DNA of 64,000 nucleotides from NCBI GenBank assembly GCA_002224055.1, contig AZLU01000048.1, positions 117,757-181,756 of the forward strand, given 5' to 3'. The translations under genes and the position numbers were made by a program. Under the pieces are notes generated by a model that made no database searches, was not told the origin of the DNA, and saw only the letters and a list, made by a program, of their open reading frames with translations. The stretch is from Pezizomycotina sp. ARF18. Its lineage: Eukaryota; Ascomycota. Shown in pieces: positions 1-64,000 of this stretch. Numbering within the stretch: position 1 is the stretch's first letter; every line of letters starts with the position of its first letter.

Positions 1-2790
1 TATAGCTATTAAATCTTTACTAATATATCCTAGCCTATAGGGTATTTTTATAGTTTAACTACTAGATCTTATCTTAGCGATTCTAAGAATACGCCTATTA
101 TCTTTAGTTAATTATTATAAATCTATCTTATAGTATCTACGTAACTTCCTCTATAAGAGCGAGTATCTTAGATCTTAGCTATAGACTAGCGTTATTAAGA
201 TTTTCGCTCTTATCCTCGGGCTATTTTAGCGTAATTATCTCATAAATATCTAATTAATAATTAAAAGTTAAGTTTTAATTATAATCTAGCGCTATCGCTA
301 TTTTATTCTTAGACTAAATCTATTCTAAGGTATTTTAACGTATTTAAAAATCTTTATTATTCTCTATAAAGTTACGTACTTTAAAGGTCGATTTAATCGA
401 GAATCTAATATCTCTACGGATTAATACTTTATAGATAATAAGATTCTAGACTTAGTAGATATTATAAGCCTCTAGGTCTATAAAATATATTTTTTAGTAG
501 TATTATCTAGCTTTTTCCGGAGTTTACTATTAATATATATATAATATAGTTTTACTAAATATCCTAAAGTTTAAGATATTAGAAGTTCTATCTTTTTATC
601 TTCTTATAATATTATCTATTTATTATCTTTTAGTATCTTAAATAGTCTTAATAGCATATAGTTATAGATTAAATTATAATAATTTACCACCTCTATTTAT
701 AGCTATAGCGGTAATTTTAACGCGGCTAATATTATCTTTAATCTATTAATAAAATCTAATTAAGCTTTTAGGTACGCTATTCTATTAAATACGTATATAG
801 CTAAAGTATAGACTAATAATCTCTACTTTATTATAGCGTCTATTAATTAAGATATATTTTTTACCTCTATTATATTATAGCTTAATAAGCTTAAGGTTTA
901 ACTAATATTTAGCTATCTTAAGAGTACTATTAAAGTATAAGAATATTATCTCTATTTTTTATCTTTTATAAAGTAGATTTAGGACTTCCGACTATTTCTT
1001 TTAGGAAGGTAATAAACTTTATATAATCTTTAAGGCTCTTTATATACGCCTATTATAGAAATCTAAGAAGATTATCTTTATTAGCTTATATTTATCTAAA
1101 TAGGGTTTCTCGCGGTTTAATATAGCCTTCGATTTAGTAAATTTATAGACCTTATAGTTAATATAGCTCTATAGATCTCTACTATCTTTAATAATATTAG
1201 TAACGCTTTATATTTAATTATTTACTTAATATAATTCTTATCGATATATCTAAGCTATTTATATACTTCTTATATAGTAGTAAGAGCTAAACTTTTTCTT
1301 ATAGATATTATAATCTTACTTAAGATCTCCTATAATTCTATTTTTATAGTAGCTTTAATTTTTAGCCTTAGTCTAGTTATCGTATATCTATCTTATTAAA
1401 TTATTATTATATATCCTACCTTATCTACGCGAGAGATCAAAAATAGGCTATATTTTATCTTTAGAGCGTATAGTATATTTAAGTTTAATAAGACTACCGC
1501 TATATTCTCTATTAAGTCTTATAAATACTAAGCTAGTATTAATAGCCTATAGTATTTCTCTATTACTAATTATAATATTTTATAGCTTTAAGAGAGGTTT
1601 ATAGGTAGAGAATATTTCTTATTATCGTTATATAAAAAGATATATTTAAGTCGAGAAACTATTAAATTATTCTCTAAGAGCCGGTATTTTATACTAAGGT
1701 TTATACTATAAGGCCTAATACCCTATTATTACCGCTATTTTTCTTATTCTTTATATACTTTTTATAGTCGGCCTTTTTAATTTAACCTTATTATAGTATA
1801 GTATTTACCCTTAAACTTATAAATCTTTTTATCGTTTTTTTAGGTTTTACCTCGGTTATTTCTTTTAAATAGCGCCTTATTATCTTTAAAGCTAACATCT
1901 TTAGTATATCGTATTTTATATTTTATCTCTTTAACGAGTAGCGCCTTCTCGAGTATATTAAGGGTTAATTTTTTTATTATTAAATTTATTATTTACTAAA
2001 AGTTTATAATAAATATTTCTTAGTCGCTACTAAGGTTATTATAGACGAGATTAATAGCCTTTATTATAACTATATTATTTTTAAGCCTATACCTAGCTCT
2101 ATCTTCTCTATCGTTCCGCCTTAGTCTTTTCTATTAAGATTAAGCCTAATATCTTATTATATATTTTAATAAGATCTTAATACTTCTATATAAATCTTAA
2201 ATATCGACTTTATTCTTAAATTAATCTACTTTAGTTATTTCCTAATATAAGGCTTACTAATAGCGGTAATAACGATATACGCTAAACTTAAAGTATCCTA
2301 TACTTTATTCACGCTACTATTAGTAGATTATAGATAAGTACGTTAAGTCTTTATTCTCGTAGCAAGCTTAATAATAGTATACGCCTTTAAATTATTATCT
2401 TAATCTTTAGTACTTAGCTTTACGTTAGTTACTATAGCCTTAAGCGGTTTACTAGTAATATCCTAGACTTTATTATACTTAAGAAACGTAGTTATATATA
2501 TACTCTAATCGAGGTAGTTTATAAGATTAGCCTTTAGCTTTATCTCGTTAAATTTTAGTAAGAGAGATATCGTAAGATATATCGTTTAGGGGAGATTAAA
2601 AAATAAGTTAGTTTATTAAGATATATTACTAACCGGGCTTATAACCTGCTAGCGTAGATATATAGTATATATCTAATAATATAGGATAGGATTAAACTTA
2701 TAGATTTAACTACTAAACTAACTAGACTAATTAAGGGAATATACGATACTATATATAATAAACTAATAATACTATAATCTTAATATAATA
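1..2790. repeat. RIP-degraded AT-rich repeat
   Basis: Very AT-rich sequence almost without CA and TG dinucleotides while TA, CT, AG and CG remain common. That is the footprint of C-to-T change in CpA on both strands, i.e. repeat-induced point mutation of a fungal repeat. No open frame survives. The right edge is sharp: near 2790 the composition returns to normal. The left edge lies outside the window. The repeat family cannot be named; an old transposable element is likely, and it is thoroughly broken. Confidence 0.85.
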
Positions 2791-3354
2791 TATGTCTGCT
2801 TCGACGGCTCGTAGAGCCTTATCGTCGTAATCTCCTTAACAACTATAGCTAAGATCTTGATATCTCTAGTTGAAGTTCCTTATTCCTCAGCTATATAAGC
2901 ATTATCTCGATGCCTATAGATTTCATGCTCTTTGGCATGCCCAATAGCTAGCACATTTAACAATTACGAAATTTAAACTAAGCGAAAATAATTATATCAC
3001 AAGCCGCGACAGCGGTCGCCTCGACGAGAGTAATTGAAATGTATTTCATTCGGATGACAACTGCAGAATCAAATCGTTCACTCATTAACTACTTACTATC
3101 TAGAATTATGCCGAAAGTTGACTCATTGCTTCCGATTGAATGTTAGGTGTGTATCAAACTCTAAGAAATGAACTCAATTTATCCTAATTGTTAGATTCTA
3201 CACATATCATCTCCTTCATGAATGCAAATTTAAATACGTATTATCTCGTAAAGTTGCGACTCTAGTCGCTGGAGAGTAGCATCAGGCCATCGTGGAGGGG
3301 TAAAGTATTTGCCCAGGGCTCGTTGACATACACCCGGTTGTTGCTATACTAACC
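2791..3354. other. Intergenic, no gene seen
   Basis: Normal-composition sequence between the RIP-degraded repeat and the first gene-like frames. I see no coding frame, RNA gene or repeat in it. Confidence 0.5.
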
Positions 3355-4261
3355 TCAATATTTTCTATCCGAGTACATCCTCGCAGCAATCCCGTTTGGA
3401 CAAGCCTTCCTCTTTTGAGGTTCTCCAGTACTGTGGCGGAACCAGTCAGTGATGACAAAGTTTGGATGGTCGCCTGAAGGGATCTTACGTTCGTGATTAA
3501 GAGTCGTGGCGGCGTCGATGTGGCCGTGCGGAGCCTCGAGCGTGTTTCTGATTAGATCGGATGCATCTTTGCGGCGGGGACCTGGAGTAGCTCAGGATCG
3601 CACTTTGGGAGGGCGTGCTGCAAAGCCAAGCGTTAGCTCGGAAGCCTGTAGTAACTGGTTGATATGCTTGATGATGGTTGATAATTGAGGAAGCCGGAGA
3701 GAGTAGCCAATGAGGTTGGATTGTAACTACCCGGATGTCAGATGACAGGCACTTCTGTATAAATCCGTCCATTTCTTCACTCGACAGGGTTTCGCAGTCC
3801 TCCACGACTGCTTACCATCAGCGGCGATGGGACGATACAACTCAGCCCCATATACGCAAACGGGTCTTCATAATCGTCTGTTGGGATTTGGTTACCTCCA
3901 GCGCTGCTTGAAGGAGGCGTGAGGAGGACGGCTGTTGGGAAAGAGGTGATTGAGGTCAAACCGACGAAGCGATGTGGGCCTCGTCCTGCTTCGTAGAACG
4001 CCTTCGAAGAAGCAGTATCTGTTTGCGTCGTAGATGTTGGTGATGGCGGGCGTATCGACGGGGGTCCGAGCTGGCGTCCGGTTACTTGAGTGCGAGTCCT
4101 TACTCGAACCGGAGCTTGTAGCAGTTGAGGGGAGAAGGATCGGGTTTAACGGCTTGACCAGGACCAATGAATCGACGCTCCTTGACACCGTTGTCCAGGT
4201 GGAGTTGCCAGCATGTGTAAAGAAAGGCGATGATGGCGATGGTGGGTTGGAGAAGTTGTGA
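3355..4261 (-). pseudogene. Unrecognised protein, frame-shifted
   Basis: Coherent protein-like sequence runs on the minus strand but jumps frame. The N-terminal part (from about 4188) is Ser/Thr/Pro-rich and includes SSKDSHSSNRTPARTP. A middle part includes QIPTDDYEDPFAYMG. The C-terminal part includes LIRNTLEAPHGHIDAATTL and ends in GIAARMYSDRKY with the stop at 3355-3357. A run near 3,650 (LSTIIKHINQLLQASEL) could be an amphipathic helix. I do not recognise the family. Codon quality and the long stop-free stretch near the C-terminus argue for a real gene. The exact exons are unresolved, so the span is approximate. Confidence 0.4.
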
Positions 4262-4536
4262 AGTTAGTAAAAAATAATAAAAATACTTGAGTAATTATTT
4301 AATTAGAGGTCAGCGTGTAGGAACATTTCACGTGTTTATTTTATTATTTTTTTATTTCATTTATTTTATTTATTTTTCATTACTTTCATTTATTATTCAT
4401 AATCGTCACTGAAGTGGGGTTAATTCCGCTACTCATACGCGTTTCCAGTTGAAAGGTTCAAGAGGGTGAATAAAGCTGACACTCTAGCAACAATCTAACA
4501 TTGTTGCTGCTCGTTCTTCCAATTTCTCTGGCGTAT

Positions 4537-5047
4537 TCACCAGCCCATGTACTTGATGTGAATGTAAGCTTGCTTGAATACGTCGAGATGGGCGTCCAGT
4601 CGGTCGATGTCTGTGTATGATCCTCTCTCTGTCTTCAAACTGTATATCCTGGCTCGAGTTCTCCTCCTGGACCTATATTTCACAGCAATCTCCCCAGATC
4701 CGGTGTCCAGATATCCTTTCACCCGCCTTCGCTAGCTTTCTGACCGCCCCTGGAAGCAGAGCAATATTATCAAGTAGAAGAATACAGAAACGGTGCGCGC
4801 TTGATCCTGACACGACTAGAAGCGTAGAACAAAAACTCTATTTAGGCTTTTATTGATTTGTTAATGGTACTCTGATATAGGTGCCGTAGGGGCTGACAGT
4901 AGAAAAAGAGCACGTCGGTGCTATAAGACCGCCACTGAGATATTGCTTCAGCGAGTTCGAGCACATGAACAGGACGCGATAATCGGGGACGACTGATGGT
5001 AGACACAACTGTATGTTGCATAGAAGTGTGGTGGTGGGCGTAGTCAT
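4537..5047 (-). CDS. Possible small unrecognised gene
   Basis: Two minus-strand frames may be parts of one gene. The first begins with ATG at 5047 (MTTPTTTLLCNIQLC) and ends near 4850. The second ends at 4537 with HIKYMGW and contains YLDTGSGEIAVKYRSRRRTR, followed by a Lys/Arg/Tyr-mixed stretch. An intron or a frame change would be needed to join them. No domain is recognised. Confidence is low because both frames are short. Confidence 0.25.
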
Positions 5048-5789
5048 GTTCAGTTTTTCACTGCCATACTCGTGCTGAATAGATACTAGACAGACGATGC
5101 TATCCGTACTTACCTTCCAATTTACAAAATGTTAGAAATCGAATCTCTTTCACCGGCTATGAAAATGCATATAGTTGTTCATTGACTTAAAGCCAGACTA
5201 AAAGATTATTAGAAGCGCGTGTGGATGAGCAATGAATAGACGTTCAGTATGCTGTGTTATACAACCCGTATGATCTCATGATAGGTGACTATAACTACAA
5301 AACGTATTCAATACCTTCAATCCAACTCCGTACTATCCAGAGCGTAAATAACGATCTTTAAAGCCTCCACAAGAGATCAAATTACTCACAGTGACCCGTA
5401 TTATTCGTTCCCCAATATAGCAAGCATGCGATCGCGAATACCGAGATTTAACCTATAATAACATCCACGGTCATCGTATCACCTCTCCACACACTTTCAT
5501 CAAATTACAGTAAGTAATTAAAGCACTTCCCAAGATATATACGATGCTCAAGAGTAGTGCAAACTGGAGCTCTTGGCCAGTCCGGGAGCTACGCGTCTAA
5601 TTCACAGCGTCTGAATCTAGGAAGTCCCTCCCTTCTCCCCTCTCCACTCTACAGCTTAATCTACAACAACAACGAAAGGTAATAAGAGCCAACACTGAAG
5701 CTTCCGTAAAGTATATCTTTGCCGAAACCGAAAACAAAAATCCGATTTCTGAGTCAAATATCGATCACGAACGACCAATCGAAAACACT
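5048..5789. other. Intergenic, no gene seen
   Basis: No convincing coding frame or repeat. It is probably the 5' flank of the short plus-strand zinc-ribbon frame that follows. Confidence 0.45.
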
Positions 5790-5895
5790 ATGACTAACGA
5801 GTATCGCAACGTCCCTTGTCCTTACTGCCAGAGCAGCAACACCTATCATGTTGGGGAGACATTACATGTGTAGGACCTGCAAGCAGACCTGGTAG
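5790..5895 (+). pseudogene. Mini zinc-ribbon protein, copy 1 (frame-shifted)
   Basis: ATG at 5790 opens MTNEYRNVPCPYCQSSNTY, giving the first CxxC pair of a zinc ribbon. The frame then meets TAG at 5871. The next frame supplies YMCRTCKQTW followed by TAG at 5893, which is the second CxxC and the closing Trp seen in the other copies of this family in the window. Read together the protein would be only about 34 residues with about 13 residues between the cysteine pairs. It lies on the plus strand, unlike the other four copies. A frameshift in the loop is the simplest reading. Function is unknown; zinc binding is inferred from the cysteines. Confidence 0.55.
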
Positions 5896-6779
5896 ACGGC
5901 TGTTTAGCGCAGTAAAGCTCTCGTAGCTTTCGAAGTTGTGACTTGGAGCGACTGGGAAAAATTGGGATTTTTCCCCCCTCCAATGGCGTTTATTGTACAG
6001 GAGAATTGCAGAGAATTGGAGGGCAGAGAAAGACTTCCTCGAAGTTGGATGGAACCAACTACATGTAATAGGGGGCAGAATGCTACTACATAATAACCAC
6101 TTGTATCTGAATATTAAAATAAGTCTATCATGAAGCTTGGAATGTCGTTGGAATGGATGAGACAACAATCGGCCATTGTTTTCCCTAATCCACGATGAAT
6201 CATCTCTTGAGGTTGGCTTTAGATTTGAAATCAAGGTGTGATGATTACATTAAGCACTACTTTCTAGAAAACATTTAGGCATTGAATGATATTAGATTCC
6301 TACGCTGGAATCTTCCTGTGCAGCCCGGCAGAATCCATGTTTGAGAGCCTAATTCGCCCAATTGTCTCTCGTAAAACAAGATTTGGTAAGGCGTAATATC
6401 AGAAAAAACGAACTTCATGATCTGGTGATTGCAACAACTCTTGAATTTGATTCATTTATTTTATTTATTTTATTTTATTTTATATTTTTTTTTTTTTTTT
6501 TTTTTTTTGAAAAAAAGAGGAAAAAAAAAATATGCTGCCCGCTCGTCAACCTTTGAACCAGAAGGATATACCAGTCTGGCACTCGGCCATTCCTTAGCAA
6601 ATACCGCATAATAATGATCCATGGTGAGAAAATGCGTCCCCAATCTCACTTCCTATTTTTACCAAACTCGAACTGCCTTAACCCCTTCGAGAATTTCCTT
6701 CTGTTTAGTGCTCTCATGTTTTCTCTCCAAGATTCCGTTCTAAGGGCAGTAAACAGTTCAGGACTTAGTCCAGGAATTG
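5896..6779. other. Gap with a long T tract
   Basis: No gene is recognised. A low-complexity ATTTT-rich stretch near 6450-6510 ends in a T run of about 24 followed by A-rich sequence. Open frames crossing it are compositional artefacts. Confidence 0.5.
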
Positions 6780-6934
6780 TCAGTCCCTGCAGTTCCAATT
6801 TCTATTTCCGTGATATTCGGTATTAGCGGACTGGCAAGAAGGGCAGCGCTTCCTAGCAGCGCCCAGAATGAAACAGGACCAGAACCGTCGGTGTTCTTGG
6901 TGTTCTTGAAGGAATTAGCGTTGGTGGAATGCAT
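6780..6934 (-). pseudogene. Mini zinc-ribbon protein, copy 2 (stop and frameshift)
   Basis: ATG at 6934 opens MHSTNANSFKNTKNTDGSG, a short polar leader resembling the leaders of the other copies. In a second frame the ribbon reads RKRCPSCQSANTEYHG, then NWNCRD and TGA (6780-6782) exactly where the fourth cysteine should be. A TGC or TGT codon has therefore probably become TGA. The leader and the ribbon are also out of frame with each other. Spacing between the pairs (14 residues) matches the other copies. It is most likely a decayed member of the local zinc-ribbon family. Confidence 0.55.
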
Positions 6935-7355
6935 GTTGTCGTTATGGATCTAGAGGATTGTTTGATGGTTTAGGTGCTTTTATAGATGATGGATTAGTTG
7001 GCTTTTTTTGGTCTTTGTGAATGATACTCCGGAGAGTTGTTGGCTTTTGATTACAGAGGGAGTATATATAATAACAGACTCGGTCAGAAGAATCAAGCTT
7101 TTTATACTGTATTCTTGCCAAGCTTACGAAGAGCATCAAGCTTCTCGCTGGTTCATTGAATACAGAGTCGCTCAAGGATCTGTAATAGAATTTCCACCCT
7201 TGAAATTGTGAGATTTCTTCTTTCTCAGTCCGGCTTACTGGAGCTATTCGATTATTAGAGTACGATCGATTCAAAACCGAGGCTATTCATGCATATATAT
7301 GAGATATAAAGAAGCTTAAAGAAAGAACATACAATGTCTCAAATGCAATACAGAC
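6935..7355. other. Intergenic, no gene seen
   Basis: Short gap between two zinc-ribbon copies. There are A/T-rich stretches including a TATATAATA run near 7063, but no start codon placement supports a promoter call. Confidence 0.4.
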
Positions 7356-7585
7356 TCATCCCTTACTTTTTTTCGGGGCTTCTTTGGAGCAATCTTGAGA
7401 AACCGATTCCTCCTTCTTGGGCCATAGCGATCTGCACTTCTGACACCTATCGCCATATTTAGTTTCCGTAAAATCTGTTGAGCCACATGTACCACATTTT
7501 ACCTCTCTCTTGACGAAGCATCCGTGTTCTTGGACCCTCCTTCTTTGAATTTGCTTGCTTTGGATTTATCTTCTGAGCAACCCAT
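7356..7585 (-). pseudogene. Mini zinc-ribbon protein, copy 3 (frameshift)
   Basis: ATG at 7585 opens MGCSEDKSKASKFKEGGSK, then NTDASSRER and TAA. In the neighbouring frame, starting in a GAGAGAGG run, the sequence continues as EVKCGTCGSTDFTETKYGD, RCQKCRSLW, then a Lys/Glu tail ending KKSKG at 7356. The ribbon is CxxC, 13 residues, CxxC, xx, Trp. The GA run is a natural slippage site, so a one-base slip (real or an assembly error) is the simplest explanation for the break. The Met-Gly-Cys start would suit lipidation, but that is only a suggestion. About 75 residues if read through. Confidence 0.55.
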
Positions 7586-8389
7586 GCTTGGATTTCGAGG
7601 CTATTGATGTCAAGCTCGAATTTTGAATGCTGTTGTAGGATGGAGGTATGGCGATAGTTTTGTAAGTTGTTATATTATAGGGTTGTTAACTCGAAGATTC
7701 CGATATGATCGCCGAGACAGACTTGATATCGAATCTGATTGGGGTACAAATGCACAGATTTATAATGCTTGGAGTATTGGACAAGCTTGACATGTATAAC
7801 TTTCTATCTCCTGTGCTTGCTCTGAGTTTATGCCGTTCATTCATTTTCAAGTTTGCTACACCCAAATCCCACAAGCTCATGACATAGTCAAAAGGCACTG
7901 CAATTTCTGATTGAATTTAAAAACCATACATTTCGAAAGAATAGCTAAATAATATCTGGCTGAAATGAAAGTGAAGAATGCAATCTATAAATACATAGTA
8001 TAAAGAGCAGAAGGTCTTATTACATTATGGTAAGTAGGCATGTAACATGTTTCGGAAGAAAGACATTCATCGAAAGTGGGTAAAGCTATTCTAAGAATAC
8101 AAACACATAATAACCTGGTGAGAAAACCTTCATCGCAACTTGAATGAAATACCGGAAGGGATTCTATATCTTCGGCCAGGTTAAACAAAGGAAATGCGGG
8201 ATGGAAGAAGAACATTAAAGCCGTGACAATAAAGTGAAGGAGGAATCAATATAATGTTAATGATAGTACAAATCCGAATCCAGATTCGACGCGTATTGCA
8301 TCCACGTTGGGCGGCTAGGCGATGGAGCGTCCGGCGTTGTTCTCCGTCTCGCGGCCAACTTAGGCGGCTCGGACCCCTGGCGCTGAAGA
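7586..8389. other. Intergenic, no gene seen
   Basis: No convincing gene. The short opposed frames at 7686-7898 cover one another and show no domain. Confidence 0.4.
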
Positions 8390-8580
8390 TTAATGCTCCC
8401 TCCACTTGTTATGGCATGCGGAACATTGATAATAGTTGGAGTCTCTCTTCTCAACGCAGTCAGATCCGCAGGTCGGGCATCTGATTTTGCTTCGCAGGGT
8501 CCCAGAACAGGAGCCGAAATGATGTCCGTCTTACAAACGACTGCGGGCGAAGCAAGAGATTTGGTAGATGTATTATGCAT
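8390..8580 (-). pseudogene. Mini zinc-ribbon protein, copy 4 (frame break or tiny intron)
   Basis: ATG at 8580 opens MHNTSTKSLASPAVVCKTD. In another frame the ribbon reads KIRCPTCGSDCVEKRDSNYY, then QCSACHNKWREH and TAA at 8390-8392. The cysteine pattern is CxxC, 14 residues, CxxC, xxx, Trp. A donor-like GTAAGA lies in the leader, so a very short intron ending at GCGAAG could restore the frame; otherwise this is a frameshift. An upstream in-frame ATG at 8658 would add a hydrophobic stretch (FILQISITVSILIF). I prefer 8580 because its leader resembles that of copy 2. Confidence 0.5.
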
Positions 8581-10186
8581 TATGTTGAAGATTTTAAAGA
8601 TGAGGATGGAAACAGTAATGGAGATTTGTAGGATAAATTCAGGATGGGGATATTTCACGCTTGAATAGATGCGCTATAGCTTGAGGATTTAAGTGGAGCT
8701 TTGGTAGGATTTAAGGTGAAATTGAGGAGGAATTTCCAGCGATAGTAATAGAATATGTATCGGAGTTGATCCGCTGTGGATTGATTAATCTGGAATCAAA
8801 GGAGACAGGTCTTCACGATTCTTTTATAACCATTTTTTCATTCACTTTTCATGATTCCCCGGCCCCTAGTAGAGGTTTCCTATAGCTATAATTTTTGATA
8901 GCAGGATCATCTGGAGCCTCGTAAGGCTTCATGCAGGCACGAGAGCCACAAAGGCCTAACCTTCGCTCTGCAATAGCCTCCTGTTGGAACAACAATTGCA
9001 TTATAGTTTATAACATGAAACGCGCGCCTAAAAGCAGTCGATCTCGTAATGTTTTAGCGGATAAACTCTAGAAGTTTCTTCAAAAATAACGGAATTCTTC
9101 GTTTACCGTTTTATTCTTTCTACGCATGTCAGATCGTCTGTATCTCGGGTCCAAGTCGCACTGAGCGAATTGAGTAAAGAATCTGCTTAAAATGACTGAA
9201 ACAGCCGACAGGTATCACAAGGGCGGTTCTGGTAAAACGCAATACCGCTCGCCAGCGTCAGATTGCTTCAAAGGATCGCTAAATTAGCCTGTACACGGAC
9301 CTTTTTTTCATTCGCTCGTTGAAACTGGCGCACGCGAAGATCGTGGAAGTTTATCTCCGCAACCTGCGGCGCAGGAGTCAATTTAGGCTTTGAACATACA
9401 AACCGCTTGCTGCGGCTCACCTACAAAAAAAAAAAAAAAACAACGGTCTCCTCCAATAATATTTACATCGATGACAAATATCGACGACCGAACCCAACAT
9501 TGCGACGAACATGATTTCAAAAATACAGCACTGGTAAATGTATTCTAACACTCTGATTACGGCTAATCCGAACAAACATCTTTGCTGGTCTCGGTGGATC
9601 AGTTCTAGGCCAAGCCAAGTTAGTCCCTTGGCGCAGTTCTGCACTTTGCAATATCTAAAAAGCCACGGACCCCAAAAGTGCCTTGATTCTCTAGACGGCG
9701 CTTAAATTGCTTCGACAGCTTTCTTATAATTATGCAATCCAGGGAATCAATGCCCTGAGGCCTTATTTAGCCGAATTATACTCGGTGATTCCGATTTACA
9801 GGAATCAAGAGTTCAAATAAGCCTTGATCGCGATGCAATGTGATACTGAGCCAGTGATCGCTCGCGAATATCCAACTCCTTCGACTGCTTCGACCACGGA
9901 AGAAACTGAAAGGAATCACAAGAACACAATGTTCCGATGCATTAACACTAATCTAATTGTTAGAACCCTTTGCTGGTACGGGATATTCTTTCAACGCCCA
10001 TTGGATTCTTTTTACTTTCATATTCGCAACCTTGTTATCATAATTTAACATTGTCTTGTACTATTTCAATTTACGTTAGTGTCTTATAACGGCCTGAGAT
10101 AAAATCAAATCACTGCTTTGCCCTATCAATGTAAACAGTATGTTTGCTTGATCAATCTTCGGATCTCTGTCACTGTGATTAGCCAT
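8581..10186. other. Long gap, no gene seen
   Basis: About 1.6 kb with no supported gene. An A16 tract lies at 9425-9440. Short frames at 9417-9644 and 9824-10048 lack any domain or codon pattern I can support. Confidence 0.45.
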
Positions 10187-10402
10187 CTAGAAGAAATTAC
10201 CGCAGGCATTGCAAACCCAACCACCTCCGCCGACTGGGTTCACGGTAGTTGACGAACAGCTTGGACAGCGCCTCCTAGGATGTCCAGGGACGGCGCCTGC
10301 GAGGATGGACTCAGAAACGCCCGCAGTATTGCTATTACGATTAGGAGTTATAGTCTTTTTAACGTTTAGAATTTTATACTGTGAAATATGCGTGACCCAC
10401 AC
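10187..10402 (-). CDS. Mini zinc-ribbon protein, copy 5 (intact)
   Basis: A single open frame of 71 residues. It has a polar leader with NRNSNTAGVSESILAGAVPG, then HPRRRCPSCSSTTVNPVGGG, then WVCNACGNFF at the very C-terminus. The two CxxC knuckles are 14 residues apart, as in the other local copies. It is the only copy whose leader and ribbon share one frame, so it is the best candidate for a working gene. The fold resembles generic zinc ribbons such as those of transcription factors or transposase N-termini, but the protein is too short to carry another domain. Role unknown. Confidence 0.6.
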   Translation of the reverse strand: MWVTHISQYKILNVKKTITPNRNSNTAGVSESILAGAVPGHPRRRCPSCSSTTVNPVGGGGWVCNACGNFF

Positions 10403-11262
10403 TATTAACTACGAACGAGTAAGTCTATTAGCTTTATTAATTGAGCAAGCGGGATATCACTTATTCTGCCTTCTGTCCAATTCACTGCGTAAAAGCAAGT
10501 ATTGGAGATACATGTATACATACAACTGTTTTTCTTTTACAAACTCAAGACGGGATGTCCGGTGCCTACTTTATTCATTTGTTGTAGGTTCAACCGTTGT
10601 TTTTCAGTTGTTGCTGGTGCTAATGGGTGGTAAGGAAAGCAAGATCCAACTCTTTTCAATTTATACTCACGAGTGCGAAGTTCAACAATCGTTCTATCGT
10701 GGCATATTTACTGCTACGACTACTTGTGCTCATTCAAGGCAATTATTCCACGAACATTCATAGATTGGTTTTAATATCATTAACCCTCATTGAAAGCAGT
10801 TTGAGCGCTAATACCGGCAATACAACATCTGCCTAGCCTTCTTTCACTCGTTTAGCAAGCGCGAATATCATGCATTTAATCCACCAGCATCATAAACGAC
10901 AAGACTATGCGATCCCGTTTCTATGAGTAAAGCTCCGTGTCTTTTTTTTTTTTTTTTGGGAGACTCCGATGGAAATTTATACGGGGATTTAGTTCCTCGT
11001 AAACCTTGGCTCATTTCGTTAGCGTGTTGCGACGCGTCTTGGCCCGTCTAAGGCCTAGGCCTTCGCGTTCGGAGGTTTAATTAAAATCCTTCTCAGCGGG
11101 ACAAAACGCGAGTTTGATCCCTTAGCCCTTTTCCTTTGATTTTATATAATCGTTTATAAAAAGTCAGGCTGGCAACCAAGGCTAATCGTTTCGAGTAAAA
11201 CAATCGTTTGGGCACTATACCTATCTATACTCTGTTTACTATTGCAATAGTATCACGACAAG
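10403..11262. other. Gap, no gene seen
   Basis: A 184-residue plus-strand frame (10209-10763) overlaps zinc-ribbon copy 5 on the other strand and shows no domain. A T16 tract lies at 10942-10957. Nothing else is recognised. Confidence 0.4.
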
Positions 11263-12280
11263 ATGGCTACCGAAGATACCTAGTCCCCTGGACTCGCGTC
11301 GGGTTGTGCGGTGCGGCTAAGGAGACGCTCGCGTGCGGAAACTGCAAGCTTAGCCGATACTGCTGCAAAGAACACAAATCGTCCCACTAGCCCACCCATA
11401 AGCCCACATGTGTACCGATCAAGAAAGCATTGCCTTAAGAAGCAAGAAACAGAACTCCGAAACTTTCTCGGCGACGCATTTACCAGCCCAAATCCCTTCG
11501 AAACTGCGGTCGGTCACTTTTGGGGCGTGCTTGAAACGCGAGACTACATGCGCGCCGATACACAGCGGTATAAGCGATACTCAAACTCAATACAATCGAA
11601 GCGGTCAGAGCTGCAAAAGATCACATTATGATAAAGCTAAACCGCGGCGATAATATGAGACTACGAGACGTCGTGCCATATTTAATGCTCAGGCTTGGAG
11701 AAGATCAGCGTTGCTACGACTTATCAGGTGATTGGCCAGTGAGGGCTCCGCCAATGACTACGAATGGGACAATACGGATCTTCCGTATCTCACTACCGTG
11801 GACGCTGACGCGTTCGAGCCAGTGGGCCAGGCCGCAAGGAGGTATCCTAACTTGAGCCATACGGTTGCCTTGACTTTGATCAAGCTACGTCTGCTCATTG
11901 ATCTCGAGGGTATAAAGAACTGGCGTGCTGCTGTTGGCAGCAAACTTCCTGAGGAACTCCTAAATGAGGTTCAGAACAGTCTTACTCAGCGACATAATAC
12001 GGACCAGGAAAGACAATTATATCGCCCAAGATAACGCTGAGCTCCTCGACATACTCACGGCGCAGATTGTCCACTTCTCAAAGGGATCCACTAGGAAAAC
12101 AAGTTTTTCGGACCTGCGCTCATCAATCCGGGAAGTAACTTGGGAGCACGCCCAGATTACTACAGCCGCGGAACCAAGGAAAAAATGCGACTGGTATTGA
12201 ATTATTCGTACAAGGCTTGGGAGGAAACACCTAGGGCGATTGAGAGAATCGAATCACTTTTCAGAGAGCACTGCCCTTAA
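11263..12280 (+). pseudogene. MYND-type zinc-finger protein, broken
   Basis: From ATG at 11263 the N-terminus carries a MYND finger: GLCGAAKETLACGNCK, SRYCCKEHKSSH, then a stop where the family has Trp (TGG to TAG, a CpA-type transition on the other strand), then PTHKPTC. Downstream frames keep the body typical of fungal MYND proteins: FLGDAFTSPNPFETAVGHFW, LNRGDNMRLRDVVPYLMLRL, NDYEWDNTDLPYL, PNLSHTVALTLIKLRLLIDL and the C-terminal LNYSYKAWEETPRAIERIES, ending at TAA 12278-12280. These lie in different frames, so there are several frame changes as well as the stop. The family is recognised from this layout; its function in filamentous fungi is mostly unknown. Confidence 0.7.
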
Positions 12281-12481
12281 AAGGACCTCGTCTTCTTCCA
12301 AGAGGCAGGTAGAAATTATCTGCACTTCACAGTATAGGTTATATTACTGCAGCTCCAAAATATAAGCGACTAAGGACTTGAATCTGATTGGCGAATTTTT
12401 GCCAGCCGTATGAAAAGGAGGCTATTTAGAAGGAATCCAGCAAAATGCAATCTTACTTCTTAAAAGAATATTTATGCTCTG

Positions 12482-14240
12482 CTATACAGCTATAGTCACA
12501 TTCGCTTCAAATTTCTGCCTTTCTTTGCGTTGCCAACGATTGAAGATAGGATGGCCCAGTCTGTTCCAGAACTCTTGCATCGGATCGACCTGGTGAAAAG
12601 ATAAGTATCGCTGGCAGCTGCTGCCGTCCCACACCGAACCGTGAATCTCCAATCCCAGGGCTTGCGCCAGATGGCACGTCTTCTCAGCAGAATGAAACAT
12701 GTATAATACGAAGAACACCGCGAGTAATTTCGATTTCCAGCTGATCTCCCTTACTAGATATGACCAATAACTCTGCTCGTCAAGACCTGCAGCTGTCTGT
12801 AGTTGTCCCAAATTGTTGTGATCCAGAGGAATAATATTGTTAAATAGTAGTAACGACAGTGAAGATGGCAAATAATGCGATATGCGGCGCTTTCTCCTCC
12901 TGCCATCCTTATGTTCATTCCAAACACCGAAGTCGAGAAACTTAAAGGTATAACACGAACGCCAGGCGCGTAAGCCTTGTTACGCTTTTCGCATGAATCA
13001 GTCCTTCTTTAGCTTCTTCGACGGATTGCAAACCCAGGTTTCTTGTAGCCTGGCTTTCTATCAAAGCCCTGAGGAAGCCTGTTCGCTCGATAAGGCTGCA
13101 ATGGTCCCTGACCTGTATATCTAGTTGCGCACAGACCGCTTTTGTGTTCGCTTGTTTCTCGTCTAGCCACGGAGAGTCCCTGTGTAGTTCCAGCGATTCT
13201 TTACACCTGCCGAGCTTCTGAAGTGTTCCGTTCGCAAAGAATGCTTGACGTGCTTCGAAGTTCGCGCTGTCCTGATATGTAGAATATCGATGCTGCGAGT
13301 CATGGACAAGTTTGTCGATCGGTGTAAGAGTTGTGATGATCCAGTAATCCTCTATGCATGAGGGGAAGAAGTTAGGATCGGGTGTTTGATACAATCGTTT
13401 ACTTCGGCCGGCGACATTGGTAAAAAAAGCGAGTTTACTTCTTTGAAGTGGTGCTTCGTAGTCAAGATCGTTGGGAGATGCCGATTCAGATGACGCCATG
13501 GATTGTTTTCGCGATCGTTCTCGTGGGGGTATGGGAAAGCCTCGTGTGCAATACAGGTCCGTTCTCTCAGCGAGTGTGGATTCTGTAGTTCTTGCTTATC
13601 GAGATCATAAAGTAGTATAACTAAAAACGAGAAAAGACAAAGCATAAAGAGTCAGTTTTAACTCCGAAGCCATGAATCTAGGATCAAACAATACATACTA
13701 GTTTTTTCACAAGATCCGTCTTTGGCTGTGTGAATCACAGCTGTCCCAATCCCATTGGATACCACTATTTCCAGCGGCGAAATACTGGATTCGGAGGGTA
13801 GATACGCGCATCCTCTGTAAGCCGCAACGTGCTGCCATACGTCGAATGGGCCGATATCATAACATGCGCCAATAGTGTTCAAGGCTCTTTTAGACCTAGA
13901 TTCGCCGAAGGAATCGAATAATATGATGAGTCTGATTCCAACATTTTCATCTCTTTCTTGTAGCGCCTGCATTACCGCCGATTCTTCTTCCGATATATCG
14001 ATTTCCTTGAATGCGGGCGTCTTATCGGCAGAAAAATCGACAATGGCAAGTTTCGCCTCCCATGCACAATCTGGATAATCTTCATCAAGCATTTCCGACA
14101 CTTTTCTAGATCCGGGCGGCCACGAGATACTCGTTTGAGATACTGAGAATACGTTTCGCCTTCGTACTGTTTGTCTTTTGGCTCTATAGCAATCGACCGG
14201 CGATTGAGAGGCTCAGAGTCCAAAGATGTGTGAAAGGTCC
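12482..14240 (-). pseudogene. CorA-like Mg2+ transporter family protein, broken
   Basis: The hallmark is the GMN motif after the first membrane helix: VIPLSFSTSVFGMNI near 12,900. A second helix follows (FAIFTVVTTI, TILFLWITTIWDNYR). Upstream, the helical region reads FLRALIESQATRNLGLQSVE then HAKSVTRLTRLAFV, as in fungal CorA-like proteins. The soluble N-terminal domain includes CAWEAKLAIVDFSADKTPAF and FDVWQHVAAYRGC. An intron is clear: donor GTATGT near 13,697 on the minus strand, CTGAC branch and TTTTTAG acceptor near 13,622. The frame changes at least four times, including one-base losses just before the GMN motif and inside helix 2. The start is unresolved; a 27-base A tract lies just upstream. 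The protein would move Mg2+ across a membrane if whole. Confidence 0.7.
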
Positions 14241-14299
14241 GCGATCGGGGATCATGATTCGTGCCAAAACACCAACAAAATGGGTTCTTTAGGAGGTTC

Positions 14300-14326
<27 letters not shown>
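14300..14326. repeat. 27-base A tract
   Basis: A pure run of 27 adenines just upstream of the CorA-like gene. Read on the minus strand it gives a poly-Phe run in an open frame, which is not credible as protein. A second tract of the same length lies at 25167-25193. Confidence 0.9.
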
Positions 14327-14330
<4 letters not shown>

Positions 14331-15757
14331 CGTGGGGACGCGCCAATACTCTACGAAATTGAAGATAGAGACAAAAACATGCAGCAGCACCAACAAAGAT
14401 CAATGCATAAAGTGCTAGAACCTCTTTATAAAGCTCCTCCTTTCAGACGATTGAACTGGGAAGAAAAAAGTTCGTCAACGAGGCTAGCCTCGCGGTTGCG
14501 GGCCGCAATATAACAGGTTTCAAGTATAAATAATCGTATAGTAAAAGCTTGAAGCTTAACGAATTAACCCCGCAAATCCCCTGGCAAATATCGCCAAGAC
14601 CTAGTTAACGGGGAAGAAGATTTAGCGTTGTGCAGATCCACAACTCCTTTTCTGCAGGGGACCTCCTCAACAGTCTCAACGTTATTGCGCAGTGAGAAGC
14701 AACGATGAGATTCCAAATCGACGGGTGCTTGAATAATCCTGAATAACTCGAGCCCGAATATTATCCGGTCTGTGCACAGGAGTGAAACATGCCCCGGCTC
14801 GAAATTCGAGAAACATGAACACTCCGCCATTATACTCAGAATGCTTCACCGAATTATACCGATGTGTATAGCACTTACATGCGGATTGCACAGGGCACAG
14901 CGGATCCAGCACCAATCTAGGGGCAGACCCTGCGCCGGATGATTAAATACAAGATATACCACAATATACTACCGATGCACCTTCCCTCACTGATTTGATA
15001 ACCCCGCTCTTATGTGAGGGATTCAGGTCTAAGTTTACATTAGGGAGGAACTTGAAGAGAGTGTTCTCTATCATTTTCAAGGCTGAGTTCCCTATTAGAC
15101 GTTGCACACTGAGCTACGGTTCAAAAACTATAATTCGGCGTTGAACTAGGACCTTCATGCAATTACAAAGCAACATTTGGCGAGAAGTTCAATAATGAGT
15201 TATAATTAGAGTACTAGGATTGATACAGCTTTATAGTAGAGAAACCCCCAAAAGGGAAAAGACAGCGATCGCGAGTGTACCATCTGTCAGAGCACCGTGT
15301 ATATAAGGGACTCGTTCCCCCATCCATCTCGATGGACATCAACCACATCAACCTACACATCAACTCTCAAATCTTCCCAGTGTTCCAACACCATCTTATA
15401 AAAGTTCAAGGAACATCGATCTGCTGTTGGCAAAGGCGTGGTTGATCAGTGCCTTCATGATCTTAAATACGAATTAAAGATTCGATATTAAGATACATGT
15501 TAGGAAAAAGTTGACATGATTTGCGATCCTGGCTCACCTGTAACGATAACATGACTCATATACGGTATCTTTTTTGGCGGTACAATTGTTGAGGATATAA
15601 TGAGACTAGGATAAACTCGGATGTGTACCCCAAAACTGAAATATAATTTGTTTAAGTTGGAATGCGACATATTGCTCATTCATCAGGAACACGTAGTGGC
15701 ATTTATTAAACCATGAGTCTACTACTGGTTTGAAGACTGCAAAGCCGAGTTCTAGAG
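14327..15757. other. Gap with one promoter-like site
   Basis: No gene is recognised. Near 15,298 a TATATAAGG run is followed by a pyrimidine- and CA-rich leader and an ATG at 15332, which opens only a short frame (MDINHINLHINSQIFPVFQ). This resembles the start of a gene whose body I cannot find. Confidence 0.35.
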
Positions 15758-17080
15758 CTAAAATCTATGTCCACTGGGTAAGCTCACAAATAAGACGGCG
15801 AAGACAATGCTGCCCAATAGCGTCAGACAAGCGCTTTGTTTCACCAAATTGTTCTGGCATTCCATCAAAACAGGCTCCTCAAGCCTCTTGTCCTTAGCGA
15901 ATATCCTCCTCAAGAAACTGATCTTCTTGTACTCTTCAGTGTATCTCGAGCCGACACTAAAGATTGAGGACGTATCGCTGAACACATCGCCGTCGGATGT
16001 ATAGGGTACATATCACCACCTCCTTCTCGATTGCAATTGAGGAATACGCCTTCACCATCTCCCATGGCCTCAGCTGGTAGCGCCGTAATCTGCAGAATAG
16101 TATGATGCAAACCCCGCGGACGCCTACCAACGTGATGAGAAGACCTGGAGTAAATAGCACGAGACCAAGAAGCCGCCACCACCGACCCGCCGACGAGAGA
16201 GTCACGACTATAGCGTAAACAAGACCAGTGATCATCATGCTGATACATAGGGTATATCCGTAAATCTTTCGTTCGATATTACAATTGTCCATTGTCCATC
16301 GGATGAAACTGGGATGACTTTGATGGCGGAGCGAGTCCTCCACAGCCCTTCGCAAGGCACGAGTGTGGATGGGTGGGTACTTTGGCTTAGAGCGTATATG
16401 ACCATCGCTCGGTCTCTGGCGCTGATGTTGAGTTCCCTCGGCGATCCGGGGACAATGTAGGTCGCTATTATCTTTGCGATCTCGTCGCGGAACGGCTGTA
16501 CGGCGAAAGGTTGAAGTGATACGCCGACACTCTCAAAGGCCTTTTCGGCGACTTTCTTGAAGTCTTTGTCGGACAATGGCGGGGTTTCTGGCTTTATTTC
16601 CATGGGATTAACGTACTCGCTTCTTGTTCCAGGATACCCTTTATTGTCGTCCCTACAGCGGGCGGCGAGTAGGCCGGAGAGAGGTTCTGTTCGTGCTCAG
16701 GTAGAGCGTAGAAGCGTTTCTGTATAGTCGTTGTGCCAGAGATAAAACTGCATGTTCTCCAAGTTATGCTCGATGTAATGCAGATATCCAAGAAAGTCTT
16801 TGAGGGCTTCGAGAAAATGCCAGTCAGTTTTCGCTCGCATGTAGGGAAATAGGATACCGGTCTGGGGGGTATACTTACGCTTTCCTTTTATTTTCTGTGA
16901 GGTTTCGAAGGATAATGCTTCAGGTATCCCGCGAGGTAGCGAGTGGATCGACGCTCTGTCGCCATCGTCCTCATCGGAGGCGTACCATGATAACAGCCTA
17001 TTGTTTCGAGGCTCTGGCGTGCTAGGGCGACGATACTTGTACCATGGTGTTAAATTGTTGCTTACCGTTGTCTGCGCCAT
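15758..17080 (-). pseudogene. Rax1-like RGS-domain membrane protein, frame-shifted
   Basis: From ATG at 17080 the N-terminus reads LTPWYKYRRPSTPEP. It continues into an RGS-like helical region: FLEALKDFLGYLHYIEHNLE, then FYLWHNDYT, RFYALPEHEQNLSPAYSPP, AVQPFRDEIAKIIATYIVPG, SPRELNISARDRAMVIYALS. Two adjacent membrane helices follow (MMITGLVYAIVVTLSSAG, LLGLVLFTPGLLITLVGVRG) and a third near the end (ACLTLLGSIVFAVLFVSL). RGS helices followed by membrane segments are the layout of the Rax1/RGS family linked to cell polarity and G-protein signalling. The pieces lie in several frames, about four changes in 1.3 kb, all small indels; no point stop is needed. Because this family is usually single-copy and conserved, assembly indels are a serious alternative to true loss. 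Confidence 0.7.
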
Positions 17081-19498
17081 GGCTTGCGTTCTCTTCCCAA
17101 TTCCTTGTTTTTAATACTCGATCCCTGTAACTAAAGAACAACAGATATCTGTTGAAAATTTTTCTTCGAAATGAAGAAACAAGTCAAAAAATAAGATGTT
17201 CGCCTGCGAACTCATTGGAGGCTTTATATTTCGGGGAAATGCGCTAGTTAGAGGGTGGAGAGAAAATAAACCATATAATGAAATCTTACTATAGGCTCGT
17301 GGCTTACCGAGCCTGCATGGAGATAAACCAAAAGGTTGGAGACTAAGTTTGGGTTTAAGAGGAACATACTAGCGCGAAAAGAAAAGCGTGAGCCGATAAT
17401 TCAAGGAAAGCTCGGTCGAGGATAATGTACCATCCTCGGGGTCCATTGACACATGTACTCATCGTTGGCATCTAACAAGAATCTGTAATGTTTCACCGAC
17501 CTACATGTGAACATGCAGGATGCAGCGGACTGTACACTTGACAGTTGAAGGCGGTTGGTTTCACTAGATTCCAGGAATCAGAACATGGTATCGTGCTGAC
17601 ATTACATTTACTTTTTTGGTATAATGACGTTCACAACTCCAAATCGATATGGATAAAATGTTCTTGTCTCGCTCGCTTTCTGAAACTAAAACCAGGAGAA
17701 GTAGGAAAAGCAAGATGCGAAAAGTATACGGACGGGGGTTGTCAAGATGAGAATAAACTATTGGAATACGATTTTTGAATAACCCCGCCCTCGGTTCCCC
17801 TATCAAAAGATAAACAACAACAGTGGCTCTATTGCTTAGAGAAAGCTAGAACGTCCCTTTCCTAAAGAGGAAGGTATACGGAGACACTATATCAAAGTTG
17901 TTTATACTTATTGTTTCTACTAAAGTACAACAGAGAAGATCGTGACTATGTTTCCCTGAGATATCAGGAAAAAGTGTTTAAGAGACAAAAAGAACAAGAA
18001 TACTATCGCGCCGCCTTTGTTTTAACGCCGACGGTTGGATTCGTGCGTCCTATTCTTTATAACTTCCGGGAGAATTCCTCGCCAAATTCATTCGTGGTTT
18101 GTCTTAGACGCTATATTCGGTTTTACCAAATGAGGTGTGCTTTCTTCCGCCTTTCACCGATTTATCATTGTGATTGGGGCGCACATGAGTGGAGGATTCC
18201 TCTTAAAGATTCACTGTTATCATCGCGCTATGATTGCGGTGGGGATGGCGAATTTCCACCAACACGCCTTTCAAAAACGTTCTGTTTTGTAAATTTGCCA
18301 CGACTCAAGCCTATTAAGTACCTCGGTACCGGTTCGAATTTTTCTGAAGAATTCTCCCCACACAACGACGCCACTATACTGCGCAGTATGTTGGAACAGG
18401 GCCTAGACCAACCCACCGGTTCTTGAACTGGCGATTGCTGATATAGCGCTTGGCCAAAGTACGGAAATGTAGTCCGCGGGATCTTAGAGTCCACGCTTGT
18501 CCTACTCGAGCGACGGGGATCGAATCCTTTTATCACACTTGCATCACGCTAATTAGGATAGAAGTTTACAAGTATTCTCTTGTGCAACGGTGGACGGTTT
18601 CCACGGATTCGCCGAATATTAGTACGGAAATCAGTATTACGGCAATCCGCCGCTTGTGCTTCCATACACAGTCACACGTTTACGCTCTTGGTTACTGTTC
18701 CACGATAGCATGTGGACAGTAAGATTGTACGCCACGAGCAGAATCCGGTCTTCAAGGAAGTCATCTTTTTGAATTTAAACTTATTTACTTATCGCTTGGG
18801 CTCGGAGTGTAAAATTAGATGTAACGGTTCATTTCGCCTCTTCATGGTGGGATATTTCTTGTGTGCCCTTCGATAAACCAGCAGACGGGATTACCCGCAT
18901 CGCAGCATTCACGATGAGTTCCAATGTATCCTACACCATAAAAACTTCGGGAGCTATCATTCGGTTAGTAGATCTACTCCTTTTGGTCTGAAGTGCTGAT
19001 TCCGCGCGAAAGAAAGCGATGCAATTATATATCAGTTGCCCATGGAGTAAGAAAGTGAGAAGCTTTAGGGTGAGCTATGTGATAATATCGGTCAGGCAAT
19101 TCGTAATTTGCCAGGCGGAGCAGGAACGTATTAAAGATGGATCGGTGCGTATAGTCCCATCCAACCAGGAAAGAAAGGAAAAAGGAGAGAAAGAAGGGAA
19201 ATGACGCTCCCAGGTTGAAAGCCTACTTACAAGAGCGTGGGTTTGCGTCGGTGTCCTTGAATTCGGTCAAAGGTGTCTGAACTGGGATCGCATTGGCAAA
19301 ATTACATGTATGTGTTTCTCAAAAGAGTTGCTGCATATCTATAAGGCGACTCTTGTAATATCACCATAGGGCTTCTTAGGACATTCATTACTCAAGTGGC
19401 ATCACGGTTATTGAGGCATATTGAGACAATGGTGCGAGACCTGTAGGAGGGACTTCTTGTTATTCTATTTCGCGGATCGAGCGAACTACGTAGCTACA
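17081..19498. other. Long gap, no supported gene
   Basis: About 2.4 kb. One long plus-strand frame (17911-18426, 171 codons) opens with TTG rather than ATG and shows no domain, so I do not call it. A tRNA-like stretch near 18,480-18,530 is considered separately and rejected. The rest holds nothing I recognise. Confidence 0.4.
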
Positions 19499-20151
19499 CT
19501 ACACCTTGTAGATTTCCCAAGTAACCTCGACTTCCTTCTTTTTGGTTTCGGTCTTCCTCACGGTGGTAGTCTTCTTTCCATCCTTCTTGAACTCAGTCTT
19601 CTTCTTCGACTTAGTCTCCGTCTTAGTATTTCCCGACTGCTTTTCTTCCTCCGTCTCGAGGTTTCCTTGAATTCGGGGAAAGGATCACCAGTGGTTCGCG
19701 TCTCGGAAGTCTCCTCCTCATATTTGGTCTCGGTCTCTTCCTTGCGCTCAACCTTCGTTGTTTGAACACCGAGCTTTGTACCCTTTCCCTCGTAAGCTTT
19801 CCCTAACTTAAGCTTAGGGTGATCGTCGTCGTCGTCGAACTTGATCTTGAAATGGGCATCCTCTCCTTCGCCGGTGGTGTAGATGAGCTCGTCGTGCGGG
19901 CTCAGGGTGAATTCATGCGTCTTCCCGAAGCAACCTCAACTGGGGCTTCCGAAGACCTCTTCGACTTCACCTGGAAGGAATCCTCCTTTACCAGGGTTAG
20001 GCTTACGCCGGACTTGTTAATAAGCTTTGCTTTAACTGTATGGACGCGGAATATATTGTTAGCATTCAATTACAAGAGAAGAATGGCTTATAATTTCCTT
20101 ACCGACGACATAAGGGTCGCTATCGCCTTGGAGATTGATCTGGTTGGACAT
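19499..20151 (-). CDS. Unrecognised Lys/Glu-rich two-exon protein
   Basis: ATG at 20151 opens MSNQINLQGDSDPYVVV. A 67-bp intron (20036-20102) has donor GTAAGG, branch TGCTAAC and acceptor ACAG. Exon 2 continues KAKLINKSGVSLTLVKEDSF, then a strand-rich stretch with HEFTLSPHDELIYTTGEGED and HFKIKFDDDDD, and a charged tail of Lys, Glu and Thr ending VEVTWEIYKV at 19499. The first 120 residues alternate like a small beta-sheet domain; the tail looks disordered. I cannot place the family with confidence. The copy does not look like one continuous frame. Plus-strand frames at 19421-20337 are shadows of this gene. Confidence 0.5.
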
Positions 20152-21254
20152 GATGATGGCTTGTTTGTAAGACGATTTTGGAAAGATGTGAAGCTACGTT
20201 GGTTTGCAATTGATCTGTTGGATGTCAGTAAACGGGATTTTGCAAGAGCAGTAGCGTATCTAGTAAGTATTTATACAGTATCCCTCCCACCGGAATCCAA
20301 TGCATGCTATACCAGCAATATTCGATTCGCAATTTAGCGGCATCCAACCCCTCAATCCACGCCAAAAAGAAAAATAGTATGCGAGATTAACTGGCTTCCC
20401 AGAGATCCAACAGCAACACATTCGATAGCTTCATTTTAGCTCAGTTGAAACCCCTCTCTTGGCAAAACGATTCAGATGCGGGGTATGCTTTTGCACAGCC
20501 CTCCTTGGTGTCATGGTTTTTCGTCATTGAAATTCACGGAATGCACCCTGTGCCGACGTCGAGCCCAGGGTTCATCCAGGTTCGTCTACCGGAAACGTAT
20601 CCTATTAGCCTAAAGAAGCCATAAAATATTAAACCCTCTTCGCTTTGTCTCGGGTTTTTTTGGTATCGTAACTCTTAAGAACAGGTTGCAATGTTTTTGT
20701 TTTGGCACGCAAGCTGCTTGAACTGGCTATCGCGAACCGAGTTCTCGCCTGACTATCGGTCGCGTTTTCAATCAGACGGATTGTCGATGTGCCAAGCACA
20801 CCGGGGTGTTTCTAGTTTGAGGGATGATTGAGGATTGCGAGCCAGGATGCAGCAAAGTTGGGCTGGGAGTCAAAAGAGTGAAATTTTCAGGAGAACAGCG
20901 TCTAAGAAATATAAGCTGATACTTCTGCAAAAGGTGGAAAATCGCAGCTTCTCTACTGAAGTATATATCGTTCACTATCAACATCGATCAAAGCTCGATT
21001 TGACTGTACATGGCTTTTGGGTAACTGCGAGAGGCGTCTCACCGAAGAGCTTGCAAACACTATATATTTCTGTATAAATAGATGCAATTTCTAGCACGAG
21101 TATAGTCCGATGATCGCAACGATATAGTAGTCCAAACTCTGACGAGGTTTTGCTTCGGATATATAAATTATTATCTCGTTTTCTTTCTAGAAGTTATACA
21201 TAGTTTCCTAATGCGCTTAAATGTGCGAAGCACGTGCGGTGCCGGTGCCGCTCC
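20152..21254. other. Intergenic, no gene seen
   Basis: No supported coding frame. The short opposed frames at 20772-21077 overlap each other and show no domain. Confidence 0.4.
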
Positions 21255-21304
21255 GGATCGGATCGGATCGGGTCGGATCGGGTCGGGTCGGATCGGGTCG
21301 GGTC
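21255..21304. repeat. Pentamer minisatellite GGATC/GGGTC
   Basis: Ten head-to-tail 5-bp units, each either GGATC (A) or GGGTC (G), in the order A A A G A G G A G G. The GGGTC-type sequence resembles the GC-rich ends of the hAT-type element at 31.3-33.8 kb, but no terminal repeats flank it here. Confidence 0.85.
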
Positions 21305-21555
21305 CTGCTTTGGTGGCACCAGTTTCCCGCGGACCCGCCGAATTGAAGTTTGTAGCAGACCAGGTCGAAATATCCTACCGAGAAAGGAAACAATGAATAT
21401 CAGTAGGAATCTCGTGACCGACATTGGCACTTAAAGGTAGAGATAGTAATTAAGATTACTAACAACTTGTAGCAAACAGGCTACCGTTACTTATATGAAG
21501 GATCTGTTAAATCTATTTATGAAACCACGTATGTGAATTTGAAATAGTGATGAAA

Positions 21556-22363
21556 TTAGTATCCTAGAGCTGACCCATCTCGCTTCAGGCCATTCCTGAT
21601 GACCTCCTCCAGCGTCGCCTTGGGCAATCTAAGTTTCTCATTGAAAATCTCTCCGTCCTCTCTCTCCAGATGCCCACCGTACCTTCCTGTTGCGAACCCC
21701 GTGGTGATGAGAGCGAGTGTAGCATGGATGGCATCCTCCCCCTCGCTATAGCAGCCTGCTTCTCTTCAACTAGCTTGCAGCTTTCAATATTCTTGCCTTT
21801 CCAGCTCAGATAACACTTCTTTCTGGGTAGCGGCAAAGTCCCTGAGGAACACGTTCTATTCTTCGTCTCCTCGGGAACTTGATCAAAGCGCGACAACAGC
21901 GAGCGCCGTGTTCTCCTCCGTTGTGCAGCTAGAGTAGCCCTCGCCCTCGTCCCAGAGTAGAAACTTCCTCTCCTGGATATTCATACCGAGGAAGTCGCGC
22001 GGCACACACCACTTAAGCCGCGTACCGGGCGTGATACTCATCCACTCGATCAAGCCTTCATCGGCTTTGCCGCGCAGATAGGCTTGGACCTTACCTTTAT
22101 CGCCAAATACGGAATTCAAGGCTTGAGCGTCTGGCTTTGCGTTGTTTAGACCGTAATCGGAAGGGCGTAGCGACGGACTCCTGCTACGACTACCGCATAT
22201 ATAAAGCGGAACTGCTCGCTGACGCTGAAGGAGGACATGCAGTTGATGATGGCATCTTGGCCTGCGAATGCCTTCTCGATGGTTCCTCGAGGAGAGCTTT
22301 TAAGATGATACTGCCCATCGATCCTGTTGCGCCAACGACTAGAATATTCTTGAAAGATGACAT
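21556..22363 (-). pseudogene. NmrA-like / isoflavone-reductase-like NAD(P)-binding protein, frame-shifted
   Basis: ATG at 22363 opens MSSFKNILVVGATGSMGSII, the GxxGxxG dinucleotide-binding start of the atypical short-chain dehydrogenase group. Later parts are AFAGQDAIINCMSSFSV, AVVVAGVRRYA, PSDYGLNNAKPD, WMSITPGTRLKWCVPRDFLG, NVFLRDFAATQKEVLSELER and the C-terminus LRLPKATLEEVIRNGLKRDG, stop at 21556. The order matches fungal NmrA-like family proteins. The stretch between the binding motif and AFAGQDA is shorter than usual, so a deletion is possible. At least five frame changes occur. It lies beside an FAD monooxygenase on the same strand. Such proteins act as redox sensors or reductases; which one cannot be told. 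Confidence 0.7.
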
Positions 22364-23288
22364 TGTATCGGGGTGTTGGAAGTGTCTTTGATAGTGGATA
22401 GTTTAACGCTTGAGTTTGGAGAACTGAGTTAAAGAAAGCCGTAACTTGAGACTTGTGATCTTGGATAATGTTGAGTATGGAGACGTGAAACATCATATTT
22501 ATATTTAACGAAAGGGGTCCAGAAAACGTCCACTCAATACCATCTCGCACTGGAAAATGCTTGAAATCATTGTTCGATTTGGATATTTTGCTCCATCTCT
22601 TACGCATTACAAACCCGATAATAGGAATTCCAGAGCTTTGTCGCGTTTGTTATTCATTATCAGGAGAAAATAATATCCTCAATCCTTGATAAAGTAGAAA
22701 CTCTCCACGTTGCACAGCGACGACTCGGAAGAAGCTTCTCGGCTCTGTACAAGTTAGGAAACCGGTATAAGCTAAGTAAGCTTTCGCGATCGCACGGGCC
22801 AATGATTCCACGAACTGGCGGCAATCTTACCTCGGTGCTACGATGTTACCAAGATTATAACCAGATCGATCCTTGCAACCGATTTTCTCGGTTATCGTGA
22901 GACGACAGCCGAGTTCTGGTGCAAACGGCGCTGCCCGCACTGCCGAGCGGGAGACCACCGAAAACCAGGGCCACTAGCCCCGTAGGGCACACATTATCCA
23001 AAGATTAGAAAGGTAAATCACTACTAATGGCATTATACCTCACCTCCGTCGGGTTTGCTTGTTGGTCCCGGAGTGCGAGTTTATAATAGATTCTGGCGAG
23101 GAAGCAGAATATTCGTATTCGGAGAGAAATACAATTTAACAATCCGGAGTTTGCCATGTATAGATTTTAAAGTGTAGAATTATTAGATAGCATTAAACTG
23201 AAGTGGAGAAGGTAGTTAATTACACGAATTGTATGAACAAAACTCGAAAGACGATAATAAACAACATGACGAAGCGAGGGCTTAAGGC
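22364..23288. other. Intergenic, no gene seen
   Basis: Spacer between the NmrA-like and monooxygenase genes. I find no frame or repeat worth calling. Confidence 0.45.
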
Positions 23289-24536
23289 TTAAGTCCTTTC
23301 CCAGAGGGCGATTGGCTTGAACTCCGCTAATGGTTTCATTCCAAAGAAATGACCAGCGCCTCCGCTGCTTCGCGCAATGGATGCTACAGCCCTCTGCCTC
23401 ATCAAGTATTCGTAACCCATGATTTCCTCCGCTTTGCTAGCTTTGTTATTATAAATCTGAACCAGAGCATCGCATAAGTCCGCTGCTTCTTCAAAGGCAG
23501 CGTTGGCACCGACACCTCCAACTGGCGGCATCGGATGCGCTGCATCTTCTAGCATAGTCACAGAACACGGGTCTGGTCTCTGAGGCTTCCTAATACCTTC
23601 CCATTTCGCCGTGAAGTCATCTGTGTCGCAGGTGAAGAAAGCAAGCGTCGAAGCCGACGGAACCTGTTGGTTATCCATAATGAGTCGGAGCCTCTCATGC
23701 CAATTCTCGTAAGCTCAATGGAACTCTATACCGATTCCTCATTCGTCTTGGAAAGCAGCGACTGCATCGTCTCCTCGGGCTTGACGTCGCTGCGAAAGAC
23801 CAAAACCCAGTAGATGTAATCGTGCGGAAGCTCGAATCCGGTTTTTGCAGCGGCGTCGCGGTTGAATTGCATGATATCCGTGAAGAGCTTTACGTTACTT
23901 TGGCTCTCTTCGCCGATTAAGGTATTTCGCTTTCGAAGCGGAGTACGTTCTAGGAATTCGGATGCTGTGATGCACGTCTTACCGAAAACGGCGCGGCCTT
24001 CCATATCTAAAATGATAAGCCCAGGTAGGAGTTTCCGTCAAACAGCTGAGCGTGTTCCGTCGGCGTTGATAAGCATGCTGCCTTGTGCTGTCGTCCCGTC
24101 CGAAAAGTGCGCTTCGACGGTGCCGTCAGGGGCGACCGAGTAGCTTTCAAATCTCTTACCAAACAAGATGTGTTCTTCGAGATCCTTGAGCAAAATACTG
24201 CGTAATACCGCTCAGTCCCCGTTATATGCTCGCGCTCCCGGTGTTGAATTACGGGCGCCGGGAGGAGGACCTGCGGCCCATTCGGTGGCTTCAGCTGTAA
24301 GTGCATTCATGTGCTGGCCGCCGTGGATTAGGTTACCGCAAGTATCTTCAAACGCCTTGAAGAGCTCATCCGTCAGGACTCGCTTGGGTGAGATTCGAAG
24401 GCGGTAGCCCTGCGCTCGTATGATGCCTGGGTGTCACGTTCGAAGATGTGGAATATAATTGGAGGGTCGGCTTTTTTGAGACCTTGGGCAAAGAATAAAC
24501 CCCAGGCCGGCACCGATGATGATAAATTTGGGACAT
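23289..24536 (-). pseudogene. FAD-dependent monooxygenase (PHBH fold), broken
   Basis: The N-terminal FAD motif reads PKFIIIGAGLG, then LFFAQGLKKADPPIIFHIFE. Next come AQGYRLRISPKRVLTDELFK, the AVLRSILLKDLEEHILFG stretch and the DG motif ADGTRSAV. The C-terminal GD motif is LEDAAHPMPPVGGVGANAAF followed by EEAADLCDALVQ. This order defines aromatic-ring or polyketide hydroxylases of the PHBH type, which use FAD and NAD(P)H. The codon after TRSAV is TGA where the family usually has Arg (CGA to TGA), and the frame changes several times, including inside the N-terminal FAD motif. The likely original start is the ATG at 24536. It probably formed a metabolic pair with the neighbouring NmrA-like gene. 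Confidence 0.75.
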
Positions 24537-25616
24537 GGTTTACCGAGATGCTTCGAAATAATTTGGGTTTCACTGAAAGATCTTCTGTATGTCCCTGTAG
24601 TCTGAGTTGATGTACCGTAGTTTGTATCCGTCGGAGCCAGGAGGCAGACGCGGTTTAATAAAAGCACCAACTTCGCAGATGGTCCGGGCGCCGACGAGTG
24701 CCAGAACCCTAACGCTCTGACGTCTACGGCAGACATTCGGGCTGAAATCAACTAAATATGGCTGGGGCCTAGTCCCAACTTTATAGATAGCGGAAGGGAG
24801 GATTTTGAATTCTCGGGGCGATCAAGCTTTCTCGGCGGAGGACCCCCTGCTTGCTTACCAAAAAGACGCGGATTTGATTCATTTTAGGAAGGCTTGACGC
24901 CGCCGCCGGTCGCTAAATGTTTTATCACTGCTATCGCGCGACGTAATTCCCCAAAAGACAAGCATTCTTTAAAATCCTCCGGTTGTTCACCTGCAGGGGT
25001 ATAGGAATTGATCCGGTTCCAATGCGTAAGCGACCGTGGGAGGTGTCCAAATTGATAAGGTTGTATCTTATAGGCTCTTAGCTCACGAAGGGACGAAGCT
25101 TTGTGACACTATTTATTATTGGTTGGGTGTTCAAGTTTTCTCACGCGTTGTAAGAGGTATCTCGTCAAAAAAAAAAAAAAAAAAAAAAAAAAAGACGTCC
25201 AAGTTTGAAACCGGAACTGTCGATGCTTGATTGTTAACGAATGCGGAAATGCTATACAAATATGGCATGGCTGAATGGGTTTGTCCTCTTTAGAATAGCC
25301 GGATTCTCCTTTATCAATGAATTGGTGTAAATCTTTGTGCTTACCTTATGAGTTATGAGGAAAAGAGACAAAGGACAGCATAAAGATAGAGAGGCCTATG
25401 AAGACAGCTGCACCCGCCTTTTGGAACTGCAACTCTCAAGTTCGTACGAAATATTATCAGGCTCCCGACTACAAACGTAAAAATAGTCAGTATCGAAGTA
25501 ACCGCTTCGAGGTTCAATACAAGAGACTTGAGTCCAGACGAACGATAGCCAAAAGGAATGGGCTGGCGACTTACGTTTGTAATACGCACAACTCCGAAAT
25601 ACCTCAATCACAAACA
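24537..25616. other. Gap with a 27-base A tract
   Basis: No gene is recognised. A27 lies at 25167-25193. Minus-strand frames at 25353-25671 have hydrophobic stretches but overlap a plus-strand frame and have no family signature. Confidence 0.4.
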
Positions 25617-25784
25617 TGAGCAACCCCAAGTACAGCAAGGCGCTAGTAAAATTCACGAGAAGATCACACACATGGTCGATACTCTAATCTGCGAACTTTA
25701 TCCTGAAAAGATCCAAGAAATTGGACAAGGGCGTGCCGATGATCTTTCGGACTTTGTAGGTTGGAAGGTACTAGCAATTGCTTA
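25617..25784 (+). pseudogene. Fragment of the local small-protein family (possible)
   Basis: ATG at 25617 opens MSNPKYSKALVKF. A neighbouring frame continues KITHMVDTLICELYPEKIQE, then a short acidic stretch and FVGWKVLAIA, ending at 25784. The ELYPE core and the spacing to the following hydrophobic block resemble the frames at 26.4 kb and 29.9 kb. Similarity is weak and seen only by eye. No function is known. Confidence 0.3.
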
Positions 25785-26113
25785 ATCTAAACTCAAGTGC
25801 TAAAAGTTATTGTGATCTTGTTATAATTATCACAAAACCGGGAAGGTTCATTTACTAGTAGAGCCCCGAATTGTACTTCGAGACTACCTCCATGTCTCAG
25901 AACTTGCAAGATTGCTATTCTCATACATAAAATTCAAGAGATACAGTATTCCAAAATCCATAAAAGAAGCTCTCAGTTCCGATCCAAGGAAGAAAATTCT
26001 TTGAGCGTAATCCTAGTTGGATAACGATCCCCATACTAATATCCCAGACAGGATAACACGATTAGTTATTTGCTTTTCCTTTCCAAGCTTCTCATAAACA
26101 GGACGGTAAAGAA

Positions 26114-26581
26114 ATGTCCCAGAGGCGTCTCCCAAATGGTAGCAGTTCATCACGGGGCCCGCCAGAGCGACTACCAACAACATCCGGACGGCGAGTAAGG
26201 CTCGCAAACGGGGTGGCTAATGGCCTTGCCAGCCCACCTCACTTGCGGTCCGGTTGGTCGTCGCCTCCAGACTCGCCCACAGCGTCGAATATCTTCGCAT
26301 CGTCAACTGGTCCTACCGTAGGAAGCGCTCAGACTAGGCGGAGTACATGGAGTGATAGTTCTCTGAACGAGTGGGGAATAATGCAGATGGAGCTCAGTCA
26401 CACTCTTGCTCGTTGATAATAGAACTGTCTGTACCCGGAAATTGTGGAGATGTTTGACCGTGAAGGGGAGAGCGTTACAGCGTTCGCGAGAGCCCTATCA
26501 GCTAGTAAGATGAATCTTCTAGATGCTATCTTCCCGGACGGAGAGCTGAACAGTGCGTTGAGCCGTTTATGGGGTTTATAG
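26114..26581 (+). pseudogene. Small-protein family member, frame-shifted
   Basis: A Ser/Pro-rich first part (MSQRRLPNGSSSSRGPP onward) runs to about 26416. In another frame follows LYPEIVEMFDREGESVTAF, then ARALSASKMNLLDAIFPDGE and a C-terminus ending SRLWGL at TAG 26579-26581. The 35 residues up to AIFP align without gaps to the protein starting at 29875 (which has GLKAVFP), sharing Pro, Val, Leu-Ser, Leu, Ala, Phe-Pro at matching positions. Family and function are unknown. The two frames need a frame change or intron to join. Confidence 0.4.
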
Positions 26582-26778
26582 TGAGAGTCGCCTATCAGCG
26601 AACTTCAACGCCGAACTGCGAAATTTTGTCAGGCTCAGTTCGGACAACACCTTTTCTTGGACATCGCTAGAAGGAGGCGATTGCGAAAAATATTATACTG
26701 CCCAGCCCTGGAAATTTTCGGTTTTGTGATATCAGATGTAGATTAAAATGCAAATAGTTTAAGATAAATGTTTAGAGC

Positions 26779-26792
26779 ATTACATCCACCTC
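26779..26792. repeat. 14-bp direct repeat, left copy
   Basis: ATTACATCCACCTC, repeated exactly at 27501-27514. The pair brackets the palindromic AT-rich element at 26875-27360 and could be a target-site duplication of a larger insertion. Confidence 0.7.
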
Positions 26793-26874
26793 TGATATTG
26801 AGGAAGAAAGTGGACAAAATATAAAGTTAAATGGGGAGCCCCCAACAATAACATAACATAAACAAATAACGCTA

Positions 26875-27360
26875 AGTAAAATTTTTATAAAATTTTACTT
26901 AAGTATGTATATTAACGATTCTTAAATTATAAATAACTTAACAAGTTTTAATATTATAAACTTAATTTATATACGAGCGTGTTCGGCTTGTTATTTTAAA
27001 TAACCTTTATATATAAATTATTTTCATAACTCAGGCTTTAAAACTGTTAAATTATTTACATCTAAAATTATTATTTATTAATTATAAAGTAAAAATTCCG
27101 GTTTATAATCTATTATAAATAAGAATTTTTATCTTATAATTATTCAGTTTTAGTATATATAAATTGATTTAATCTTAAATATTTTAGCAACGGGGAGTTT
27201 TAAAGTTATAAAATAATTTGAATACAAAAGTTGTTATTTAAAATAATAAGCTCAACACGCTTGCTTATAAATTAAGTTTATAGCACTAAAACTCGTTAAG
27301 TTATTTATAATTTAAGAATCGCCGATATATATATTTAAGTAATATTTTATAAAATTTACT
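26875..27360. mobile_element. Palindromic AT-rich MITE-like element
   Basis: Imperfect palindrome of 486 bp. The outer arms (about 130 bp each) match closely: AGTAAAATTTTTATAAAA on the left pairs with the end TTATAAAATTTACT on the right, and CGATTCTTAAATTATAAATA pairs with its reverse complement near 27300. The match continues, more weakly, to a centre near 27,115. A further partial copy of the arm motif lies at about 27,376-27,406. There is no coding capacity. The superfamily is undetermined. Confidence 0.7.
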
Positions 27361-27500
27361 GTTAAAATTTAAACCCGTTAAGTCACGATTTAAGAGTCGC
27401 CGATGTGAAATTTTGACTTTTAGACGAACACTCCATTCGCTAATTAGCGGGAGTGATTTATTGTAAGAAATTCTTCGTTTAAGTAACACCGGCCGCCTTA

Positions 27501-27514
27501 ATTACATCCACCTC
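27501..27514. repeat. 14-bp direct repeat, right copy
   Basis: Exact second copy of ATTACATCCACCTC, 708 bp after the end of the first copy. Confidence 0.7.
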
Positions 27515-28131
27515 CGAGTCAAATCTATCACGTAGCAGTTACCGGTCCTATTGTTTACTAGCGCCAAATCATGAGGAATATGCCATAGTATTTCCGAGGC
27601 ACTACGCTGCCGCTTTCTACAGTCCCTTTGAGCCCCAGGCCCGTAGGAAAAGCTTATGAGACGTATCCCCTACAGAACTTGATCCAGTTACACCAATACG
27701 GCACCTCGGCGTACAAGCTCGAGTGCCGGATTACCCCAAATTACATTGAACTTAAACTTGATAACAATCGTCAGTCGTCTACCTCTCTCAGATTTTCATA
27801 TTCCGGTATCTCTTCAAAGAATCCCATTCACTGACAACATTTCTCTTATATGTTTTTGGACATGAGTTCGTGGTACAGCAATACAGCCACTTAAGGATTT
27901 CCTTATAAAATGGATCGGTTCAGCGTCGAAGGTCTACCTCTAATGCTTATTGCAGCAGCGGTTAACTAATCTAGAGAGGAAAGCAGTGGACAGGACTAAA
28001 AGTCGCAATCTAGCATTAGTATTACCCAAAGTCGACTCGGAGCAGTTATCTATATAACGATTCCCCACACTTCAGCAAAAAGTTATAAACGCATTACAAG
28101 AAAATTTCCCAAGCATTCTAAACCTTACGAT
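27515..28131. other. Intergenic, no gene seen
   Basis: Upstream region of the Gly/Ser/Tyr-rich gene. A short frame at 27628-27834 has no domain. Confidence 0.4.
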
Positions 28132-29239
28132 ATGTCGAGTCGAGATCGCCCAGTTGGATACAGCATCTGGTATGACGAAGATTTGCCTGAATTTGAGAAA
28201 AAGCTGGCCAGGATGGTGTGGTGCAAATAACTGACAATACGTCGAAATTCACAAATACTATCGGCGTCGTTAAAACGGAGGAGAAGAAACGGCCCGGGAC
28301 CTTCTGCGAACAAATTGCTAAAGAGGCCGTGGGACGGTTAGTGGAAATTTACCCTGCTGAATTCTCTCGCAGATCTGGAAAAAGGCGGAAGCAGACAAGA
28401 TGAATTTGCCTAGATCTATCATCGAGGAACGCCTCGAGCCACATCACAAACTTGCGCTAGAGGAGCTTGGCATGACTGAAGAGGAAGCTACTCAATCTCT
28501 ACAAAGCTACTCTGGTTACGGTAGACATAGTAGTTACGGAAATCCCAGCGCTTACGGTAGGCCTGGTGATGAGAGTAGCCAGATCAGCTCAACTAGCGTA
28601 GTGCGTGGTTCCCGTAGCTCCGCACACGGCTATGGTAGCTCGAACGTCTACCGAGATAGTCGAGAGAGCCGAAGCACTGTTACTGGCTATCGTCAGAGCG
28701 ATATAAGTAGCCAGATTAGTGGCTACGGAGGCTGCAGTGATGGAGGTAGTCGGAGTAGTGGCTATGGCGGTCGGATTGAATACGGTAGCGAAGTCAGCCG
28801 TTCTCACGGAAGCCGTAGCGGCGGCCACAGCGACGGGACCAATGGTCCCGGGAGCCGGAGCGGTGAGTACGCTAGCAGCACTGGTCCTGGTAGCGGCAGG
28901 GTCAAGGTTCCAGGAGGAGTGAGCTCCGGGTATGGCGCCCGAAGCAGCGGTGGCCGCAGTAGCGGGACCTTTGGTCATGGAGGGCAGAGTTCTCACCACT
29001 TCAGCCAAAGCAGCCGCCATGTTAGCGAGAGCCGTGACGAAACAGCACAGTCAGGTGGGAGGATAGCGCTGTCGCTTACTACACCAGTCAAAGTGGTTAC
29101 GCCAGCGAGCGTAGCCATGGCAGCCATAGTCACTACGGTTCGCGGCGTTGATCCAATTTTTGGATGGGCTTTGTTCCCTATCGCCTATAGAATTTCCGTG
29201 TTATGTAGAAAGAATAGAAAGATGTCACCATTGATCTAA
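28132..29239 (+). CDS. Gly/Ser/Tyr-rich low-complexity protein, frame-interrupted
   Basis: ATG at 28132 opens MSSRDRPVGYSIWYDEDLPE, then FEKKLARMV. A second frame continues VQITDNTSKFTNTIGVVKTE, then CEQIAKEAVGRLVEIYPAEF. A third frame begins at 28400 (NLPRSIIEERLEPHHKLALE) and runs 279 codons into a tail rich in Gly, Ser, Tyr and Arg (SGYG, GSRS and YGG repeats) to about residue 215, with a divergent end. The first 100 residues look like a helical domain; the tail looks disordered and prion-like. A GGTGTGGTG micro-duplication sits at the first frame change. I do not know the family. The IYPAEF motif loosely recalls the nearby small-protein family. Confidence 0.55.
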
Positions 29240-29722
29240 GAATGTAGGTGTGGAACCCAAATTCTAGTTCTATCTCAAACCTGTTTGGTCCGTATTCAAC
29301 TTAAAGGTTGCTTTCTCTAAGATCCTCAAAGTCCCAAAGCGAGTGATACTGCATATACAGTTCCAGAACAGGGTGCTTAGAGTAGTGGTATTAACTAATC
29401 GCTATTACACCAACAAAGCGCGCTTGGAAGGCCCTAAGCCAGATTCAGTATTCACACTCAGTCCGATTAAGAAGCGGGCTAGAAATGATAAATGCTCATC
29501 GTAAGAGCGCTATATTTCTTTGAGCAGTGATTCGTCGAGCTTCTTCAAGAGTAGGGTTCGATATAGGTGAATTTGTCTCACGAAGTTAGTTATGAAATAA
29601 TCCCTGGCTGAAGCAAAAAGATACGCTTGGATACATTCGACTAGACGTCAGGAACCTATTCCTGAATCACGAATCTCCCTTCATGAATAGTATTAGATGT
29701 TGGAGCACGCACGCCGTGCATG
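29240..29722. other. Intergenic
   Basis: No gene is recognised between the low-complexity gene and the promoter of the next gene. Confidence 0.4.
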
Positions 29723-29730
29723 TATATAAA
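29723..29730 (+). promoter_or_regulatory. Probable TATA box
   Basis: TATATAAA, 145 bp before the ATG at 29875, followed by a pyrimidine- and CA-rich leader typical of fungal 5' regions. It is assigned by position and composition only. Confidence 0.4.
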
Positions 29731-29874
29731 CTCAAGTATCCCCCTTCCATCATCCTCAATCGGCAAGGATCGCAACCGTCAATATCTGCCAGTGTAGTCG
29801 AACAAGAACACAGCAATTTTCAACTCTGAAGTCTTCCATTATATTCCCATTCTACAAACCAGAACCATCCCCGG

Positions 29875-30353
29875 ATGTCCACAGAGCACAACAACAGTAC
29901 TACATCAGCTTCGACTGAACCGGCTCCAGAAGGCACCTCCCCCTGTATGCTCTCAGTTCAAGAGACGATCTACGGGCTCCTGGAAGCAATCGTTAACCAT
30001 CCCTACTGCCGGATCACCGAAGAACACGGAGAGAAGGAGGTGGAGCAGCTCATAGATTTCCTTTCCTGGTACATCGGGGACGGTCTGAAGGCTGTATTCC
30101 CGAACGACGACGGCAGCGCGCTACTTGAAAAAGTTGGAAAGATAAGCGCTCTTGGTGGTATTATCGAGAACTTTCTCAGGGTAACATTTTGGCGAGAGTG
30201 ATGACTCCATGTCCGAAAGCAGTTATGAAGGAACAGCCGGATTTGAATCCAGACCCAATAGCGGCGATGAATGAAGAGCTAGACGTAAATCCCGACATAA
30301 ATGAGAGGAGGCGGAAACTCAAGAGAAACTTTCTGCTCTGTGTCATACTTTAA
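29875..30353 (+). CDS. Small unrecognised acidic protein (best copy of local family)
   Basis: ATG at 29875 opens MSTEHNNSTTSASTEPAPEG. The core is LSVQETIYGLLEAIVNHPYC, then EVEQLIDFLSWYIGDGLKAV, FPNDDGSALLEKVGKIS. In the first frame it ends FLRVTFWRE at 30201 (108 residues). The next frame extends coherently as LARVMTPCPKAVMKEQPDLN, then an Asp/Glu/Asn-rich part and RRRKLKRNFLLCVIL, ending at 30353. So either the protein is 108 residues or one base separates it from a longer tail. A TATA box lies at 29723. Paralogous frames are at 26.1 kb, possibly 25.6 kb, and 35.1 kb. Function is unknown. Confidence 0.55.
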
Positions 30354-30709
30354 TGGGTTAGAGTATTGTCGTCGTGCAGAAAGAGAGCACGTGTTTTGGC
30401 GTCAAGGGCGCGCGGGAAGGCGCGGCCTAGCAGAACGCACGCGATGCCCTCTAGCCCTGCTAAAAAGTTGTGTATATAAAGAAGCTAGTTCTCCTCCTCC
30501 TTCAGAGGTGGATAGTCAGTTGAATATTACTCGATTTTACTCCTATTTACTATTACTACAATCACGTAACAATAAAGTTCGTTTTCCCACATTAAAATCT
30601 GCCGATAAGAAAGCTACCCCGCACTTTAAATCAATAGATCTCTACTATTACTTAACGAAGTACCGGGCGCTTAAATATAAGACTATAACCGGTTTAGATC
30701 GCCACTTTA
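30354..30709 (+). other. Transition into the RIP-degraded repeat
   Basis: CA/TG-containing sequence with a TATATAAAG run at about 30,473. A stop-free frame (30301-30714) has no domain and probably reflects the edge of the repeat. Confidence 0.35.
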
Positions 30710-31298
30710 TATAATTTTAAGATACCTATTAAGAATATTATAGCGTATATCTATATTAGCTATAGTACTTATTAATAATCGCTTAACGCTATAAAATACT
30801 AATAAAATCTTTACTAATAAGCGTTTAGATAAGCGTTTAAAGCTTACTAACTATAATTCTCGCGCGATTCTAAGAACTATTAAAAATAATCTATTTATAT
30901 TAATTAACGATATAAGGTATAAAGTCGTTATAAAGCCTAATACTTATATAGTTTAACGTGGACTATTAAAAATAATATTTAGTTTTATATTATAGCTTAA
31001 AAGCTCTATTTAACTATTAAAGCTTAGCTTAAACGATTAACCTTTAGTAAAGAATATTTTAACGATATAAAATAGATATTAAACTAAAGTTAAAGTTAAA
31101 TATAAATTAATCGATAATAAATACACTAGTAAATATTAATAGCTATCGTTTAATACTGCTAAAATATTATTATAATATAGAGTTATGTTATCTATAGAGT
31201 TAAAGACTCTATATATTAATATCGTAAGTATACGCTTACTAAGCGTATTAACTCTAAGAATTAATTAAGATAAAATATTAATTAGTATATAAAGAAGT

Positions 31299-31306
31299 AT
31301 TTAATG
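31299..31306. repeat. Target-site duplication, left
   Basis: ATTTAATG, identical to 33757-33764. Eight bases is the target duplication length of hAT transposons. Confidence 0.85.
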
Positions 31307-31548
31307 TAGCGTTCTAGGTCGAACCGGGTTCAAGTGCTCGACCCGGTCGGGTCAAGGCGCCGGGCCGGGTACCCGGCCCCGCCCGGTGCGGGTCGGGTTA
31401 ACCCGCCAAGACATTTTTATATATAAAAATAATTCTATTTCTAGATATTTTTATATAATTTTATATTTTATTTTGCATTTTTACATCAATTTGGGAATTA
31501 TTTTATATATATTTATTTATTATTTATATATATCTGCTAGCTAACAAC

Positions 31549-32210
31549 TCCCCATGCCATGGCTCAACATCTCCATGTCCGTCACCAACATCCCCATCCA
31601 TGGCTTAACATCTCCATGTCTGTCCACCAACATCTCCACGGCAGAGCACCGGTATCCCCATGCCATGGGGCAACATCTCTATGTCCATCCACCAACATCC
31701 CCATCCCATGGCTTAACATCTCCATGTCCGTCCACCAACATCTCCACGGCAGAGCACCGGTATCCCCATGCCATGGGGCAACATCTCTATGTCCATCCAC
31801 CAACATCCCCATCCATGGCTTAACATCTCATGTCCGTCCACCAACATCTCCATGGCAGTGCACCGGTATCTCCATGCCATGGGGCAACATCGCCATGTCC
31901 ATCCACCAACATCCCCATACCATGGCTCAACATCTCCATGTCCATCCACCAACATCTCCATGTCTATCCACCAACATCCCCATGGCATGGTTCAACATCT
32001 CCATGTCCATCTATCAACATCTCTATGGCATGGCTCAACATCTCTATGGCAGAGCACCGGTATCCCCATGGCATAGGGCAACATCTCCATGTCCGTTCAC
32101 CAACATCCCCATGCTATGGCTCAACATCTCCATGGCAGAACACCGGTATCCCATGCCATGGCTCAACACCATGGGTGTCCTCCCACCAACATCACCATGT
32201 CATGTCCCTG
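31549..32210. repeat. Minisatellite in left arm of the palindrome
   Basis: Tandem composite units built from CCATGGCTCAACATCTCCAT, CATGTCCGTCCACCAACATC and GGCAGAGCACCGGTATCCCC. CCATGG recurs throughout. The array is longer (about 660 bp) than its mirror in the right arm. It has few stop codons in any frame, which creates long but meaningless open frames on both strands. Confidence 0.85.
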
Positions 32211-33104
32211 CATCAAACCAACATATTAGCAAAACCTTTAAAACCAGAGAGATAAAACCAGAGAGATCCACTTACCAATACCAAACCACCGCCGCATCCC
32301 AAGTTGTAGAGGCATACACACGGGAGAATAGCCAGGATCCTATAATATACGGCGATTAGCTGTAAAGTACTCCGGACAACTTAGAGAATTAAAGTCAGAA
32401 CTACAGAAGAGTCTAAGTTCTACGAACTCGAAGGGAAGGGTTCTTTTTAATACCTTAAGCAGACCACTATTGAGATCTAATACTTCTTCGGCATTAAAGA
32501 ACGGCTAGTAGAGGTGAAAAACATCTCTTGCGAACGACTTAAAGCTATTAGAACCCCTTTTCTACTCGACCTCTTCCTCGTCTCAAATTATTAAATTTTC
32601 GAGGATCTACAGTAGTGATTTACAGAAAACTTATTTTATTTAAGCGCTACATGACTCGTGTTAAGATTTAGATAAAAAGAGGTTCTCATAGCTTTGGGCC
32701 GTTCGCAAGAATGTTTTTCACCTCTACTAGCCGTTTCTTAATGCCGAAATTACATAGTGTTTGATCGACAGAATTAGTGGTTTTCAGACCGAAAATCCTA
32801 ATTTTTCTAAAGGACAATCCTTCGAGTTCAAAAAAATAAGACTCCTCTGTAGTTTTTACTTTGAATCTCTAAGTTGTCTGTATTACAATACAGGAATCTG
32901 CGAAGTAAGCCGGGATTCCGGAGTCCGGCACAGGGGGCAGCGGTATCACCTTATAATAAATACTGCCTTCCCCCCCCAGTTTTCAATGAAAACGACCTAA
33001 TCCTCTATTATTTGGTATTAGGATACGGCGGTGGTTTGGTGTTGGTAAGTGGGATCTCTCTGGTTTTATCTCTCTGGTTTTAAAGGTTTGCTAATATGTT
33101 GGTT

Positions 33105-33541
33105 TGATGCAGGGACATGACATGGTGATGTTGGTGGGAGGACACCCATGGTGTTGAGCCATGGCATGGGGATACCGGTGTTCTGCCATGGAGATGTTGA
33201 GCCATAGCATGGGGATGTTGGTGGACGGACATGGAGATGTTGCCCTATGCCATGGGGATACCGGTGCTCTGCCATGGAGATGTTGAGCCATGCCATGGAG
33301 ATGTTGATAGATGGACATGGAGATGTTGAACCATGCCATGGGGATGTTGGTGGATAGACATGGAGATGTTGAGCCATGGTATGGGGATGTGGTGGATGGA
33401 CATGGCGATGTTGCCCATGGCATGGAGATACCGGTGCACTGCCATGGAGATGTTGGTGGACGGACATGGAGATGTTAGCCATGGGATGGGGATGTTGGTG
33501 GACGGACATGGAGATGTTGAGCCATGGCATGGGGATGTTGT
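33105..33541. repeat. Minisatellite in right arm of the palindrome
   Basis: Inverted counterpart of the array at 31549-32210, about 440 bp, with the same units read as GATGTTGGTGGACGGACATG and similar. It has lost units, or the left arm has gained them. Confidence 0.85.
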
Positions 33542-33756
33542 TAGCTAGCAGATATATATAAATAATATAATAAATTATATATAAATAATTCCCAAATTGA
33601 TGTAAAATGCAAAATAAAATATAAAATTATATAAAAATATCTACAATAGAATTATTTTTTATATATAAAATGTCTTGGCGGGTTGAAGATGCGCCGGTAC
33701 CCGCCGGGCGGGTCAGAGGGCCCAAACCCGGCCCGGCCCGCCGGCCTCAAACGCTA

Positions 33757-33764
33757 ATTTAATG
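33757..33764. repeat. Target-site duplication, right
   Basis: ATTTAATG, exact copy of 31299-31306. Confidence 0.85.
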
Positions 33765-34260
33765 CCATATTTTTATTATAGTATTATAAGATTAATAGAT
33801 CTAATATAGAGGTATTATTTATAGAGGACGATACCGATACTTATTAGATAAAAGGTTATAACATAGCTCAATAAAATAATATTATATAGTTTAAATAGGT
33901 TATATAGTTTAAATAGGTTATATACTTATTAGTTTAAATCCTATTAAAATCTATAGTCGCTTATTATCTATTAATAATCTTATAATAAAATAAGCTCTAG
34001 CTAGTTATTAAAGTTAAGTAAGACGCTATTATAATCGATAAGATTAATATTCTTATCGATAGCTAGTTAGATTATATTAAGGAGTGCCTAGCGTGTCGCG
34101 GCGTTATATATACTATTAAATCTTTAATTTTAATAGTTTATATATAGTTGAGCTTATTTTATAATATTGTTAGTTTATTAGTATTATTAGTAGAGATATA
34201 GCTATATGATTCTTATAGTGATTGCTTAAAAATTTGATTTAGTATGGTAAAATAAACTTT

Positions 34261-34958
34261 ATTGTCACGTGATTATATATTATACTATCCATTATACATG
34301 TGCTGCTTCATGGTAACTATACTACACCCCGACAGTATCTGGTAGACTAAATGGGGGAAGCATCTGCACTGAGCTAAGTTATAATGACTAGCTATAACTA
34401 GCGATAAAGCCTTTGTGTTATACTACAGTATCATTGGTGCTTTGAGCGGGTGTTATCAGTAATGCACGCGCAGGTTCTCTAGACAACGCCTTCCTTTAGT
34501 TTATTCCACTTACAGCATTCTGCGATGTTATCCGAGTTATTCTTATCACTACATGTATATTTTTTGAAAAAAGGTTCAGATTATTCTTTTCATCATCCAT
34601 TATTCGGTCTTTCATCTGTCACTTCTCATATTCCAATATTTCTGTCATTACAGCTAGTTAAGAGCACCCGAAATACCTCTTAGATTTTCTTTCTTAAACT
34701 ACGAATCGGTGTTTTTTATCCACAATTAGCGACATTTCTCGACTACAGTACACTTTCTTTAAATTATCATATCATTAGTCCAGGGTTACCGTCGTCTCAT
34801 TTCAGGTGCTATTAGATGTCAAGTATCTCAATTCTATCAGATTAAATAGTCGTGTCTCAATTCGTGATTAATCCTGACAACTGTTGAAAGAAATTTTCAA
34901 AGCGTGAGCTCAAAATTCTGAGATTCGACTATAATAATCCTGAACAACGGGTATAAGC
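34261..34958. other. Intergenic, no gene seen
   Basis: Normal-composition sequence after the RIP-degraded flank, with no coding frame. Confidence 0.4.
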
Positions 34959-34967
34959 ATATATAAG
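34959..34967 (+). promoter_or_regulatory. Probable TATA box
   Basis: A TATATAA-type run about 155 bp before the ATG at 35120. The spacing is like that of the paralogue at 29875. Confidence 0.35.
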
Positions 34968-35119
34968 ACTCTAATAGACCCCGATATCCGTATCCACTGT
35001 TATATCTTTGTACATGTCGTTGAAAGATTTAGTTTTAAAGATCTTGGTACTTACACCGCCTCAAACCACATCTATACAGAACGTTTTATTCGCAACGAGA
35101 CTACGTCAAGAGACGAAAA

Positions 35120-35462
35120 ATGGCACCATCAAATAACGAACAAGCGCTGATCAAGAGCCTCGTGCTAAGCCCGAGGGCACAATGATCTGGACGAACTATA
35201 CAGGACGGTGGCGAGCATAGTCCCAAGTATCATCCAGGACGTATCCCTCACGTCCTTGCAGGGAAGAGCGAGGCCGAAGCAGGCGTAATAATGGGCTCGT
35301 GACTACCGCGCTCTGGACTGGCTAGTTCGTACAGAGGGCGACCAGCCTGCGAAGAAGCTCAGCGAGAACCTCCAGTCCATATTCCCGTCCGAGAAAATGG
35401 CAGCTGAAGATAACATTCTAAATGAGCTGGCGAAAGCGTTTGTGGATCTTGGGCAAGGATAA
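35120..35462 (+). pseudogene. Small-protein family member, frame-shifted
   Basis: ATG at 35120 opens MAPSNNEQALIKSLVLS. Other frames then give GHNDLDELYRTVASIVPSII, DWLVRTEGDQPAKKLSENLQ and SIFPSEKMAAEDN, ending ELAKAFVDLGQG at 35462. The LQSIFPSE block and the helical stretch around it line up with GLKAVFPNDD of the protein at 29875. The upstream TATA box and spacing are also alike. At least two frame changes are needed. Function is unknown. Confidence 0.4.
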
Positions 35463-35951
35463 GGAACAGCAAAACAAGAGAACAGCGAATAGCCAGGCGG
35501 AAAATTCATGTTTGGGGCGGAAATATAATCAGTCGAGTAACAATAGTATCAATTTCACCTGGGATATTTCCTAGATACAAGCAAAAATAAAACTTTCTAT
35601 TCATAAAATTCAGAGCTTCTGACAGGATATAGCCCATAAGGATGAACTTTATATTTGAAAGATTGACAGTAAGGTAACTCAACGATATGGCCATTTACTC
35701 ATAACTCGTGTTCAGGTGTTAGAAAATATATTCCCTTGGGCTCCAGGGTTCTCACTTGCGATTATTATCCAGTTGTGTGTTTGAGACCTCCCTTACATAT
35801 GCATGCTTACCAATATCTGTAACGCGTTGCGCTTTCTTTTCTTTTGAAATCGTGTACTCTATGCCGAAGCGATAATGATTCGTAGCCTCCGTAGCCATGC
35901 CTTAATATGCCGCACGCGCGGTTCATATGATGACGCTGATCTGATAGTACT
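35463..35951. other. Intergenic, no gene seen
   Basis: Spacer downstream of the SH3 gene; nothing recognised. Confidence 0.4.
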
Positions 35952-37672
35952 TCAAAATTGTAATTCTTTAGGGATATAGTCTCGATTATACACTGGCGCC
36001 CTAGTGTACGTCGTCTGCTTTATCACTGTGGCCGGCCTATCACTCTTCAGCGTCGTATTATGTGGAATGTTACTGACCATGACCGTGGCCGGTGTGTACC
36101 CGGCGCCGACGGTGCTCCTTTCCGCGACGCTCGCGCTCGGTTCGTTCCTGTAATGCCTAACATCGTCATCGATGTCTTCCTCCTCGCTCTCATAACCTTC
36201 CACGAACTCCTTCGGAAAGAAGCCCTGCATTTGGGTATCCACGTTCCTCCGATCAACCAGTGCCGCCCGTGCTTTCCAGTGACGCGGATGAGATCTCCTT
36301 CGAGAAGAGTCAGATCACCGGTATGGGTGCCTTTGTACGGTTTCATGGCGGTCACGATCTGAATCTTCTTCATCGGGGGTGGATTCGACTGCGGCGGCAG
36401 AGACATGGAGCGCGAGCGCGAGAATCCCGGACGACTAACTACGGCAGCATTGTCGCGGGAGTGGTGGTCTGAGACGTCTTGATAATAGCGAGACGACGAG
36501 TGCTGCTGCTGCTTGTTACGGTAATCGCGATCGCGGGCGTCGCGGCGGATGATCTCGTGTTCGGAGATGCGAGAGTAGCGGGAAGCTCGTCCTCCGTTGC
36601 TGTACGGGCGTAGCGGTCGCGGTAGAGAGCATCATTTCCATACCTGGAAGGTAGTCGGTCTTAGGCGGCGAAGATCAAACTGAAAGAGTGGAGAAATCAA
36701 ACCTGTCATATGCATCGGCGTCGCGAGGCGGGCCACTGTATCTATCACGATCGCGTCGGGGTAGCGGTCGAAATCGTCTGCGGCATAGCGGGCTCAGTCG
36801 GGAACGGAAGAAGCTCATTATCGGCGTCGGGCACTGGTGCTGAATGGCGAGGAGATGCAGGGCGGCGGTACCTATCGTACGGAGAGCGCTCGATGCGAGT
36901 GTAGGCGTCGACTGGAGAATAGTGAAAAGCGAGGACGTCAGTATAATGTAACCAACCAACCATAGATGTTTGCTGTCGAAATGCGGATTAAACTAGTAAG
37001 GGAGATAAGTAGTTTTAGTGAAGATTTTTACCGAATCTGCGATCATGCTCAAGATCGCTTGATCTCGTTTCGCGCTCCCATTCCCTTTCTCTGTCCCTAT
37101 CCGCATCCCTTTGTTGTCGCGATAATGTTCCCTGATGTCTATCCTCTCCGTTTCGGATTCACGTCGCGATCGGCGCGATCGCGGTCCCATTCCCTCGGAG
37201 GCGATGCGAATCGAACTCTAGACGAAGCTCGACCTCCCGGGCGACGATCGTCCCACGTTGGCGGTGCAGGGGCAAGCGGTAGTCTCCGGTCGCGCTCTAT
37301 CTCATCGTCGCGATCACGGTAAGTATAGGTCTCCCGAACGTAGATGCTGCCGTCAGCCCTGGGATACTCCTCGCGTACAACATGCGCTCCTTCATGATCG
37401 CTTTCTATGGTTTTAAACGTGGTTAGTTCGTGATCGTGCCACCGTTGTCATAGCTTTTAAGCCTCATCGGGTTGAAAATGAGGGGTTGGGAATGATCTGG
37501 TGGGGCAAACGAACGACGCCTCTCCATTGGGGAGCCCCACGACCCCTTTCACGGTCTCTATCTCGTTCCTTCTGGAGGTCTTCGTTCACGAGTACCATCT
37601 CGTCGAAGCGTAGCGTCCGTGACTCTCTACACCCTGACTTTCGAAGTCTCTGCGATCCCGACTGTCGGCCAT
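35952..37672 (-). pseudogene. Arg-rich SH3-domain protein, frame-shifted
   Basis: ATG at 37672 opens MADSRDRRDFESQGVESHG. The N-terminal two thirds is Arg/Asp/Ser-rich and looks disordered: DEMVLVNEDLQKERDRDRER, EGAHVVREEYPRADGSIYVR, IIRRDARDRDYRNKQQQHSS. An SH3 domain follows near 36,370-36,190: KKIQIVTAMKPYKGTHTGDL, TLLEGDLIRVTGKHGRHWLI, then QMQGFFPKEFVEGYE, with the ALYDY-like, Trp and PxxFV positions of the fold. The tail ends NRDYIPKELQF at 35952. The SH3 domain itself contains one frame change just after HWLIGGT. SH3 domains bind proline-rich ligands; a role in cytoskeleton or signalling is possible but not shown. Indels may be assembly errors. Confidence 0.65.
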
Positions 37673-38914
37673 GATATAACGCTTTTTTTTCTCACGGTTT
37701 GCCGGGAAAATGTTTGCAAATGTCGATTAGCGGCGATGAGGGGGCTAAAACGAAGGAAAAATACCTCTTCCTGTCTTGCTCTTCCTGCCAAGTTTTTTCA
37801 GGTTAAGTAGGATCTTCGCTCGAGTTTTTTCAGCCTCGCATAAGCTCGTGACGTCAGATCACGTTTTAGCTCATTTCCGGGGAGCTCGGGATTTTCCACG
37901 ATCTTTCGGCCTATTCCGTTTTGTTCTACGAGCCGCTATGCCATTGGCTCCTTGATGATAGGGAAGCCTGAAGGATGAAAGGATCATAGCGATATAGCGG
38001 AAAACGCGTAACGATCTCATCTAATGGCCATTAATGTGAAAGCTCAGATATTTAGTTACTAGTAGGTGTGTAGTAGAGGTTTGGATTTGCTATGTAGGAA
38101 CGGGCACTAGGGCCAGACTTTAAGAGGCAGGAACAGATCCGAATGATGGTAACTCACGGTGCGAAAACAGAACCAGAGCGACATGCACTGCCTTATATCA
38201 CTTTTCATAGTGCTGGCAATGGTCTAAGTCTTTATCCTGAACAAGGAGACTGTAGTTGGGGGTGAGGAGAAGTATAAACTGCTAAATAGCTAGGTTCCGA
38301 CAAGCTTGTATTTATCTCTTATAAGGTATCCACCAATATTATGTCCTAAGAGTTTGGTTTACAAGATATCGACTATTCTTGTTTTTTTTAATTCAACATT
38401 ATGCCGCCAACGAAACTTGGAATGTTATATTCTAATTAACCGAATAGCAATGCCATGTACCTGATGGATAATAAAGTAGAATACTTGTAATGAGCGTTAG
38501 TCTAGTAGTTAAAAAAGAATTTCTGGCAAGAAACCATCCGTGCGAGTTCCTATATTTGACTACCTTGAACGTTAAGGAAATATTTGTAAAGCTTTATAGG
38601 AATTCTAGTCTCACTAGAAAATAGTGCAGTAACATTTGGGGAAGTGAAATCGTAAAATTCAACGAAATAATGAATACCATTTCCCAAGCGTGCCTAAGAC
38701 ATTGTACTGGAAATAAACCCATTGAAAAAAAGACTTCGATTTCCCGTCAAACGTGAATAGGCTTCTAATAGATTCAAGCTTATCAGGTCTGCGTGTTACA
38801 TTGAATGGGCGACTATGGCGCTTAATTAGGCGCATTCAATGAACGTCCAGCTTGTCGAGATTCCACCCTGAAATCAGCAGCAATACTGCTTCTAGGATGT
38901 CTTGCGCGCTAGTG
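37673..38914. other. Intergenic, no gene seen
   Basis: About 1.2 kb between the SH3 gene and the first F-box gene. No coding frame or repeat is called. Confidence 0.4.
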
Positions 38915-38930
38915 CCGCGAATATAAATAG
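38915..38930 (+). promoter_or_regulatory. TATA element shared by two F-box paralogues
   Basis: CCGCGAATATAAATAG, found identically at 41240-41255 upstream of the second F-box copy. It marks a duplicated promoter. Confidence 0.5.
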
Positions 38931-39228
38931 CCCCGATTGGACCAAAGTAGATTCTTGTGCTCTGGAGTAGTAGAGGATATCATCAGCCAACAGTTCAACT
39001 GAGCAGCTCATATTCCACGGAAGTTAGTTGCTTACACTTCTAAAGTGAAAGGCCTACAGTAGGTCTCCTCGATCACAAACACTTGAAACACCAATACCGC
39101 CCTTGATTAAGAAAAAAAAAAAAGCAACATAGGCAAGTCTCTAGATAAGATTGTCATTGTTATCCATCCACGAGGAGCGCACATTCGGTCAGGGCCCTAC
39201 TAGACTATGTATGCATGTACTGAGTAAT

Positions 39229-40145
39229 GACCTAATATAGGCGTTCTTACTCCCACGAAGACTCGCTATGACTGCAGGTCCTGCGAAGAAGACAACCACT
39301 GCAGAGAGACTCCAGAGGACCGCGGGAGACGATCATCCAGGCAATTCAACAGGTTCTTTAGAGCCCCAAGGACCTACAACGGAACTCTTGCCCACTCCCC
39401 ACGTGCGGCAGGATCAGGACCAAGTTTCCGTCGGGGGGACCTCAATTGGGAATACCTTAATCAAGAAGACCTCCTCTGTAACCTGCCTCGAACGGTTCCC
39501 CTTAGAGCTCTGCTCGAGGTGTTTACCCACCTTGACTACGACGACTTGAAGTATCACGTTCTCAGAACCTGCAAGATGTTCAAAGACGTTCTGGAAAGGC
39601 CCACTATCAAAGGAGCTCTTGCTAGAGCATTGTTTCGCGACGAGCCGGACCGTTATTTAAAGTCTTCCGGAGAAATCATGTGAACCCTTCCCTTCAGAGG
39701 TCTCCTCTCTGCCCAGTCGAGAGCGCACTTATGTTACTCGTACTCCATCAGGGCAAACGCCTCACGAGGTTACCGGCAATGGCTTCTCGCCTAGAGAATG
39801 CCGTATCCCCGGCCGTCACCTATCTGGAGGTCAGGGTTCAAGGACTGAGGATGGTCAAGCTCATCAACGGAGCGGGAGGCACGGGGCGGTAACGGTCGGT
39901 GACGTCGTCAAGGCTATTGGGATTATAATTTCCCACCATGTTATGGTAGTTAGTCGGCAGCTTCAAGCCGTCGGCCGCATTACAACCAGCCGCATGTTCA
40001 GTCACGAGATCTTATCGCTTTAGACCCGATGCAGATATTGATATCTTACTCTAGGGGCCTCAAGATCTCGATCTCAATAAAGAAGGCGGAAGGAGATGGC
40101 GGAGGCACGGTTCAACTTGAAGCAGGCCTCTTCATATTTCATTAA
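39229..40145 (+). pseudogene. F-box protein, array copy A
   Basis: The frame open from 39229 has no ATG near its start. It carries an Arg-rich leader, then the F-box NLPRTVPLRALLEVFTHLDY, DDLKYHVLRTCKMFKDVL, then ALARALFRDEPDRYLKS, stopping at 39681. Downstream frames give LENAVSPAVTYLEVRVQ, AVTVGDVVKAIGIIISHHV and SYSRGLKISISIKKAEG, ending near 40145. F-box proteins link substrates to SCF ubiquitin ligases through Skp1. An upstream exon could supply the start, since a TATA element lies at 38915. The overlapping ATG frame at 39268 reaches the F-box out of frame. It is the closest relative of copy B. Confidence 0.65.
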
Positions 40146-41239
40146 TGGGTACTGTTAGGGTTATAGGCGGGGCGGCACTCAATTTTCTTCTAGGATGAAG
40201 ATTTGAAAACGGAAAGCGGATAACAAAACGTGTCTAAATACCGGCTAATGTAATTAATTATTCTGTATATATGCACCTAAATCAATACAGTGATTCAAGA
40301 GCACAGCTAGCTACTCCCACTAAGCCTCTGATAATATGGTATGTTATATAGGCATTCCATTTACTGTGAACTGCTAAATATCTCCAGTATTTTCACGTCA
40401 GGTCACGTTTCAGAGATTCCTGTAAAGCCGGGGAATTCTGTGATCTTCTGTCAGTTCTGTTTGTTCGTTGAGCGTCGCGGTCGCCAGGTAGGGTGATTAC
40501 AGGCTAAAAAGGACATGTTTTACTCCATAATAAAAGTGTTTCTAGAAGCATGCAATTCGGATAGCTAGTCTATTGTGATATTTTAGTCACTCCGCCATTG
40601 CGGACGTTGTATGGAAGTATGTGTCAAGTATGTCTAACTCCTTTGTTATACCGACCAATCTTCCTCACAAGCAGTAGAATGAAATGGCTTAAGGAACATC
40701 TAGAAAAATATTATAACGTATCCTGTCGGAGGTTAAGGTCATTCTCCCAACATTTAGCAAAGTTAGAGTAAGCATCAGCCTGACTGACCCCCGCATCGTG
40801 TTCCTTCGTACACGGTGAGGGCTTAGAGTTGAACCTTGATTGCACGATAATAGAGTAAAATGACCGCAGCCACTGTGAATAGGAATTTCCATTGTGAAAG
40901 TTTTTGTTATTTGAAATAATATACCATTCACATACGACAAGCTATCGCAATGGAGTATAACAGTCTAGTCTCTTTCGAAGCTTCATAAATCGCCGAGTTA
41001 ACGGAGCGAGCGGGATCAGGTTGTAATCGTGGGTTACCGTATTGAATGGCCCTATTTCTATGAACTCATGCTTATCCCCAGTCTAATATATATGGGAGTC
41101 TGGTTAAGAATGCATTGAATTCTCTTTCTGCATCGAAGGACTGCTACAAGCGAATTGAATGTGTAAACATCGAATGCAAGGCTTTTTCATCCCATTCTGA
41201 ATCGCACTAACTTACGAAGCTGCAGGAGGGAAATTCAAA
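40146..41239. other. Intergenic, no gene seen
   Basis: Spacer between F-box copies A and B; nothing recognised. Confidence 0.4.
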
Positions 41240-41255
41240 CCGCGAATATAAATAG
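41240..41255 (+). promoter_or_regulatory. TATA element shared by two F-box paralogues
   Basis: Exact copy of the 16-base element at 38915-38930, placed upstream of copy B. Confidence 0.5.
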
Positions 41256-41513
41256 GGTCGTATGTTCTTAGAACTCGAAGTCTCCCTTCCATTCTCTTTC
41301 AAATCTTATCTATTAATTTACAAGGCAACAAACTCGCAGAGCCCCTACAGACAACGTGAAGAAACAGTACCCAACACCAGGCTATCTAATAGATTATTAT
41401 CATGCGGTAAGTTCCAGGAGATTGAAAAGATTGCAGTGATGTTAGACCCAGACTAACTTACTATTTGTGTGAGTCGTTCTTAATACAGGCTACGTAACGA
41501 AAACTACTAAGTA

Positions 41514-42265
41514 ATGACGAGGATTTACCTGGAAGCCCTAAGCAAGCGGAGCATCCGAAGTCAGTTGCAGCAAACCTTTCGACTCACGTCAAGGATCTCT
41601 TTCAGAAGTCTAAACCTAGAAGGGAGCTCTAGGTCCACCCGTGGATGCAGAAACCAACCACCCTATCCAACTTGTTCATTCCCCAGTAAGTCTCAGGACC
41701 TCAAAGATCGAAGAGGTTTTAGAACGCAGCTAACAGCTAATAGATTATTGGCACAACGGAAAAAAGCAACCTCTATTAAATCACGATATGCCCGCCTTCA
41801 CCATTTGGCATTGCTCATTCAAACACTCCAACAAGGCAACATCGGTACACAGCTTCCGTCAAAAAGTCTCAATCGTGAAGACCTCGCCTGAACTTGAAAC
41901 CTGCTCGAACGGTTGCCCTTAGAGCTCTGCCCCGGGGGGTTCACCTACCTGGCTACGACGACTTGAAGTATCGCGTTCCGTGAACCTGAAAGATGCTAAA
42001 GGGCTTCTGGAAAAGCCTTAAGGGTGCCCTTGCCACAGCACTGTTCTGCGATGAGCCAAAAAATCTATGTCAACCGTTCCCTCCAGAGGTCTCGCCTTTG
42101 CCCATCTGGCAGCTTCAAATGACACACCACTCTGCAACCAGCAGAATCCTCACTCGCGAGATCTTATCGCTTTAGACCCGATACAGATATTGATATCTTA
42201 CACTAGGGGCCTCGAGATCGCGGTCTCGATAAACAAGCGGAACAAGATGATGGAGCACGGTTGAG
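41514..42265 (+). pseudogene. F-box protein, array copy B (degenerate)
   Basis: An Arg/Ser-rich leader begins at ATG 41514. The F-box remnant (about 41,905-42,050) is recognisable by its DNA match to copy A: CTCGAACGGTTGCCCTTAGA, then ACTACGACGACTTGAAGTAT in slightly changed form, and CTGTTCTGCGATGAGCC for the LFRDEP stretch. Compared with A, the middle containing the ENAVSPAV segment is missing. The end matches again from GAGATCTTATCGCTTTAGAC to about 42,265. So B is a shorter, more decayed duplicate of A about 2.3 kb away. Confidence 0.6.
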
Positions 42266-43430
42266 CTTGAGGAAGGCTTCCTCATTAAAGCTCTATGCAG
42301 TAACCAATATCTCGATTATCGATATATCTAATAATCCCACAACAGCAAGAAGACGAAGAAGCCTCAAAAATAATAATGTATATAATATATGTTCACAAGA
42401 GCTCCCTCTCCTTCCTCCTTCTGCCGCGTTGTGGAACCCCGGAATTTTCAAGGTCTCTCTTCCCTGGCTGCACCCAGAACACTCTACGACACTATGGATC
42501 GGCGGGCGCCAAATTTTACTAGCACCAAGGTCGGAAGCGGACAGCACATTGTCCAACATGTTTATCCACCGGCCTGGAACTATCGACTTGTGACTTGCCA
42601 ACTATCCTGTACATTACCCATTATTAAGACTTTGGCTTAGAAGTACGCTAGCTAGCTATTCCTATTGCTCCCATCGGAAGGTAATTCATTCTAGAAAAAT
42701 TACATTTCCTGCAAGCTACTAAGCATCTCCAGTATCCTCGTAGGTCGTACGCGAGGGCGGAAAGAAAAAAAAAAGAAAAAGGAAAATTGAAAAAGGAAAC
42801 GAGCTTTGCCCTACTAGTAGGTTGCGCAAGTCTGAAAGAAAAATTGATTAACAGCTCCTTCAATCTAAATGAGAAAGTTGAGGTAAAGGGCCCCGTAGAT
42901 TTCCAATAAAATTCATGCTCCATCATATCACATAAAATTCCACTACAATGAATACCAATAGCAAATCATGCGAGTGTTGTAGAGTCGAGATTCATCATCG
43001 GGAGACCATTTACTACGGACTTTTATGCATTAGCATTGGACGCTGAAGTCAGAACACACGTTCAAGTTGACCACTGAATATCTTTAGTTGGAAAAGGAGA
43101 GATATATTGTAAGTGAACACTATACCTTATGTTATAATGGAACAGACAGGCCCCTTTCTAAGCCACCTTTTACCCTTTATAAAGCAGCTTATGTTGTATC
43201 CTGAGGCCGATATGATTATTGCACCGCGTTGAGGGGGAATATTTATAAAGTAGAGAATCGGTGTAAATATTACCCCAGTTGAGAATTAATTTTTCCTCGT
43301 ATTAATAATAATAATAATAAATCAATTCTTTTGAGCCGACGAAATTGTGCCTATTACTACGAAGTCACCTCAACGTTGGTTCTCACAAACAACGAAGCTC
43401 CTCAAACGCCAAATATCAAACATCGGCGAC
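42266..43430. other. Intergenic with a short trinucleotide run
   Basis: No gene. A short AAT trinucleotide run lies near 43,304-43,320. Confidence 0.4.
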
Positions 43431-44179
43431 ATGGTCACGGATAACTCCAATATCCCGACGAGCTTCTTCTAAGTATATTCGAAGAAGTCGACTATCATAA
43501 CTTGAAGCGTTTTCAACTTACATCGAAGAGGTTCCGCCGAATCACTCAGTCACCATCCCTTGACCTCATCATCTTCCGCAACAAACTTCCTCAACCTCAC
43601 CAGATCTAAACAACGTCAACTTCACGATACATCCTGTCTTCGAGAAACTCATCTAGTCGTTCGGTAGGACAATTGGCGGCGTCGTGCTCGTGTACACCAC
43701 CCAACAACGGAACCGTAAGTCTATGTCTATACCATCAAAGAAAAGCAAAGAAATATACCAATTAATCGGTTGATGGGACATTTTGAGCTAATATCATTAA
43801 CTCTAGAACACGAGCGCATTACGGAAAAGATCCACTCCGCCCCTGTCGGTCGCGAGAATGCTGTCTCACCCGCAGTGATACACTCCGCGTGAGGATCGAT
43901 CTTCCGGATGACAGGGTTCGTAAACTACAGGTTGGGTGCCTGGATCGTTAAAGGCGGTTACCATTCAGGACGTTATGAAGGGGTTCGTGAGGTTGTTTGA
44001 AGAGTCGTCGCACTACAACTTTACCACACTCGGGGAGCAGCCGGATGAGCAACGACTGGGACGGAGTCAATTACTATGAGGTCGTTGATGGTATGCTGGA
44101 GCTTGTAGTGAACTTTGGAGAATGTAGAGGATTGGGCGACCTCCGGGTTTATGAAAATAACATTATCGGGGAGGATTAA
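43431..44179 (+). pseudogene. F-box protein, array copy C
   Basis: ATG at 43431 opens MVTDNSNI. One base out of frame, the F-box follows: PDELLLSIFEEVDYHNLKRF, QLTSKRFRRITQ. A linker (NFTIHPVFEKLI, RTIGGVVLVYTTQQRN) ends at a GTAAGT donor near 43,710; an acceptor CTCTAG lies near 43,807. Exon 2 holds RENAVSPAVIHSA, then VTIQDVMKGFVRLFEESSHY and a C-terminal SNDWDGVNYYEVVDGMLELV ending at 44179. The layout is that of copies D to G. Several frame changes make it a probable pseudogene, though the splice sites look good. Confidence 0.65.
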
Positions 44180-44584
44180 GAGAGGATTGTGAGGCATCAT
44201 TACAAAATAAGTTACAATAGGCTTTCAGCAGCGGCCTTTAACAAACCAGCTCAAATTTCTATGTATAAATTTACAACACTCTTAAATGTCAATACCCAGT
44301 ATTCTTGACGATATCATACAGCTGCAGTTATCCATAACGACTAGTCTGCAACCTGGACTACTAGTATGCAACATAGTAGTGATTATTGAACTCGACATTG
44401 GAAACGAGAATTTTTCATCCGCGAATTTCATTCAGCCAGCAGTATCGCTGAATAACCGGAAAGGCACAGGACACGGAGACAGCTCTAGAAGTTTCTCAGA
44501 TCTCTATGAAATGATAAGTCAGAGAACGAAAGAAATCTACCGCTTTATGCGTGCGTATGATCCTGCATATATTCTTCCGTTTTG

Positions 44585-44632
44585 CTCGTGGTTCTTCTCG
44601 TGGTTCTTCTCGTGGTTCTTCTCGTGGTTCTT
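44585..44632. repeat. 12-bp minisatellite, four copies
   Basis: CTCGTGGTTCTT repeated four times in tandem without mismatch. It lies between F-box copies C and D and is not in a supported gene. Confidence 0.85.
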
Positions 44633-45085
44633 TTTCGTCTTCCTCCGGTGAATTTCTTAGGCCATAATCATGATGTCTCTTATAAGTAGCAATCTCGTTC
44701 GTCATTCTGGCAACGGTGATTCGCATTAAAGTGTATTTTGACCGCCCAGTACAAGTAACTCGTAATTCGAATGCCTGCAGTATGATGTGTATATCTTTAT
44801 ACCGTAAATCATGTTACCCATAAAGTACGTAAAGTTCTAGACACGATATTTTAGAAGCCAATTAAGGGGCGGTATTTGTTTGCTACATTGCTATTTTTCT
44901 AAGAATTTATTTCATTTGTTGCTTGTTTTTAAAAACCTCCTTAGTACTACTAAACAACCACCCCTTATTACAAACATAAACATCTCGTACTACAAACTCA
45001 CAGTCACCGAAGCATTCAACTCCAATCTACACCCTCAATCAAACGAAGACGAGCCACTTCTTGACGCTGATTCTTCTCATCCAAC

Positions 45086-45945
45086 ATGAACTCGCTACCG
45101 CCTTAAATCATCTTAGAGGTATTCAAGAGCCTTAGCTACTTTGACCTGAAGCTTACTATACCGCGCATCCATCAAACCTTCAAAAATTTAATCGACCTCA
45201 AAACCAAGACGGAGAAAGTTGATCAGCTTCTTCGGCGAGATAAAGCTATTGAGCGTCCGGATAGCCAGATCTATTATGCATACCCCATGTTCCGCTACAT
45301 GGCCTATCCTGCTGACTTAAACCATAGAGGGACCATTTAGAGGGAGTATGTGGATTACGCGCTCGAGGACGATCACGGTAAGATAACCCTCTTCTAGTTT
45401 GAACTTCAAAATAGTTTAAATGTTATTCTGGCCGTTTTCTCTCTCTATTTGCTAACTTACGTATGCATTTATTTAATTTTTGCAGGGGGGGAGGTTCAGG
45501 AAAGGAAAGGCTAAAAGAAGACCTGTAAAGGAAAGGGCGAATATGATCGAGAAGAGGAAGAATACTAGATGGAGAATTCAAATGAGCTACGCGCCTTCAA
45601 CGTATCCCAGTACCGCTCAACATGTCCTCCATCGCCGGCGAAAACGCTTTCTCACCGCCGTCAGCTACGTTGTGCTCCACGTGGACTAGACGATCACTAC
45701 GGTTGGCGACCGCGTCAAGAGTTGTCATGGTGCTCAATATTAGGGAAGCGATCATCGACTTGTATCCAACAAACAAGGAATTCGACGCCATTGTACTCCA
45801 CGATGCGCCGGATGATAAGTTTCATAATATCATTACGAAGAATGACATTGTCGATGGGGATTACAAGTTCAGCTGTATCGCGGAAGTGAAGGTTTCAGAG
45901 GGTGAAGTTCATGCTTATGTTAACTACTCTCTGTCCTGGGTGTAG
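45086..45945 (+). pseudogene. F-box protein, array copy D
   Basis: ATG at 45086 opens MNSLPP, then TAA, then continues in the same frame IILEVFKSLSYFDLKLTIPR, IHQTFKNLIDL, with one more stop before the exon ends at 45377 on a GTAAGA donor. The acceptor TTTTTGCAG lies at 45,477-45,485. Exon 2 has the family motif GENAFSP and, one base on, AVSYVVLHVD, then TITVGDRVK. The C-terminus reads DIVDGDYKFSCIAEVKVSEG, EVHAYVNYSLSWV, ending at 45945. The two stops in the F-box exon are substitutions, so decay rather than only indels is likely. Confidence 0.65.
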
Positions 45946-47213
45946 TTTGAGAAGATGCTGAAGCAATAAGGGGATGGATTATAGTAACCTTTGCCAGGGC
46001 AGCAGATTTTTGGGCGTTTCATAAGCGCAATGGGCTGGATGAAGTCTTTGAGAGGGAAAGGCGGGATTATTATAGAGACTTCCACTTGAAATGCTGGTTG
46101 ATGGTCACAAAACGTAGACGTTAACCATCTCACGCACTATTATTTGGAAATTATTTATGTTTTAAATAGCCAGGAAAGAAATATCCAAAGCCGTAAACAC
46201 AAGAATCCTGATTCCCCCGCAGTGAAATAATCCGCCTTTGGGGTCCGAAATACGAGCGTATCGTATTTTCCCAGCTTATCCACTTGAAAAAGCTGTATAT
46301 TTGCGAATCCGTTGAGGATTCGGGTATTTCATTCTATTCTGGCCGTTTGTTAACCCCACTATTATATTAGAGCTGAAATATTAAGGTCTAGCGCCTAACG
46401 GTGCCCCGATCCAACGTTCAGCCAGCCTCCAGCCAATGCCAGACAAAAGCGAACCTATTCCTTTCAACAAGATGCCAAAAAACGGATAAACTTTGCTAGC
46501 GCAATCACTATGCACCGATCTATTACTGCTGACATTCGAAACAGGGGCAAGTAGATTTATCCGTCCCCAAGAAGACTATTTCGTCTTATTAGCCTGTTCT
46601 CTTTGTGTCCCTTTATAAGCGAAGGTTCAGGACCGGCGGCCGGCGGTGAATGCCGGAGGGCTCGGATTTGACGTTTCGGTGGTGCTTCGAGATAAAATTG
46701 CACCATTATACGGGAGGTTTATGATTGGCTATCGTCCCGAAAACGACCTCTTAAACCGTTTCTTGCTCATGAAAAAAACAATTTAAAATATCTCATTGAT
46801 CAGAGAAAAGATTCTCCACTGGATCAGGGGAAACTTTGCGGAAAAGTTTATAAGTCAGGGGATATTAGCTACTTTGGTGTCCACGTGGGGTTTTATTTTA
46901 TATGAATATATATTTTCCTTGAAAATAATATCGGTCGGTTATACTCCGTGAATCGTTCCGCACTGTAATGTTCGCTAGGTTGGCCACAATTACCCCTATA
47001 GATGACCGTGTGCCTTACATCAGTCGCCTTGACACTTGTACTGTAGAAATATATAAATATACAGACATGTCCTGCTTCTAGGAATGGATTTCGTTCCTGA
47101 AATGAATGTTGATCAATCACGCTTTAAGGAAATATTATAATATCCTTGCGTTGCTTGACGAGATACCAATTTTCCAAATTCACGGACTCGGGTCCGCCTA
47201 AACCAACGTCAAG
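45946..47213. other. Intergenic, no gene seen
   Basis: About 1.3 kb with no supported coding frame. Minus-strand frames at 45924-46133 and 46893-47120 show no domain. Confidence 0.4.
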
Positions 47214-48416
47214 ATGATTGAAGTGCCGGGATATCAGGTTATGGTAAGCTTCCTGAAACTAAACACCCTCTATTATACGCTATATTCCGGGACTGATATT
47301 TACACAAAACGTCTACCAGTTCGTAGAATGGACGCTTGTCATCTGCACCCTTATCCTCCTTTGTCTCCGGATATACGCCCGCCTCAACCTAAAATCCACA
47401 ATAGTTACATTTAACGACTTCTTCGCCATCCTCTCCTGGTTGTCCTTTCTCACCGCTGCGTCCATCGATACTGCCCTCTACCGCTCCGGCTACTTCGAAG
47501 ACGCACCCGCGACAGTCTACTCTTTAAGACTACATACTTCGATGGAGGAGAATACTTCTGGTGTCCGTACGCCGCGAAAGCATCCATGCTTTGCTTCTAC
47601 ACCGACCTCGTGCCGCGTACAATGAAGAAAACGAGGATGTTAATGTGGTGTACGGCAATATTTACCGTCGTGGGGTTCATCGCGACGGAGGGAATATTGT
47701 TCTTCAGTTGTATTCCGATAAGCAGTAATTGGAGCCTTGACGAGAAGACGCAGTGCAGTCCGTCGTGGAGTGTGCCGGGATACGTCGTCCCCTACGTTTT
47801 CCATTTACTCACGGATGTGTTGATTTATACTATACTATTCTCGTCGTGCGGGCGGTAAGATTACCGTCTAATCAGAAGATCGCGGTTGGTTTGACGTTTG
47901 CTTTGGGATTCCTGTGTGTCGCTTTCGGGGTCGCTGTTATTGCTGCGAGTTGGAGCGTTCATAATCTTGGTTTTGGGTGGATATGGGGATGCTTAGAGCA
48001 GTCTTGGCTGTGGTATTATATGCGCTCCGTCGTTCAAGTACTTTATTTCTAAATGGGATTCGTCGGTTCGTGGAACGGTCATTAGGAAAGGTCGGTACGA
48101 GTTGGGTTGTTAGTAAGAACGGTGGGAGTGGGGAAGGTAGTGAAGGTACGAGGAGTAAATTGGTTTGGGCGGTGGCGGAATGTTTAAGACGAATATTTCT
48201 ACTAGTGAGAGCAGTCGAGCTGTTTTCATGCAGGAAGGGGAAAGCGAGGAGGAGATTACAGCCAGTGGGAATAAGGGACATCACGGTAGCGGTGGTATTG
48301 TTGTCAACAGGACGGTGGAAATCGAGTTGGAAGATAGGCGCGATATTAATGCAGGTAATAGGGAGAAAGATCTGGAGGGCGGATCATCCTTAAGCTCCGT
48401 TCCGTCGAGATCTTGA
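47214..48416 (+). pseudogene. Rhodopsin-domain (Pth11/SAT4-like) membrane protein, frame-shifted
   Basis: ATG at 47214 opens MIEVPGYQVM, then a 76-bp intron (47244-47319, donor GTAAGC, acceptor CCAG). Exon 2 gives FVEWTLVICTLILLCLRIYA, then the NDFFAILSWLSFLTAASIDT helix, KTTYFDGGEYFWCPYAAKAS, MLMWCTAIFTVVGFIATEGI, VVPYVFHLLTDVLIYTI, AVRLPSNQKIAVGLTFALGF and VAVIAASWSVHNLG. This is the order of the fungal rhodopsin-domain family: about seven helices and the Asp before the third. A charged cytoplasmic tail contains RTVEIELEDRRDINAGN and ends at 48416. Three or four one-base frame changes occur; no point stop is needed. It may be a receptor-like protein; the ligand is unknown. Confidence 0.75.
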
Positions 48417-48576
48417 AGATATTCCGGCTATATTAATATGGAGATACCCCCGTATAGCCCGACTGCCACAATAATTCCTAATGAGATGACAAATTTAAAC
48501 TATTGTCTCGTTCTGAACTAGAAATTAAAAGCTACTAATATAGCTATGGAAACCCGCGTTCCTAGCACGCGCAGAG

Positions 48577-49220
48577 TCAATCTTTAACCGGCCCAGACCA
48601 AGTATTCCTAAGCGGTCCTGCTTCTCCAGTTGCCTTCTCCTCCCAAGCTTTTAGAAATGTCCTCTCCCCGTCGTAATCGTCTATGCTCCTATATAACTTA
48701 GCCCCCATACGCTTTAAGATGTCGCACCGCTCATCCATATCCCTCGCCAGCATAACCTTTCCTACATCATCATGCTCCAACTCATCGTCGTCGTATGCGA
48801 CAATCCACATGTCGCCAGTACTGGGATAACCGACTTTGACCCACGTTCTCTCTCGCAGCGTTGGCTCTGGCTGTTCGTCGTCGTCGAAATCTAACTCTCC
48901 CAGACGAACAGGATTTAATAGTATCTCTTTGACATGAGCACATCGCTTATACTATCCCACCATTTCGCATCCAATAATAGCATCCGTTTGCAAAACTCAT
49001 CTTCCATCTCTTTGTCTTCGTAGCGATACTGCTGAGGATTTACGGTATCTAAGCCCAAGCATATAAAATCGACGTGCGTTGCATCATCGAGGTTATAATT
49101 CCGCGCGGGATGGCCATCCGCCGAGCGTAATGTTGTTCTGTTGAAACCCGTCCGAAGATACTCGATTTCCGGAGACGTTCGTACGCATGTACACACTCTT
49201 TTCGGTGTGCCTATAGACAA
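48577..49220 (-). CDS. Unrecognised acidic protein
   Basis: From ATG at 49220 (MSIGTPKRVCTCVRTSPEIE) the frame runs through THVDFICLGLDTVNPQQYRY and DEFCKRMLLLDAKWWDSISD to a stop at 48915. The adjoining frame continues without a break in sense: NPVRLGELDFDDDEQPEPTL, RTWVKVGYPSTGDMWIVAYD, RDMDERCDILKRMGAKLYRS, ending NTWSGPVKD at 48577. About 215 residues when read through, acidic, no membrane helix. An earlier exon (about 49,223-49,504) is possible. I do not recognise the family. One frame change separates the two parts. Confidence 0.5.
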
Positions 49221-50080
49221 TTTTAAGCGCTCTGCGTCGTGGTCGGACGCAGAGGATACACACCTAGGGCTCGTAAAGAGGGATTTCGCCGCTCTAAGGG
49301 AATCATCGAGGCGTCAGAGCAACCGTAGAGATATTGATACCAGTGAGCTGGCAGATTTCGGCGATTGAAGACGTACTCGCACAAGACGCTGGAGGTCAGA
49401 TCGCATAAGCAATGTCGCCTATCGAGAGGAAGAGCATTGAGACTTACATTAGAATCAGAGCGAGCAACGTTGCTGTTGCTACGAGCCTGAGTTCGTTCAA
49501 CCAATCTATCTCAGACGTATCAGGAAGACGGAGGCATCGACCGGAGACGTTTAGATAGGGGTCGAAGAATACCGTGAAATTCATGACTTGGATTTACTGG
49601 CTGCTGAAGCAAGTAACAATATCCTGAATTATGCAGAAGTATCAAGCGTTGTATGATATTTGGGTCGTTTTGCGTGGTGGTCGAATATCACGATTGTCAA
49701 TCGATTACGCGCGGGTAACGAAGACTTTTTCCAAGGCAATCTATTCGTGCACGTGGTCTTCTTACTAGAAGTAGAGATTACTAATATCTTAGAAACATCA
49801 GATACGTATAAATGACATGATTACCAGATGATGAAAGTATACTGTACTGCAGATAGGTTCACTGGGCAGTAATCGTGAAAGAGCGTAGTAGGGCCTGACC
49901 GTCGGCTTGCACTAGTCTAAGCGCGGTGTTTCGAGGTCACCGCACGCTACCAGCGCTTATCACTATTGCGTCTGATGTATTGATATACGCAATGGCTCCT
50001 GAGGGGGAACCTGCAGTAGTAATATCATTTGTTATCTAAAAGAGGACTATGACAAAGGAACGAAGAAGAGGAAGAGAATT
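49221..50080. other. Intergenic or upstream exon region
   Basis: May hold a 5' exon of the acidic protein. Otherwise nothing is recognised. Confidence 0.35.
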
Positions 50081-51820
50081 TCAAGATGTGAACGGGAAAT
50101 CGGTTTGCATCAATTTTGCACCACCATCGAGCAAAATCATGGCTAGATCCAAGTTATATTCCCACAGAGCTTTGTGCAGCGGATTCGCTTTGCCAGGTAT
50201 ATCCACCGTACAACCTTCTGGATAAGTCTTTCGAGAATCTTGCGCATGAAATTTGACACGCCATACTTCTCTGCCGTGCGGAGGTCACTTGCAGAGGCGT
50301 TAATCCACTCCATCGGTTTTGCTCCAAGTCAGTCGTCTCAAGCTTTTCAACCAGGAATTCGAAGGCATCTAGCGCTGATGTGAGCTCCTCCGAGTTGTCG
50401 GTAAATTCTGCCCTATCGGCGTATTCCTCTACTGCGTCAAGTAGAACCAGAATTGGAGTACTTCTATTTTGTCAATATCCCGTGCGGTTGCATCTGCCCC
50501 GGCGTCAATGAAGGTCTTCATAAGATCCCAATCTCACCTTCGAGTGACCGCATGCAATGGATGGGTCCCTGCCTGTCCTGATCGAGGAGTTTGGCCGAAA
50601 GAGCTCTTTGCATTCAATGCATCTCCTCTTTCAATCATACGTCGCACCACGTGCCACCATCCACATTCCGCTGCGCAGTAAATTTGAGTTGCATTGACGT
50701 AAGTGAAAACCTGGCAAAATGTACAAAAAGTTGCCCCAGCGGGCAAACACGATGTCACAGAGGAAACATCACAATGCAAGAGCCGGAACGATTTGGTTGG
50801 CAAGGTTTCTTGCCGAGCGTAGCCAACATGTTCCACCCACCTTTCGGCGCAATATTTGGTAAGGGAAATGGCGGACTATTTCAGTACGTGAAGATTTTCC
50901 CCTTATTGAAGAAATGGGTGTCGTAGTTGGTAAGATGTAAGTACGACTTGTCAAAGTCGAACCCCTCCCACTGCAGATAGGTCAGGCAGGTAACGAGTAC
51001 GATATTGTTGCCCTCGACTTCCGACAAGGAGAAGAATTTCAGCGCTTCCGCTTCCTCTGCAAGTTTCGCAGAGGTCAAGTATTCCTTCACGGAATACTGC
51101 GCAAGACGAACACTCGTCCTATCCGACCGCCTTATAGTGATAAGGATGTCGCAGATAGCCTCTACCGCCGTAAGGAATATCTCAAAATTGCTCTCTTGAG
51201 AAGATCAGCGAACGTAGCATCCGCATCCAGTCGTTCAGATCCGGCTCGACGGTCATTGCTTCCGCCAATTCAACGACGTTGACATTCCCGCGGCTGAAAA
51301 TGATCCATGCCAGAGCGCGCTTCAGGTATACCCTGTCTTCTTCTTGTGCGCTGAGCAATATTCGATCGTAGGTATCGTATAACCGCTGGGAGCGTGTTCA
51401 GTGCCGCGGGAATCTGCGCTGGTGTTCGGCATTTCTGAGCGTGGCGATTTGGCACTCGACACATCGGAACCTATTTCAAATTGTTTAAAAAGCCGTGGTA
51501 ATGATTTCAACGGTTCGTCGCGCGAGTCAGAAATATGCAAGGCCAACTTACATCCCATGGGCTCATCCACCAGCGAAGTCAATATGGTATCTCTAACCCT
51601 GGCATTACAACCCGCCCTCGATCTGGGCTTCTTTCCTGCTTGTCGCAATTATGCTGGTATTCTTAACACTACACAGCTTCGCCAAGCAGTCGAATAGCTC
51701 ATCCTGCTGTGACAGCTTGTCGCACTCATCTAGTGTGCCTAAGAAGATATATAGACGTCCTGGTAAGCTACTACAGATCTCAATGATCTCGTCTACTAAA
51801 TGATGGCAACCCGGCCGCCC

Positions 51821-52569
51821 ACATCAGAAACTTTGGGGTCGCCCATCTTACGCCATCCTACTATCATAGTGGCGAGAGAAGCAAGATGGCAGGATACGTA
51901 ACTAGTTATTATAAGGCAGGCCTTCCTACTTAGGTCTCCGGGAGGGACGAGTCTTTAGAATAGGTACTAAAATAAGCGAAATATTAGTATATATTAATAT
52001 ACTACCCTTATTTTTAATAAAACCTAGTAAATTTTGAGTATATACGTATATTGACGTCGATATTACGTAAATTATTATTATATAACTAACTAACTAACTA
52101 ACTAATAAACTAACTAACTATATATACTGACTATAAACTATAATACTATATAATAATAGTACCTACCTACCTACCTACCTACCTACCTACTATCTATATA
52201 CCTACGTAGTTAGTAGTTAGTAATTTTTATTAAAATTTTCTAAGTCGAATAAGTAAATATTACTTATATTATAACTACTCGTGCTTTACAAAAATTAAAG
52301 TTAAGTAAAATATTAAAAAAATAGGCGGGTAGAATATTATAAGTAGTTAAAATTTAAACACGTCGATATTTTAGTTTTTTAGCGTATTTTTGTATTATTT
52401 TAGATATAGTTAGGGTTCGGGATAGGTAAGAGCTTAATTTTTTAATTTTATATAAGTTTTATTTATTTTTAGGTACGGGATAGTACGGGAGGCATAGTAT
52501 AGCTAGGACAGGCGTAAAACGAGCTTCCCCCTCCTAGTGTTAGGATGGGCGACTCCCAATTTCTGATGT
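51821..52569. mobile_element. Inverted-repeat DNA element inserted in the NLR gene
   Basis: The ends are inverted copies: ACATCAGAAACTTTGGGGTC on the left against ACATCAGAAATTGGGAGTCG read inward from the right, similar over about 29 bp including CGCCCATC. The right end is followed by A, giving TA; the left has CA, so a TA target duplication with one change is possible (Tc1-mariner/pogo type). The inside is AT-rich and poor in CA/TG, so RIP-mutated, and contains TAAC and CTAC tetranucleotide runs (52,083-52,192). It has no coding capacity. Removing it rejoins the NLR protein sequence from RYEKQ to GRPGCHHLVDE. Confidence 0.75.
52083..52192. repeat. Tetranucleotide tracts TAAC and CTAC
   Basis: Runs of TAAC units near 52,083-52,130 and of CTAC (read also as TACC) units near 52,161-52,192, inside the element that interrupts the NLR gene. 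Confidence 0.8.
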
Positions 52570-53738
52570 AGATTGCTTTTCGTATCTTCCGTGCAAAGCT
52601 ACTACTGAGTCTGGGAAACCGTTGGGTAGCGCAGAGTGGCAGCTGAGCTGAGCTAGTATAGATTCCAGCATCGTGCTTGTTTGCTGTTTCTTGGAGCTCG
52701 GAAAGAGAAGTAGAAGTACACCATGCGGCGTTTTTGCCCTGGAATTTTTCAGTGGCTGCGGTAACAATAGTGGACCTGTTCATAGATTATCAGCCTTTAA
52801 TCTAAACATAAGTAATAAAGTTCGGCTCCGTGACGGATTGCTAGTACATTAAGACTGTTTTTCCTGCTCCGGCTAATATCAACAAGAGCGCATGGGTTAG
52901 CTCAAGGTTTATATTTCCATCATGCAACGACATGTTTCATAAAAGTGCTACTCACGAATGCCGGTAGCTACAAGTGAGCCTTATCCCCCTCGATCCACTG
53001 TTTAAAATCTTCGCCGTCTATAAATCATTTCCCTGTACCTGGATGGTGAAGTTTCTTCGCCTCGTTGTGGTCTGTCTCAAAATCAACGCCGTCGTGAAGT
53101 CACTTCAAAGCGTCCTGCTATTCACCATCTGCGCGTATATATCAGACCGCTATACTACCAGGTGTGCCATTTACATATACTCACTAATTTGCCTCGCGTT
53201 CATCGAGTCGATCTTCTCCCTCATATCTGTTGTCTGTTCATGCACCCTCTCCACCGTCTTCCTCGTTGCAGCCATATCTTTTCTGTTATCTTTATACACC
53301 TTCTAAAGCTCTTTATTGACGACCTTCTCGTCCGCGGTGAGGGTGTTCCAGGAGCGATTTTCGCTCTCCCGAGTTTACCGATGTGCTCCTTCATCTCGCT
53401 GTCTTTAAGGGCCACAGAATTCTCTTATGACCCGATGTCTTCTCGCCGCCACCTAGTTTGTCCATTATAGTCTGCAGCGTTTGCCGGCAGAGCCATATAG
53501 CACGCCGACGGTGGATAAACTAGACGGTAGAGTACCACCACCCTTCTCATCTTCATCTGAGTCGTCCTCGGCGGACTCCTTGAGCACGTTTAGAATACGA
53601 TGATGAATGTCATCTCCGTTCGCAAAGCCTTGACATCGTCAGGCGCGTTTTTGTACGCTTTGATGTACTTGTACGTAGCCGCTGCGACAGCTCCAAGAGC
53701 GCGATGATGCTGCACGCTGTGCCGATAACTTCCACCAT

Positions 53739-54306
53739 TTTATCCAGCTGCGAGACACAAGATTTCAAATGGCTCAACGACAGGATATTTTGATATTTCC
53801 CGGTGTTTTCGACGAAATTAAAGGACGCTCTGGCGAGATCGTCACATTTTTTGAAGGCCAGGATAAGGCACACTCAGCCCACTCTTTTGAGCCTCTTGCA
53901 CTCGCATTTCTAAACACGGTGGTCTTGGCTGTTTTCTTGACCCTTTCAAGGCACCAGCAATCAAGTCGTGACACGAGGCTGGGGGTCAGAGTTGTTTTCG
54001 TGAGTGATTATCGTTATCGTCTACGCCGATATACCGATTCCTTATAAAAGGGCGAAGGCCACCACTTCTGGCTCCTGATCATGAACAGTTCTTTATCCGT
54101 GGAGGAAAATCCTTCTAACATCACCGCGTTCGCAATCCACATCCAAGATGCCGGCATTAGACTCTGTTATCCGTCCTAGAGGCTTACTGCCCATCCGGTG
54201 TTGCAACTGTGAAAAGCGAACTAACGGATTCGAAAGTCCGCGAACGACATATCTCTCGCGAAACAAATTTTTCTCATGATCCCCGACGACAGCGTCTAAC
54301 TCAAAG
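53739..54306. other. Intergenic between NLR and F-box copy E
   Basis: Divergent spacer. It should hold the promoters of both genes. No clear TATA element is seen. Confidence 0.4.
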
Positions 54307-54914
54307 ATGAATCGCCTCCCGAATGAAATCCTTATCGATATCTTTAGTTACCTCGAGTACTGGGACCTTACAATCAATATACCATCGACATGTCGACGGT
54401 TCCGCGCGGTCGTGGATGGCGTGAGGGATATCCCCGCCATCGCGACCACGTTGTTCCGTGAACGAGCAGAGCACTGTTGGAATCGGAGTTCGAGACGTAC
54501 GAGATACACCCCGCCTTAGCCTTAATCCGTTCCCACAGCAAGGCGTCCTGGAATCCGCTGGACTACGAGAGCAAAATGGATGGTCTCGTCTTTAAGTCGC
54601 GGAAAGGGAACAGGGAAGTGAAATTGAGAGATACGCCAGCGGCATGGGAAAATGCGACGTCGCCGCCCGTTCCAAAGTTTGGACTCGTTATAAATAAACA
54701 CGCGGCAGGCAGGGGTAGATCGGCCGTACAATTGGACGCCCCTATAACGGTTTGGGATCTTATGAGCCTGGTTGTATCCACCGGGCTTGCTATTTTCAAG
54801 CAGAACAACTGGAAAGGGGTGGACAAGGTGGAAGTTATCGACGGCCGGCTATATTTTTCGTATCTTATGATAACCGTTCGGAAGCTAGCGAAAGAACGAC
54901 GAGATCACTTCTGA
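54307..54914 (+). pseudogene. F-box protein, array copy E (nearly whole)
   Basis: ATG at 54307 opens MNRLPNEILIDIFSYLEYWD, LTINIPSTCRRFRAVVDGV, a full F-box, then LFRERAE. One frame change near 54,480 leads into a 145-codon frame: EFETYEIHPALALIRSHSKA, then AWENATSPPVPKFGLVI (the family motif), PITVWDLMSLVVSTGLAIFK and KVEVIDGRLYFSYLMITVRK, stop at 54914. Unlike copies C, D and F it seems to lack the intron. It is the least damaged copy in the array: one indel. A role in ubiquitin-dependent turnover is inferred only from the F-box. Confidence 0.7.
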
Positions 54915-56258
54915 GGGGCCCATAGAGCCCGATAGATATAGGGCAACAATGGACTCAAGCAATTGATCCTATTAATATCGCCAGTTTGAGCTGAAATGGA
55001 AGCCGTAGTAAACTTCCTTGCCTGTTCATATCTCAGGGGCATTTACTAATATACCTATGTAAATTTCATTATCGCTTTCTATATGTTTATCGTTGTAAAG
55101 ACCCGCAGCTGAATTACACGAGCATTAATGTGACAAACGATGCAGTTATCTTTAAGGTTTGCAATTTAGATTTGCTTGGCGAGGGACTTAATATCTGTAT
55201 AGCCTATATCTTTTCCGCCAGGAGAAATAAGCGACCTACTTCGAATTAACGTTAGATGATGTAAATTCTCAATCGGATGTTTCACGGGTTTTGGTATGTA
55301 TGAATGGTGTGTATGAATTCGTAAGATCGACGAACCTTCTCACACGCTTATCATGGCGCCGATCTAGGCTCCATGGCCCCCTTCGTTAACACAGGCTTAC
55401 TGATTACAGTTTACGGGTAAACTAGTGATATCCAATTTTCTATTGCAATTAATACCTGAATCCAGATTATCCCACTAATCTCACAGGACGGGTGAATCCC
55501 GCAAGATATTTAGCAGGTATCTCAACATGGTCGCTGGCATCGAAGAATGAATTCTGCATCGTGACTATAGCATTTAGCCTTAATTTAGATAATGAGCACA
55601 TATATGAATAGGATTTATAGGTTGTTAATCTTGCTATCAAAGAAACGCCCTACATCCAGACTCACGTAGAGGGAGTTGCGTTAGGATGAATATTATGCTT
55701 GTATCAAATCACAATAAATTTACACCAAAGATTGAAGTCCTTGCATTCCATCTACTTGTTGGAGTATTTTTTTAATAGCATTTTTTAATAAGTCGCGATA
55801 GCGTCAAGTAGCGTACCGCAGCGTTATCGATGTTCTCTAATGTCGACGGAGACAAGTTAGATATCACCAAATAGACCATCCACCCTAATATTTAGAATGC
55901 TATTCTAGAAATGAAGAATGACAAATTGCATCAAGCAGTGAGCCAATTATCTTAGCTGCGCAAACGCCTTTTGTTTTTTGGTTATCTTGACGAAAACTCG
56001 AAGGGAAAAATAAGTCAAAAAATAAAAATTTCAAAAGAAGTGCTAGCAAAAACTACCATTTACTTCAGCGCAAACTCGATGACTTTCAAGGAGAACACTT
56101 ACTCTACTTCCGCCAATTAACAAACTCAAACGGCATTCAATTGAAGTTTTCATCTTCAACTTTATCAGAGTTTCCTCTAGGTTACGAGCAGTAGACGTCT
56201 GAATCTGCAAACTGATCTCTAATTATCTGCTAACGAAACTTCGGTTAGTACGCAAAAC
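54915..56258. other. Intergenic, no gene seen
   Basis: About 1.3 kb of AT-leaning sequence with no coding frame or recognised repeat. Confidence 0.4.
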
Positions 56259-56988
56259 ATGGATATCATTACGAACGAGCTTCTTTCAGAAATCTTCGGC
56301 CAACTACCATACTACGACTTGAAACTTGCCGTCCCAGCTATTTGCGAGCGATTCCGTCGTCTTCAAGTTGTTAGCGCCTCTACGAAGCATAGCGCTATTG
56401 AAAAGGCTCTCTTCCGCGACGAGTCCGTGGATACACGAGGGGATGACAATCTCGAAACGCTCTTGAAAGCAAAAGTGCAGGGCCACCCTGTCTTTAGTCG
56501 CATCTGGTACCTGTTTTGCAGACCGTTGGAGGACATGTCTATCTGTGGGCTTAACTCCAGCAAAAGAATAAAACGTTTAGCCCCCCCGATCGTATTCTGA
56601 TGCGATTATATGCGAAACTAACACTCTAATGACTCTAGGACCCACCATCGATTTTCAGGGAGGCTCCATCGCGAACGAAAACGCAACGTCTCCAGCCGTC
56701 AGCGCTATCGCGTTATAGTTTCCGAGCTACAGATATGGAAACTGGGTTCCTATTGTGCTCGTAGCACGAAATTGCGATGGCGGGGCTACGGTTAAGGAGG
56801 TCATAGACGCGGTTTACAGGTTCTACGAGAATGATCATGTCATGTTGACCCTTTCCAAGCTCCCAGCTGCTACTAAAGGCAATGAACTGGTCCGCTTTGG
56901 GGACGGATGGGATGATATCGGCGCGTTTACGGTTGACGAGGAGTTCGTTATCGTTAAAATGTACGCCTGTTCCTCGGTATACGAATGA
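56259..56988 (+). pseudogene. F-box protein, array copy F
   Basis: ATG at 56259 opens MDIITNELLSEIFGQLPYYD, LKLAVPAICERFRRLQVV, then AIEKALFRDESVDTRGDDN and GHPVFSRIWYLF, in one frame to 56600. An intron is likely between about 56,580 and 56,640, as in copies C and D. Exon 2 has SIANENATSPAVSAIAL, then in another frame ATVKEVIDAVYRFYENDHVM and LVRFGDGWDDIGAFTVDEEF, ending at 56988. The F-box exon is intact. The break lies between the motif and the C-terminal part. Confidence 0.7.
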
Positions 56989-57343
56989 ACCCAAGAAATG
57001 AGTAATAGGAAACAAACAGGTGACGAAATAAGGAGATCAGAAATGCTGAACCTGGGTCTATGTATGTTGTTTATTTACGGCAATGCCGGTAGCTTTTATA
57101 TAGCAGAGTATGCCCTTTATTTTATTTTTATTTCATTTACAATGGTTCGTTTACTCGATCGAAACCGGACAGGTCAACCAAGGGTTCATTGTAGCATCAA
57201 GTTCCCTTAGTTACGAAATTCCGGAACCACGGTCACTATGAATCCTGGCTTTGTCCTCCAGCAACGTTTCTTCTCCATATTTTTCTCTTCAATTTTTCTT
57301 TTCTTGATTGTGACAATTTCCATGATGACAAGAAAATCCTACA

Positions 57344-58335
57344 TCAAGTATTTCGGTAAGTAATCATCACTTTCTCCCACTTCCTCAGCTTCCCGCCCCT
57401 CAAAACCATCCCGCTCTCCGCAATCTCCTTAAACCTCTTCAGCCACTCGTTCTTCAGATACGCACGACGGTTATCCTGCGGGCCGGCATGCGATATTGCT
57501 GACAGTGCAACATAGGCGGGCCCTGATCACTTCTGCTTAAGCACAGAAACGCCACCATAATATTATCCCCCGTTTCCTGCGCGAGCCTTTCCTGCTTCTC
57601 GGTCTCTGCCGGCACCTCGCTATTGAGACTCGTAGAGAAGAATTTTATAGTGTCGGCGCGCCATCTGAGGCACTTGAAGCAGGCGGCTTTGTTCTCCTTG
57701 TCAGGGATGTGTTCGGCGAAGATGAAGAGGGATCGCTTGAGGTCGGCGTCGATGAGGGTATCGGCGATGACGGTGTTGGTGAGCTCTTGGTGGGCGTCGA
57801 GCCATGCTTTGGTGTCGAGGTTGAAAGCGTGGTCGCGGAGGACGGATGGCGGCGATGCGGGATTCGGGGGTTGGAAAATGCGCTTGAGTTGCATACAAGC
57901 GGGCTTGTGGTCTATCGAACACAATGCATTATAGATCTAGTCAGCGAAGTTCGTCCATATAGACAGTGTCTCCGAAATAGGGCAGAATTATACAACTTAC
58001 TAGCCCAGTCCTTCTGGCATTCCTTGCTCTGTTCTCGGATCATCAATGGGGTCAGCGTCGATGAAAATACAGGTCAATATGCGTGAGTTGGCGATTCCGA
58101 AGTTATATATAATCCAGGAGGCACAGTAGTTTGCAGCCTTGCAAGCACTGCAACGAAGCAGATCAACGCCGGAGGGAGACTCCTTGCGGTGGTTGCAAGA
58201 CTCATGAACTGGCATGATAAGTCCGCCTTTCGTGGGCCTAGCGTACTCCAAACCTTCGTTCTCCGGCGTAGCGTAAATCAGCTTGAAATCCTCGGGCTTC
58301 CACGTCGTTGATACCTCTAGATCTTGAGGCTTCAT
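57344..58335 (-). pseudogene. MYND-type zinc-finger protein, second copy
   Basis: ATG at 58335 opens MKPQDLEVSTTWKPEDFKLI. The MYND finger is split by introns: DLLRCSACKAANYCAS, then EQSKECQKDWA, then NHKPACMQLKRI. The second intron (57912-58000) is clear, with donor GTAAGT, branch CTGAC and acceptor ATAG, and joins DWA to NHKPAC exactly. The first junction (about 58,035-58,130) lacks a good donor. The body reads DTKAWLDAHQELTNTVIADT, LKRSLFIFAEHIPDKEN. One base around 57,520 shifts SRSDQGP into AYVALSAISHAGPQDNRRAY, then LKNEWLKRFKEIAESGMVLR, stop at 57344. The first zinc pair is unusual (CNHR). An in-frame ATG at 58422 is an alternative start. Confidence 0.65.
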
Positions 58336-58665
58336 GGTCTCATGGGTCTCCAAAGTTTGTTTAGAAAATGTAGTAATGACTTGGAAGTGACATGAAGTAT
58401 CTGGCCGAAATGATTTTGTCATATCATGTATAGAAATTTATATCGACATTTCTTGCTTTTATTCGCTTGTTCCTTACTGGACCCATTTCGGTTTTTTCCT
58501 TTCTCTGAAAGAAAATTGCCAAAGATTCGCCAGGAGCAATTTATTTTATGTTTGTTGTTTTTTTTCTCTCACAATTATCAGCACAAATCCTCCCAAATAG
58601 CGAATCCAACCAATAGCCAATAAGTCTATACCAGTATATCAGCTGATCTCATCTTCCCCGTCGTC
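58336..58665. other. Divergent intergenic region
   Basis: Spacer between the minus-strand MYND gene and the plus-strand F-box copy G. T-rich; no clear promoter element. Confidence 0.35.
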
Positions 58666-59396
58666 ATGGATAGAATCCGAACGAAGTTCTGCTCAAGATA
58701 CTCTCCTCTCTGCCCTACTGGGATCTCAAGCTTCGCATCCCCGTGGTTTGCAAAAGGTTCAACTCTCTGGTTAACAGCACGACTAAAACCGGCGAACTTG
58801 ACAAGGTCGTCTTCCGAGACGAACCCGATTAAAGTAAAAAAAGCGACAGCATCACTCTAAACCCAATATTCAGAAGGCTCTGGTTCAAGTACGAGAGCGT
58901 CGTCGCGGAGGTTGGAATTTTACCGGCCGAGATAGATGATGAGGATGTTTGGCCGGGGCCTGAGGGTGAGTAAACGCTTATATTCCCGAAATGAAATTCA
59001 AAATACTAATTAAGACACTTATGAGAATGATCTAACATCCGAACCTATACTTTAACCAGCATGGCGCAGAATCCCGCTTATAAACCACCCCATCGCTAAC
59101 GAAAACGCCGTTTCTCCCGCTGTAAAGAGTCTGGGCGTCCATATGCCCGGCCGGTACCTCGAACCTGGGGCTGCCGCGATATTGTGAAAACAGTCGAAGC
59201 ATCCGGGCAAAGTGTTACTGTACTAGGCGTTGTTAAAATGCTGGTGGATTACTACAGCGGTATTTTCATGAAAGGGCCGCCCACGTATACTCGCGGCTGC
59301 ATGGCTGTAATGGGCACGCACACGGAATGGATCAATATTCACAGCGCGGCTGTCGTGCGTGGAGCTGCCAAGATCTGCGTTAACTCTTCTTGGTGA
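58666..59396 (+). pseudogene. F-box protein, array copy G
   Basis: ATG at 58666 opens MDRIR. One base on, the F-box follows: NEVLLKILSSLPYWDLKLRI, PVVCKRFNSLVNSTT, then GELDKVVFRDEPD. Next is LNPIFRRLWFKYESVVAEVG and an acidic stretch ending near 58,970, where an intron begins. Exon 2: RIPLINHPIANENAVSPAVK, SLGVHMPGRYLEPGAAA, then in the next frame QSVTVLGVVKMLVDYYSGIF and TEWINIHSAAVVRGAAKICV, stop at 59396. Layout and motif match copies C to F. At least two frame changes. Confidence 0.7.
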
Positions 59397-60887
59397 AATC
59401 GAGGGCAAATTATGTTTTCGCAATTCAAGAAGGGCTTCCTTTCATGAGAGGAAATGGTAATAATAGGAACGACAGACTCTTATAGTTCAGGGAGAGAACT
59501 ACTAGCAACAAATTCATCTATTACATTTTTCGGTACGGTGATTAGAGCTTCACACCAGACTAGGGCAAGACAGCTCAATAGAAGTTCAATCAAGATTCTG
59601 ATCATTTCTGAGTCTAACAAAACTCAAAGGACCCCTTTTTTATTCTTCTGGCTCTACTGCGGGTAATGTGGCCATACTGCGGTGCAGGTCTGTTTAACAG
59701 AAGCGCTAGTATCATGGCGATATGTGCAAGTTGTGAATCAATACACTCGTAGCGCACTAAATAAAATATATACTTAACAAGCGACCTAACACGATAGAGG
59801 GTAATTATTCTAATATACTAATTCTGAGTAGTTTATGTTAACTCAAAATGGTTCCAATTTTTCGGACTTGTTTATAGAACGAATATCGTGAATCTCGGAA
59901 ATCATCAGTATTAACTCCGAGATCGTAGCTATCTAGTATAAAGTCGTTTTACTCCTCTCCCCCCTACTAGACTCGTACATACGCCTACGGAGCTTAATGC
60001 AAATATCTCCAGCCAGGTAACGCCTAGCTTTTTAATAATTCCTAGATTGCGCGTTGCTCATACAATAAACGATTTACGCGTGGTTACGAATCTAACATAT
60101 TGCCCTTTCTCATAAACTCCACATATTTCTCGCATGTGGTCCTAAAACCTTTCAATCATGGTCCAATCTGCCTAGAAAAGCAAAAGGAAAATGCGTCAGC
60201 CCTTGGGCCATCATATCGCGACAACACTATAGGAAGGATTATAGAGCAGAGCGTACAAAATACTCTCGAGCTTTCTATCTTTACTATGATATTATGGAAA
60301 TCACAAGTCGCCTAATAGAAGGGGGTCAAAGGCCGCTGGTTTTACAACACTCTACTTTCAAGATACTGACGAATTCTGTGAGCGTCGCAAAATATGCATT
60401 TATCTCAGATTAAAATATTTAAACTTCGCAAAATTTATAAAAACGTCGTAAAATTGTTGGAGCTTAATGTGAAAAGATTTATATATATTGTTTCGTACCC
60501 GGACTCTTTTTCCGCGGCCCACGCACGCTTTAAGGGAGAATACAAGATATGTTTTCTATCAAATTTTATAAAATTTCTATGTAAAAATTTAAAATGAAAA
60601 ATGCAGGGATTTTTAGGTTTTTGTTAATTGGAGCCAATGGAGAATGGTGAACTCAATTATAATAGGGTTGCGAGCTGGAGGAGGGACGGTAACGAGTATG
60701 TTATAATTAGGGGGGCTGCCAGGGCTTTCAAAAAGAAGAGCTTGTTTCCGGATTGTTCTAAAGCCATTTACATTGGACAAAGCCAAAAGGAAAAACGAGG
60801 AAGAAGAAAGGAAGAGAGGCACGAAATAAATGTAAAATAGACAAAAAAAAAAAAAAAAAGCAAAGAGAGAGAGCGTTACAGGATCAT
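59397..60887. other. Gap, no gene seen
   Basis: About 1.5 kb. An A17 tract lies at 60843-60859. Short frames at 60100-60597 and 60613-60840 are opposed or AT-biased and not called. Confidence 0.4.
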
Positions 60888-61981
60888 TATGCTTTTTTGT
60901 ACAGCCGCATAACTTTAGGTTTCCTCTTGAACCTATCCATCCGCTCTTCTATATAACTCGCCCGGATGGCTTCAGCACAGCAAGCAGCCTGCTCCTCTGT
61001 GCCGGTTTCTCGAGGTGCAGGTAGCGGATCATGCAGTAGATATGATACCCCGCGAGGCTATACCCGGTGGTAAATCCGAAGGGGGCTGCACCAAATCGGC
61101 AGCGCATTGATCGAGCAGTGAATACAGCATGCGCAGCACGCTTGGGATGAATATCGGCGTCGGCGGCTCGCGGTCGGGGCTATGGGCGGCCATCCACGGT
61201 AAGGGGTGGATATTATACCCTCGGCTCAGTAGCGCGCTGTAGCCGACTGCGCTCGCCACGTGGGGTGGAATGACGTTCCCGGGGTCCCACCTCTCGTCGA
61301 TCAGTGCCGGCGTTAAGGTGTACGCGTCCGGGACGTGAAGGAAACCCGTCGCGTCGTTGTCGTCGTGATTGTTGTCATCGACGGACATCATGTACCTGTC
61401 CTCCGACCAGAGGGTAATGTAGCAGTCGAGCCCGGTGTCGTGCAGCCGTGGCGCTTGCGCCGCCCTCGAGGTTTGGAGACGATAGCTGAGCGTCTGTGGC
61501 ACCTACTTGTACATCCCCGTTGCCAAGAGCGCGGCCTTGATAGCCGAGATCTGCGAGTTCCGCACTAGCAGGTCGATATCCTAAAAACAGATATTCCAAA
61601 TTGGGATCAAATTTTTGAAAGAAAAAAAAGGGAAAAAAAAGAACAGGAGGGAAATAAAGGAAGAAAGATGAGAGAGAAGCTATAGCTAAACGACTGAAGG
61701 AGTGTTAGGTCAAAAGCGACTCGGGAAAAACAGCCCTACCTCCGGCGTCATCTGCATCGCCATCCAGCGGAAGGCATAGTGATCCACCAAATAACCGGGT
61801 GGTCAAGCTCGTTGAATATATCGAGGACGTGATCCAGGTAACCCGCGCAGGACGCTTCCTCTTCTTTCTCGTGCTCTGCGTTTTTCCTGTTTCCCGCATC
61901 TTTATCTTCGGACTGTCGAGGGCCTCTCCAGGGGCAGGGGAAATTGTCGCGCTGACGTTTGCGCCACCCGCCGACCTCCAT
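60888..61981 (-). pseudogene. Nucleotidyltransferase-like protein, one stop and two frame changes
   Basis: ATG at 61981 opens MEVGGWRKRQRDNFPCPWRG. Then YLDHVLDIFNELDHPVIW and, after one frame change, YAFRWMAMQMTPE. An intron (61581-61739, donor GTAGGG, acceptor TTTTTAG) leads to DIDLLVRNSQISAIKAALLA, where the Asp-x-Asp fits the metal-binding pair of the nucleotidyltransferase fold. After TGMYK comes TAG (CAG to TAG is the likely change), then VPQTLSYRLQTSRAAQAPRL, LDCYITLWSEDRYMMSV and FLHVPDAYTLTPALIDERW. A second frame change gives SYLLHDPLPAPRETGTEEQA and the basic end KVMRLYKKA at 60888. The family looks like an uncharacterised fungal one; the substrate is unknown. Confidence 0.6.
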
Positions 61982-64000
61982 CGGAAACCAATCGACCCGC
62001 TTCGTACGCACTGGAAATTCCGAATGGAGAATGGAAAACCCTCGGAAGGAGGGAACTAGGACGCTGGTGTACACGAGAATAGATACGGATCGACCTCTGT
62101 AGCGTTTGAAGTATTTCGCTCTCGGAGATCTCTTTTTGCTAAAAAAAAAAAACTTCATAATTCTAGGTCGAATATCTACTCGCCTCTCCGTTTTTCTTCC
62201 TACTGTCTGATTAAAAATTCAAGCTTCAGCACCTGAACTCAAATGCTCAATCATACTGAGTCAAGTAACTCACATTCAAAACCCCCTGGAAAATATATCG
62301 ACGATATTATGGGGGATATTCCGATAGGCAGCGGAAACTAGGTCTCCAGACGAAGGATTGCTTTTGGAACAATTCTGCGACGCTATACTCCTTCCCAATG
62401 TTGCTTTCGTGAAAGACTCCGATTACCTGCCAGTTCTTCTGGTGTGTGGAAATAAAAGATCTCTCTGAATCATTGATCTCCTAACTCTCAATATAGATAC
62501 ATGAGGGTCGTCCTACAATACATTATTTACATGGAGAAGCGAAGAAATAATAACTAGGAGACACGCTGTTCATTCTACTATAAAATACATAGTTTCCAAG
62601 TTCGGAGAAATTTTATTGAACAGGGAGAGAGAGAGAGAACGATACACTTCGTTGTACATAGTCACTAACGCCAGCAACCTAAAATACCCCAAACCCTGAT
62701 GGTATACTATCACAGCAGCTTTTTCCCCTCTTTGAAGAAAATCCGTAGTCGTAAATTCAAACAAAAAAGCGAACAGGCTATTAAAAAATCCTGAAATCTA
62801 GTCGCTCGAAAAAAATAAAGAGCAAAAAATAAAGGTAAATTCCCTCTACTTCACCCACGTAAGGAAAGGAGACATAGAACAACTCATTGATAGCCTCGTG
62901 AAGGAAATTTCTTTTTTTCTTTTTTGCTCTGAGTATTATAGGGTAGATGAATGAAAAGTCGTGCATCGATGAAGTTACTGTCAGCATCGCTACGTGAACC
63001 CTCTTGATAACGGTGCCGTACTATTATATATTTTTTTTTTTTTCGGTAAAAAAAAAAAAAAAAAAAAAGAGAGAATATTCCCAATGGCTAAACAAGGAAA
63101 GATAGTAATAAATCGTAGGTAACAGATGTTTATACATTTTTGAAACGCCAAGAACTGTCAATGAAGAAGAATCAACATAGATGAGGAAGAAGGACAGAAT
63201 TGAAGACGCCATCTTTCGGTGATTTCAAGAAGTGGCAACTCAAAATTTCTGTGCACAAATACCTAGGGTGTGGCGGTTTCGGATCGAAGGGGCGTTGCTG
63301 ACCGCAAATGTTCAAAACAGGTCTGATCTTGAAGAGATTTTAGGTCGTGATAACCGCTAATTAGACGTTTTGGAATGCTGTAGGATGAAATTACTATGTA
63401 GTCGCAATTGGATTTCGCATCGTATATATGACAAGGTACTCATGTATCTAGCATTGTGGAATGCTTGTGATCACCTCGCGTCGTAGTATAATACAATACT
63501 ATGCTGATTTTGATACAAATTCTAGAGATCGAAATGATAACGATGATTATATTGTTTGTTGCAAAAAGGAACAACAGCTTTGCAGAGCTGGTACCCACAG
63601 GCAGCGACCTTTCCATAGGGTGCCATCTCGTCAATCCTCTCCACTTTACCGTCTATTCAACAGCCGTTTGGATCCGAACCTTGTGGCCGCTTCCCCGTTT
63701 TGTTGATGGTGTAGACAATGTTTGGGATTCGGTCAGTAGACGGACCCTAGACAAGATTCGTACAAAGAGGTTCGGGGCTGCCTTTCGCTCCTTGGACCTA
63801 TAGGACCTATACGTGACCGTGCAAATGCTACGCACGTCATCACAATGAAACGGAGCGGATGACGCCCTAGAAGGCTCTCCTTACCAGCTTGGATGGAATC
63901 TCCGAACAAGGCGCGTGGATAGACGAAATGATGCAATATATACGTACACTCAGCGCTGGAATCCGATGGAACATTCTGCTAACTGCACAAAGTGAGTAGG
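61982..64000. other. Terminal gap with an A/T hairpin
   Basis: No gene is recognised in about 2 kb. T13-CGGT-A21 at 63031-63068 can fold into a hairpin. Frames crossing the long A or T runs give Phe/Lys repeats and are not real. A gene could continue beyond the window end. Confidence 0.4.

Follow-up and report, generated by a model that had tools for sequence, protein, structure and literature searches.

Positions 31307-33756 of the 64,000-nucleotide stretch of DNA analysed here (the window) hold a 2,450-bp sequence that pairs with its own reverse complement. The question raised by the locus is what kind of element this is, and how its two arms came to be so alike. The element is very probably a foldback transposon, having long inverted arms with internal tandem repeats that are unequal in number between the arms, and judged from its duplication length and terminal bases it probably belongs to the hAT superfamily. 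On balance we slightly favor the complete reading, in which a non-autonomous foldback element of hAT type carries an old palindrome, had its arms homogenised later, and was moved in trans.

Boundaries, tips and superfamily

The element is bounded by two direct copies of ATTTAATG, located at 31299-31306 and 33757-33764 (both + strand) and matching perfectly over 8 bp, as the first-pass annotation had reported. It starts with TAGCGTT and finishes with AACGCTA; the TAGCG...CGCTA ends given in that annotation are thus present as 7-bp inverted tips. In the 300-bp stretches lying outward of the two arms, only the pair 31307/33756 combines a 7-bp inverted tip with an 8-bp duplication, and at least one such pair arises beside the arms in 13 of 2000 dinucleotide shuffles. 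The whole window contains 10 such pairs at spacings of 80-10,000 bp. These comprise the element's own pair, five inside the element, which we ascribe to the near-identical arms and to self-complementary words, and four elsewhere. The signature is therefore not rare by itself, and it is its position that counts. Both boundaries coincide with large changes in GC content, which rises from 20.0% to 71.3% on entering the element at the left and falls from 74.0% to 22.0% on leaving it at the right.

The left GC-rich end (31307-31400, + strand) contains seven CGGGT/ACCCG words, and the right GC-rich end (33684-33756, - strand) contains three. hAT elements have repeated short transposase-binding motifs near their ends, and these words are candidates for such sites. 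Aligned in inverted orientation the two ends are identical at 54 of 65 positions with nine gaps, the first seven bases being perfect. Of 500 shuffles, 4 equal or exceed the local score of 26 (shuffle mean 16, maximum 28) and 1 does so for the global score. A control alignment in direct orientation scores 25, so that a common origin of the tips is unproven. Past the first seven bases the tips appear to resemble each other mostly in composition. The matching 25-bp ends that had been proposed are absent, since beyond the seven perfect bases the remainder lies barely above the direct-orientation control. Folded as DNA, the left end is not unusual (z -1.37, with 20 of 200 shuffles equally stable).

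The tips of hAT elements have the form C/T-A-G-N-G, and those found here are the variant with T. Together with the 8-bp direct duplication this points to hAT. The assignment uses the duplication length and the terminal bases, whereas the defining feature of hAT elements is a transposase, and the element is better labelled hAT-like than proven hAT. A duplication of 8 bp is usual for hAT elements, and in the accessible part of the same source Zisupton elements likewise generate 8-bp duplications (PMC12730594; this and all papers below are cited from partial text).

The same anatomy could also be that of a Mutator-type (MULE) foldback, mobilised by a MULE transposase. Most foldback elements are said to be Mutator elements (PMC4079207), and the authors of Tetris (PMC4079207) and of Tm1 (PMC3169594), which have tandem repeats in long arms and duplications of 8-10 bp, assign them to Mutator. 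The 8-bp duplication described here falls within the 8-10-bp range of Mutator/MULE elements, and one Verticillium MULE has a duplication of 8 bp (PMC3441728). In Tm1 the inverted repeats are bordered on the outside by short motifs that are unequal (PMC3169594), somewhat like the tips of the present element. However, the tips of fungal MULEs read GGNAA (PMC3441728), to which TAGCG does not conform, and we consider a MULE origin unlikely. Given the Zisupton duplications and the Mutator foldbacks, duplication length and five terminal bases are compatible with other superfamilies, with hAT the probable one.

Three layers of the palindrome

The first-pass annotation described the element as one giant palindrome and as a foldback-type hAT derivative. 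The arms do pair far beyond chance, and the arms, the minisatellites and the hAT-like ends all fit such a derivative. An even palindromic cover is not borne out, however; the pairing is not uniform, and is made up of three layers of differing identity.

Inside the tips are the arm middles, each comprising an AT spacer, a minisatellite and an inner flank. The left arm middle (31401-32299, 899 bp) was aligned with the reverse complement of the right (33018-33683, 666 bp), a check that had been suggested at the outset, and 651 of 657 aligned bases are identical (99.1%). The arms differ by six substitutions and 13 one-base indels, and at their inner edge by a further indel of 3 bases. Seven of the 13 one-base indels lie in homopolymers, and these indels may be assembly error at the level of single bases. 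The left AT-rich spacer (31401-31544, + strand) is part of the conserved arm, and the right AT-rich spacer lies at 33541-33683 (- strand). Between 31401-31541 and 33545-33683, 135 of 136 aligned bases are identical, with eight one-base gaps. At the other end of the arms, the left inner flank (32205-32299, + strand) forms the end of the near-identical sequence, and the right inner flank (33018-33115, - strand) is defined by alignment to the left arm; there are two mismatches among the 147 aligned bases of 32152-32299 and 33018-33168.

A minisatellite in each arm had been noted, and an array with a 43-bp period is found in both. The left array (31545-32204, + strand; Tandem Repeats Finder) has in addition a higher-order period of 108 bp, with 90% matches. 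The right array (33116-33540, - strand) is shorter, lacking 235 bp that are present on the left as four blocks of 106, 66, 41 and 22 bp. Two adjacent left units of 107-108 bp are identical at 106 of 107 positions, and the unit that follows matches them at 100/106 and 99/107. The near-identity of the adjacent units indicates either that the left array was expanded by recent tandem duplication or that the right array lost units. The 43-bp units within one array match at 70% (left) or 77% (right), in contrast to 99% across the arms, and so the arrays are older than the likeness between the arms. Open frames of 272 and 186 amino acids run across the minisatellites; they were not counted as genes, because the strand is poor in stops and a 43-bp unit is not divisible by three.

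The center of the element is a more diverged palindrome (32300-33017), based upon two halves at 32326-32600 and 32625-32918 with unequal sequence toward the arms. The halves are identical at 213 of 261 positions (81.6%) with 24 gaps, and the palindrome scores 211, the highest of 200 shuffles being 69. BLAST recovers largely the same core palindrome, at 67% over 573 columns with gaps counted. The core is centered at about 32,613-32,622, in keeping with the center near 32,600 given originally. The differences between its halves are 18 transitions and 30 transversions, on the strength of which we reject repeat-induced point mutation (RIP) as the source of the divergence, even though the core is RIP-like in composition (TA/AT 1.34, substrate index 0.71). 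Pfam gave no family in the core at E values up to 1 (four pieces scanned, of 24 open frames).

Substitutions number 6/657 in the arms, 48/261 in the core and 11/65 in the tips, and by Fisher's test the share in the arms differs from that in the core (p ~1e-21) and from that in the tips (p ~1e-8). With five scoring schemes the identity ranges over 98.3-99.1% for the arms, 78.1-84.6% for the core and 82.1-86.4% for the tips, the tip alignment being reduced to 28 bases in one of the five.

These layers can be accommodated by the following sequence of events. An old inverted duplication, or the fusion of two half-elements that had already diverged, would have generated the palindrome, and the core, perhaps with the tips, would retain its age. 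The middle of one arm would later have been copied onto the other, by gene conversion or by fold-back-primed repair after a break, and the repeat arrays would afterwards have changed length independently. We propose that this copying left a near-identical stretch with more diverged sequence on either side of it, and on the alignments we consider arm-to-arm copying fairly probable as the means by which the arms were homogenised. High identity would be produced equally well if the arm middles had been duplicated once, and recently. The abrupt changes of identity within the element may be a record of copying from arm to arm.

Homogenisation might be dispensed with altogether if two half-elements or two diverged copies lying head to head had been fused by a deletion, with no later copying; the arms would then derive from closely related copies and the core from other, older material. 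The core and tips are indeed similarly diverged, and the stretches that separate arm from core are unequal (32300-32325 at the left, 32919-33017 at the right), as such a fusion would allow. Yet the core halves form an inverted pair well above shuffles, so that the center is palindromic too, and a search of the core edges gave no 4-10-bp duplication accompanied by 8-12-bp inverted tips (with at most one mismatch). Fusion without subsequent copying is therefore improbable. The same search led us to reject a nested insertion as the source of the core. An artefact, in which a template-switched or adapter-less read was folded into the assembly, would suit arms that are 99% alike and differ mostly by one-base indels, and the flank-to-flank inverted similarity score of 34 is above the quantiles of simple shuffles. 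An artefact is nevertheless very hard to credit. Dinucleotide shuffles attain that flank score in 90 of 300 cases, the mirror symmetry ends before the element does, the two 8-bp copies are in direct and not inverted orientation, the right array lacks its four blocks and the core halves differ by 18%. In particular, a palindrome that ends inside the element, with arrays of different length, makes a folded or chimeric read unlikely. Copying between the arms of an older palindrome is the reading that we retain.

RIP, coding capacity and the surrounding DNA

RIP operates in filamentous ascomycetes, and would be expected to attack duplicated sequence like the arms. The RIP substrate index is 0.40 in the left flank and 0.77 (weakly RIP-like) in the right flank, 0.36 in the left tip (from about 100 bases), and 2.11 and 2.26 in the two minisatellites. 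With a RIP signature in the DNA to the left and none in the minisatellites, either the arms escaped RIP or they were duplicated after it had stopped. The index is a weak measure of age here, because a CpA-rich repeat unit raises it on its own. By our reading four of the six substitutions between the arms are C/T differences at a C preceding A; as 132 of 300 cytosines in the left arm precede A, this is uninformative on RIP between the arms. The insertion at this site was probably later than the RIP of the DNA to its left. The first 2000 positions of the window are extreme RIP-like DNA, with 23% GC and with CpA and TpG at 0.3 and 0.0% of dinucleotides.

A broader and more speculative possibility, which we think doubtful, is that a fungal family of hAT foldback elements maintains the likeness of its arms by copying one onto the other within a RIP-eroded genome, perhaps through hairpin or break-repair intermediates of hAT transposition. 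If this were so, an inverted pair that is 99% identical over ~650 bp with its CpA and TpG kept would mean that copying is faster than RIP, or that folding protects the arms from it. The presence of intact arms near RIP-eroded DNA raises the question of whether RIP is still active in this fungus, or leaves inverted pairs alone.

The element would be non-autonomous, carried to this site by a transposase that is encoded elsewhere in the genome and acted on its GC-rich ends. Pfam found no hAT transposase in the four core pieces or in 26 other pieces of the window (the window has 37 stop-to-stop frames with at least 130 amino acids, and the pieces take in 24 of these and two shorter ones). Neither Rfam at the gathering threshold nor a scan for tRNAs gave a match in the window. 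Self-comparison of the window revealed no second copy of the element, the matches outside it being short (26-34 bp) and AT-rich, and so lends no support to the new family suggested in the first-pass annotation. Exact patterns of the element had no matches in prokaryote genome contigs and plasmids, collections that are not fungal and carry little weight. In viral contigs, again not a fungal collection, most searches gave no matches and one gave two; the 301 bases around each of these contain no element-like sequence, and we regard them as chance matches.

The window has several further features. A second imperfect palindrome lies at 26875-27360; it is AT-rich, with an inverted self-match of 74% over 520 columns and a substrate index of 0.49, and does not match the element. 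At 21254-21304 there are 3.4 tandem copies of CGGGTCGGATCGGGT with a 15-bp period, in the word style of the GC-rich ends of the element; a second element, now decayed, may have left its tip here. Segments 39477-39646 and 39983-40135 are directly duplicated at 41895-42057 and 42135-42285, with 78% and 84% identity and in the same order. The piece 23292-23714 contains a short match (E 3.3e-07) to the FAD-binding domain PF01494, covering positions 291-329 of the 349 in the profile. A Fung_rhodopsin domain is encoded at 47415-47855, with an E value of 5.3e-12 and a score that passes the cut-off of the family; this domain and the RIP-like DNA give the window a fungal appearance. By eye the rhodopsin-domain gene (47263-48052) seems to be spread over three frames, and the neighboring frames have no match to that family. 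The apparent changes of frame may be introns, decay or assembly indels.

Comparison with known elements

The fungal hAT elements named in the accessible text of one study are Restless, Tfo1, Drifter and Crypt1 (PMC3441728). The tip motif given there is CAGNG, from which TAGCG differs solely at base 1, and the 8-bp duplication of VdHAT1 has a central TA, as does ATTTAATG (PMC3441728). The motif is not universal, since VdHAT3 starts with ATTTG (PMC3441728). Unlike the present element, VdHAT1 and VdHAT3 have inverted tips of 22 and 20 bp and encode a hAT domain, and the passages on them do not mention a long palindrome (PMC3441728). The plant hATpin elements, compared by title only, are MITE-like hAT elements with highly stable secondary structures. 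No foldback hAT, fungal or otherwise, is described among the matches listed in the accessible literature (titles and abstract openings, with few subscription papers).

The closest parallels in anatomy come from animals. Galileo of Drosophila has long inverted arms, some copies having tandem repeats, and as here the number of repeats differs between the arms of one copy (PMC3573991, PMC4168063). There are two-arm copies of Galileo without transposase, and in one copy the arms are 1,260 and 1,241 bp with 95.2% identity (PMC3573991, PMC4168063). Galileo differs from our element in belonging to the P superfamily, in its Drosophila host, in forming a multi-copy family and in having a known transposase. 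Tetris of Drosophila virilis has the same order of flanking, tandem-repeat, inner and middle domains, and like the element it has no apparent coding capacity and no known autonomous partner, with duplications of 8-10 bp (PMC4079207). It differs in its ~220-bp repeats, in arms of up to 1,735 bp, in having three structurally complete copies and in the suggestion by its authors that it is a Mutator element (PMC4079207). For the Tetris repeats gene conversion is given as one possible homogenising mechanism (PMC4079207). Tm1 of root-knot nematodes shares arm repeats of variable number, and unequal motifs beyond the inverted repeat; it differs in its mostly 9-bp duplications and its 13-15-bp units, and some of its copies encode a Mutator transposase of Phantom-like type (PMC3169594).

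With the arm repeats of Galileo, Tetris and Tm1 and with hATpin already described, the element is at most a variant on a known theme. The arms of Galileo are considered to grow by expansion of tandem repeats or by recruitment of internal sequence (PMC3573991), and a proposed benefit of long arms is that they contain multiple transposase sites (PMC3688188). The foldback elements compared are, in the accessible passages, of Mutator or P type and from animals; a hAT-like one in a fungus would strengthen the case that this shape evolves repeatedly by the growth of arms.
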